The translations under genes were made by a program, and so were the position numbers. 42,400 nt of DNA from an uncultured Monoglobus sp. Lineage in GTDB: Bacteria > Bacillota > Clostridia > Monoglobales > Monoglobaceae. The notes beneath the pieces were generated by a model. That model did not search any database. It was not told the DNA's origin and saw only the letters and a program-made list of their open reading frames with translations. Numbering within the stretch: position 1 is the stretch's first letter; each line of letters begins with the position of its first letter. The DNA lies in assembly GCA_947624775.1 (NCBI GenBank), contig CANQLT010000010.1, forward strand, positions 1-42,400, written 5' to 3'. This document shows positions 1 to 42,400 of this stretch, piece by piece.

Positions 1-613
1 TCTTTGAGCCCAAAACCTTGGCGTCCTCGCGAGCGTTGGCGACTATCTCGGGGTCGCACTCATAGCCCTTGGGCGAACCGACGCTGATGTCCATGCCCGC
101 CTTTGCGCAGGCGTAGAGCAGCGAGTGGGCGACGTTGTTGCCGTCGCCGATATAGGCGAGCTTGAGACCGCGCAGGCGTCCCTTATGCTCCTTGACCGTC
201 ATAAGGTCGGCCAGAGCCTGGCAGGGATGCAGCAAATCAGTCAGGCCGTTTATTATCGGGATCGAGCCGTATTTCGCCAGGTCAAGCACATCCTGATGGT
301 CGAAAGTCCTTATCATGATGCCGTCCACAAAGCGGCTCATGACCTTTGCGGTATCATAGATCGTCTCGCCGCGACCTAACTGGATATCATTGGCCGAGAG
401 GAACAGCGCCTGGCCGCCCAGCTGATATATGCCCGTCTCAAAGGACACGCGCGTCCTGGTGGACGATTTTGTGAAGATCATCGCCAGCGTCTTGCCCTTT
501 AAGATATGGTGCGTCACGCCCGCCTTCTGCTCCTTTTTGAGCTTTGCCGCCAGAGACAGCAGCTGATTGAACTCCTCATGTGAAATGTCATGTATGCTTA
601 TAAAATGTTTCAT
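1..613 (-). CDS. argF: Ornithine carbamoyltransferase, 3' end cut by window edge
   Basis: Catalyses carbamoyl phosphate + ornithine to citrulline in arginine synthesis, in the cytoplasm. Translating the minus strand from the ATG at 613 gives MKHFISIHDIS followed by an open frame to the window edge. The carbamoyl-phosphate loop STRTR is seen near residue 50 and HPCQ near residue 130, both hallmarks of the transcarbamoylase family; the C-terminal ornithine-binding half (HCLP region) lies outside the window. The gene begins one base after the argD stop, so it is probably co-transcribed and coupled with argD. Family assignment is firm; ornithine rather than aspartate specificity is inferred from the argD neighbour and overall similarity. 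Confidence 0.95.
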   Translation of the reverse strand, partial: MKHFISIHDISHEEFNQLLSLAAKLKKEQKAGVTHHILKGKTLAMIFTKSSTRTRVSFETGIYQLGGQALFLSANDIQLGRGETIYDTAKVMSRFVDGIMIRTFDHQDVLDLAKYGSIPIINGLTDLLHPCQALADLMTVKEHKGRLRGLKLAYIGDGNNVAHSLLYACAKAGMDISVGSPKGYECDPEIVANAREDAKVLGSK

Positions 614-614
614 G

Positions 615-1811
615 TTATAAAACCTCCTTGATCGCTTCGATTAATATGTCAATATCGGAATTCGTGACGATCAGCGGCGGAACTATCCGCAGCACCCGAT
701 CGCCCACGACGCCGACCAGTATTTTTTTCTCAAACAGTTTGTTTCCGACCTCTTTGGCGATGGGCTCTCTAAATTCGACGCCCCGCATAAGGCCCGCGCC
801 GCGGACCTCGGCTATCCGCGGACACTCCGACATTAACTTATTCAGAGAATCACCCAGATATTCGCCCGCCTTCGCGGCGTTTTCAAGAACTCCGCCGTTT
901 ATCAATTCGTCCAGAACGACCAGTCCCGCTCTTGTGGACAACGGATTGCCGCCGAAGGTGGTGCCGTGGTCGCCGGGCTTAAACGCCGCTGCGAATTTGT
1001 CGCTCGCGCAGAACGCGCCTATCGGCACTCCGCCGCCCAGACCCTTCGCCATCGTGAAAATGTCAGGCTTTATGCCGTACAGCTCGTGGGCAAACAACCT
1101 TCCGCATCTGCCAATGCCGGTCTGCACCTCGTCAATTATCAGCGCGATATCGTTCTCGGAGCATATTCTCCGCGCCTCCTCGGCAAACTCGCGCGTCGCG
1201 GGGTGGACACCGCTCTCGCCCTGGATAAGCTCCAGGATAATTCCGGCAGTTTTGTTGTTCACCGCGCCTTTCAGCGCCTCGGCGTCGTTTATGTCTATAT
1301 GCGTGAATTTTTCGATAAGCGGCAGATACGGCGCCTGGTACTTGGGCTGGCCGGTGGCCGCCACGGTCGCCAGCGTCCTGCCGTGGAACGAGTTTTTGAG
1401 GGTTATGAACTCGATCCTCTCGGGTCTGCCCTTTTCCACCTGATATTTTTTCGCCAGCTTTATCGCGCCCTCGTTGGCCTCGGCTCCGGTCGAGCAGAAG
1501 AATACTCTGTCGGCGCAGGTGTTTTCGACCAGCATCTCGGCAAGGCGCGCCTGATTCTCAACGTAGTAAACGCTTGAGGTGTGCAGCAGGCAGCCGACCT
1601 GCTCTCTCAGCTCGCGGGTCAGTCTCTCGTGATTATGCCCCAGAGCCGACACGGCTATACCGGCGAAAAAATCTTTGTATATATCTCCATCGGTGGATGT
1701 TAAGTCGATCCCGTTTCCGCTGACAAAGCAAACCGGAATACGGTCGCCGAAGGTGTTCATATAATATTTTTTGTCAAGAGCCTTTATTTGATCCAAACTT
1801 AAATGCTCCAT
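615..1811 (-). CDS. argD: Acetylornithine aminotransferase (PLP, class III)
   Basis: Interconverts N-acetylglutamate semialdehyde and N-acetylornithine in arginine synthesis. About 398 residues, normal for ArgD. Visible landmarks are the STGAEANEGAIKLAKK stretch near residue 107, the cofactor-binding IIDEVQTGIGRCG near 225, and MAKGLGGGVPIGA with the PLP lysine near 255. Start choice: the strong Shine-Dalgarno AGAAAGGAGA directly abuts an ATG at 1820, too close to use, while the in-frame ATG at 1811 has normal spacing (about 9), so I favour 1811. The 1820 ATG overlaps the stop of the upstream Cys-rich gene (ATGA), so either start leaves the genes tightly packed. It is followed by argF after one base. 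ArgD-type enzymes can also serve succinyldiaminopimelate in lysine synthesis; the argF neighbour favours arginine. Confidence 0.95.
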   Translation of the reverse strand: MEHLSLDQIKALDKKYYMNTFGDRIPVCFVSGNGIDLTSTDGDIYKDFFAGIAVSALGHNHERLTRELREQVGCLLHTSSVYYVENQARLAEMLVENTCADRVFFCSTGAEANEGAIKLAKKYQVEKGRPERIEFITLKNSFHGRTLATVAATGQPKYQAPYLPLIEKFTHIDINDAEALKGAVNNKTAGIILELIQGESGVHPATREFAEEARRICSENDIALIIDEVQTGIGRCGRLFAHELYGIKPDIFTMAKGLGGGVPIGAFCASDKFAAAFKPGDHGTTFGGNPLSTRAGLVVLDELINGGVLENAAKAGEYLGDSLNKLMSECPRIAEVRGAGLMRGVEFREPIAKEVGNKLFEKKILVGVVGDRVLRIVPPLIVTNSDIDILIEAIKEVL

Positions 1812-1816
1812 AACGT

Positions 1817-2050
1817 TCATTCTCCTTTCTTGAGCCTGCTTGTCACATAGTCATATCCGCCCTCGCTGTGGGGTATAAGGCAGGCGGAGCAGTCCTTCAC
1901 GTCTCCGTTTTCAGTTTTGAGCACGCGGAAGTTTCCGCCACAGTCACTCATACCGTATAAAGGACAAAAGCAGAACAGACAGTTTATCCGCTCCGCTTTG
2001 TGACAAGGGTAATATTCGCAATCTTTATTCTCGAAAAACCTGTAACCCAT
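1817..2050 (-). CDS. Cysteine-rich small protein (putative metal-binding, PF04071-like)
   Basis: A 77-residue protein with eight cysteines (residues 11, 16, 24, 27, 29, 37, 54, 57) plus His17 and His61. The order C-x4-CH, CLFCFCPLY and KDCSAC-x3-H matches the Cys-rich small domain family (PF04071), presumed to bind metal; its biochemical role is unknown and it is often met near cobalamin genes. The ATG at 2050 is one base after the jag stop; the longer open frame upstream is a read of jag in another frame and lacks the conserved region, so I use 2050. It sits in the yidC-jag to argD run, where mnmE usually lies in Bacillota. Family recognition is good; function is unassigned. Confidence 0.85.
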   Translation of the reverse strand: MGYRFFENKDCEYYPCHKAERINCLFCFCPLYGMSDCGGNFRVLKTENGDVKDCSACLIPHSEGGYDYVTSRLKKGE

Positions 2051-2051
2051 A

Positions 2052-2957
2052 CTAATCCTGAAGCGCGATAACGACCTTGCGGTTCGGCTCCTCGCCGACG
2101 CTGTAGGTCTTAACGTCCTCGCTGCTCTGGAGAGCGGCGTGGATAATTCTTCTTTCATTGGGCGACATGGGCTCGAGCTCAATATCGTGTCCCTCGCGCA
2201 GAACTCTGCGTTCGAGGCTCTTCGCCAGTCTCACGAGCGTCTCCTCGCGCTTGGCGCGGTAGCCCTCGGTGTCGATATTGACCTTGATATACGAGTTCTT
2301 CTCTTTGTTGACATAAAGACTGGTGAGATACTGGACCGCGTCCAGAGTGTCGCCTCTCTTGCCGATAAGCAGACCCATGCGCTCGCCCGAAACGGTCACG
2401 TCGACCGACTTTCCGCCGTTTTTCGCCTCGATCTTCGCGTCCTCAAGACCCATCATGTGGATAAGGGTCTCCGCGAAATACTGAGCGTCGCTGACCGATT
2501 TCTCGGTGACCTCGCGCCGCTTTTTCTCGGCGGGCGACAGCTCCTTTTCAAGCTTCGGCGCGGAAATCGGAGCTTTTGGCGCAGCCTCGGCTTTCGGCGC
2601 GGCCTTTTTCTCGGGAGCCGGTCTCTTCGGCTTTTCCGCTCTCGCGGAGCGTTTTTCGCGTCTCTCGGCTTCCTCCGCGGCCTTGGCTGCCTTGGCCGCT
2701 TCTTCGGCGGCTTTCTGCTGCTCCATCTTTTTGCGGCGCAGCTCACGGGTCTCTCGTATTTTCTGTTCCTCCTCGGCCTCTTTGGTGACCCAAGCGGAGA
2801 TTATTACCTCTCTGCCCAGGAGCTTGCCGAGTATTCCTTTGCCTATCTCCCGCTCGACCGTGAACGACAGTTCCTCGACCGGAACTCCGAACTCCTCGGC
2901 GGCGAGACGCAGAGCTTCTTCCTTACTTTTTGCGTTTTTTTCTATTTTTCGCGGCAT
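2052..2957 (-). CDS. jag: Jag/KhpB RNA-binding protein (SpoIIIJ-associated)
   Basis: Jag (KhpB) is an RNA-binding protein linked to cell elongation and division in Gram-positive bacteria and is nearly always encoded beside yidC. Residues 1-55 are the Jag_N domain (AKSKEEALRLAAEEFGVPVEEL then an EIGKGILGKLLGRE stretch). Residues about 60-150 are a long Lys/Glu/Ala/Pro-rich linker, longer than in short homologues. A KH domain follows with GLLIGKRGDTLDAVQYL near 215, then an R3H domain with MSPNERRIIHAALQ near 265 and the RKVVIAL end. The Shine-Dalgarno GAGG sits about nine bases before the ATG at 2957. The start lies 35 bases inside the end of yidC, so translation is probably coupled. Confidence 0.95.
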   Translation of the reverse strand: MPRKIEKNAKSKEEALRLAAEEFGVPVEELSFTVEREIGKGILGKLLGREVIISAWVTKEAEEEQKIRETRELRRKKMEQQKAAEEAAKAAKAAEEAERREKRSARAEKPKRPAPEKKAAPKAEAAPKAPISAPKLEKELSPAEKKRREVTEKSVSDAQYFAETLIHMMGLEDAKIEAKNGGKSVDVTVSGERMGLLIGKRGDTLDAVQYLTSLYVNKEKNSYIKVNIDTEGYRAKREETLVRLAKSLERRVLREGHDIELEPMSPNERRIIHAALQSSEDVKTYSVGEEPNRKVVIALQD

Positions 2958-3957
2958 TCTGCATTTCCTCCTTTATATCCTCGTCGGTCACGTCAACGTG
3001 AACGACCTTGTTTATGAATATCTGCTGAGCCAGCTGGATAAGTCCGCTCAGTATCCAGTAGAATCCGATCGCCGCCGGCAGCGTGAACGCTATCCAGATC
3101 GAGAACAGCGGCATCATGATCATCATTGTCTTCATTGTGTTGGGCTTCTCAACGCCGTTCTCATCCTTCTGAACGGGCTGAGGCGGCTGCATTTTCTGGG
3201 TGATGTAGCTCGTCAGATACGAGCTTCCGCCGGCCAACAGCGGTATGAGCCACAGTCCGATCGTGCCCCATGTGAGACCGCCCTCGGGGAGCCTGCCGAA
3301 TACCAGGCCCAAAAGGCCGCCCAAATTCGGCGTCTGCGACAGGTCTATGCCCAGAAGATTAAAGTCTATCAGCATATAGTTTTTGCCGGTCTCGGTGATA
3401 AAGTGACTGTTCATTATCTCCGGATGCTCAAACAGCAGTCTGGCGAAACGTATCTCGTATATGCCGAAATTTTTGAAAGCGTTGTCAGGAAAAATGCTCA
3501 GCGACTCGATATTGAGCGTGGCCAAAAACTGATTTAGCCCGTCGGGATTCGAAATTCCCCACTCGTCAACCGCGCTGACGATTCTCCAAACGTCCGAGCT
3601 CGCCACGCCCATGATGTAGATTATGGGCTGGCGCACAACATAATACAGCGCGAACAGGATAGGGAGCTGAATGAACATAGGCAAACATCCGCTCATGGGA
3701 TTGATCTGATATTTCTGATAGAGCTTCATCGTCTCCTGATTCAGCTTATCTTTATCGTTCGCGTACTTTTTCTGGATCTCCATCAAAAGCGGCTGAAGCT
3801 TCTGGGTCTTGAGCATCGACTTCTGCTGCTTGACAGTCAGCGGAGTCAGAACGGCCTTGATGATAAGCGTGAACAAAATTATCGCCACGCCGTAGTTGCC
3901 GGTGACAGTGTACATAAGTTTGAGGACCCAGCCGAGGGCCAACATAATATAGGACAA
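2923..3957 (-). CDS. yidC: Membrane protein insertase YidC/Oxa1/SpoIIIJ
   Basis: Inserts and folds membrane proteins, alone or with SecYEG. 344 residues, Gram-positive type without the large periplasmic domain of E. coli YidC. Hydrophobic segments lie near residues 5-40, 90-115, 205-225 and 270-310; the cytoplasmic KQQKSMLKTQKLQPLLMEIQKKY hairpin (residues 43-65) and NPMSGCLPMFIQLPI (near 85-100) are diagnostic. The start is a TTG at 3957, with AAGGAG eight bases upstream; the first ATG (3945) would be 20 bases from that site. Unlike B. subtilis SpoIIIJ no lipobox is evident. The hydrophilic-groove position usually drawn as Arg appears as Lys34 (TLIIKAVLTPL), a conservative change. The C-terminus is Lys-rich, as usual for ribosome contact. 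Confidence 0.96.
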   Translation of the reverse strand: MSYIMLALGWVLKLMYTVTGNYGVAIILFTLIIKAVLTPLTVKQQKSMLKTQKLQPLLMEIQKKYANDKDKLNQETMKLYQKYQINPMSGCLPMFIQLPILFALYYVVRQPIIYIMGVASSDVWRIVSAVDEWGISNPDGLNQFLATLNIESLSIFPDNAFKNFGIYEIRFARLLFEHPEIMNSHFITETGKNYMLIDFNLLGIDLSQTPNLGGLLGLVFGRLPEGGLTWGTIGLWLIPLLAGGSSYLTSYITQKMQPPQPVQKDENGVEKPNTMKTMMIMMPLFSIWIAFTLPAAIGFYWILSGLIQLAQQIFINKVVHVDVTDEDIKEEMQNAAKNRKKRKK

Positions 3958-4013
3958 TTACAGCACTCCTTACCGTTTAATTTCGTATGTGTTTAACCGC
4001 CTGCGCGGCTCCG

Positions 4014-4223
4014 TTACGGATAATCTATGCCTCCCTTTGACAGGGGGTTGCACCGAAGGATACGCCAAATCGCTTTGAGGCTTCCCCGCAGCGCTCCGTA
4101 CTTTTCGATAGCCATAACGGCGTACTGGGAGCATGTGGGGTAGAACCTGCACGACGGCCTGCCCTTCAGGCGCGAAATGTACCGCTGATAAAATTTAATT
4201 ATCTTGATCAACACTTTTTTCAT
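4014..4223 (-). CDS. yidD: YidD membrane insertion efficiency factor
   Basis: A small (69-residue) membrane-associated protein that helps YidC-dependent insertion. The sequence from the ATG at 4223 begins [17 protein letters not shown] and contains the family signature [11 protein letters not shown], followed by the [16 protein letters not shown] end. The open frame runs upstream to 4289, but homology starts at 4223. No strong Shine-Dalgarno is seen (CTTGGATATT). The order rpmH-rnpA-yidD-yidC-jag is the classical Gram-positive arrangement. A promoter at 4301-4329 would start transcription here separately from rpmH-rnpA. Confidence 0.93.
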
Positions 4224-4255
4224 AATATCCAAGTAAAGCGAATTATCGCGTTTTC

Positions 4256-4295
4256 GGTCATGTCCGCCAAAACAAAGCGAACATAACAACAGACC
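4256..4295 (-). promoter_or_regulatory. Leader hairpin upstream of yidD
   Basis: In the predicted yidD-yidC leader (minus strand) ATGTTCGC pairs with GCGGACAT (4277-4284 with 4260-4267, one G-U pair), and the flanking GGTC/GACC (4292-4295 with 4256-4259) can extend the helix around an asymmetric bulge. An eight-codon reading frame (MFALFWRT, 4284-4258) starts inside the hairpin with only a weak AAGG upstream. It could be a regulatory hairpin or chance; no known motif is recognised. Confidence 0.35.
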
Positions 4296-4300
4296 TTAAT

Positions 4301-4329
4301 AATATAACATGAAACGGAAAAATTTGCAA
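4301..4329 (-). promoter_or_regulatory. Sigma-A promoter for yidD-yidC-jag
   Basis: Reading the minus strand, TTGCAA (4324-4329), a 17-base spacer, and TATATT (4301-4306). It lies between rnpA and yidD, so the insertase genes can be transcribed independently of rpmH-rnpA. Predicted start is near 4294. Confidence 0.65.
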
Positions 4330-4372
4330 CCGTTTTTTACCATAAAAATATATAATTTATACATATTTTAAC

Positions 4373-4738
4373 TTAGGTCTGATTGTTGAAATTAATCTGT
4401 TTCACCGCTCTTTTGACCGCAGACCTGAAATCCCGGCGCAGTCTTTCAAAATCCGCGTCGGGCGCGGAGCTTCTCGCCACCACGACCAGATCCGCATGGC
4501 AACCCTCCGGAAGCAGGTCCCCGTTTAAGAGCTCCTCGCGGTAGAGCGCCCTTATTCTGCGCTTGGCGCGGTTGCGCTTTGCGGCGCAGCCCACCTTTTT
4601 GCCCGCGGTTATGCCGAGGCGGTTCGCTCTTTTGTTTTTGAGAGCGTACACGACAAGAGTCGGGGTGACAGCCGTCCTGCCCCGCTTGTATATCCTCTTA
4701 AAGTCAATGTTTTTTTTAAGGCTTATTATGCCGCTCAT
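4373..4738 (-). CDS. rnpA: Ribonuclease P protein component
   Basis: Protein subunit of RNase P, which with the M1-type RNA matures the 5' ends of tRNAs. 121 residues, usual length. It starts MSGIISLKKNIDFKRIYKRG; the RNR signature is seen as KVGCAAKRNRAKRRIRALYREE (residues about 48-69), with basic residues that contact the RNA. AGAGGG lies six bases before the ATG at 4738. The gene follows rpmH by about 80 bases, the standard pairing. The tail is Lys/Arg-rich then short polar. Confidence 0.96.
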   Translation of the reverse strand: MSGIISLKKNIDFKRIYKRGRTAVTPTLVVYALKNKRANRLGITAGKKVGCAAKRNRAKRRIRALYREELLNGDLLPEGCHADLVVVARSSAPDADFERLRRDFRSAVKRAVKQINFNNQT

Positions 4739-4820
4739 AAACCGCCCTCTCCGCTAAACTCAAACCCGCCGAAACAAAAAGACGCCGACTGCGGCGTCCG
4801 GATCACTTGCTCGTGATTGC

Positions 4821-4955
4821 TTAGGCAGATAACTTCTTTCTGCCCTTGAGTCTTCTTCTCGCCAAAACCTTACGGCCGTTCTTGGTACTCATTCTCTTTC
4901 TGAAACCGTGAACCTTTGATCTGTGTCTCTTTTTAGGCTGGTATGTTCTGAGCAT
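4821..4955 (-). CDS. rpmH: 50S ribosomal protein L34
   Basis: A 44-residue protein found by translating the minus strand from the ATG at 4953-4955. It begins [18 protein letters not shown] and continues [17 protein letters not shown] to a KGRKKLSA end, a near-canonical L34. AAGGAGGG lies upstream of the start. It is the first gene of the leftward block diverging from dnaA, as in most Bacillota, with a strong promoter at 5048-5076. Confidence 0.98.
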
Positions 4956-5047
4956 CGGTATCCCTCCTTAGCAATATATAGGATTAATTATTTTCCGGTT
5001 ATTCCCGAGCCGCCGTATCCTGCGGCGTCTCACAAAAAATCTTTATA

Positions 5048-5076
5048 ATTGTACCACGAGTTTTTTCGGTTGTCAA
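5048..5076 (-). promoter_or_regulatory. Sigma-A promoter for rpmH-rnpA
   Basis: Minus strand: TTGACA (5071-5076), a 17-base spacer, TACAAT (5048-5053). The leader then contains a small CGCCG/CGGCG hairpin (about 5011-5027) before rpmH. Confidence 0.8.
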
Positions 5077-5231
5077 GTAATATTTTACACAAAAAATGCA
5101 AATAATTTTTTATAAAAAATTTATTTTAAAATTTTTCGCATATATTGTTATCCCCAAAAAGCGCGTCAACTATATTTTGTGTAAACGCGCAAATTTCAAA
5201 TTTTCAAAAAAATTTTCCGCCGATTTGGGTG

Positions 5232-5260
5232 TTGAAAATTGATTTTCTTTCTGTTAAAAT
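5232..5260 (+). promoter_or_regulatory. Sigma-A promoter for dnaA
   Basis: TTGAAA (5232-5237), 17-base spacer, TAAAAT (5255-5260). Transcription would begin near 5267, giving a leader of about 90 bases with one GC hairpin. Confidence 0.7.
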
Positions 5261-5358
5261 ATATTTACATAAATGTTACAGGCGGCTTCAGTGCCGCCGA
5301 TTAAATGCCCAAAATCGCGTATTTGCGCGTTTTTATACCCAAAATTGCAAGAGGAGAA

Positions 5359-6699
5359 ATGAAGTTGAGAACCAAAGATAACATAAACGACATATGGTCA
5401 GCCGTCACGGCCCAGCTCCGCGACGAGATGTCGGGCGTCGCGTTTGACACATGGATAATGCCGATCGTGCCGATCGGGATAACCGGGACCGAGATCAGGC
5501 TCAAAGTTCCGGGCGGGCTTCAAAAAGGCAGCCTCGGCAAGAGCATGATCACGACAAAATACCGTTCGCTTATCGAAAGCTCGCTCAGAAGCGTCACAGG
5601 CAAGGACCTGAGCCTCGACGTGTGCTTCGACGAGGCGGGCGGAAACAACCAATCGGGCGACCCCATAACCTATGACGGAATGCTCAATACCAAGTACACC
5701 TTTGAGAATTTTATTGTCGGCAACAACAACAATCTGGCGCAGGCGGCATCGCTGGCGGTGGCCGAGAACCCCGCCGGAAAATACAACCCGCTGTTCATAT
5801 ACGGCGGCAGCGGCCTCGGAAAGACGCATCTTTTGCAGGCGATAGGCAACTACTATCTGACCCACAACCCGGGCAAAAAGGTGCTGTACACCACAAGCGA
5901 GAAATTCACCTACGAGCTGGTGAACGCAATACGCGAAAAGACCAATCAGGAGTTCCGCAACAGGCACCGCACGGTCGACCTGCTGCTGCTGGACGACGTG
6001 CAGTTTCTGTCCACCAAAGAGCTGGCGCAGGAGGAGTTTTACCACACCTTCAACGCCCTGTACGAGGCGGGCAAGCAGATAGTTCTCACATCCGACAGGC
6101 TGCCCTCCGAGACCCCGCATCTGGCGGACAGGCTCAAAACCCGCTTCCAGATGGGTCTGCTGGCTGACATCCAGCCGCCCGACTATGAGACGCGTCTGGC
6201 GATACTCAAGAGCAAGATCGAAAACGAATATTTCACGTTCGACGAGGAGATCGTGGAATATGTAGCCAACAACATAACCTCAAACGTCCGCGACCTTGAG
6301 GGCGCGCTGATGAGAATTCTGGCGTACGCGGGTATCGAGCACACCAACACCATCTCTATGGAGCTGGCGCAGAAGGCGCTCAAAGAGATACTCTCGACCC
6401 TGCCGCAGCGCAACATCACCACCGCGGTCATTATCGACGAGGTGGAAAAGTATTACCGCCTGCCCAAGGGCTCGCTGATAACCAAAAAGCGTTCGAGCGA
6501 CATAGCCTATCCGCGCCACATCGCAATGTACATATCGCGCGTTATACTGGACGAGTCGTACTCAAAGATCGGAGAGGACTTCCGCCGCGACCACTCGACC
6601 GTCATGAACGCGGTCAAAAAGATGAAAAAACTGGTTACCGAAAACCCCGAGCTTCAGGACAGCATAAAAGAGCTGGTTGCCAACATAAAGAGGGATTAG
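5359..6699 (+). CDS. dnaA: Chromosomal replication initiator DnaA
   Basis: AAA+ ATPase that binds DnaA boxes, melts oriC and recruits the helicase. 446 residues. Domain I at 1-80; AAA+ core with Walker A GGSGLGKTHL (149-158) and Walker B LLLLDDVQFL (about 208-217); domain IV ends with the DnaA signature around RRDHSTVMNAVKKM (near 415). Start: the frame stays open upstream to 5305, but GAGGAG at 5351-5356 points to this region. The ATG at 5359 is only two bases from that site, while a TTG at 5365 is eight bases away, so the true start may be the TTG two codons later. The gene sits beside the probable oriC and is followed after three bases by mnmE, not by dnaN as in most Bacillota. Confidence 0.98.
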   Translation: MKLRTKDNINDIWSAVTAQLRDEMSGVAFDTWIMPIVPIGITGTEIRLKVPGGLQKGSLGKSMITTKYRSLIESSLRSVTGKDLSLDVCFDEAGGNNQSGDPITYDGMLNTKYTFENFIVGNNNNLAQAASLAVAENPAGKYNPLFIYGGSGLGKTHLLQAIGNYYLTHNPGKKVLYTTSEKFTYELVNAIREKTNQEFRNRHRTVDLLLLDDVQFLSTKELAQEEFYHTFNALYEAGKQIVLTSDRLPSETPHLADRLKTRFQMGLLADIQPPDYETRLAILKSKIENEYFTFDEEIVEYVANNITSNVRDLEGALMRILAYAGIEHTNTISMELAQKALKEILSTLPQRNITTAVIIDEVEKYYRLPKGSLITKKRSSDIAYPRHIAMYISRVILDESYSKIGEDFRRDHSTVMNAVKKMKKLVTENPELQDSIKELVANIKRD

Positions 6700-6702
6700 C
6701 GC

Positions 6703-8112
6703 ATGAATGACATGTTTGACACAATAGCGGCCATAGCCACGCCCATAGGTTCAGGCGGCGTGGCTATTATACGCGTCAGCGGCGAAAACTCCGTCGCGGC
6801 CGTCGGCGCCGCAGCTCGGCTCAGGCGTGGAATACCCCTTGAAGAAGCCGAGAGCCGCAGGCTCTACCTGGCGGACATACACAAGATAGTTGACCCCAAC
6901 GACATAATCGACGAGGCGCTGATCGCGGTGATGCGCGCGCCCCGCTCCTACACCGGAGAGACCGTTGTCGAGATCAACTGCCACGGCGGATACCTGGCGG
7001 CCGACACGATATTAAAAGAGATACTGAGCGCGGGCGCCAGACCGGCGGAGGCGGGAGAGTTCACCCGCCGCGCCTTTATAAACGGCAAAACCGACATGAT
7101 CGGCGCCGAGGCGGTCATGGACATAATCGACTCCAAAAGCGGCATGGGTCTTTCCAACGCCGCAAGATCGCTGGGCGGCGCGCTGAGCGGCAAGATAAAC
7201 GCGGTCCGGGAAATAATCTTAAATATCACCGCGGAGATCGCGGCGGCGGCCGACTATCCGGATGAGGTCGACCCCCTGCCGCCCGAGGAAACCGCGGAAC
7301 AGATCACGGCGGCGCTTGAAAAAGTGAGCGCGCTGATCGACGGCTTTGAGACCGGACGCATACTGCGCGACGGCATTGCGGCGGTCATCGTCGGCAGGCC
7401 CAACGTGGGCAAGTCGTCGCTGATGAACGCCCTGACCCGCAGCGACCGCGCGATCGTCACCGACATACCGGGCACCACCCGCGACACCATAGAGGAGCTT
7501 GTGAACATAAAGGGCGCGGCCATGCGCCTTTTGGACACAGCGGGTATTCGCGGCGAGACCGACGACAAGATCGAGCAGATCGGCATAAGCCGCGCGCTTG
7601 AAAGCATAGACCGCGCGGACCTGTGCATATTTGTGGCCGACTCGAGCGCGGAGCTCAGTCCCGAAGATTTGCGTATACTGAATGCGATAAAGGGAAAAAC
7701 GACGGTCTGCGCCCTCAATAAGACCGACCTTGAGACCGAGACGCGGCTGACCGCCAAAGCCCTGGCCGAGGTTGCGGGGATCGAGATAAATGACGTGATC
7801 GAGACCGCGGCCCCCGAAAACGGAAAGGCCGATGGCATCGAGGCTCTTGAAGAACGCATCGCCGAAAAATTCGCTCTGGGCAGCATCGGCAGCGGCGATG
7901 TTTACGTTTCAAACACGCGCCAGCGCGATTCGCTCGTAAAGGCGCGCCAATCTCTGAAGCTGGCGCTCGAGGGAGCCGAGTCGGGCATGCCGTTCGACCT
8001 GCTGCGCATCGACCTTGAGGACGCGCTGACCGCTCTGGGCGAGGTGACCGGGCAGACCGTGCAGGAAGAGATAATAGACAACGTGTTTTCCCGCTTCTGC
8101 GTGGGAAAATAA
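6703..8112 (+). CDS. mnmE: tRNA modification GTPase MnmE (TrmE)
   Basis: With MnmG it modifies the wobble uridine of certain tRNAs (carboxymethylaminomethyl group). 469 residues. The N-terminal domain opens DTIAAIATPIGSGGVAIIRVSG; the G domain shows G1 GRPNVGKS (231-238), G2 TTRDT (259-263), G3 DTAG (278-281) and G4 NKTD; the protein ends in the conserved FCVGK with its terminal-motif cysteine. GAGGG is about eight bases before the ATG at 6703. It follows dnaA by three bases, suggesting one transcript. In many Bacillota mnmE follows jag on the other side of the origin with mnmG; here it has moved across, and no mnmG is present in the window. Confidence 0.97.
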   Translation: MNDMFDTIAAIATPIGSGGVAIIRVSGENSVAAVGAAARLRRGIPLEEAESRRLYLADIHKIVDPNDIIDEALIAVMRAPRSYTGETVVEINCHGGYLAADTILKEILSAGARPAEAGEFTRRAFINGKTDMIGAEAVMDIIDSKSGMGLSNAARSLGGALSGKINAVREIILNITAEIAAAADYPDEVDPLPPEETAEQITAALEKVSALIDGFETGRILRDGIAAVIVGRPNVGKSSLMNALTRSDRAIVTDIPGTTRDTIEELVNIKGAAMRLLDTAGIRGETDDKIEQIGISRALESIDRADLCIFVADSSAELSPEDLRILNAIKGKTTVCALNKTDLETETRLTAKALAEVAGIEINDVIETAAPENGKADGIEALEERIAEKFALGSIGSGDVYVSNTRQRDSLVKARQSLKLALEGAESGMPFDLLRIDLEDALTALGEVTGQTVQEEIIDNVFSRFCVGK

Positions 8113-8147
8113 TTCTGTTTAATTGCGAAAAACATGAGGATAATATT

Positions 8148-9122
8148 ATGAGTGAGATAAGCTTAAATTCGGATTTTATCGAAAAATACGTGCGCTTTTC
8201 GAATCCGCAGTATATTCAGGTATATTTATACGCCCGGTACTTGAGCGGTACCGAGGGCGCTGTGCCCGAGCCCGAGCGGCTTTCGTCGGAACTTTCTATA
8301 CCGATCGACCGCGTGAATTTTATTCTGGGCTTCTGGGTGAGCCAGGGCGCGGTTATCCGAGACGAAAACGGCGAGCTGTCGTTTGCGGCGGAGGATGAGG
8401 AAGCGCCGAAACCGAGAAGCAGCCGCGCAAGGGGCGGCGCCAAAATGCGCCCGTCCTACAAAAGCGGCGAGATCGACGCGGCGGCGGAAAGGAACCAAGT
8501 GCTGTCGGGCATGTTTTATCAGGCGGAAAGCATTCTGGGCCACACCCTCTCAGGCAACGAGACCGAGCTTTTGTACTCGTTCTACGACTGGCTGGGTCTG
8601 CCCTGCGAGGTCATAGTCATGCTTTTGAGCTACGCGGCCAAAATGGGCAAGACCGGAAAGCGCTACCTTGAGACCGTGGCGATCGACTGGGCCGACAAGG
8701 GCATCGACACCTTTGACAAGGCCGAGGAATACATATCCCGACTTGAGGAGATCCACAGCCGCGAGTATAAGATACGCTCGATCCTGGGCATATACGACCG
8801 CGCGCTGAGCCAGACCGAAAAGAAATACATAAAGCTCTGGACCGAGGACATGGACACCTCGCCCGAGCTGGTGGAGCTGGCGTATGACCGCACGGTGGAA
8901 AACACGGGCAAGCTGTCCTGGGCGTACATGAACAAGATATTAAAGAGCTGGCACGACAGCGGCATCAAGGACGCCGCGGGAGTGGAGCGCGAGGATATTA
9001 TACGCGGAAAGACGCCCCCGAAAAACAAAAGCGCCAAGGGCTTCAACAATTTTTCAGACAGCGGAAATACCGACTATTCATCCCTCGAAGAAAAGCTTTT
9101 GGACTTAATGCTTGACAATTAA
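8148..9122 (+). CDS. DnaD-domain replication initiation protein
   Basis: Likely acts with DnaA and the DnaI-type loader to place the replicative helicase at the origin. 324 residues. Residues 1-80 resemble the winged-helix part of DnaD/DnaB proteins; residues about 80-110 are a charged linker; residues about 120-185 (GNETELLYSFYDWLGLPCEVI) and 210-285 look like two DnaD/DnaB_2 repeats, the second containing WAYMNKILKSWHDSG, the YxxxI-xxxW-type motif of the family. It is immediately upstream of a dnaI homologue and downstream of dnaA and mnmE. Whether it corresponds to B. subtilis DnaD or DnaB is not clear: two repeats suggest DnaB-like architecture. Confidence 0.85.
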   Translation: MSEISLNSDFIEKYVRFSNPQYIQVYLYARYLSGTEGAVPEPERLSSELSIPIDRVNFILGFWVSQGAVIRDENGELSFAAEDEEAPKPRSSRARGGAKMRPSYKSGEIDAAAERNQVLSGMFYQAESILGHTLSGNETELLYSFYDWLGLPCEVIVMLLSYAAKMGKTGKRYLETVAIDWADKGIDTFDKAEEYISRLEEIHSREYKIRSILGIYDRALSQTEKKYIKLWTEDMDTSPELVELAYDRTVENTGKLSWAYMNKILKSWHDSGIKDAAGVEREDIIRGKTPPKNKSAKGFNNFSDSGNTDYSSLEEKLLDLMLDN

Positions 9123-9145
9123 AATAAAACGAACGGAGTGATTTT

Positions 9146-10120
9146 ATGCAATCAGCTCAAGCGCTCGCTTTGAGCGAGCTTAGAAACATAAGAGAAAACC
9201 GCGAGGCGGAACTGGAACGCAGGCGCGCCGAGCTCCGCGCACGCTCGGACGAGTACGCGACAATAGAAAACGACCTGCGCCGCGCGGGCAACCGGCTGCT
9301 GCGCTCTATATTGGGCGGCGAGCGGGATTTTGACAAGATAAAAAACTTTATACAAAACAAGCAGCGCGCCAAGGCGGCCGTCCTGAAAAACCTGGGCCTG
9401 CCCGAGGATTATCTGGACGAGAAATACAACTGCGGCATCTGCCGCGATACCGGCTTTGACGACAACGGCAAAAAATGCCGCTGCCTCAAAGAACTGACCG
9501 CAAAATATATCATACAAAACTCCAACATGACCGAGGTCATGAAGGAGCAGACCTTTGAGAATTTCGACTTCTCGCTGTTCTCGCCCAAGCCCGACGCGAA
9601 GGGCAGAGCACCCCTCGACATCGCGAGGTCGGCTTACAATAAAGCCGAAAAATTCGCCGACAGCATCGACGATGGCAAAAACATACTGTTAATGGGCGGC
9701 GTCGGCACGGGCAAGACCTATCTCTCAAGCTGCATAGGCAACCGCGCGCTCGCTCTCAAAAAAACCGTTTACTACGAGACGGCGTATAAGCTGTGCGAGC
9801 TTTTGGAAAGCGTGCGTTTCGGAAACGACGGCGACGAGAAAACCGAGCAGGCGCAGAGCGTGAAAAAATACGCCGAGGACGCCGACCTGCTGATAATCGA
9901 CGATCTGGGCACCGAGTTTCTGACCCAGTTCACGGCCGCGGCGCTGTTTGACCTATTTAGCGCGCGCCTCAACAGAAGGCTCGCCACGGTGATCTCCACC
10001 AATATTAGCTTCTCTGCGATGGACGAGCGCTACAGCCAACGCATGACCTCAAGAATACTGGGCGAGTATATGATAATCTCCATGCCCGAAGGCGACCTCC
10101 GCCGCAAAAAATACGAATGA
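9146..10120 (+). CDS. DnaI/DnaC-type helicase loader ATPase
   Basis: AAA+ ATPase related to DnaI/DnaC that loads the replicative helicase. 324 residues. The N-terminal part (1-60) is a likely coiled coil rich in Glu/Arg; four cysteines in CGICRDTG...CRC (96, 99, 111, 113) form a zinc-binding pattern as in DnaI; Walker A is GGVGTGKT (184-191), Walker B LLIIDDLGTE (near 250-259), and an Arg-rich sensor region (SQRMTSRILGEY) is near the end. The start at 9146 follows AACGGAGTG. It is the last gene of the dnaA-mnmE-dnaD run, with a hairpin plus T-run at 10327-10349 as a possible terminator. Confidence 0.93.
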   Translation: MQSAQALALSELRNIRENREAELERRRAELRARSDEYATIENDLRRAGNRLLRSILGGERDFDKIKNFIQNKQRAKAAVLKNLGLPEDYLDEKYNCGICRDTGFDDNGKKCRCLKELTAKYIIQNSNMTEVMKEQTFENFDFSLFSPKPDAKGRAPLDIARSAYNKAEKFADSIDDGKNILLMGGVGTGKTYLSSCIGNRALALKKTVYYETAYKLCELLESVRFGNDGDEKTEQAQSVKKYAEDADLLIIDDLGTEFLTQFTAAALFDLFSARLNRRLATVISTNISFSAMDERYSQRMTSRILGEYMIISMPEGDLRRKKYE

Positions 10121-10152
10121 TCCGAATACTTTTCTTGTAACATATTCTTAAT

Positions 10153-10181
10153 TTGAAAAAATTATAATATTATGGTATAAT
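10153..10181 (+). promoter_or_regulatory. Sigma-A-like promoter in the dnaI downstream region
   Basis: TTGAAA (10153-10158), 17-base spacer, TATAAT (10176-10181), with no coding frame worth naming behind it. The nearby sequence is very AT-rich, which raises the chance of a fortuitous match. Confidence 0.5.
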
Positions 10182-10221
10182 AATAGTGCTTAATAACAAA
10201 ACGGTAAAGTAGAGCGGTATA

Positions 10222-10249
10222 AACGTAGTGATTAGTGATTAGTGATTAG
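10222..10249 (+). repeat. GTGATTA tandem repeat, member of an interspersed family
   Basis: AACGTA followed by three tandem copies of GTGATTA. The same AACGTAGTGATTAGTGA block occurs on the minus strand at 34230-34253 just before panC. It is therefore an interspersed repeat, not a local slip. No function is known to me. Confidence 0.75.
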
Positions 10250-10326
10250 CGAATAGAGAATAGAACTTCCGCAAAACGCCAACGAAGTGCATTTTGCGGG
10301 AAAAGGAACAATCGCAGAGCGATAAG

Positions 10327-10349
10327 AAAAAATCGCCTGCGATTTTTTT
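10327..10349 (+). terminator. Hairpin with T-run downstream of dnaI
   Basis: AAAAAATCGC, CT, GCGATTTTTT with a seventh T: a self-complementary hairpin with A-run and T-run that could end transcription in both directions. It would close the dnaA-dnaI operon or the candidate RNA at 10188. Confidence 0.55.
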
Positions 10350-10439
10350 GATAAGCGGCGCGCATTGTGCCGTGCTGATGAAACAGATATTAAGAATTAT
10401 ATTTTTAACTATTATGTTTCTCGTGTTATTCACGACAAA

Positions 10440-10526
10440 AGCAATATAACCGTCTCGAAAAATTCGGTCTGAGACGGTTATATTAAATAACTAAAATTTC
10501 AGGCTGTACCGCATATGCGGTGCCGT
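10440..10526 (-). ncRNA. Candidate small RNA B (hairpin core shared with RNA A at 36977-37092)
   Basis: Minus-strand transcript predicted from a perfect consensus promoter (10534-10562). It opens with GGC, one base, CCGC, a four-base loop AUAU, GCGG, four bases, GCC (10495-10517 region), then an AU-rich linker, then a perfect 14-base inverted repeat (10443-10456 with 10471-10484, loop 14) followed by GCTTTTG, which can serve as terminator. The first hairpin has the same layout as one in the RNA predicted downstream of trpA. No open reading frame is evident. Length about 87 bases. Existence as a transcript is inference. Confidence 0.5.
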
Positions 10527-10533
10527 TAGTATT

Positions 10534-10562
10534 ATTATAGCATTTGTTCCCCCTTTTGTCAA
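10534..10562 (-). promoter_or_regulatory. Perfect sigma-A promoter of candidate RNA B, inside an inverted repeat
   Basis: Minus strand: TTGACA (10557-10562), 17-base spacer, TATAAT (10534-10539). The -35 box lies at the centre of a perfect 10-base inverted repeat, GTTCCCCCTT (10546-10555) and AAGGGGGAAC (10561-10570), loop five, which on the plus strand could also be read as a terminator stem followed by TTTT. Confidence 0.7.
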
Positions 10563-10630
10563 GGGGGAACTTTTAATTCGGATTTAAACATTTCTTAAAC
10601 ATATTTTTCAAAAAAAATAAAAATAAACTA

Positions 10631-10659
10631 TAGACAAAATATTTCATTTGTGATAAACT
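10631..10659 (+). promoter_or_regulatory. Probable promoter for the 10698 operon
   Basis: TAGACA (10631-10636), 17-base spacer, TAAACT (10654-10659), in an AT-rich stretch 40 bases before the start codon, with GGAGG just ahead of the gene. Confidence 0.5.
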
Positions 10660-10697
10660 ATGTTATTATATGTAAAATACACGGAGGTTAATATACT

Positions 10698-11012
10698 ATG
10701 AAAAAACGTGTTATTTCCGCCACGTTGCTTTCGGCGGCGATTGCTCTCGGCGCCATGACAGCGTATGCCGACGGCAATCCTCTCCCGCGCGACCCCGCGG
10801 GACGGTGGGAGTTTTTCAAGACCAACTACCACGCTATGCCCAACGGACTTAAGATCTGTCTTTTGCTTATAGCGGCCATCATTGTCGCATCCGTGCTGTT
10901 TTATAAATACGCAAAGCCCGCGGCAGAACCAAACAAGCCCGAAACCGCGGCGGATCAGAGCGGCAAAGAAATCGACATCACACCGAAGGGAGGCGCGGAC
11001 AATGTCAAATAA
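10698..11012 (+). CDS. Small exported membrane protein, function unknown
   Basis: 104 residues. Residues 1-25 form a signal peptide (KKR then a hydrophobic Ala/Leu core ending TAYA-DG). A short extracytoplasmic stretch (DGNPLPRDPAGRWEFFKTNYHAMPNG) precedes a single membrane helix at about 51-70 (LKICLLLIAAIIVASVLFYKY), followed by a polar tail rich in Lys, Pro and Glu. GGAGG precedes the ATG. Its last ten bases overlap the start of the acyltransferase gene, so the two are co-translated and probably act together. I do not recognise the family. Confidence 0.75.
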   Translation: MKKRVISATLLSAAIALGAMTAYADGNPLPRDPAGRWEFFKTNYHAMPNGLKICLLLIAAIIVASVLFYKYAKPAAEPNKPETAADQSGKEIDITPKGGADNVK

Positions 11013-12255
11013 AAAATCCGGCAGAGCGGGCTCGATACCCGGCTATATATACGCGCTGGACGGTTTGAGAGCCGTGTCGATCATTCTGATATTCATTTTC
11101 CATAGCTGGCAGCAGTCTTGGATATTTTTTCAGATACCTTTGAAAAACGGCAAATATCTTTTAAACCTCACATTATTTCAGCGTTACGGATATATAGCTC
11201 TTGACGCGTTTTTTGTGCTCAGCGGGTTTTGTCTGTTTTATCCGATAGCGCGCGCCATGTTCGGCGAGTCGAAACAGATAGGCTGGAAGGAGTTTTATAT
11301 AAAGCGCATACGCCGCATAATTCCCGGATATTGGCTCATGCTTATACTGTTGCTGATTTTCCCCGCGCTTTCGTACCATCCCTTTGACATGAGCTCGGCA
11401 ACAGAGATGCTCAAGCAGTATGGTCTGCATGCGCTGTGTCTGCACATATATAACAAGAGCACCACCATGACGGTTATCGGCACCGCGTGGACTCTCGGCA
11501 TCGAGGTCGCGTTTTATGTTTTCTTTCCGCTGATAGTAAAGCCGTTTAAAAAACATCCCGTGATCTCGCTGATCGTTATGTTTATAATAGGACAGGGAAC
11601 GCGGCTGTTCAGCGCGTTCTTCCTGATGGACACATCCAATACTTATCAGGCGATCCCCTTGGCTTATACCGATATATTCGGATTGGGCATGATGTGCGCT
11701 TATCTGGTTGTCAGATGCAGACATAAGCTTGATATGAGCCGCCTAAAATGGTTCATGACCGCGCTCTCGATCGTGTGTCTTGTTGGGGTTTACTATTTCA
11801 CAAAGTGGATGAATCTCAACACGGTAAACGGATTGGACGCGTCGGTATATTTCCGCTGGTTTTTCCGAATCATTTTAAGCGCGATTTTCGCGGTGTTCAT
11901 ATTCGCCACCGCCTATTCGATCGACTTGTGGAGCAGGCGCGTCTGGGGAAACAGATTCTTTATATATATATCAACCATATCATACAGCTTTTTCCTGTGG
12001 CACCAGAACATGAACATATTTTTTAAGCAGATCGGCGTGCCCTACACCACATCCGATCCGGTGATGAACGACCGCGCGGCAATGGACGGCTATGTCTTTT
12101 TAACTATAATAACCTCTCTGGCAATAGCCACCGCGTCGACCTATTTAATAGAGATGCCTATCGCGAAATACGGATTCGTCGGATATTTCAAGCGAATAGC
12201 AAGCGGCATAAAGACCGCCCCCGAGAAAATAAAAATCGCGCTTAAAAACGCGTAA
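11002..12255 (+). CDS. Acyltransferase 3 family membrane protein
   Basis: Predicted polytopic acyltransferase that O-acetylates or otherwise acylates an extracellular glycan. 417 residues from the ATG at 11002, chosen because GGGAGG lies eight bases upstream and homology begins there; the longer frame to 10882 reads through the preceding gene. Family marks are YALDGLRAVSIILIFIFHSW with the putative catalytic His34, FYIKRIRRIIPGYWLML near 100, and about ten hydrophobic segments to the end. It overlaps the small membrane protein upstream and is followed 18 bases later by a GT-C-like gene. The substrate is unknown; the glycan genes nearby suggest a cell-surface polymer. Confidence 0.9.
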   Translation: MSNKKSGRAGSIPGYIYALDGLRAVSIILIFIFHSWQQSWIFFQIPLKNGKYLLNLTLFQRYGYIALDAFFVLSGFCLFYPIARAMFGESKQIGWKEFYIKRIRRIIPGYWLMLILLLIFPALSYHPFDMSSATEMLKQYGLHALCLHIYNKSTTMTVIGTAWTLGIEVAFYVFFPLIVKPFKKHPVISLIVMFIIGQGTRLFSAFFLMDTSNTYQAIPLAYTDIFGLGMMCAYLVVRCRHKLDMSRLKWFMTALSIVCLVGVYYFTKWMNLNTVNGLDASVYFRWFFRIILSAIFAVFIFATAYSIDLWSRRVWGNRFFIYISTISYSFFLWHQNMNIFFKQIGVPYTTSDPVMNDRAAMDGYVFLTIITSLAIATASTYLIEMPIAKYGFVGYFKRIASGIKTAPEKIKIALKNA

Positions 12256-12273
12256 CCGAAGGAGTATTTCTAT

Positions 12274-13803
12274 ATGGAAAAAATTTCAAAAAAATTAACG
12301 CGTTCGTTTTATCTGTTGTTCGCAATTTGTTTTACCTACCTGACCTTAAACATTTTGTTTAAAAATACATTTTGCGCCGCAGCGCCGTTAATTATAACCG
12401 CGTTAGCTGTTTTAGCGGCTCTTTATATCGTTTATCTGCTGCTTGACATTTGCGCCGACACCCTTGAAAAGCGTTATCGAGTGATCTTGATCGTCTTTCT
12501 CGCGGTTATGTTTATAATCCAGCTTATTGTCGGTATCTCTCTGCGCAGCGACTTTAAATTTGACATAGGCAATATAAACAAGGGCGCTTGGGAATGGGTA
12601 GAGACGGGCTCGTTTGAAAGCTTTTACTATTACTTTTATTTCTGCCCCAACAATCTTGCTCCGATGGCGTTTATATATGTTTTTTCAAAAGCGGCGTCTC
12701 TCGCGGGCATAACCGATTACTATGCTGTAACAGTATTTGTTTTCTGCGTAATGCTGTCCGCAACTATGGGCTTGGTGTCGCTGATATGCAAAAGACTTGC
12801 AGGAGCAAAGAGCGGCGTTTTCGCTTTGGTTCTGTTCGCGCTCAGCGCTCCGTTTTATTTCATGGGCGCCGCGATCTACACCGATGTTATGACCATGCTG
12901 TTTCCGGTATTATTATTTTGGCTGTATCTTAAATCCAAAGAAAAAGAAAAGCTGAAAGACCGTTTAATACTGTATATTATAATGGGCGTGGTATGCGCTA
13001 TCGGAAGCATGCTGAAATTCACGGTCTTTATTATGGCGATAGCTATAATAATAGACATGCTTTTAAACAAAAAGACACGAAAGGACTCCTGGAAGGTGGG
13101 ACTGTGTTTCGCAGTGATAACCGTGATCTTTATATCGTCGTTCAACACGTATATCTATGCAAAGCATCTTGACAAAGACGAGGCCTATAATGTAAACAAG
13201 CCCTATTCATTCTGGGTAATGATGGGATTCGGAGGCAACGGCCTATATAACCAAAGAGACGCCGACATGATAGCGAATACGCCTCCCGAGGAAAGACAGG
13301 AAAAAGCCCTCGGTGAAATAAAATCCCGCCTCAAAAATCTCGGTTTCGGCGGAACGTTTAAGCTTTTAACAACAAAATCGGTTATAGATATGGGCGACGG
13401 CACCTACGGTATTTCCGACACCTTCAACTACACTCCGCTAAACGAGACGCGGCTCAGAGACTGGGTCGTTGACGGAGCAAAGCATTTTAAACTTTACGAA
13501 ACCTATTCAACGGGCGTTCTCGCGGCTTTGATCATTCTTATGCTGACGCTCGCATGGATGTTTGTTTTCAAAAAAAAGCAACAAATGAGCCGTTTGATTC
13601 TGCCTGTTTATCTTTCCGTATTCGGGCTGTGGTTCTTCCTGCTGTTTTGGGAATCCAACAAGCGATATTTTTCAAATTTCGCGCCGCTGATATTTATCTG
13701 CGCCGCTGCGGGCATTGACGCCGTCGTTAAATTTAAAAGCAAGACCGCCTCAAAAGAAGAATCTGCCGACGCGGTCGATGAACCCGAACTCGAGAGCGAA
13801 TAA
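12274..13803 (+). CDS. Polytopic membrane glycosyltransferase-like protein (GT-C/GT39-like)
   Basis: 509 residues with about ten to twelve hydrophobic segments. After two helices an extracytoplasmic loop carries SDFKFDIGNINKGAWEWVETG (residues 92-112); an acidic residue in the first outer loop (here Asp97) is typical of GT-C enzymes that use polyprenyl-phosphate sugars. A second outer region follows the helices at about 290-430, and the C-terminus is acidic and polar (ASKEESADAVDEPELESE). It is the last gene of the 10698-13803 operon and ends at the terminator at 13815. Transferase activity is inferred from topology and motif; the sugar and acceptor are unknown. Confidence 0.65.
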   Translation: MEKISKKLTRSFYLLFAICFTYLTLNILFKNTFCAAAPLIITALAVLAALYIVYLLLDICADTLEKRYRVILIVFLAVMFIIQLIVGISLRSDFKFDIGNINKGAWEWVETGSFESFYYYFYFCPNNLAPMAFIYVFSKAASLAGITDYYAVTVFVFCVMLSATMGLVSLICKRLAGAKSGVFALVLFALSAPFYFMGAAIYTDVMTMLFPVLLFWLYLKSKEKEKLKDRLILYIIMGVVCAIGSMLKFTVFIMAIAIIIDMLLNKKTRKDSWKVGLCFAVITVIFISSFNTYIYAKHLDKDEAYNVNKPYSFWVMMGFGGNGLYNQRDADMIANTPPEERQEKALGEIKSRLKNLGFGGTFKLLTTKSVIDMGDGTYGISDTFNYTPLNETRLRDWVVDGAKHFKLYETYSTGVLAALIILMLTLAWMFVFKKKQQMSRLILPVYLSVFGLWFFLLFWESNKRYFSNFAPLIFICAAAGIDAVVKFKSKTASKEESADAVDEPELESE

Positions 13804-13814
13804 GCTGTAAATAT

Positions 13815-13845
13815 AAAGGACCGCCGCGGCGGTCCTTTTATTTTT
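13815..13845. terminator. Bidirectional terminator between convergent operons
   Basis: Perfect palindrome AAAGGACCGCC-GC-GGCGGTCCTTT (13815-13838) with T-rich sequence on the plus side (TTTTATTTTTT) and A-rich on the other. It lies between the stop at 13803 (plus) and the stop at 13849 (minus). Confidence 0.9.
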
Positions 13846-13848
13846 TCG

Positions 13849-15612
13849 CTATTCCGATCTTTTCACGAAAAATGTGAGAATGAGAATAAACAACACTTCC
13901 TCAAAAAGATATATAACATATCTCGGGTCCTGAGCCGGTATGCTCAAAAACAACAGCGCGGTCGTTATCAAAGGAACCGACAAAACAATGAGGTATTTAT
14001 ATCGCCGTTTGAGCAGCAGAACGACAGCAGAGAAGATAAGCGCGAACAGCCAAAGTCCTCCGCGCCAGTATACCGGATTGACTAATTGGTTTCTGAACGT
14101 CATATCCGAAAGTGTCCTGGTCACAGATGTGCTGACAGTACGCTTGAGCCCTATCTCTCCCAATTCAAAGCTGATCTCTCCGCCCTCAAGCGGGGCCCAC
14201 TCCGTGCCGTCGGAAGGTCTGCCGATCTCCCAAAGGATCGACGTGATATCGAAAGCCGAGCTTATATATTCTTTCGGATATTTAAACAGCCACTTGAAAT
14301 TCAGTTTTAATATCTTGGCGGCCGTTTCCGGATCGTTCAATTTTTCCACATTATAACCTATATCGCCGTAGGTCCTTGAAATTTTATCCGCCCAATACTT
14401 GTTTTCCCGCGAGGTCTTGTTCCATTGCTCTCTCGGCATAATCTCCTCCATAACGGCAATATCCTCAGCGGGTATATCCTCGACCTTGTTTGACACAGCT
14501 CCAACCAGATAAAGCGGTATCGTATACTTCACATACGCCGGAATTTTTTCGGCGTGCACAATACAGCGCGGCACCACAATATTTATAAATATCATACCAA
14601 CCAGAACGATCGCCGACAATGAGTATAAAAGCTTTGCGAAGCTCTGTTTTTTTACAAATCGGTAAACGCACAGCGCCGCAAGCGCAAAAAGCGAACCCGC
14701 CCAGCCGCCGTGGCGAAATATAGCAGTCCCGATGCCTCCTATTGACAAAACAACAATATGCCTTGCGGTTATCTTATCACTTGTCAAACAGTCGACAAGC
14801 CCCAGCACAAAGAGAAACTGAGACATACAGTAGACCGTGTCTTTTATCATGTTTCCGCTGTATAACAACGGGGTGAAGATCAACGCCGCCAAAACTCCGT
14901 ATATCATACATATCTTTTTTGAGTGAAAAATTTTGTACAGCAAGTATATCGCGTAGTTGTAGATATATATCAAAAACACTCCTTGAAAAACAAGAGTCAT
15001 AAACTGATATCTGCCGCCAAGTGAAAATATTTTCACAAAAAGCAGCAATCCGATAGTATGCCATTCGTACCAGCCGTTTTCTGTCACCCACTGCCAAACT
15101 CCGTATATATCCGGATATGTGTATGAAGGATAGCTTGCCGCGACATAGGCGGCAACAACGGCGGCGATCGGCAATGTCTGATAATACAGCTTGATAAAAG
15201 GGATTTTCGTCTGCACATCATTCAGCTCGGCGCGGTCATCATCTTTCATAAAAAGGTCAAGTATCGTGCTTACCGTAATATACACCGCCGGTACCAGCAG
15301 AACCATAAACACTGCGCGGAACAAAATTCCCACAACGGCGTTTTCAAATTTCAGGTTAACAAAAATTTGAGTGCATGAAAGCTGCGACAAAAACAATGCC
15401 GCAAACGCCGCCGATATTATGGCGCGACCTTTCTCAAACTTCACTTTTTGGAACATTCCGGTAAATATAAACAGCGACGCCGCCGCGAGAGGCACGGCCG
15501 CAAAGACATAAGCTCCGTCCGACCAATCTGCCGGAGTCATGAAAATAACCGCAATAAGCGCTATAAAAGCATATTTAAGAACCGCCGCCACTTTTGCTGT
15601 TATATTATACAC
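13849..15612 (-). CDS. Large polytopic membrane protein, DUF6020-like, glycan-related
   Basis: 587 residues with 12 or more hydrophobic segments. The loop after the helix near residue 155 contains YPSYTYPDIYGVWQWVTENGWYEWHTIGLLL (about 164-194), a layout resembling the DUF6020 family and other GT-C-fold proteins with an acidic residue in an outer loop; a long extracytoplasmic region covers about 375-530. The start is GTG at 15612 with AAGGA about nine bases upstream. It is the promoter-distal gene of the eight-gene minus-strand operon and ends just before the terminator at 13815. It could be a transferase or a polymerase; function is not established. Confidence 0.6.
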   Translation of the reverse strand: MYNITAKVAAVLKYAFIALIAVIFMTPADWSDGAYVFAAVPLAAASLFIFTGMFQKVKFEKGRAIISAAFAALFLSQLSCTQIFVNLKFENAVVGILFRAVFMVLLVPAVYITVSTILDLFMKDDDRAELNDVQTKIPFIKLYYQTLPIAAVVAAYVAASYPSYTYPDIYGVWQWVTENGWYEWHTIGLLLFVKIFSLGGRYQFMTLVFQGVFLIYIYNYAIYLLYKIFHSKKICMIYGVLAALIFTPLLYSGNMIKDTVYCMSQFLFVLGLVDCLTSDKITARHIVVLSIGGIGTAIFRHGGWAGSLFALAALCVYRFVKKQSFAKLLYSLSAIVLVGMIFINIVVPRCIVHAEKIPAYVKYTIPLYLVGAVSNKVEDIPAEDIAVMEEIMPREQWNKTSRENKYWADKISRTYGDIGYNVEKLNDPETAAKILKLNFKWLFKYPKEYISSAFDITSILWEIGRPSDGTEWAPLEGGEISFELGEIGLKRTVSTSVTRTLSDMTFRNQLVNPVYWRGGLWLFALIFSAVVLLLKRRYKYLIVLSVPLITTALLFLSIPAQDPRYVIYLFEEVLFILILTFFVKRSE

Positions 15613-15663
15613 TAAACCACATCCTTATAGTTTATATCAAGTTATTTTTATACTTCGGGCCGA

Positions 15664-17208
15664 CTATTTCGACTCGTGGTATTCCTCCTCGGTGTTCACG
15701 TTCCATATGGGCGACTTGTCGGTCTTGTGCTCAAGTATCGCGTCCACCGTCTCAAACGACGTCACCATCGAGTGGTCCATGTTGTTGTAGCGGTGCTGAC
15801 CGTTTCTGCCCACGCAGTAGAGATTCTCAAAGCCGTTTAAATATTCGATAAGCTCGTCCATTCGGTCATATGTGTCAAAATACGCCGGATACGCCTTTTT
15901 GATCCTCTCCCGGTGAGCGTCCAGGACATCCCCTTTGTCTATCACTCCGATCTTCTCAAGCTCGCCCTTCGCGAACTCGATAAAATCCTCGTCGCTCATG
16001 TTCCAGTATTTGTCGCCCTCGTCGCAGAAATACTCAAGGCCTATCCAGACCTTGTTTTCAAAATCCTCGACCATATAGGGCGACCAGTTGTTGAATATCT
16101 GTATTCTGCCCAGCTTTACCGATGTGTCCTGCACATATATCCAGCAGTCGGGCACAATGTTTCCCACGGTCTTTATATTCGTCTTGTTCTCAAGCTTTAA
16201 TTTGTCTACCAAAAGTCCCACCGTGATAAAATCGCGGTACGGCAGGCCGTCGGCGATCTTTTTCATTTCGGGCTCAGGTTTTGTGAACGCGTCAAGCAGG
16301 TCCTTGACCGGCATAGACGAGATCAGCACGTCACACTCCATCGTCTTTCTCTCACCGTTTTCGATATACTCAACTCCGTTTATCTTTCCGTCTCTTTCGT
16401 TTATCTTAACGACGGGGCAGTTCATCTTGACATCGGCACCCATTTCGGCCGCTCTGTCGCGCACCGTCTCCCACAGCTGTCCGGGGCCCAGCTTGGGATA
16501 AATATATTCCTCTATCAGCGAGGTCTCGACTTTTTTGTTCCTGCCGCCAAAGACCTTGCCGAACATATCTTTAAGCACCGCTGTGACCGAAAGCCCCTTC
16601 ACGCGCTGGGAGCCCCAGTCGGCGGAGATATACTTCGGGTGCCTGCCCCACAATTTCTCGGTATAACCCTCAAAAAACATCGAGTACAGCACCTTGCCGA
16701 AACGGTTTATATAAAAGTTTTCGAGCGAATCCTCGGGCAGCTTTTTCGCCGTCGCTCCCAGATACGAAAAGCCCGCCTTCATCGTGGTGAAAAAGCCCAT
16801 GTTTTTTATAGTCTCCCACTTCATGGTAACGGGATAGTCAAAAAATTTGCCGTCATAGTATATTCTGGACACGCGGTTTCTCTTGAGCATAACGTTGTCG
16901 GTCTTTTCGGGATCGGCTCCGCCCTCTTGGTACTCGCGCTTGCGATTCAGCAGAATATCATCCTTAGACGGCGCGCCCTGCGGCGGCAATATGCTGTACC
17001 ACCACTCGGTAACACGGTCGTCCTTCGAAAAGAATCTGTGTCCGCCTATATCCATTCGGTTGCCCTTATATCGCACGGTCTGAGAAATACCGCCTATTCT
17101 GTCGCTTTCCTCAAGAACGGTCACGCTGTATTCCTTTGACCTGCTCAAAAGCTCGTGCGCGGCGGTCAGACCCGCGGGTCCCGCGCCGATTATAACTGCT
17201 TTTTTCAT
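15664..17208 (-). CDS. FAD-dependent oxidoreductase (HemY/UDP-galactopyranose mutase-like)
   Basis: 514 residues. The N-terminus is a dinucleotide-binding fold, [17 protein letters not shown] (residues 5-21), with the acidic LEESDRIGG following, then a [10 protein letters not shown] motif near residue 53. The C-terminal FAD contact is [19 protein letters not shown] (near 470-490). This group (COG1232-like) is related to UDP-galactopyranose mutase and amine oxidases and is recurrent in surface-glycan clusters, where it is thought to act on a sugar nucleotide or lipid-linked sugar. It is soluble and the only non-membrane protein besides the GT2 in the operon. AGAGG is nine bases before the ATG at 17208. 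Exact reaction unknown. Confidence 0.8.
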
Positions 17209-17229
17209 GCAAAAATTCCTCTCTTATGC

Positions 17230-17676
17230 TTATTTCTTGGTGTATATGATCTTTTTCCTCGCCACAAAGTTCCACACCAGCACGATTGCCGCCGCGACGA
17301 TCTTTGATAGCAGGAAGTACAGTCCTATCACATCGGTGAACAGCCACATAATCAGCTCGGTGAGCCCTAGGCCGATAACGCCGATGACCGCGTATATGAT
17401 AAACTCCGCGGTCCTGCTTGTGGTCCGCTCATCAGGGCTGAACACAAAGCACACCGACAGAACATAGTTGACGACCAGACCGAACACGAACGCGATAGCC
17501 GCGGCGATCAGGTAGTGCATAAACTTTTCGCACAGCCAAAGCGCACCCGCATCGGCCACAAACGCGATGCCGCCAACGAATATATACCTGAAAAACTGAA
17601 TAAAACCGTTCGTCGTCTCATCGCGGAAAAGAGCGTTCATATCAAGTCTTTTAAGCGCATCAAAAAGCTCTTTCAT
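17230..17676 (-). CDS. GtrA/GtcA-family polyprenyl-linked sugar flippase
   Basis: 148 residues with four membrane helices (about 26-48, 52-72, 87-108, 117-138). The family pattern FIQFFRYIFVGGIAFVADAGALWL and the conserved FGLVVNYVLSVCFVF are present. GtrA/GtcA proteins are held to flip polyprenyl-phosphate sugars made by GT2 partners such as CsbB or GtrB; such a partner is encoded at 24830-25789 in the same operon. AAAGGAG precedes the ATG. It lies 14 bases after the upstream gene. Confidence 0.9.
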   Translation of the reverse strand: MKELFDALKRLDMNALFRDETTNGFIQFFRYIFVGGIAFVADAGALWLCEKFMHYLIAAAIAFVFGLVVNYVLSVCFVFSPDERTTSRTAEFIIYAVIGVIGLGLTELIMWLFTDVIGLYFLLSKIVAAAIVLVWNFVARKKIIYTKK

Positions 17677-17690
17677 TATGTCCTTCTCCT

Positions 17691-19964
17691 TTAATCAACC
17701 TCAACGTCCGTTTCCACGGATCCCATTGGAGTCGCGTTTTTGCGCATATATCTTTTAAACACAGCCAACGCCGCCAAAGCGATAAGCGTCAACAGGGTTA
17801 TTATGTCTCCCAAACGATAGAACCATGTTCCGGTATATTTCAGGCTGACCCTGTCTGTATCGGGTCTCAGCATTACTCTCATAATTCCTTCGTTATTCTG
17901 GACCACATCCAGACGCTCGCCGTTTCCGTCAACCGCTTTGTATCCCCAATAATAGATCAGGGGAACCTCCAGCCAGCAGTTTTCTTTGCCGGGAGCCTTA
18001 GATAATTCAACGTTTATGTTTGTTCCGTTTTTGCTGTAGTTTGCCGCCTCGAATGATTTTTCCGACGTTTTGTAGTTATTTCTCTCAAACGGCGCGCCGG
18101 TGTTCAAAACGGCCGGCAAATAGTCGTGCGACACAAGCACGTCTCCCTCTTTTGACAGACAAACGCCTTTCTTTAAATAAATGTCATGGCTCAGCACGAA
18201 CGCCCCGTTGACCAGCACTCCCATGATGCACACAACGGATATCAGCGCCAAAAAGTTTACCGATCCGCCTTTTCTGTTCGTACCCATGGCCCAAGCTCCG
18301 ACTATGCTCAGGAGCGCGCACGGCAGCGTTATAAACCTCCACGGGAACTGAATAATGTTGGCGAAAGCCTTAAACACTATCAGCTTGTCGGTAAGCAGTT
18401 TCCACGGGAACAGCGAGGTGGACATAAACAGGAGCGTCATACCTATCGCGAACAGCAAAGTCATAAAGCCGCTGTTTTTAGCCTTTTTATGACCCTTCCC
18501 CGACGGGAAAAGAAGAAATATCGCGCCCACGGCCGCCGCCGCCAGCACACCAATACCCGGCGTGAGAGGCAGCGATTTTCCGACTCCCGAAAAATATGGT
18601 CTTTCGAGTGAATTTGTATTGTACAGCGCGTTCAGCAGCTGGGCAAAAACGGTCGAATTATACGGGAAGTCAGTCTCCTGCGACAGATCAAACGTATCGT
18701 TGATCTCAAAGCCCATATATGTCGTCACAAACGCCACCAGGAACCACGCGTTGACCAGCAATATCATGCCGACGGCCTTAAGCAGCGCGAGCCACCTTTT
18801 GTCCCGCGCGAGGCGGCGCGCCGAAAACAGAAGCACTATCGCCGCAAAAACAGCGCAGTATATCGTGCTTATAATATGTGACTGTAATATAAACGTCGCA
18901 CCCAGAACCAGGACCCACCATTTTTTCTCTCCCCAAACGATCTCGTAAAGTCCATATATCAGCAGGGGCAGGAAAACCATAGCCAGACCCTCGCCCATGG
19001 CTCCGCGTATACAAATATTCGTCAGTCTCCATGTGCAGGTGGTATATATCACCGCGGCAGCCGCGGCGGAATATCTTGATTTTGTGATCCCCTTAACGCT
19101 GTAATATGTAATCAGCGATGTTGCTATACCCGCGGCGATCCACAAAGACTGGTACGCCATCACAAGCGACACGCCGCACAATCTCAAAACCGCGGGAAAA
19201 TACAAAAACAAGTCGGGATAATACAGGCCGACCGAATAGCCGTATCCGTTTATCTGACGGGGCTGTATCCTGACGGGGAACTGTCCCGCCTGCAAGCCTT
19301 CTTTGAGTCCCTCGATCCTTTCAATGTGGAACGCCACATCATGATAGACGGTCAGGTAGTTAATGAAGAACGTGTAAGAGGACACAAGACCTATGAGCAC
19401 AAGGAACACCGGCATAAACGCGTCCAAATTATCCTTATGCTTTCCGTATTTAACGTACAACAGCCACAGCAATCCCAAAAACAGTATCAGCGCCAAAAAA
19501 TATTTGTCGTTAAATATAGAGCCGTGTCCCGTGACGGTAAGCTTTTTCAAGTCGGCGTTTCCGTCGGCTTTTAAAGCCAATTCCGCATAATCCTTGCTGA
19601 GGCTGACCTCATTGTTGTTAAGGTCGGAAATACTGCCCTCAAAAACAGTTTCTCCGCCGTCGGACTCGATAATTATCTTTCTGTTCGCGTCCTTTGAGTC
19701 GAGGCCGAACTTATAATCCCCCTTCGGCAGAGTGATACGGGGCAAATAATAGTTATAATTATCTTTGGCGACGTCTTTGCTCAAATCAAAGCTCATCTTA
19801 TTTGCGGGCCCGAATCCCGAAAATAAAGTTAAAATAATAAGCACCAAACCGACAACAAGGGCAATATACCCGTTTTTCGGCAAAACAGAATTATTTAATG
19901 ATTTTATCGAATTAACTCCGTCGGGGTTTTCATCCGGTATTTTGCGCGTAAATAATTCACGCAT
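17691..19964 (-). CDS. Large membrane protein, PTPS-related/YfhO-like glycosyltransferase candidate
   Basis: 757 residues from the ATG at 19964, preceded by GGAGG seven bases upstream; the open frame extends to 20021 but nothing supports it. One helix near 35-55 is followed by an extracytoplasmic domain (about 60-150), then about twelve helices. An outer loop has YHDVAFHIERIEGLKEGLQAGQFPVRIQPRQINGYGY (near 210-245), typical of the membrane family named 6-pyruvoyl-tetrahydropterin synthase-related (PF10131), whose name is misleading: the topology is GT-C-like. Outer C-terminal beta-rich region at 600-710, then a last helix. Function inferred as glycan assembly. Confidence 0.65.
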   Translation of the reverse strand: MRELFTRKIPDENPDGVNSIKSLNNSVLPKNGYIALVVGLVLIILTLFSGFGPANKMSFDLSKDVAKDNYNYYLPRITLPKGDYKFGLDSKDANRKIIIESDGGETVFEGSISDLNNNEVSLSKDYAELALKADGNADLKKLTVTGHGSIFNDKYFLALILFLGLLWLLYVKYGKHKDNLDAFMPVFLVLIGLVSSYTFFINYLTVYHDVAFHIERIEGLKEGLQAGQFPVRIQPRQINGYGYSVGLYYPDLFLYFPAVLRLCGVSLVMAYQSLWIAAGIATSLITYYSVKGITKSRYSAAAAAVIYTTCTWRLTNICIRGAMGEGLAMVFLPLLIYGLYEIVWGEKKWWVLVLGATFILQSHIISTIYCAVFAAIVLLFSARRLARDKRWLALLKAVGMILLVNAWFLVAFVTTYMGFEINDTFDLSQETDFPYNSTVFAQLLNALYNTNSLERPYFSGVGKSLPLTPGIGVLAAAAVGAIFLLFPSGKGHKKAKNSGFMTLLFAIGMTLLFMSTSLFPWKLLTDKLIVFKAFANIIQFPWRFITLPCALLSIVGAWAMGTNRKGGSVNFLALISVVCIMGVLVNGAFVLSHDIYLKKGVCLSKEGDVLVSHDYLPAVLNTGAPFERNNYKTSEKSFEAANYSKNGTNINVELSKAPGKENCWLEVPLIYYWGYKAVDGNGERLDVVQNNEGIMRVMLRPDTDRVSLKYTGTWFYRLGDIITLLTLIALAALAVFKRYMRKNATPMGSVETDVEVD

Positions 19965-20036
19965 ACAGCTCCCTCCTTTTAATAAATTCTTATTTGTTCT
20001 GAATTTTGCGCGCCGCTCCAAAAACTCTCAAGAGTT

Positions 20037-22598
20037 TTATTTTTCGCCTTTATCCGCCTTAAAGATATCCGTGAGTTTTTTGGCGGCGTTTTTATAAATC
20101 TGCGGCCTGAAGCGCCATGTCAGCAGACACAGCAGCGTCAGCAGCGATATAAGCAGCGAGACGCCGAATCCGGGCACATGGTATTTGAGCTTTATATGAT
20201 GCTCGCCCTCTCCGGCGGGAATACCCATAAACACGGTCTGAACGCATACGGGCTCGGTCTTTTTGCCGTCCACATACGCGGTCCAGCCCTCCTCATACGG
20301 GATCGAGGTAAAGAGCATCTCGCCGCTGTCGAGCTTCACGTCGCCTTCAACAAAGGAACCGCCGTGATCCGTGACCTTAAACCGTTTTTCATCGGGTATA
20401 CTTTTGAGAGCCTTGTCCAGCACATCGGTTTCGATTTTCGCAACTCTCGCGTTTTTCGAAAGCGCGGGATCGGTGAAGGCGATCTTGACCCGATCTCCGG
20501 CGTTAAAGCTGCCGAGATAAAACACCTTTTTGCCGATACCCGTGTCGTACCCATAGCCTCGGTTTGCTCCGTTCACGCTCAGCCGCGGAACGCCGTCATA
20601 GTTTTTGGCAAAGTCCACGTAGTACATGCCGCTTTCCGACGCGGTAAACTCAACCGCGTTTCCGCCGTCCGCAGCGCGGGCCTGAGTTACGTTTTTAAAT
20701 ATAAACTGTCCCAACAGCTTTTGAGCAAAATAATTTTCGTTGTCAAGGGCGTTGCCCGCGTTTGTGTAATCAGATTGTATGTCATTGTCTGCCGCGAAAC
20801 CTATTTCCATGGCATACGGGTTTTCATATACTTTGTTTTCTCCCTGATCCTCGATCAGAGTATAGCTGTCGTTTATTTTATCTTTTGAGATAACATATTT
20901 AACGCCGAGCAGCGTGTCGGTGAGTATGGTGGAGCCATGATAGCGGGAGCAGATGTACTCCTGTCTCATGCCCATATCGAAATTGAATTCGTTTATGTTA
21001 TTATTATAGGTCGAGCTGTAATGCGTCATACCGTTTAATCCAAAGCTCATATTGTCATTATCGGTGCGCAAAAACGTTTTTTCCGCGCGATAAAATCCGT
21101 CGTCTCGATTTTTAACGCAGGCCGCGGCCTCGGCAATGCCGTCAATCTCGCTCCGATATTCGGTATACGTTGTGTACCCAAACTCGCGGTCAAGCCCTTT
21201 GAGGGTCGCATATCCGTTCACGGTAAGCTCCGCGCAGGTGAGCAAAACCATAACGGCGCAGACGGGCGGCGCAAATTTTTTCCCGCAAAAACATATCACC
21301 GCTATCCCGATGATATAAGCCGCCGCGAAAGCAAGACTCAGATAAGCCCGATCCGGGAATTTTATGACCTGCTTGTCGAATATCAAAACAGCGACGAGCA
21401 TGGCCGCGTATACTGCCGCTCCCGCGATGATAAGCGGGCGTTTGGCGCCGCGCAGACGAATAAATCCGCTGTATGCCGTAAAGACGGCAAAAAAGCAAAA
21501 CACGTAGGCGTATCTGTAGGGGAACCAGTTGGGATATTTGAACACGTGCCACGCGATATCGATATTCTTGATAAAAAAGCTTGCTATCAGGATCGCGAAC
21601 ACGCACAGCGACGCGATCTTGGCGCGCGGCTTTATTTTGCTGTTAAAGAAATATATCACCGCCGCGGCTCCGCAGAGCGTACCGCAGAATATGCCGGGCG
21701 CCCCTTTGTTTGTTATGCTGTCATACTGGCCGATGAACAGGCGGCGCGGTATTTCAAAAATACCTATGTTCCAGAAACCGTCCGCGGTATATGTGTTGGA
21801 CGCCAGCTTGCCGCCCAGCATATTAAGAAACGTGGGCAGCAGTATCACGCACGCAAGCAGCAGGCAAACCGCTCCGGAGCCGATAAGTATCAAAGCTTTT
21901 TTCACAAAATCTCCGACGCTCTTTTTTCCGCCTGCCGTCACGTATCTGTAAATATAATACATCACCGAAAATATCGCCGTCATATAAGCGGTATAATAAT
22001 TCGAGAACAAGGTCACGGCAAATGATATAATAAACAGAAACGGAGACCGTCCGCGGATGACCCGCTCAATTCCGAGCAGCACTATCGGCAGCCAGATCAC
22101 CGCGTCAAGCCACATAATGCACATGCCGTACAGCATCGAGTATGACATGAGTGCGTAGCAGCAGGAAAACAGCACAGTCGACAGATCGCACCGTTTAAAC
22201 ACATGACGCAGGAAAATCGCGAAAGTCAATCCGCACGCGCCGATTTTAAGCACAGTGATCAGCGCCAGCCCCACGGGCATAGCCTTTTGGGGGAAGAAGA
22301 TCATCAAAAGCGAAAACGGGCTTGAGAGATAATATGTAAAAAGCCCGAATACGCTTCCGCCCATTTCCTTTGAAAAGGAATAAAAAATATTCGCCTGCCC
22401 GGTCAATACCCTGTGGAAATACGAGAAAAACTCGCCGTATTGATCGTCCATGTCCATAACCAGCACGGTCTTGTCGCCGAACGGGTAGATCTTAAACAGC
22501 GCGTATATTATTATCATGCACAAAAACGGCAGCGCGAAAGACAGCGCGTAGATTTCCGCTCTGTTTCTGCGTTTATTTTTTGCTATGCTCGGGTCCAT
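20037..22598 (-). CDS. YfhO-family membrane glycosyltransferase (GT-C)
   Basis: 853 residues. In B. subtilis YfhO works with CsbB (GT2) and GtcA (flippase) to transfer a sugar to lipoteichoic acid; this operon encodes all three types. Family marks are TVLVMDMDDQYGEFFSYFHRVLTG in the first outer loop (about residue 45), then 12 or so helices, and a long extracytoplasmic tail (about 480-800) before a final helix. The first codon of the frame is GTG at 22610, but GAGGTG overlaps it and sits nine bases from the ATG at 22598, so I use the ATG. A short AAAACTCT/AGAGTTTT hairpin follows the stop (20021-20038) and may weakly attenuate the next gene. Confidence 0.88.
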   Translation of the reverse strand: MDPSIAKNKRRNRAEIYALSFALPFLCMIIIYALFKIYPFGDKTVLVMDMDDQYGEFFSYFHRVLTGQANIFYSFSKEMGGSVFGLFTYYLSSPFSLLMIFFPQKAMPVGLALITVLKIGACGLTFAIFLRHVFKRCDLSTVLFSCCYALMSYSMLYGMCIMWLDAVIWLPIVLLGIERVIRGRSPFLFIISFAVTLFSNYYTAYMTAIFSVMYYIYRYVTAGGKKSVGDFVKKALILIGSGAVCLLLACVILLPTFLNMLGGKLASNTYTADGFWNIGIFEIPRRLFIGQYDSITNKGAPGIFCGTLCGAAAVIYFFNSKIKPRAKIASLCVFAILIASFFIKNIDIAWHVFKYPNWFPYRYAYVFCFFAVFTAYSGFIRLRGAKRPLIIAGAAVYAAMLVAVLIFDKQVIKFPDRAYLSLAFAAAYIIGIAVICFCGKKFAPPVCAVMVLLTCAELTVNGYATLKGLDREFGYTTYTEYRSEIDGIAEAAACVKNRDDGFYRAEKTFLRTDNDNMSFGLNGMTHYSSTYNNNINEFNFDMGMRQEYICSRYHGSTILTDTLLGVKYVISKDKINDSYTLIEDQGENKVYENPYAMEIGFAADNDIQSDYTNAGNALDNENYFAQKLLGQFIFKNVTQARAADGGNAVEFTASESGMYYVDFAKNYDGVPRLSVNGANRGYGYDTGIGKKVFYLGSFNAGDRVKIAFTDPALSKNARVAKIETDVLDKALKSIPDEKRFKVTDHGGSFVEGDVKLDSGEMLFTSIPYEEGWTAYVDGKKTEPVCVQTVFMGIPAGEGEHHIKLKYHVPGFGVSLLISLLTLLCLLTWRFRPQIYKNAAKKLTDIFKADKGEK

Positions 22599-22667
22599 AT
22601 TCTCAAACACCTCTTGTTTTTATATTATGTTTTAAGCCAAACCGCGCTTTGATTTGACAGAGTTTTG

Positions 22668-24827
22668 CTAAATCAGAAATCCGATTATATACTTCATCTT
22701 GTAAAAGAACGCGGGATTGGCCGACGCAATCGAATGTGAGTAGTCTATGAATATATGCAGGCTGTTTATCACAAGCGCCACTACAAAGCAAACCATTACA
22801 AAATTCAAAAGCGCTTTTTTCTGCTCTTTGCCCTTGCTGAACGGGCTTATATTGCAATAAGCGGCAAATACCGCGATCGCCGCCGCAAGCGTCAGCATCC
22901 ACGCGAAATCATAGAAATATCTTACTAAAATTCCGCCCAGCTGAACATTCAAAAAGATAGCAACAAGCGAGCAGATCACCGCCGCCCACGAGAGATAATA
23001 CGGTCTCAAATCGGCTTTTCTCGAATACCATTTCTTTTTTCCGAGTCCCCACAAACCAAAGAACACGATCGGCGACAGCCACAAAAAGCCCCCGTATGTT
23101 CCTTCTATAACATATGTGCCCTGATACAATGTCTCGCGGTTCATGACTTGAGCGTACGGGAAAACCGGAGTGAAATAACAGGGCTGCAGCAGATAATAAA
23201 AATATCCGGTCAATGTTCTGTCCAAATGGGCCTTGTTGCGGGTCATATCGCTGATCGTCATATTATAGGCCGCGCCGAAATCAAACGGCGAACCGAATCT
23301 TTTGAAATTGTAAAGCATCAGCAGCGCCGCGACAATGACGTAAGGCAGGCACAGCGCAAGCGTATTTTTAACGCCGCTCTTTGAAAACAGCAGCCTTTCT
23401 TTAAACACGTATCTCCACAGCAGCACAACACCCAGAACCGATGACACAAGCAGCTGAGGCCTGCACCCCGCGACCAGCGCCAAACACAGCGCTCCCAAGG
23501 CGATCCGCCATGTCCTGAGCCTCAGTTCTCCGCCGGGGCCCTTATACTCCGCCCTGATCCACAAGGCCAGACCCGCGCACGCGAACGCGACGCCCAGAGC
23601 TATCGGTATCGGATAAAACTCCGGCCGTTTCAAAAAATACAAAACGCCGCAGGTCTCGCACATCAAAACGCCTAAAATAAAATACAGTCCGAACGGGATC
23701 CTCGGGAACCATTTTTTTGCCGCCGCGTACAGCAGATATAAAAACGACATGCACATCAAAACGCAGGAAATTATCAGCACCACCCAGGTCGGCAAATCGG
23801 CGTCCGACACCAGCTTAAACGGCACATAAAACAAAACTACCGGAACCACTCCGAAATAAACATAATACCTGCCGTTATAAAAGGCGTTGTCCCATAACAC
23901 CTTGTTTTTTATATCCTCTCTCACGCTGTTATCATAAGGATTTTCCATTTCCAAAAGCTCCTTGGCGGGGTCAACCTCAAGATCAAGCCGCCCGTCAAGA
24001 AATGATTCGGCAAGACGATTAAACTGAAGATTCGCTTCTGTTTTGGCAAATTCTACCATGTGCAGATTAACATTTTTCAGGTTGCATAAAAACGCCGTTT
24101 GAAGTATAAGAAACACTACCACGGCTATTATCTGCCATTTAACCTTCAAATCAAGCCTGTGCTTATACACAAACGAGCCGGGTCTGAAAACATACAGGAA
24201 CATCATAACGCAGAGCATAAACAAAAATCTGCACCACGTAAAGCACATCGGTACTCTGCGGTTAATGCCTATTTCTCCTATGGTAAGCTTGCCGCCGTTC
24301 GACATGTTTTTGAGGTTGATAGTCAGTGTTTTTACATTTCCGTTAAAATGTGTTCTTATATATTTCGACTGCGTGACATCTGGCACGACCTCGCGTTCGG
24401 GCACGGTGTATCCCGCGGCGGCCGAATCGTCGCAAACCTTCATATCAAACTTAACAAACGGGTTCGGCCCCTTTATATCAAGATATATATTATCGAATTC
24501 TTTATTAAGATTTTCGAGCTTTATGGTCACTTCTTTTTTATCACAGGTATAAGTTCCGTCGGAATTTTTTGAAGCGTTTTCGACCTTGTAGCCCTCGATG
24601 ACCGCCTCATCGCCAAAGGTCAGTGACTCGATCGACCTGAAATTGCAGACGCATATCTCCAAAAACAGCGCGATTACCAAAAATATAAAAAACGCTGCCG
24701 CGTATTTTTTTATACACTCGGGTCCGCGAAGCGTTTTTTTAAGCTTTGCGAACAACTCTTTAATACCGGATGTTTTATCGGTCCCCAAATTTTTTTCGGT
24801 TCCCTTATTTTTTGTCGCTTTAACCAT
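22668..24827 (-). CDS. Large polytopic membrane protein, GT-C-like, function unknown
   Basis: 719 residues. A charged cytoplasmic start (1-38) is followed by a helix (about 42-62), an extracytoplasmic beta-rich domain (about 65-195) with IYLDIKGPNPFVKFDMKV, and then 11-12 helices. An outer loop holds EANLQFNRLAESFLDGRLDLEVDPAKELLEMENPYDNSVRE (about 263-303). The C-terminal half contains VIEGTYGGFLWLSPIVFFGLWGL. The layout is that of a membrane glycosyltransferase or polymerase, but I recognise no family. It lies two bases after the GT2 gene stop, with GAGG seven bases before the ATG at 24827, so the two are coupled. Confidence 0.6.
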   Translation of the reverse strand: MVKATKNKGTEKNLGTDKTSGIKELFAKLKKTLRGPECIKKYAAAFFIFLVIALFLEICVCNFRSIESLTFGDEAVIEGYKVENASKNSDGTYTCDKKEVTIKLENLNKEFDNIYLDIKGPNPFVKFDMKVCDDSAAAGYTVPEREVVPDVTQSKYIRTHFNGNVKTLTINLKNMSNGGKLTIGEIGINRRVPMCFTWCRFLFMLCVMMFLYVFRPGSFVYKHRLDLKVKWQIIAVVVFLILQTAFLCNLKNVNLHMVEFAKTEANLQFNRLAESFLDGRLDLEVDPAKELLEMENPYDNSVREDIKNKVLWDNAFYNGRYYVYFGVVPVVLFYVPFKLVSDADLPTWVVLIISCVLMCMSFLYLLYAAAKKWFPRIPFGLYFILGVLMCETCGVLYFLKRPEFYPIPIALGVAFACAGLALWIRAEYKGPGGELRLRTWRIALGALCLALVAGCRPQLLVSSVLGVVLLWRYVFKERLLFSKSGVKNTLALCLPYVIVAALLMLYNFKRFGSPFDFGAAYNMTISDMTRNKAHLDRTLTGYFYYLLQPCYFTPVFPYAQVMNRETLYQGTYVIEGTYGGFLWLSPIVFFGLWGLGKKKWYSRKADLRPYYLSWAAVICSLVAIFLNVQLGGILVRYFYDFAWMLTLAAAIAVFAAYCNISPFSKGKEQKKALLNFVMVCFVVALVINSLHIFIDYSHSIASANPAFFYKMKYIIGFLI

Positions 24828-24829
24828 CG

Positions 24830-25789
24830 TTATACCTCTTTTTTGTTTTTATCTTGTTTCGCAATATTCGTGTTCTTCACAATATATAGTGGTCGTTTTT
24901 TTGTCTCAAGGTACGTCTTTGAGAGGTACTGCCCCAGAATTCCTATCGACAGCAGCTGAAGCCCGCCCACAAGCAGTATGACGCAGATCATCGACGGCCA
25001 GCCGTAGGCGCTGCCTCCGTATATCAGCTGCCTGATTATAATAAATATAATTCCGACAATCGAGACAAAAAACAGAATTATACCCATCAGCGACGACAGA
25101 GCCAAGGGCGCGGTCGAAAATCCCACGATCCCGTCGATCGAGTATTTGAAAAGCTTCCAAAATGACCACTTGGTCTCACCGGCGCTGCGGTTTATGTTTT
25201 CGTAGCCAATCCATTTTGTCTCAAATCCGACCCACGAGAATATGCCCTTTGAAAATCTGTTATACTCGCACATATCGAGAATACTGTCCACCATGCGTCT
25301 TGACATAAGCCGAAAATCCCGCGCTCCGTCCACGATCTCGGTCTGGGATATATGATTTATCAGCTTGTAAAACGCGTGCGCGAACAGCGAACGTATCTTT
25401 GCCTCGCCCTTTCGGTTCACGCGCCGAGTAGCTGCGCAGTCATACTCCCCGCTCTTCACGATGTCATACATCTCGGGTATAAGCGACGGCGGGTCCTGCA
25501 GATCAACGTCCATGATAACCACATAGTCTCCCGACGCGTTATCCATTCCTGCGTACATAGCGCCCTCTTTTCCGAAGTTTCTGGAAAAGGAAATATATTT
25601 AACACGCTTGTCCATTTCGGAAAGACCGCGAAGGACCTCCTCGGTTTTATCCTTGGAGCCGTCGTTCACAAATATAAACTCAAATTCGACGCCGTCCATA
25701 CCCTCCGCGACCTTAATTATCTCACGATAAAATATCGGAACGGCCTCCTCCTCGTTAAAGCACGGAACTATAACGGATATTTTTTCCAT
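24830..25789 (-). CDS. GT2 polyprenyl-phosphate glycosyltransferase (GtrB/CsbB/DPM1-like)
   Basis: 319 residues. Residues 1-220 form a GT-A domain beginning EKISVIVPCFNEEEAV, with a nucleotide-binding FIFVNDGSKDKT (near 40) and the DXD-type VIMDVDLQDPP (near 90-100); GARDFRLMSRRMV and RFSKGIFSWVGF are typical of GtrB/CsbB enzymes. Two C-terminal helices (about 232-255 and 262-290) anchor it. It transfers a sugar from a nucleotide donor to polyprenyl phosphate on the inner face. GAGG precedes the ATG. It supplies donor for the YfhO-like and other GT-C proteins in the same operon, with the GtrA protein as flippase. Which sugar is used cannot be seen. Confidence 0.93.
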   Translation of the reverse strand: MEKISVIVPCFNEEEAVPIFYREIIKVAEGMDGVEFEFIFVNDGSKDKTEEVLRGLSEMDKRVKYISFSRNFGKEGAMYAGMDNASGDYVVIMDVDLQDPPSLIPEMYDIVKSGEYDCAATRRVNRKGEAKIRSLFAHAFYKLINHISQTEIVDGARDFRLMSRRMVDSILDMCEYNRFSKGIFSWVGFETKWIGYENINRSAGETKWSFWKLFKYSIDGIVGFSTAPLALSSLMGIILFFVSIVGIIFIIIRQLIYGGSAYGWPSMICVILLVGGLQLLSIGILGQYLSKTYLETKKRPLYIVKNTNIAKQDKNKKEV

Positions 25790-25810
25790 AATCTACCTCT
25801 TTTCAAATGA

Positions 25811-27727
25811 CTAATCTACTTTATAAAGCTTTATTCCGCCTTGGTCGTAAACCTTGTCAAGCCCGCTGAACGCGGATTGATTTACTTTCAGGTTCGACAG
25901 CTCATTATTTGACAGAACAACATAATCAATATCATTTTGACGCGCGACGTTTTTGAGCTTCTCGCTGTCGGACGCGCCGTATAAATCGCTCAAAACCTTC
26001 TTTCTCTCGGAAACAAGATTTCCGTATCCGTGAGAGCCCATCCACATCTCTCCGCCGAAATACATCTGGCGTCCTGCCAGCACCGCGGTCGGATTAAGGT
26101 GATTGTAATATGCGGCAAAGGTTCCCTGCTTATCGGTATTGTCCTTGACAAATTCGGCATAATCAAGATCAGCTTTTGAGAATGTCTGATACATCGCTCC
26201 GGAGTGATATTCGCGGCCTATAGTCAGCGCGCCCGACACCGTGCCGGCTAAAATAACGAGGGCGGCCATAAAGTATCGGCCCTTCACGCCCTTGAGCTTG
26301 TCAAACAGCACCAGGAAATACTCGCTGATTACAATAAGGAAAATCATATAAGACACAAAGAACAGCTTGTTGTTGTCATATGCCAAAGGCTGGAACAGGA
26401 TAAGTTCGGCAATAACGAATATCAGAGCCGCGCCGCACATAACGATCTTGTTTCGCTTTCCGGTGTTTAAAAACGCAGGAACAACAAACAGAGCCGCTAT
26501 TCCCCAGTTCTTGATCCAGAACCAGAAATTCGGGTCCTGCTCGTTCACCCAGAACGGCGCAAACTTTACAAAACCTTCCGAATCCGCCTGACTGAAAGTC
26601 CAGATAAACAGCTGCGGCAGCGCCATAACTATCGTGATACCGCCGAAACACAGCCAGTTTATAAAATCGTTTTTCTTATCCTTCGACATTATCATATCAG
26701 CAACAAACGCGGCGAGCGATATAATACCCAGACCCATAAACGAGTGGGTGTGGATCATCGGCATACATCCCGCGATAACGCCGAGAAATATAAACGCGCT
26801 TCTTTTCTTTGATTCCCACGCGTCTAGCAGCAGCCACAGGGTAAACGTCAGATATGTCCAGCCCGCCATAGATGTGCGCTGAGGAATTATCATATCACAA
26901 ATGGGGTTCGCCCATCTGATATTTTCCTCGTTATAATTTGTCGGAGTGTGATAATAGTCGTTGAAAATTTTGGTAAACGCCGTGTGATCAGCCTTAGCGC
27001 CCTCAAAAAAGTAAGCGAAACCAAAGCCGCCGCCTATAAAGAAGAGCACGGTTGCCAGTATCGCGGCACTGCGGCGCTTAACGAGCTTGTACGCCAGGAA
27101 ATAAAAACCCATCGCGAGCAGAATACAGCAAACATAGCTGGGAACCAGAACAGCCCAGCGCAGGGATGTTCCGAACAAAAACAAGCTTGACGACAGGGTG
27201 TCGATCAAAAACGGATATCCGAGCCGGTGTCCCAAAAGCAGATTGTGCGACGGAGGAAAAACGCCTCTTTCGGCCACACTTGTTATTATTCCCATGTGCA
27301 TCGCAAGATCACCGTATGTCGACTGACCGGTGGAAACCGCGCCGCCCTCATACGGAGCCATAACATGATTCGTGAGAAGCACCCACATAATTATCGAGAT
27401 TGGAAGTATAAGACATAGGAATATCAACGCCGTCATCGGCGCCTCGGATTTATTATAGCGTATATTGCTTTTAATTTGATTAATGCTTTTCTTTTTGAGA
27501 TAAAACAATAAAATATAAGCGCCAATGAATACCGCCAGCAATATCAGGTGAGCAGCAATCGAAAAGCCGAAAATAAACGCAAAGGGTATTATACCCCACA
27601 TCAGCCCGAGAGTGCCGATCAAACCTCCGGCCCAGGCCTGAAAGAATATATCCTTATCTTTAAAATACAAGTTCGAATATAAAAATCCCGTCAGCAAAAA
27701 CAGAATATATATCAAAACTCCAAGCAT
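25811..27727 (-). CDS. Large polytopic membrane protein, GT-C-like, first gene of glycan operon
   Basis: 638 residues with 12 or more helices, few outer loops except that near residues 124-185. It holds Asp140 and His144 in GDLAMHMGIITS and a following GHRLGYPFLIDTLSS, a DxxxH arrangement reminiscent of GT-C active-site loops. A soluble outer tail covers about 520-638 (LDYAEFVKDNTDKQGTF, YVVLSNNELSNL). AAAGGG is nine bases before the ATG at 27727, and the promoter at 27817-27845 serves it and seven genes after it. Related to bacterial DUF2298/YYY-type transferases by layout only; no family confirmed. Confidence 0.6.
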   Translation of the reverse strand: MLGVLIYILFLLTGFLYSNLYFKDKDIFFQAWAGGLIGTLGLMWGIIPFAFIFGFSIAAHLILLAVFIGAYILLFYLKKKSINQIKSNIRYNKSEAPMTALIFLCLILPISIIMWVLLTNHVMAPYEGGAVSTGQSTYGDLAMHMGIITSVAERGVFPPSHNLLLGHRLGYPFLIDTLSSSLFLFGTSLRWAVLVPSYVCCILLAMGFYFLAYKLVKRRSAAILATVLFFIGGGFGFAYFFEGAKADHTAFTKIFNDYYHTPTNYNEENIRWANPICDMIIPQRTSMAGWTYLTFTLWLLLDAWESKKRSAFIFLGVIAGCMPMIHTHSFMGLGIISLAAFVADMIMSKDKKNDFINWLCFGGITIVMALPQLFIWTFSQADSEGFVKFAPFWVNEQDPNFWFWIKNWGIAALFVVPAFLNTGKRNKIVMCGAALIFVIAELILFQPLAYDNNKLFFVSYMIFLIVISEYFLVLFDKLKGVKGRYFMAALVILAGTVSGALTIGREYHSGAMYQTFSKADLDYAEFVKDNTDKQGTFAAYYNHLNPTAVLAGRQMYFGGEMWMGSHGYGNLVSERKKVLSDLYGASDSEKLKNVARQNDIDYVVLSNNELSNLKVNQSAFSGLDKVYDQGGIKLYKVD

Positions 27728-27816
27728 ATTATCAAACCCTTTCGCAATATATTTTACGTTATATCTTTTGGTCTGTTAGAAAAAAACAATTTTACACATA
27801 ACACACCATATTAATT

Positions 27817-27845
27817 ATTTTACAACTTAATCTTACGAATGTCAA
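27817..27845 (-). promoter_or_regulatory. Sigma-A promoter of the eight-gene glycan operon
   Basis: Minus strand: TTGACA (27840-27845), 17-base spacer, TAAAAT (27817-27822). It lies in the 243-base gap between the SLH gene terminator and the first glycan gene; the leader is about 80 bases. Confidence 0.8.
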
Positions 27846-27925
27846 TCTTTTTTTGGAATATACTCCTATTTTCGGCATTATAATCATTTTTTACACATGC
27901 CGCTAAAGCCTTTGGCTGTTTTATA

Positions 27926-27955
27926 CAAAAAAAGAGGTCCCTTTCGGGACCTCTT
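27926..27955 (-). terminator. Intrinsic terminator of the SLH protein gene
   Basis: Read on the minus strand: AAGAGGTCCC, GAAA loop, GGGACCTCTT (27946-27955 with 27932-27941), followed by seven T. It ends 15 bases after the SLH stop codon. Confidence 0.95.
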
Positions 27956-27970
27956 GAATTTCAACTTATA

Positions 27971-30900
27971 TTAGTTGATCGAGTAGTCGTACTGACGCTG
28001 CATGTAAACAACTACGTCGCCTGTTCTCTCGTATGTTCTGATGTATACATAGTCGAGCATTCCGGCTACGGGGTTCTCCTCTGAGAAGCTGCCGTAGGTG
28101 ATTACGTTGCCTGTTGTAACGCCTTCGTCGCCGGCGAGGTAACGGTCAACATAGATGTCGCCGATGCCGCCCAGACCTACTCTGGATCTGCTGCTTCTGG
28201 AAGCATCATATACATAGTAGTTAGCCTGTACGTTGTTGAGCGATACAGATGTGATGTTGTCAAAGTCAGGCAGAACATCATCAGCTGTCATGGGAGCGAT
28301 TCTTACTCTGTTGCCGTTTCTGCCAACAACAGCACCGAATGTAACCTCTTCATCGTTTGTTCCGCCGTACAGCTTATCGATTACGGGAACACCGGGATGA
28401 GCGCCGCCGCTTGTGATGTCGGATCTGATGTCGCCTACGAATGTCAGGTAAGGTGTAGCCGATGTGATATAATCACCGGTCTTACCAAACTTGAACAGTG
28501 AACCGGGCTGAGTGTCTCTTGTCAGGTCAGCATCGTTGAAATCATCGGATGTCTGAGCCTGGATGAGCTCACCGTTCTGATAGTAGCTTACAGACAGAGT
28601 GCCGTTTGAGCCTTCGCCGACAGATGTTATCATAGCAACACCGGACTCGGGGCTTGTAGCGATATCTGTGTTGTAGAGAACTACTACATCAGCAAATCCG
28701 TTAGCGTTAGCGTTCGAGTATGCAACAGCAACGTCGCCGTCCATCGTTACGAGGTTAGAACCGTTTGTAACTGTGCAGTCCTCAGTAGCCAGACCGGAAG
28801 CGGATACTCCATACTGGAAGTTGTCACCGGGTCTACCGATGAAGAATACTGTTGTATCCTGAGTTACATCAATTCTCTTGTTGCTGATTCTCATTTCCTG
28901 AGTATCCTGATCATAGTTGAACGAGCCTGCGCCTGCCAGAATGGAGAGTGTAGAATCGGCGTCAACGCCTTCCTGTCCGTCATAAGGCAGAGTGATCGAT
29001 CTGATCGAGCCGTTGGAAGCGCTCAGAGTTACGATCTGACCTATCATTGAGTCAAGAGCGTCCTGAACGTTGTCGTGGTTCTTATACTGATATGTGATGT
29101 AGTCGCTGGTAGCGCCGCCATCTACGAATTCGGCTGACGGATTGTAGATAGTAACGTTCTGAGCGAATGTAGCTGTGTTCACATTACCGTCCTTGTATAC
29201 GAACTGAACAACGGGAGCTGTCTCGCCGAAGTTACCCGAAGCGAGCTCTGCGTTCAGAATGTAAGCGTAGTTAGCGCCTGTGCCGCTTGTAGCGTTCAGG
29301 TCTCTGTTGTAAGCAACGATCTTGCCGTACTTGTCAACATAGAATGTACCCGAAGAACCGGCTCTGATTGTTGAAGGAGCATAGTAACCTTCAGCAACGT
29401 CATAAGATGTGCCGTTGATCTCGTAAGCAGATCCTGTAGCGGATGTATCCGAGGAGATTACACGACCAACTTCACCCGCGATAGCTGTCTTCTCGCCATC
29501 GAGAACCTCGATGTCATAATACTCGCTGCCGCTGTTAGAAGTGTTAGCTACGATAGAAAGTACATCCCACTCCTTGAGCTGTGTATAATCGTAGGGCTGA
29601 CCATCTTTTGTAATCTTGATGTAAGCGTTGTTGGATGTAGACTCAAACTCAACTCTGTTAACCAGGTTGTCCTTGCCTCTGTCGCCTACGGCGTTCTTGA
29701 AGGAAAGGATGCCTCTGTTCGACAGCTCCTCAACTACGCCGCCTACTGCGAGGTCAACGAAGATGAAGTCATAACCTGCTGTCTGGTTGTTGTCTATCAG
29801 TGTAACCTGTCCGCTGTAAGCGCTGTCAGCAGATACCTTGTAGCTGGTGTTGTTGGGATCGCTCTGAGGAGCGAATACCTGATCCGGAGTATATACTCCG
29901 CAGATTCCGTTGTAAACAACGTAAGCGCCGTTATCATCGATGGACAGTCTTGTGGGTGTTCTGTCGTTCTCGCCTCTCATGTAATACAGAGCGGGACGAT
30001 TTGTTGTGTCATAGTAGCTGAACTGATCGATGTTGAATGTAGCCGACGAGTTCTGTCCCTCTGTGGGGATGATAGAAATCAGAGTAGCGATATCTGTGCC
30101 GTTTGTGCGGGCATAAGCTGTTACGTCATAACCGAAGTACTCGGAAGCGTTTGTCTCGCCAACATAGAAATCATACTCGGGACTGTAGCCTTCATAAGGT
30201 GTGTCGTAGTTGTTCGACTGAACCTTAAAGAGGTCTGTCAGAGCGATTCTAACTGTCTCGTCTCTGTAGGAGTTAACGCTCATAGCGCCGTTTAAGCCTG
30301 TAATCTCATTGGAAACAACCTGACCTCTCAGCTTTGTAACACCGAGGTACTCGCTCAGGCAGGTTCTCATGGGCTGCCATGTGCCGTCATAGATTACATA
30401 CTGGCCGTTGCCGCCGTAAGCCATTCTGTCCATCAGAGGTGCCTCGATAGCGTTGTCAACCATCTGAGCAACCATTCCTCTTGTAGCCTCAACGCCGTCA
30501 GCGCCGCCGATAACACCGTCCAGAACCTTCTGTCTCTGAGCAGCGATCTCATATCCTACGGGATATCCGCCGTTCTCGAGAGCGTAGTTCTTGTAACCCA
30601 GTGTCTCCATGATCATCTTAACAACATCCTGATACAGAACGTTATCATCGGGACCAAAGTTACCGTCGCCGTAACCGTTGATTATCTGTGTGCTTGTAGC
30701 CGCCTGGATATAACCGGAAGCCCAGTGGGTAGCGGGTACATCCGTGAAGATTGTGTTTGTCTGGGCAACCGCGCCTGTACGACCCTGCATTCTCGCAATG
30801 ATAGCTGTGATCTCAGCTCTTGTGATAGTGTCGTTGGGACGGAAGCTCATAACGCCGTCATTGTTTGCATCGTCGCCTGTCAAAATGCCAAGCTGGTTTA

Positions 30901-31027
30901 ATGTTTCGATTGCCGCAGCGTATGTATCGTTCTCAGCAACATCATCAAATGTAGCCGCAAACGCAACTGTGCTTACCAACATAGCAAACACCGCTACTAA
31001 GGCAATCACCTTTTTGAGATTTCTCAT
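27971..31027 (-). CDS. SLH-domain cell-surface (S-layer-like) protein
   Basis: 1018 residues. Residues 1-24 are a signal peptide ending AFA. Two clear SLH repeats follow: about 25-85 (FDDVAENDTYAAAIETLNQLGILTG, FRPNDTITRAE) and 90-150 (FTDVPATHWASGYIQAA, IINGYGDGNFGPDD), with a degenerate third at about 155-195. The rest is a long, Asn/Thr/Ser/Gly-rich beta-type region without a named domain. SLH domains usually bind pyruvylated wall polymer. The ATG at 31027 follows AAGGAGG by 11 bases; a TTG three codons earlier is too close to that site. Codon choice differs from neighbours (many ACA, TCT, GTT/GTA, CGT codons), consistent with high expression. It has a perfect promoter and a strong terminator, so it is a single-gene unit and a good candidate for the main surface-layer protein. 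Confidence 0.9.
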   Translation of the reverse strand: MRNLKKVIALVAVFAMLVSTVAFAATFDDVAENDTYAAAIETLNQLGILTGDDANNDGVMSFRPNDTITRAEITAIIARMQGRTGAVAQTNTIFTDVPATHWASGYIQAATSTQIINGYGDGNFGPDDNVLYQDVVKMIMETLGYKNYALENGGYPVGYEIAAQRQKVLDGVIGGADGVEATRGMVAQMVDNAIEAPLMDRMAYGGNGQYVIYDGTWQPMRTCLSEYLGVTKLRGQVVSNEITGLNGAMSVNSYRDETVRIALTDLFKVQSNNYDTPYEGYSPEYDFYVGETNASEYFGYDVTAYARTNGTDIATLISIIPTEGQNSSATFNIDQFSYYDTTNRPALYYMRGENDRTPTRLSIDDNGAYVVYNGICGVYTPDQVFAPQSDPNNTSYKVSADSAYSGQVTLIDNNQTAGYDFIFVDLAVGGVVEELSNRGILSFKNAVGDRGKDNLVNRVEFESTSNNAYIKITKDGQPYDYTQLKEWDVLSIVANTSNSGSEYYDIEVLDGEKTAIAGEVGRVISSDTSATGSAYEINGTSYDVAEGYYAPSTIRAGSSGTFYVDKYGKIVAYNRDLNATSGTGANYAYILNAELASGNFGETAPVVQFVYKDGNVNTATFAQNVTIYNPSAEFVDGGATSDYITYQYKNHDNVQDALDSMIGQIVTLSASNGSIRSITLPYDGQEGVDADSTLSILAGAGSFNYDQDTQEMRISNKRIDVTQDTTVFFIGRPGDNFQYGVSASGLATEDCTVTNGSNLVTMDGDVAVAYSNANANGFADVVVLYNTDIATSPESGVAMITSVGEGSNGTLSVSYYQNGELIQAQTSDDFNDADLTRDTQPGSLFKFGKTGDYITSATPYLTFVGDIRSDITSGGAHPGVPVIDKLYGGTNDEEVTFGAVVGRNGNRVRIAPMTADDVLPDFDNITSVSLNNVQANYYVYDASRSSRSRVGLGGIGDIYVDRYLAGDEGVTTGNVITYGSFSEENPVAGMLDYVYIRTYERTGDVVVYMQRQYDYSIN

Positions 31028-31149
31028 ATGTCTCAAATCCTCCTTAAAATATTAAAATTTTAATTTTTTTTACAAAATTAATTATCGAGCCAAGCAAATT
31101 ATGAACAGAACACTTTTATCCTATCATACTTTTTCTTAGCTTACTACAG

Positions 31150-31179
31150 ATTATAACACCAAATAGGGCAAATTGTCAA
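31150..31179 (-). promoter_or_regulatory. Consensus sigma-A promoter of the SLH gene
   Basis: Minus strand: TTGACA (31174-31179), 18-base spacer, TATAAT (31150-31155). Both hexamers are perfect. The predicted leader is about 115 bases, AT-rich, with a strong AAGGAGG at its end, fitting a highly expressed surface protein. Confidence 0.9.
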
Positions 31180-31222
31180 TAAGTATTTTAGCTTTTCACA
31201 CAATTGTAACAAAATAACCAAA

Positions 31223-32845
31223 TTATTTAACAGTTTTTTGTGAACAAAGTAGCGAATTATATATAAATTGCTTAAATAACGGGTGCGGTTTGTTGGGTCT
31301 GGATTTAAATTCCGGGTGGAACTGCACGCCCACGAACCAGGGATGATCCTTTACCTCAACGATCTCAACCAGACGATTGTCCGGCGAGGTGCCCGCTATC
31401 ACAAGCCCCATATCGGTCAGATCCTTGATGAAGTCGTTGTTCATCTCATATCTGTGTCTGTGTCTCTCTTTTATCTTTTCAAATCCGCCGTACGCCTCGG
31501 ATGCGAACCTGCTGTTCTCTCTTATCTTGCAGGGATAAGCCCCGAGCCTCATTGTTCCGCCCATGTCGGAAATATTTTTCTGCTCGGGCATCAGGTCAAT
31601 GACCGGATACGGCGTGTCGGGATCAAGCTCCGAGCTGTGCGCCCCCTTGAGCCCCGCGACGTTTCTGGCAAACTCAACCACCGCCAGCTGCATGCCCAGG
31701 CATATGCCCAGATACGGCACCTTGTTTTTTCTGGCGTATTTTATAGCCGAGATCTTGCCGTCGATGCCGCGATCTCCGAATCCGCCCGGAACCAGAATTC
31801 CGTCCGCGTCTCCGATGAGCTCGCGCACATTGTCGTCGCTTACCTCCTCGGCGTCCACCCAGTCGATCTCGACCTCGGCTCCGCAGGCGTAGCCTCCGTG
31901 GTGCAGCGCCTCGGCGACACTGAGATACGCGTCGTGCAGCGCCACGTATTTTCCGACCAGCGCGATCTTGACCTTTTTGTCAAGGCTGTTTACCCGCTTT
32001 ATTATATCGTACCACTCGTGAAGGTCGGGTTCCGGGGTCTCGATCCCAAGTCTCTCGCAGACCTTTCCCGAAAGGTTCTGGTTCTCAAGCATTATCGGCA
32101 CGTCGTAGATCGTGTCACAGTTGAGGTTCTGGAAAACGCAGTCGCGGTCCACGTTGCAGAACAGCGCTATCTTGTCGCGCTGGGAATCCTCGAGCGGCAC
32201 CTCGCTGCGGCAGATCAGCATATCGGGCTGTATGCCTATGCTCAAAAGCTCCTTGACGCTGTGCTGCGTGGGCTTTGACTTGAGTTCGCCCGATGTCCTG
32301 AGGTAGGGCACCAGCGTCACGTGGATATACATAACATTTTTTCTGCCCTTGTCGTAGGCCACCTGGCGTATCGCCTCCAGAAACGGCTGGCTCTCGATAT
32401 CGCCGACCGTTCCGCCGATCTCGGTTATAACCACGTCCGACTCGCCCTCGTCGCCCACGTCGTAGATCTTCTGCTTGATCTCGTCGGTGATGTGGGGTAT
32501 TACCTGGACCGTTCCGCCCAGGTACGCGCCCTGGCGCTCCTTGGTGATGACCGAGTGGTAAACCTTGCCGGTGGTGATATTGCTGTTTTTTGTCAGACTT
32601 TCGTCGATAAATCTCTCGTAGTGGCCCAGGTCGAGGTCGGTCTCGGCTCCGTCGTCGGTGACAAACACCTCGCCGTGCTGATACGGACTCATGGTTCCCG
32701 GGTCTATATTTATGTAGGGGTCAAATTTCTGTATCGTGACTCTCAGGCCCCTGGACTTAAGCAGTCTGCCCAGCGACGCCGCGGTTATGCCCTTGCCTAT
32801 GCCCGACACAACTCCGCCGGTCACGAAAACGTATTTAACGGCCAC
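31223..32845 (-). CDS. pyrG: CTP synthase (glutamine hydrolysing)
   Basis: Converts UTP to CTP with ATP and glutamine. 540 residues, usual length. The synthetase domain begins [30 protein letters not shown] with its P-loop; [21 protein letters not shown] and [13 protein letters not shown] follow. The C-terminal glutaminase domain has the nucleophile in YLGICLGMQ (around residue 380) and the His-Glu pair in [12 protein letters not shown] near 510. The start is GTG at 32845 with GGGGG eight bases upstream. The predicted transcript start lacks the GGGC of B. subtilis pyrG, so reiterative-transcription control of that kind is not evident. No terminator is obvious before the SLH promoter. Confidence 0.98.
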
Positions 32846-32901
32846 AATGATTTCCCCCTTTTCAATATTATAATAAAAGCCAAATACACCTTAACTCTTG
32901 T

Positions 32902-32930
32902 ATTTTAATACCTAAACCGACATATGTCAA
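32902..32930 (-). promoter_or_regulatory. Sigma-A promoter of pyrG
   Basis: Minus strand: TTGACA (32925-32930), 17-base spacer, TAAAAT (32902-32907). The leader is about 50 bases. Confidence 0.85.
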
Positions 32931-32965
32931 GGGGTTTGAATCAATTTGTATAAAAATTGTAATTC

Positions 32966-32995
32966 TTTGTAACCCTGTTTGTAACTTTATGTAAC
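32966..32995 (+). repeat. Phased TGTAAC direct repeats between two divergent promoters
   Basis: TTTGTAAC at 32966 and 32978 and TATGTAAC at 32988, with a weaker TTGTAATT near 32957. Spacings of 12 and 10 bases put them on about the same helix face. They lie between the pyrG promoter (leftward) and the promoter at 33005 (rightward), ending ten bases before its -35 box. This is how OmpR/PhoB-type regulators often bind, but no regulator is identified. Confidence 0.5.
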
Positions 32996-33004
32996 AAAAA
33001 GATA

Positions 33005-33033
33005 TTGCAATTTGTTCCAAAGTGTGCTATACT
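33005..33033 (+). promoter_or_regulatory. Sigma-A promoter of the panB leader or small RNA
   Basis: TTGCAA (33005-33010), 17-base spacer, TATACT (33028-33033). Transcription would start near 33041, at the base of the first leader hairpin. Confidence 0.65.
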
Positions 33034-33040
33034 CATTTTT

Positions 33041-33127
33041 GTCGGCATAGGGTGAGCGGAATTTGGCCTCTCACTATGTATGACGACAAAAGCTTTGATT
33101 GGGTTCCCAACAGAGACTGATTTTTTT
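33041..33127 (+). ncRNA. Candidate small RNA or attenuated leader upstream of panB
   Basis: About 87 bases from the predicted start to a run of seven T. Hairpin 1: GTCG (33041-33044) pairs with CGAC (33084-33087), enclosing CATAG-TGAG/CTCACTATG with a two-G bulge. Hairpin 2: CTTTG, bulged A, TTGGG, TT, CCCAA, CAGAG (33093-33115), then ACTGA and TTTTTTT. This is a promoter-to-terminator unit; if termination is conditional it is a leader of panBCD. The Rfam pan motif, a stem with bulged adenosines found upstream of pantothenate genes in Bacillota, is a possible identity I cannot confirm from memory of its sequence. It is not a tRNA. Confidence 0.5.
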
Positions 33128-33152
33128 AAAAAATTTTCAAAACGGACAATTT

Positions 33153-33225
33153 CGCGCAGTTTTTGCGCGGGATCCGCGTTTTGACGTTCTCTGTAAGGAT
33201 ACCGCATATTGGGTATCCTGTTTTT
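33153..33225 (+). promoter_or_regulatory. Alternative hairpins and second terminator-like hairpin before panB
   Basis: CGCGCA/TGCGCG (33153-33158 with 33164-33169) and CGCGG/CCGCG (33166-33170 with 33174-33178) cannot form together, because they share bases. Further on GGATACC/GGTATCC (33197-33203 with 33212-33218) is followed by TGTTTTT, a terminator-like arrangement. Beyond it, 33226-33310 is AT-rich with TATAAT-like words near 33265 but no good -35 box. This looks like an attenuation region for panB, although part could be terminators of the small RNA. Confidence 0.45.
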
Positions 33226-33323
33226 ATGCACACAATAATATGTAGTTTTGGATTTATATTATATATAATATAATGAAGAAACTCATACCAAAAGCTGAAA
33301 TTAAAAGTAAAGGAGAATGAAAA

Positions 33324-34109
33324 ATGGCAGAAAAGAAGATCACCACAAAAACCGTTCGGGCAATGAAAGGCAGAGAGAAGATTTCCATGCTGACCTCTTA
33401 TGATTACTCGATGGCAAAGCTGGTAGACGGCGCGGGCATCGACATGATACTGGTGGGCGACTCGCTGGGCAACGTTATGCTGGGCTATGACAACACCACC
33501 CACGTCACCATGGCGGACATGATACACCACACCAAGGCTGTGGCGAGAGGCGCAAAGCGCGCAATGGTCGTGGCCGACATGCCGTTTTTGTCCTGCCACC
33601 TTGGAAGGTATGAGGCAGTGAAAAACGCCGGCGCCCTTATAGCGGAAGGAAACGCGGCGGCGGTCAAGATCGAGGGCGGCGAGGAAGTCGCCGAAGTCAT
33701 AAAGGCGATAACCGACGCGGGAATACCCGTGTGCGCGCATCTGGGACTGACGCCCCAGAGCGTGAACCAGCTGGGCGGATTCGGCGTTCAGGCAAAGACC
33801 GACGCGGCCGCGGAAAAGCTGCTGCGCGACGCGAAAGCGGTGGAGGAGGCGGGAGCCTTCGCGCTGGTGCTTGAGTGCATTCCCCGTGATCTGGCGAAAA
33901 AGGTTACCGAGAGCCTGACGATCCCCACGATAGGCATAGGCGCGGGCCCCGACTGCGACGGGCAGGTTCTGGTGCAGCACGACATGCTTGGCATGTTCGA
34001 CGACTACGTTCCGTCGTTCGTAAAGCGCTTCGCCGAGGTCGGCAAAACCATAACCGCCGGCGTCACAGACTATATAACCGAAGTAAAAGAGGGACGCTTC
34101 CCCAAATAA
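33324..34109 (+). CDS. panB: 3-methyl-2-oxobutanoate hydroxymethyltransferase
   Basis: First committed step of pantothenate synthesis: ketoisovalerate plus methylene-tetrahydrofolate to ketopantoate. 261 residues, normal. It starts with [54 protein letters not shown], with the metal-binding VGDS near residue 45; [11 protein letters not shown] and VKIEGGEEV follow, and [25 protein letters not shown] is the conserved C-terminal stretch. AAAGGAG lies eight bases before the ATG. It heads panB-panC-panD on the plus strand, with a 158-base repeat-filled gap before panC. Confidence 0.98.
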
Positions 34110-34111
34110 TT

Positions 34112-34233
34112 CTCCCCTGCCACCGCTATCGCGGTCCCCCTCCCCCCTCATAAATGAAGGGGAGGCAGGAATTAGGCTCCCCTTCCGAAGGAGGGGGAGC
34201 TGTCAGCGAAGCTGACTGAGGGGGAGGCCTAAT
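34112..34233. repeat. GC-rich palindromic intergenic repeat between panB and panC
   Basis: Two joined imperfect palindromes. The left one has CCTGCC (34116-34121) pairing with GGCAGG (34164-34169) and an inner ACCGC-TATC-GCGGT. The right one (34171-34233) has ends ATTAGGC/GCCTAAT and inner GTCAGC-GAA-GCTGAC (34202-34216). Such GTCAGC-GAA-GCTGAC/GGGGAG elements resemble interspersed palindromic repeats I know from clostridial genomes. A panB-panC transcript would contain it, so it may affect stability or read-through. Confidence 0.7.
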
Positions 34234-34253
34234 CACTCACTAATCACTACGTT
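34230..34253 (-). repeat. Second copy of the GTGATTA repeat, inverted
   Basis: On the minus strand AACGTAGTGATTAGTGAGTGATTAG, matching 10222-10249 apart from one missing TTA unit. It adjoins the palindrome on one side and the panC ribosome-binding site (AAGGAG, 34254) on the other. Confidence 0.75.
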
Positions 34254-34267
34254 AAGGAGTATTTACC

Positions 34268-35140
34268 ATGCAAATAATAAAAACACCGGCGGAGCTTAAC
34301 GCCGTTTCAAAAAAAATAAGATCCGAAGGCAAAACCATTGGCCTTGTGCCCACAATGGGCTATCTTCACGAGGGCCACAAGTCGCTGATACGCAAAAGCG
34401 CCGAGCAAAACGACGTCACGATCGTCAGCGTTTTTGTCAACCCGACCCAGTTTGGCCCCGGCGAGGACCTTGAGACCTACCCCCGCGACCTTGAGCGCGA
34501 CAAACAAGCCGCCGAATCGGCCGGCGCGGAATATATTTTCCACCCCGAGCCCGAGGACATGTACCCGGACGGATACGGAACCTTTGTCAGCGTGGACAGC
34601 GACATCACCAAGATACTCTGCGGCAAGACCAGACCCGGCCATTTCCGCGGCGTGGCGACAGTCGTTACCAAGCTGTTTAACATCTCTATGGCCGACCGCG
34701 CCTACTTCGGCCAGAAGGACGCGCAGCAGCTGGCGGTCATTATGCGCATGGTCTCCGACCTCAACATGAACATTGAGATCGTGCCCTGTCCGATAGTGCG
34801 CGAAAAAGACGGCCTCGCCATGAGCAGCCGCAACACATATTTATCCGCCGAGGAGCGCGAACAGGCGCTCTGTCTCAGCGCGGCGCTGAAGGAGGCGGAG
34901 GCCGCTGTCAAAGGCGGCGAGACCGACCTTGAAAAAATAAAGCAAGACATAAGGGCGCGGATATCAAAATCGCCCCTCGCGGATATCGAGTATATCGAAA
35001 GCTGCGCTTTCCCGAGCCTTGAGCCGTACGGCGGCAAACTCGTCGAAAAAACGCTGATCGCGCTGGCGGTCCGCTTCGGAAAGACGCGGCTTATCGACAA
35101 TATCATAGTAGAACCCGAAAACCGGGAGGTGCGCGCATGA
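34268..35140 (+). CDS. panC: Pantothenate synthetase (pantoate-beta-alanine ligase)
   Basis: Joins pantoate and beta-alanine using ATP. 290 residues. The N-terminal ATP site reads [17 protein letters not shown] with the HIGH-like HEGH near residue 38; [46 protein letters not shown] and the KMSKS-equivalent [11 protein letters not shown] (near 185) are all present. AAGGAG precedes the ATG. Its stop overlaps the panD start by four bases (ATGA). Confidence 0.98.
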
Positions 35141-35475
35141 ACATAGAGATCATGAACTCAAAGATCCACAGAGCCACGGTGACCGACGCCAACTTAAACT
35201 ACATCGGCTCGATAACCATAGACGAGGACTGGATGGACGAGGTGGGCATCCTCACCAACCAGCAGGTTCATGTGGTGAACATAAACAACGGCGAGCGCCT
35301 GATAACCTACGCGATCCCCGGCGAGCGCGGCAGCGGAGTGGTCTGCTTAAACGGCGCCGCCGCCCACAAAGCGAGCGTGGGCGACAAAGTGATAATCATA
35401 GCCTACGCCACCATGGACTACGAGCAAGCCAAGACCCACAAGCCCAAAATAAAATTCATAGAAAACAGCATATAA
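35137..35475 (+). CDS. panD: Aspartate 1-decarboxylase
   Basis: Makes beta-alanine from aspartate for PanC; a pyruvoyl enzyme formed by self-cleavage. 112 residues. The cleavage site Gly-Ser is seen in [18 protein letters not shown] (near residue 24-29), followed by [41 protein letters not shown], typical of PanD. The ATG at 35137 has GGGAGG five bases upstream; the next ATG (35152) is a less likely start. It is coupled to panC and ends before a strong terminator. Confidence 0.97.
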
Positions 35476-35480
35476 ACGTT

Positions 35481-35512
35481 AATAAACGGACGATCATATT
35501 CGTCCGTTTATT
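35481..35512. terminator. Bidirectional terminator between panD and the AlbA_2 gene
   Basis: A perfect 13-base stem (35481-35493 with 35500-35512, AATAAACGGACGA and complement) with a six-base loop, T-rich on both exits. The minus-strand gene's stop codon (35494-35496) is in the loop, so this gene's final codons are part of the stem. Confidence 0.9.
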
Positions 35513-36783
35513 TTATATTTTCTGTTCATGCCGTTGCCGACCGCCTCAATTTTTCCGTTCTCACACAGTTCCCGCAGCAGCTTTATACAGCCGGATTGCG
35601 ATAAACCGGTCAGCTCCTGCGCTTCGCGCCGCGTTATAAACTCGTGCGCGCGCAAATGCTCCAAAACTTTTCTCGCGTTATTATTGATCGGCGCATCATA
35701 ATCAAACTTTGGCAAAACGATCATAAAAGCATGATCCGATATCTTTATTTCCGGTTTGGCAAAATTTTTCTCATAGCAGCTTCTTATTTTCATAATGCCC
35801 GTTCCATACGCCTCTATCAGCCGCAATCTATAAAAACAAGCCGCAAGTTTTTCGTTCCTCGTCCGCGAAACTCCCAATTCAATATCGTTAACGGAAAGGC
35901 CGTATACCAGACCTCCGATTGACACTATCTCGATCCTGTTGCTGTAAATATTAATAAGTGTGCTTCCGCTGAGCGCGTAATCCCGATGAGTAACCGCGTT
36001 GATCAGCGCCTCTCTTATCGCTTCGATCGGATAGTCCCTGTAGTCAATCCGTTCAAGTCCTTCAAACTTCGCGATAATACTGTTATACTGATTTATGAAT
36101 CCATACGCCTCATCGAGCTGTTTCAGCAGCGACCCGCTGAATTCGCGGCGATTCCTGAACACGCGCTTTGTCTCATCCTGAAACACAGCCGCCTTTATCG
36201 TGCCCTCGCACTGATCGGACATAAGATACGCAAGATTTGTATATAAGCCGTCGTTATCGGTAAAAAAATTAGTTCGCATCTGACTTTTGCCAAACGCGAT
36301 ATTACGTTTTGCAAACTCTTTTTCGGCGTATTCAAATGTCAATTCCTGATCAAAACTTCGCCCTTGCTCGTATGAACCACCGTCCATGTCTTTTATCATA
36401 TCGCGAATTTTATTTTCCGAGGCCGGGACCGAGGCTGTTCCCTGACGCACATAAACGCCGCTTGGTTTCATCCCCTTATCAGTAAGATAGTACGGGGCAT
36501 TACTTCCCCTGCGAACATCAATTTCAACAACGCAGCGACCGTCAATATAAATAGATTTAACATCGGCAAACATCGTCGCGTCCGGTTTAACGGCGTCTCG
36601 GATCATGCTGCATATTTTAAGGGAAACTTTATCCTCGTCATATACTCCGACAACCTTTCCGTCATCATCCACTCCGACATAAATCTTTCCGCCGCTAGTA
36701 TTCAGAAAAGCCGTTATTTCTTTTTTTAAATCATTTGTCGCTTCCCTTTTAAATTCTATGGTTTCGGTTTCCTTTTCAAACAT
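35494..36783 (-). CDS. AlbA_2/Schlafen-type ATP-binding protein, putative regulator
   Basis: 429 residues from the ATG at 36783, chosen because AGAGG is nine bases upstream; earlier starts (36789, 36837) fit less well. Residues 1-125 are an AlbA_2 domain (TIEFKREA, FLNTSGGKIYVGVDDDGKVVG). About 225-330 resembles the C-terminal ATPase of this group (EAIREALINAVTHRDYALSG, GIMKIRSCYEKN). The end (about 365-425) is a winged helix-turn-helix (ITRREAQELTGLSQSGCIKLLRELCENGKIEAVG). Proteins of this kind are usually annotated as transcriptional regulators; targets are unknown. It is monocistronic with its own promoter carrying a GTGTTAGA repeat, which suggests self-regulation. Confidence 0.88.
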   Translation of the reverse strand: MFEKETETIEFKREATNDLKKEITAFLNTSGGKIYVGVDDDGKVVGVYDEDKVSLKICSMIRDAVKPDATMFADVKSIYIDGRCVVEIDVRRGSNAPYYLTDKGMKPSGVYVRQGTASVPASENKIRDMIKDMDGGSYEQGRSFDQELTFEYAEKEFAKRNIAFGKSQMRTNFFTDNDGLYTNLAYLMSDQCEGTIKAAVFQDETKRVFRNRREFSGSLLKQLDEAYGFINQYNSIIAKFEGLERIDYRDYPIEAIREALINAVTHRDYALSGSTLINIYSNRIEIVSIGGLVYGLSVNDIELGVSRTRNEKLAACFYRLRLIEAYGTGIMKIRSCYEKNFAKPEIKISDHAFMIVLPKFDYDAPINNNARKVLEHLRAHEFITRREAQELTGLSQSGCIKLLRELCENGKIEAVGNGMNRKYKINGRI

Positions 36784-36827
36784 GCGCATCGTCCTCTCAA
36801 ATAATATTTTCGGATTCCTCTGATACC

Positions 36828-36856
36828 ATTCTAACACAGCTCTAACACTCTGTCAA
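36828..36856 (-). promoter_or_regulatory. Promoter of the AlbA_2 gene with direct repeats
   Basis: Minus strand: TTGACA (36851-36856), 17-base spacer, TAGAAT (36828-36833). Within it GTGTTAGA occurs twice, 11 bases apart (36841-36848 and 36830-36837), covering spacer and -10. A second TTGACA lies further up (about 36887-36892). Region 36860-36975 otherwise holds no gene. Confidence 0.75.
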
Positions 36857-36976
36857 CAAAAATATCAGACTTAATTGAAATTTATGTCAATACATGAAAA
36901 ATCCGGGACTAAATGTCATGCTCCTCCCGCGCGCTTTGTAAAGATAATTTAATTTTACTTTTGTCGAATTATAAAC

Positions 36977-37092
36977 TAAAAATATAGCCGCCCTGATTTG
37001 ACCGGAGGGCAGCTATATCTGATATTCTGTTTTTTCGGCCGGCCGCATTGCGGCGCCTTTGATGCTTTAAGGAGCCCCAGGCTCCTTTTTGC
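36977..37092 (-). ncRNA. Candidate small RNA A (hairpin core shared with RNA B at 10440-10526)
   Basis: Minus-strand RNA of about 116 bases from a perfect promoter (37099-37127) just after trpA. Hairpin 1: AAGGAGCC/GGCTCCTT with a three-base loop (37069-37087). Hairpin 2: GGC, one base, CCGC, AAU, GCGG, three bases, GCC then GAAA (37037-37057), the element shared with RNA B. Hairpin 3: AUAUAGC-U-GCCCU pairing with AGGGC-G-GCUAUAU (37018-37006 with 36994-36982), then TTTTT, an intrinsic terminator. No reading frame is visible. It could instead be a readthrough trp terminator region, but a fresh perfect promoter argues against that. Confidence 0.6.
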
Positions 37093-37098
37093 GTTTAT

Positions 37099-37127
37099 AT
37101 TATAACATTCTTTTTCGGCTTTGTCAA
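37099..37127 (-). promoter_or_regulatory. Perfect sigma-A promoter just after trpA
   Basis: Minus strand: TTGACA (37122-37127), 17-base spacer, TATAAT (37099-37104). It starts four bases past the trpA stop. The -35 box is inside an inverted repeat (GCTT-GACA-AAGC), as in the promoter at 10534. Confidence 0.85.
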
Positions 37128-37130
37128 GCG

Positions 37131-37934
37131 TTACATCAACGGGGCCTTGAGGGCTGCGGTCAGTTCCTTTACGCCGTCTATTTTGTCGGCCTCGGTCTCG
37201 CCCGCGGCTATCGTTTTGACAATGGCGCTGCCGACTATAAGGCCGTCGCAGTATTTTTTCAAGTTCTCGATATGCTCGGGCTTTGAGATTCCGAAACCTA
37301 TGCACTTGGGTATATCGGAATACTTATTGAGCATGGCGAACATACGGTCAAAGTCGGTCGAAAAATTTTCGCGCGTTCCGGTGACTCCCATCGAGGATAC
37401 GCAGTAGAGAAAGCCCTTCGCTCTCTCGCAGATCGCCTTTGAGCGCTGCTCCGACGAGGTGGGCGCGATCATCGAGATCTGCCATACTCCGTACTCCTGC
37501 GTCAGGTCGTAGATCTCGTCGCTCTCCTCAAAGGGCAGGTCGGGGATAATAACTCCGTCCACTCCCGCGTCCTTGCAGCCCGCAAAAAATTTTTCGGGGC
37601 CGTAGCTTAGGATCGAGTTGAAATACATCAAAAACACCAGCGGCACCTGCGTGCACTCGCGCAGCTCGGACACGGCCTTGAATATTATATCAAGATTGAT
37701 CTCATGCTTCAGGGCGCGCACGTTCGCCGCCTGGATAACAGGCCCCTCGGCCATCGGGTCGGAGAACGGTATTCCCAGCTCTATCAGATCGGCTCCGGCC
37801 TGTTCCATGGCGAGCACCAGTTTTTTCGAGGTCTCGATATTGGGGTCGCCGAACGTCAGGAACGTCACCAGCGCCTTTTTGTCTTTTTCTCTCAGGGCTT
37901 CAAACATTGAGTCTATTCTGTTTTTATTTTTCAT
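37131..37934 (-). CDS. trpA: Tryptophan synthase alpha chain
   Basis: Releases indole from indole-3-glycerol phosphate and passes it to TrpB. 267 residues. The signature [24 protein letters not shown] (near 48-72) holds the catalytic Glu and Asp; PDLPFEE, IAPTSS and the phosphate-binding GFGISKPEH (near 222) and GLIVGSAIV follow. GGGGTGG precedes the ATG at 37934. It overlaps the end of trpB by 11 bases. It is the last trp gene. Confidence 0.97.
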
Positions 37935-39120
37935 TGATTTCCACCCCCATGTATCTGGCTACCGAGTACACGTCCTTGTCGCCTCTGCCCGAAAGATTTA
38001 TGACAACGATCTTGTCCTTGTCCATTTCGGGCACAATCTTCATCGCCTGCGCCACCGCGTGGGAGCTTTCGATAGCGGGTATTATGCCCTCTATCCTCGT
38101 CAGATAGCGGAAAGCGTCGACCGCCTCGGCGTCGGTTATCGGATAGTATTCGGCGCGGCCGCTGTCGCGCAATGCCGCGTGCTCGGGGCCCACTCCGGGA
38201 TAATCAAGACCCGCGGAGATCGAGTAGACCGGCATTATGCCGCCCGACTTGTCCTGCAAAAATATCGACTTCATGCCGTGGAGCACGCCCACGGTGCCTT
38301 TTGTCATGGTGGCGGCATGGCGCTCGGTGTCAATTCCGTCGCCCGCGGCCTCGGCTCCGATCAGCCGAACCGACTTGTCGCCGATAAAGTCATAAAACGC
38401 GCCCATAGCATTGCTGCCGCCGCCCACGCAGGCGATGACCGCGTCGGGCAGGCGTCCCTCTTTTTTGAGCATCTGCGCCTTGATCTCCTTTCCGATAACG
38501 CTCTGGAAATCGCGCACGATCGTGGGATACGGGTGCGGGCCCATGGTGGAGCCCAGCAGATAGAGCGTGTCGTTCGCCCTTGCCGCCCACGCGCGGAGCG
38601 CCTCGTTGCAGGCGTCCTTGAGCGTGCCGGTGCCCGATGTGACCGGCGTCACCTTGGCGCCCAACAGGTTCATGCGGAACACGTTGAGCTCCTGGCGCCG
38701 CGTGTCCTCCTCGCCCATGAACACCTCGCACTCCATGCCGAACAGCGCCGCCGCCGTGGCCGCGGCCACTCCGTGCTGACCCGCTCCGGTCTCGGCGATA
38801 ACCTTCTTTTTGCCCATGCGCCTCGCCAGAAGCGCCTGACCCAGCACGTTGTTGATTTTGTGGGCACCCGTGTGGTTCAGGTCCTCGCGCTTTATGTATA
38901 CCTTGGCGCCGCCCAGGTCGTTTGTCATGTTCTCCGCGTAGTAGAGCAGAGACGGCCTGCCGGCGTACTCGTTCAAATAAAATTCAAGGTCTTTTTGGAA
39001 CTCAGGGTCCGCCTTCGCTTCGCTGTAGGCGGCCTCAAGCTCGTTCAGGGCGCGCATCAGCGTCTCGGGAGCGTACTGTCCTCCGTAGATACCGAATCTG
39101 CCCTTTGATTTATTTTCCAT
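37924..39120 (-). CDS. trpB: Tryptophan synthase beta chain
   Basis: PLP enzyme that condenses indole with serine. 398 residues. [12 protein letters not shown], then [29 protein letters not shown] with the PLP lysine (near 90), [31 protein letters not shown], and the phosphate-binding [10 protein letters not shown] are all canonical. Length and order favour the classical TrpB1 form that pairs with TrpA. GAGG precedes the ATG at 39120 by nine bases. A large reading frame on the opposite strand here is a shadow. Confidence 0.98.
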
Positions 39121-39141
39121 ATTTTTATACCTCGTTTTGAT

Positions 39142-39768
39142 TTATTTTATACTTCTTATGATATTCACGATTTGCTTTATCTTCTCCGCGTCCTTTTGCC
39201 CGTCGGTCTCGGCGCCGCTGCTGACGTCGACCCCGTATGGGCGGTACCTTTCGGCCGCGTCCGCAATGTTGCCCGCGTTCAGACCGCCCGCCAGCATAAT
39301 GCCGCTCAGGTCGATGCCGCGCAGACGCTCGTCCTCGATCTTTTTGCCCTTGCCGCCGTAGCCCTCGACATACGCGTCCAGCAGCAGACGGTCGGCGTTT
39401 TTGTATTTTTCAAGGCTTTTCGGGTCAAAGCCGTCTCCGACCCGCGCCGCCTTCCAGATCTCCAGATCGGGGCAAAGCTTTTTCAGCTTTTCTATATCCT
39501 CCGCCGTCTCGCCGCCGTGCAGCTGTGCGACGTCAAGCGGCACCGAGCCTGCCAGCTCCGCGATTTTTTCGCACGGCATATTGACAAACACGCCGACAGA
39601 CTTTATTTTCGGATCGAGCCGGGAACGTATCGCGTGCGCCATCTCTGCCGTCAGACAGCGGCGGCTTTTCTCGTAGAACACAAACCCCGCGTAGTCGGGC
39701 ACAGCGGCATTCACCGCGTCGGCGTCCGCCTCTCGCATAAGACCGCAGATCTTTATTTTAACGCCCAT
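39142..39768 (-). CDS. trpF: Phosphoribosylanthranilate isomerase
   Basis: Isomerises phosphoribosyl anthranilate to CdRP in tryptophan synthesis. 208 residues from the ATG at 39768. VKIKICGLMREADADAV includes the catalytic Cys; VGVFVNMP, VAQLHGGET and LLLDAYVEGYGGKGKKIEDE with the catalytic Asp, then IMLAGGLNAGNI and YGVDVSSGAET complete the pattern. The frame opens further upstream with TTG (39777), but the ATG has better homology. It begins one base after the trpC stop. Confidence 0.97.
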   Translation of the reverse strand: MGVKIKICGLMREADADAVNAAVPDYAGFVFYEKSRRCLTAEMAHAIRSRLDPKIKSVGVFVNMPCEKIAELAGSVPLDVAQLHGGETAEDIEKLKKLCPDLEIWKAARVGDGFDPKSLEKYKNADRLLLDAYVEGYGGKGKKIEDERLRGIDLSGIMLAGGLNAGNIADAAERYRPYGVDVSSGAETDGQKDAEKIKQIVNIIRSIK

Positions 39769-39769
39769 A

Positions 39770-40573
39770 TCAACCAAGCCTTCCGTTTCTCAGATCATCG
39801 ACCGCGGCGGAAATATGCTGCCGCCGCATAAACAACTCGCCGATAAGCGCCGCGTCGGCGCCCAGCGACTCGATATATTTAAGGTCGCGGCTGCTCCTGA
39901 TACCGCTCTCGGACACAAGAACTTTTTTGTCCCGCTCCTCGAGCAGTTTCAAAAGCCGCTCGGTGGTGCCGAGATCCTCCTCAAAGGTCTTGAGATTGCG
40001 GTTGTTGACCCCAACGATCCTCGCGCCCAGCGCGTTGACGCGGCGCAGCTCCTCCTCGTTGTGGACCTCAACAAGGCAGTCGAGGTCAAGCTCATGGGCG
40101 GTTTTCATAAATTCGCCCATAGTCTTATCGTCCAGGATCGCCGCTATAAGCAATATCGCGGACGCGCCGAGGCCGCTCGCCTCGTATATCTGATAGTCGT
40201 CGATCACGAAGTCCTTGCGCAGCAGCGGGATTTTGGAGATCAGGCTGATGTCGCGCAAAAATTCGGGCTTGCCGAGAAAGAAGTCGGTCTCGGTCAGCAC
40301 CGACATGGCCTGCACGTCGGACTTTAAGTATTCCCGAGCCACATCCATATGGTCAAGGTCGGGGCGGATCAGTCCTTTTGAGGGCGACGCTTTTTTGACC
40401 TCGGCGATGATCGAGATTTTTTTGTAGTCCTTTAAGGCGTTGTAAAAGCTTATCACCTTGCGCGAGCCGAATGACCTTTCAACGCCGCTCCTTAAAGTCT
40501 TGTAGCTGATCTTCTGCTTTTGGTTCTCCAGATATATTTTCTTTTTTGTAACGATTTTTTCTAATATGTCCAT
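39770..40573 (-). CDS. trpC: Indole-3-glycerol phosphate synthase
   Basis: Ring closure of CdRP to indole-3-glycerol phosphate. 267 residues. ISIIAEVKKASPSKGLIRPD, with the catalytic Lys, VLTETDFFLGKPEFLRDI, LLRKDFVIDDYQIYEA, GVNNRNLKTFEED, VSESGI, and ALIGELFMRR are the family marks. TrpC and TrpF are separate here, not fused. It follows trpD by five bases. Confidence 0.98.
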   Translation of the reverse strand: MDILEKIVTKKKIYLENQKQKISYKTLRSGVERSFGSRKVISFYNALKDYKKISIIAEVKKASPSKGLIRPDLDHMDVAREYLKSDVQAMSVLTETDFFLGKPEFLRDISLISKIPLLRKDFVIDDYQIYEASGLGASAILLIAAILDDKTMGEFMKTAHELDLDCLVEVHNEEELRRVNALGARIVGVNNRNLKTFEEDLGTTERLLKLLEERDKKVLVSESGIRSSRDLKYIESLGADAALIGELFMRRQHISAAVDDLRNGRLG

Positions 40574-40578
40574 AATTT

Positions 40579-41595
40579 TTAAAACTTATTTGTCATCTCA
40601 ACCAGCTGATTGAGTTTTTCCATTGCGGCGCCGCTGTCTATGGCCTTCTCCGCCATGCGCACGCCTTCCTCAATGCTGCTTGCAAGGCCCGTTGTGTATA
40701 TCGCAGCTCCGGCATTCAGCACAACGATGTCGCGGCGCGGACCCTTTTCGCCCTTTAAGATGCTCAAGGTTGTTTTTACATTCTCGTCAACGTCGCCGCC
40801 CTTGATATCGTCCGCCGTGCCGACGGTAAGACCCACGTCCTCGGGGCTTAAATAATAATCTATTACCTTGCCGTCCTTTATCTCGGAGATCTTGGTCTTG
40901 CCGATTATCGACAGCTCATCCATCCCGTTGTCGACGCCGCATACCGACATTCCCGAGGTTACGCCCAGGTTCATCATCGCCTCGGCCAGCGGATGCGTCA
41001 GCTCCTCGTCAAATACGCCGATAACCTGATGCTTGGCGTTTGATGGGTTCGAGAGGGGGCCTAATATATTAAACAGAGTTCTTATCTTGATCTCGCCGCG
41101 CACGCCCGACACGGTTTTCATGCAGGGGTGCATAGTTCTTGCGAACATAAAGCCTATGCCTATCTTTTCGACGCACTCCTTGACCTGCTCGGGCGTTATC
41201 ATGATATTAACGCCGAGGCCCTCGAGTACGTCTGCGCTGCCGCATTTGCTGGAAACGGCGCGGTTTCCGTGCTTGGCGGTCTTTGCGCCCGCTCCCGCGA
41301 TGACAAACGCCGCGGTGGTCGAGATATTAAACGTGTTCGTGCCGTCGCCGCCGGTTCCCACGCAGTCAACGTAGTCGGGAACGTCGGGCGTTATGAGCGA
41401 CGCCTTGCTGTTCATCATGGCAGCGCTGCCGCTGATCTCGTCGATGGTCTCGCCTTTCATGCGCAGAGCGGTGAGGTAGGCGCTTATCTGCACCGGCGTC
41501 GCTCCGCCGTCCAGCACCGCGTCCATGGCGGTCTTCGCCTCATCAAACGTCAGATTTTCTCCGTCTGTGATCTTTCTTATGTATTTTGTAAGCAT
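40579..41595 (-). CDS. trpD: Anthranilate phosphoribosyltransferase
   Basis: Transfers phosphoribose from PRPP to anthranilate. 338 residues from the ATG at 41595, preceded by AGGAG nine bases away; a TTG at 41604 in frame is too close to that site. The PRPP site is CVGTGGDGTNTFNISTTAAFV (near 75-95); HGNRAVSSKCGSADVLEGLGV and GPLSNPSNAKHQVIGVF follow. Stand-alone, not fused to trpG. Lies 12 bases after the trpG stop. Confidence 0.98.
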   Translation of the reverse strand: MLTKYIRKITDGENLTFDEAKTAMDAVLDGGATPVQISAYLTALRMKGETIDEISGSAAMMNSKASLITPDVPDYVDCVGTGGDGTNTFNISTTAAFVIAGAGAKTAKHGNRAVSSKCGSADVLEGLGVNIMITPEQVKECVEKIGIGFMFARTMHPCMKTVSGVRGEIKIRTLFNILGPLSNPSNAKHQVIGVFDEELTHPLAEAMMNLGVTSGMSVCGVDNGMDELSIIGKTKISEIKDGKVIDYYLSPEDVGLTVGTADDIKGGDVDENVKTTLSILKGEKGPRRDIVVLNAGAAIYTTGLASSIEEGVRMAEKAIDSGAAMEKLNQLVEMTNKF

Positions 41596-41607
41596 AATTT
41601 TCAACTC

Positions 41608-42180
41608 CTATATATTTAAAAAATTTTTTAACATTGTTTTTCCGTCGGGCGTCAGCACCGACTCGGGATGGAACTGCAGCCCGAACAGCGGATACTCCTT
41701 GTGCTCCATAGCCATGACCGAGCCGTCGGCTGTCTTGGCGGTTACCTTCATGCAGTCGGGCAGGGCGCTTTCGTCGGTCACCAGCGAATGGTACCTGCCG
41801 ACCCTTATCTCGTCCCCGACTATACCCGAAAATATGACCGAGGTCTTGTCGAGCAGCTTGGCGGTGTCCGCCTTGCCGTGCATAAGCTTGGGCGCATGGA
41901 TTGTCCTGCCGCCCATGGCCTCGCCTATCGACTGGTGCCCGAGGCACACGCCCAGAATCGGAAACTTTGTGTGCAGCCTCTTTATCAGCTCGATGCAGAT
42001 GCCCGCGTCCTTGGGGTACTTGGGGCCCGGCGAGATTATTATGTGATCGGGCTCCATAGCCTCAATCTCATCGACCGTGATCTCGTCGTTTCGGTAAACT
42101 TTTAGATCCGGGTCTATCTCCCCGATATACTGGTACAGGTTGTATGTGAACGAGTCGTAGTTATCAATAATTATATTCAT
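41608..42180 (-). CDS. trpG: Anthranilate synthase glutaminase component
   Basis: Supplies ammonia from glutamine to TrpE. 190 residues. It begins MNIIIDNYDSFTYNLYQY; the nucleophile lies in GVCLGHQSIGEAMGG (near 78) and the His-Glu pair in LQFHPESVLTPDG (near 168). The ATG at 42180 shares its A with the TGA of trpE (TGATG), so translation is coupled. This glutaminase type can also serve para-aminobenzoate synthesis (PabA); position in the trp operon favours TrpG, possibly shared. Confidence 0.96.
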   Translation of the reverse strand: MNIIIDNYDSFTYNLYQYIGEIDPDLKVYRNDEITVDEIEAMEPDHIIISPGPKYPKDAGICIELIKRLHTKFPILGVCLGHQSIGEAMGGRTIHAPKLMHGKADTAKLLDKTSVIFSGIVGDEIRVGRYHSLVTDESALPDCMKVTAKTADGSVMAMEHKEYPLFGLQFHPESVLTPDGKTMLKNFLNI

Positions 42181-42400
42181 CAAAGATCACCCGCCCTTTC
42201 TATCGCCTGTATCATCGCCATGGCCTTGTTGACCGTCTCGGTGTACTCGGTCTCGGGCACCGAATCATATACGATACCCGCTCCGGCCTGAACGTAGGCC
42301 TTGTTATCCTTAAACAGCGCCGTCCTGATGGTTATGCAGGAATCGAGGCTGCCGCCGAATCCGATATAACCGATCGCTCCGCCGTAGAAGCCGCGTTTTC
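42180..42400 (-). CDS. trpE: Anthranilate synthase component I, C-terminal end only
   Basis: The last 72 codons of trpE, cut by the window edge. The frame reads GFYGGAIGYIGFGGSLDSCITIRTAL, AYVQAGAGIVYDSVPETEYTE and NKAMAMIQAIERAGDL, the usual end of the chorismate-binding domain. It precedes trpG with TGATG overlap. The trp promoter and any leader are outside the window. Confidence 0.95.
   Translation of the reverse strand, partial: KRGFYGGAIGYIGFGGSLDSCITIRTALFKDNKAYVQAGAGIVYDSVPETEYTETVNKAMAMIQAIERAGDL

Follow-up and report, generated by a model that had tools for sequence, protein, structure and literature searches.

Two small RNAs of an uncultured Monoglobus are probable antitoxins of a type I toxin-antitoxin family with mRNA fold-back

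Introduction

The window analysed here, a stretch of 42,400 nucleotides from an uncultured Monoglobus species (contig CANQLT010000010.1), carries two small RNAs with a common hairpin core on its minus strand, which raises the question of what these RNAs are and what they act upon. The first-pass annotation had read them as members of a dispersed small-RNA family that it did not recognise, and this part was right: members are found in all Monoglobus genomes examined, their base pairs covary and Rfam holds no match. The reading as a small RNA was incomplete in that the RNA appears to form the antisense partner in a toxin-antitoxin locus, whose convergent toxin ORF had been missed. Judging from the sequences and their relatives, we put the probability that both RNAs are antitoxins of one type I toxin-antitoxin family with mRNA fold-back at about 0.85.

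Two copies of a covarying RNA

The RNA of copy B (10435-10531, minus strand, start near 10527) consists of a 5' hairpin and a 3' terminator hairpin, scores 90.7 bits in cmsearch and folds with a z-score of -4.8. It is preceded by the perfect TTGACA-17-TATAAT promoter that had been described (10562-10534, minus strand, 12/12 consensus positions), and its 5' start reads GGC-A-CCGC-AUAU-GCGG-UACA-GCC at 10524-10502, likewise as annotated. The whole 5' hairpin reads GGCACCGCAUAUGCGGUACAGCC, and sequence, covariation and leader comparison show its 3' arm to be a repeat of a motif in the toxin mRNA leader. The AUAU-footed end hairpin is present at 10443-10484 and is shared by the two strands, containing the terminator of the antitoxin RNA and the toxin stop codon; in its helix 3, 9 of the 11 pairs have changed on both sides. 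Copy A (36973-37064, minus strand, start near 37092) has its hairpin core GGC-G-CCGC-AAU-GCGG-CCG-GCC at 37057-37037, its own TTGACA-17-TATAAT promoter at 37127-37099 (minus strand) and a long 3' hairpin, with a fold z-score of -3.75. The AUAU-A foot reported as common to both 3' hairpins exists, but it is the region of the toxin stop codon.

A covariance-model search of relatives, suggested along with the first reading, found covarying homologues and, in comparison with Rfam, no match. The model was built from 21 aligned copies that included copy B and left out copy A, and within the window it ranked copy B first (90.7 bits) and copy A second (38.7 bits, E 1.9e-6), the next match reaching 21 bits, so that the hairpin core common to A and B is not due to chance. 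Across 53 diverse members, 15 of the 18 base pairs of the RNA have changed on both sides and 97% of cells are paired; none of 500 shuffles matched this covariation and slid controls dropped to 30% to 48% paired, in a test that leans toward structure because the alignment was fitted to structure. The antitoxin promoter is perfect in 54/90 family members, and promoters with at most two mismatches precede 72% of members versus 3.5% of control windows. No Rfam family matches the antitoxin RNA at its gathering score, and a weak hit of LLnc147 to one locus (L010; 29 bits versus a gathering score of 127) was disregarded.

Both promoters had also been described as having the -35 box at the centre of an inverted repeat, understood as a matter of promoter design. 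For copy B the repeat itself stands, and 27 of 28 close copies retain such an arm pair, which comes in several sequence versions and is followed by T-rich tails, but a terminator scan identifies it as the intrinsic terminator of the opposite, toxin-bearing strand (GTTCCCCCTT-TTGTC-AAGGGGGAAC followed by TTTTAATT; 10546-10570, plus strand), which overlaps the antitoxin -35 box and explains why the symmetry outlasts changes of the bases. The 4-bp GCTT/AAGC repeat of copy A is lost in two orthologues (L037, TGTTTTGTCAAGC; L039, AAATTTGTCAAGC), was therefore rejected as a conserved feature and probably arose by chance. The toxin strand of copy A carries a terminator-like hairpin, AAGGAGCC..GGCTCCTTTTT, at 37069-37094 (plus strand), which is kept in L036-L039.

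A small hydrophobic peptide gene faces the RNA

Almost every member of the RNA family is met head-on by a tiny hydrophobic ORF with a Shine-Dalgarno (SD) sequence and a length of about 20 to 31 codons (38 in one case). The ORF ends in the foot of the 3' hairpin of the RNA, where its stop (ATA TAA and similar) lies. An SD-led ORF of 18 to 45 codons with its stop inside a fixed 25-nt window was found at 67 of 90 model hits, with about 1.3 expected from the frequency of such ORFs in the rest of these loci, and in 59 of those 67 loci the ORF ends at exactly the +15 offset. Other orders of Clostridia show an ORF opposite the RNA at 23/27 model hits; a good ORF is missing from about a quarter of model hits. 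The first reading, a free-standing family of trans-acting small RNAs with opposite ORFs by chance, fits the window itself in that neither copy A nor copy B has a normal toxin, but it is hardly credible beside an approximately fifty-fold ORF enrichment at a fixed position that recurs in distant genomes, and for the entire family it stands refuted; copy A, as an orphan, could nevertheless act in trans.

The peptides typically have about 23 residues (range 20 to 38) and a mean hydropathy of 1.86, and the family alignment resolves subfamilies that include MKYAFRILFIVSLIHIFFAIFAKTVI (the intact peptide of L010), MKYVFRTLFIMFLILILFAIFPNKVI, MKQLIRIIFLTILFLVLFTIKTV (with a GTG start), MLNTILKIIVAVVIFFIIVSTKAI and MKNYFFKVFLALLVIIVLFAIFAQPVQ. 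Substitutions in their codons favour the reading frame, with a pN/pS of 0.45 and 85, 42 and 128 differences at codon positions 1, 2 and 3, in pairs that are not fully independent because the copies are related. The peptides matched none of the toxin families known to Pfam, NCBIfam or PADLOC, so the label "toxin" rests on layout and hydrophobicity; four members are weakly touched by a PHROG of unassigned function. The loci have the parts of a type I system, i.e. a gene for a small hydrophobic peptide, at sequence level an antisense RNA that has its own promoter and overlaps the toxin mRNA, and a ribosome-binding site predicted to be closed (median SD-unpaired probability 0.25).

In copy B, the toxin promoter TTGAAA-17-TATAAT and its upstream box TGTAACATATTCTTAATTTGA occupy 10136-10181 on the plus strand, with the box at 10136-10156. 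This box, TGTAAC-N5-TTAA-N-TTGA, overlaps the -35 element, and all 24 exact occurrences in six genomes, including one with none (G009), precede tiny toxin ORFs; a reversed control gave no occurrence. Among the tested genomes the box was seen only before tiny toxin genes (window 10136-10156 and loci L080-L103). Pho (phosphate-starvation) control of the toxin promoter was considered and rejected, the box not being found before pstS-like genes of four genomes.

A conserved box in this position suggests that expression of the peptide genes is regulated and would also suit a convergent antisense RNA controlling a small membrane protein other than a toxin, e.g. a stress or signalling peptide, the more so as the ORFs stay intact in copies without a leader and the toxic effect is itself deduced from layout and hydrophobicity. 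We consider this unlikely, since many diverging copies per genome, a peptide half that decays while the RNA half stays, and anti-SD hairpins together with fold-back are all usual marks of type I toxins. For the preferred type I reading, we infer that the loci are expressed and the peptides toxic.

Leader-to-tail fold-back

The leader of the toxin mRNA carries a motif, GCGGUACAGCC and its variants, that is identical to the 3' arm of the antitoxin 5' hairpin. As the antitoxin is antisense to the 3' end of the mRNA and shares this leader motif, the leader is complementary to the 3' end of its own mRNA, and the 5' hairpin of the antitoxin therefore mimics the leader. Across 65 loci, leader and own 3' end are predicted to pair with energies between roughly -17 and -53 kcal/mol and a median z of -4.5; in 85% of the loci this pairing takes first or second place when set beside 100 shuffles. 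For the antitoxin 5' domain paired with the leader, the median z is -0.3. Cognate 3' ends beat non-cognate ones for leader pairing (0/20000 permutations), and leader and 3'-end variants change on both sides. The full mRNA of locus L010 folds with a 5'-3' helix at z -9.9; in copy B the fold-back is weaker (z about -2).

Symmetric identity alignment gave 281 differences that preserve a G-U pair and 69 that result in A-C, a direction that fits RNA pairing in the mRNA, with a nominal p-value that is too small: relatedness among the copies leaves the counts partly dependent on one another, and base composition may contribute to the bias. The same evidence bears on whether the loci are non-autonomous mobile elements, with leader and 3' complement as terminal inverted repeats and the RNA incidental to them. 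Such elements would be in keeping with the roughly twelve copies in each genome and their differing flanks, with a spacing of about 250 bp between the inverted repeats and with the dispersed repeats nearby, but both promoters lie outside the inverted repeats, orthologous copies hold their flanks across species (L007 and L026; L012 and L014), and the locus-wise covariation of the repeats with G-U favoured over A-C points to RNA pairing, leaving the mobile-element explanation very improbable. That the two 5' domains are identical within each locus might also be explained if a shared protein or RNase bound this common domain, with no pairing of leader and 3' end; the shared sequence, however, varies among subfamilies, its two copies within a locus covary and the mismatches lean towards G-U, so that we give a common binder little weight.

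On the preferred reading, a sigma-A-type promoter with its special upstream box would give rise to a toxin mRNA for a single-helix membrane peptide of 20 to 38 residues, and a strong convergent promoter to an RNA of about 85 to 115 nt that is antisense to the entire 3' untranslated region of this mRNA. The leader would pair with the 3' end of its own mRNA through about 24 predicted pairs while a local anti-SD hairpin holds the ribosome site mostly closed. The 5' domain of the antitoxin, being a copy of the leader, would bind the mRNA 3' end and oust the leader, and the resulting duplex would most likely be marked for decay by RNase III. A role of the fold-back as a direct lock on the SD is not supported by prediction, and a direct block of translation is not claimed, because the predicted SD opening hardly depends on the fold-back (median unpaired probability 0.25 vs 0.23, i.e. 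about 0.25 with or without it); protection of the mRNA ends would be its more likely role.

In the epsilon and zeta subfamilies (L080, L081, L095 and L098), leader and antitoxin have a longer 5' domain in common, GGCAGAGC..ACGGUUGGCCGCUUC, and fold-back energies are near -50 kcal/mol. A riboswitch in this leader was sought in Rfam, which gave no match.

The toxin halves of the two window copies

By comparison with relatives, the toxin half appears to be missing or impaired in both window copies. At copy A, a promoter stub, TGTAAAGATAATTTAATTTTACTTTTGTCG, is fused to the stop codon (TAG at 36985-36987), so that the remnant spans 36937-36987 on the plus strand with about 140 bp deleted. Three relatives (L037, L038 and L039) have an intact gene, MKHALGIIFLTFLFLIIFTMKVI or VKHVLGIIFLTFLFLVIFTMKVI, at this position, and two others (L036 and L044) show the stub joined to the stop codon as in the window. 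On this comparison copy A is an orphan of the putative antitoxin family, its toxin having been deleted, and the 24-codon ORF opposite to it (MSCSSRALCKDNLILLLSNYKLKI) was rejected as a toxin since it is the deletion scar. Two further genomes (G005 and G006; loci L040 and L042) have no toxin or antitoxin core between the next gene and what we take, from reading the sequence, to be trpA; the site holds nothing there but a promoter-like stub and a terminator hairpin, which may reflect deletion of the complete module.

Copy B retains promoter, ORF and antitoxin. Its toxin ORF of 23 amino acids, MKQILRIIFLTIMFLVLFTTKAI (10378-10449, plus strand; family alignment), has no Shine-Dalgarno sequence. 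Comparison with L002, L003 and L010 shows that the native leader persists only as a remainder ending in AGAGCGGTA (10188-10219, plus strand), after which a dispersed repeat of the GTGATTAG type (10220-10373, plus strand) stands in place of the native leader with its anti-SD and SD. This repeat has 47 matches in the genome, most of them to its first 40 bases, and leader inserts of the same kind are present in L004, L014, L018 and L083. The antitoxin of copy B would guard a toxin that is probably poorly translated. Repeats of the GTGATTAG type contain an A/T-flanked hairpin and have been swapped for the toxin leader in several copies and species with the ORF left intact.

Distribution of the family

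Used as a DNA query, copy B has ten matches in its own genome and matches in 8 of 11 other genomes of the genus. With the covariance model, members turn up in 12/12 Monoglobus genomes, and a further genus (G017) has many of them. At E 1e-4 a second model detects the family in 26 of the 51 genomes from the order and in 39 of the 391 from the class. Matches to the sequence pattern that carry names are from uncultured Monoglobus, nearly all from a sample set called "Lapin", which suggests rabbit gut as the source of these samples; a pattern match in Symbiobacteriaceae (L054) looks like chance. The family has no match in phage and plasmid collections (IMG/VR by pattern, phages, plasmids), and an origin from phages or plasmids was rejected on this basis. 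In one genome (G009, contig 1, 2362173-2363738, in part L140), five antitoxin-RNA matches stand in tandem within 1.6 kb.

We tentatively lean toward a large clostridial superfamily of type I toxins that is defined by RNA architecture and not by peptide sequence, in which the mRNA is closed leader-to-tail and a leader-mimicking antitoxin takes the tail by strand displacement. Tiny peptides and RNAs without a common sequence make type I toxins difficult to detect. A covariance model that describes nothing but the antitoxin RNA retrieves loci of distant Clostridia and predicts a peptide gene at a fixed offset, which makes it a practical detector of loci that annotation of gut bacteria has missed. 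From the leader-mimic layout follows the directly testable prediction that the antitoxin competes with the folding of the mRNA itself, and an orphan antitoxin beside a leader-replaced toxin illustrates how such loci decay.

Relation to known type I systems

The family is filed as a type I system by its layout, outside the named families. Neither the family nor a leader-mimicking antitoxin was found described in the literature within reach of our search, outside which most subscription journals lie, and the family is apparently undescribed.

A 5'-3' long-distance interaction is a feature of the toxin mRNA of hok/Sok. The same holds for the toxin mRNA of aapA/IsoA from Helicobacter pylori (PMC6733600), and such pairing is predicted, with covariation, for the new family. 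In aapA and hok the SD is closed directly by the 3' end, whereas no direct effect on the SD is predicted here, and the antitoxin of the new family differs from IsoA and Sok in overlapping the 3' untranslated region.

The par/Fst-RNAII locus of Enterococcus has convergent promoters, a shared terminator hairpin, a second contact near the 5' end and, further upstream, a helix protecting the mRNA (PMC7472228). Convergent promoters, a terminator hairpin common to both RNAs, a second contact region towards the 5' end and an upstream helix with a proposed protective role are also seen or predicted in the new family, but the direct repeats of Fst make antitoxin and leader complementary, whereas inverted repeats make them alike here; Fst-like complementarity of leader and antitoxin was rejected (median z -0.3). 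The convergent type I loci of C. difficile, CD2517.1-RCd8, CD2907.1-RCd9 and CD0956.2-RCd10, occur several per genome (PMC6563280). Their toxins have 34 to 59 amino acids and a charged tail and lie mostly in prophages, unlike the new family with its lack of matches in phage and plasmid collections.

The 3'-overlapping antitoxins RatA, SR4, SR5 and SR6 of B. subtilis promote decay of their toxin mRNAs (PMC6562991). Most members of the Monoglobus family have no sequence similarity with txpA/RatA, bsrG/SR4, bsrE/SR5 and yonT/SR6, and compared with these loci their peptides are shorter (mostly 20 to 27 amino acids), their antitoxin of about 85 to 115 nt lies nearly entirely inside the toxin 3' untranslated region, and the antitoxin mimics a leader-to-3'-end fold-back. 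The Hol_Tox profile (PF16935) matches no Monoglobus peptide and gives one distant member 16.3 bits (E 0.009), below its cut-off of 23.3. One locus of the genome that holds the window (L046, contig 16, 1350-1750) encodes a BsrG-like peptide, MDYIEILMLVIFIIALSELVKNIKK, opposite the same convergent RNA and with a fold-back z-score of -7.9, hinting at a link to toxins of the TxpA/BsrG kind.
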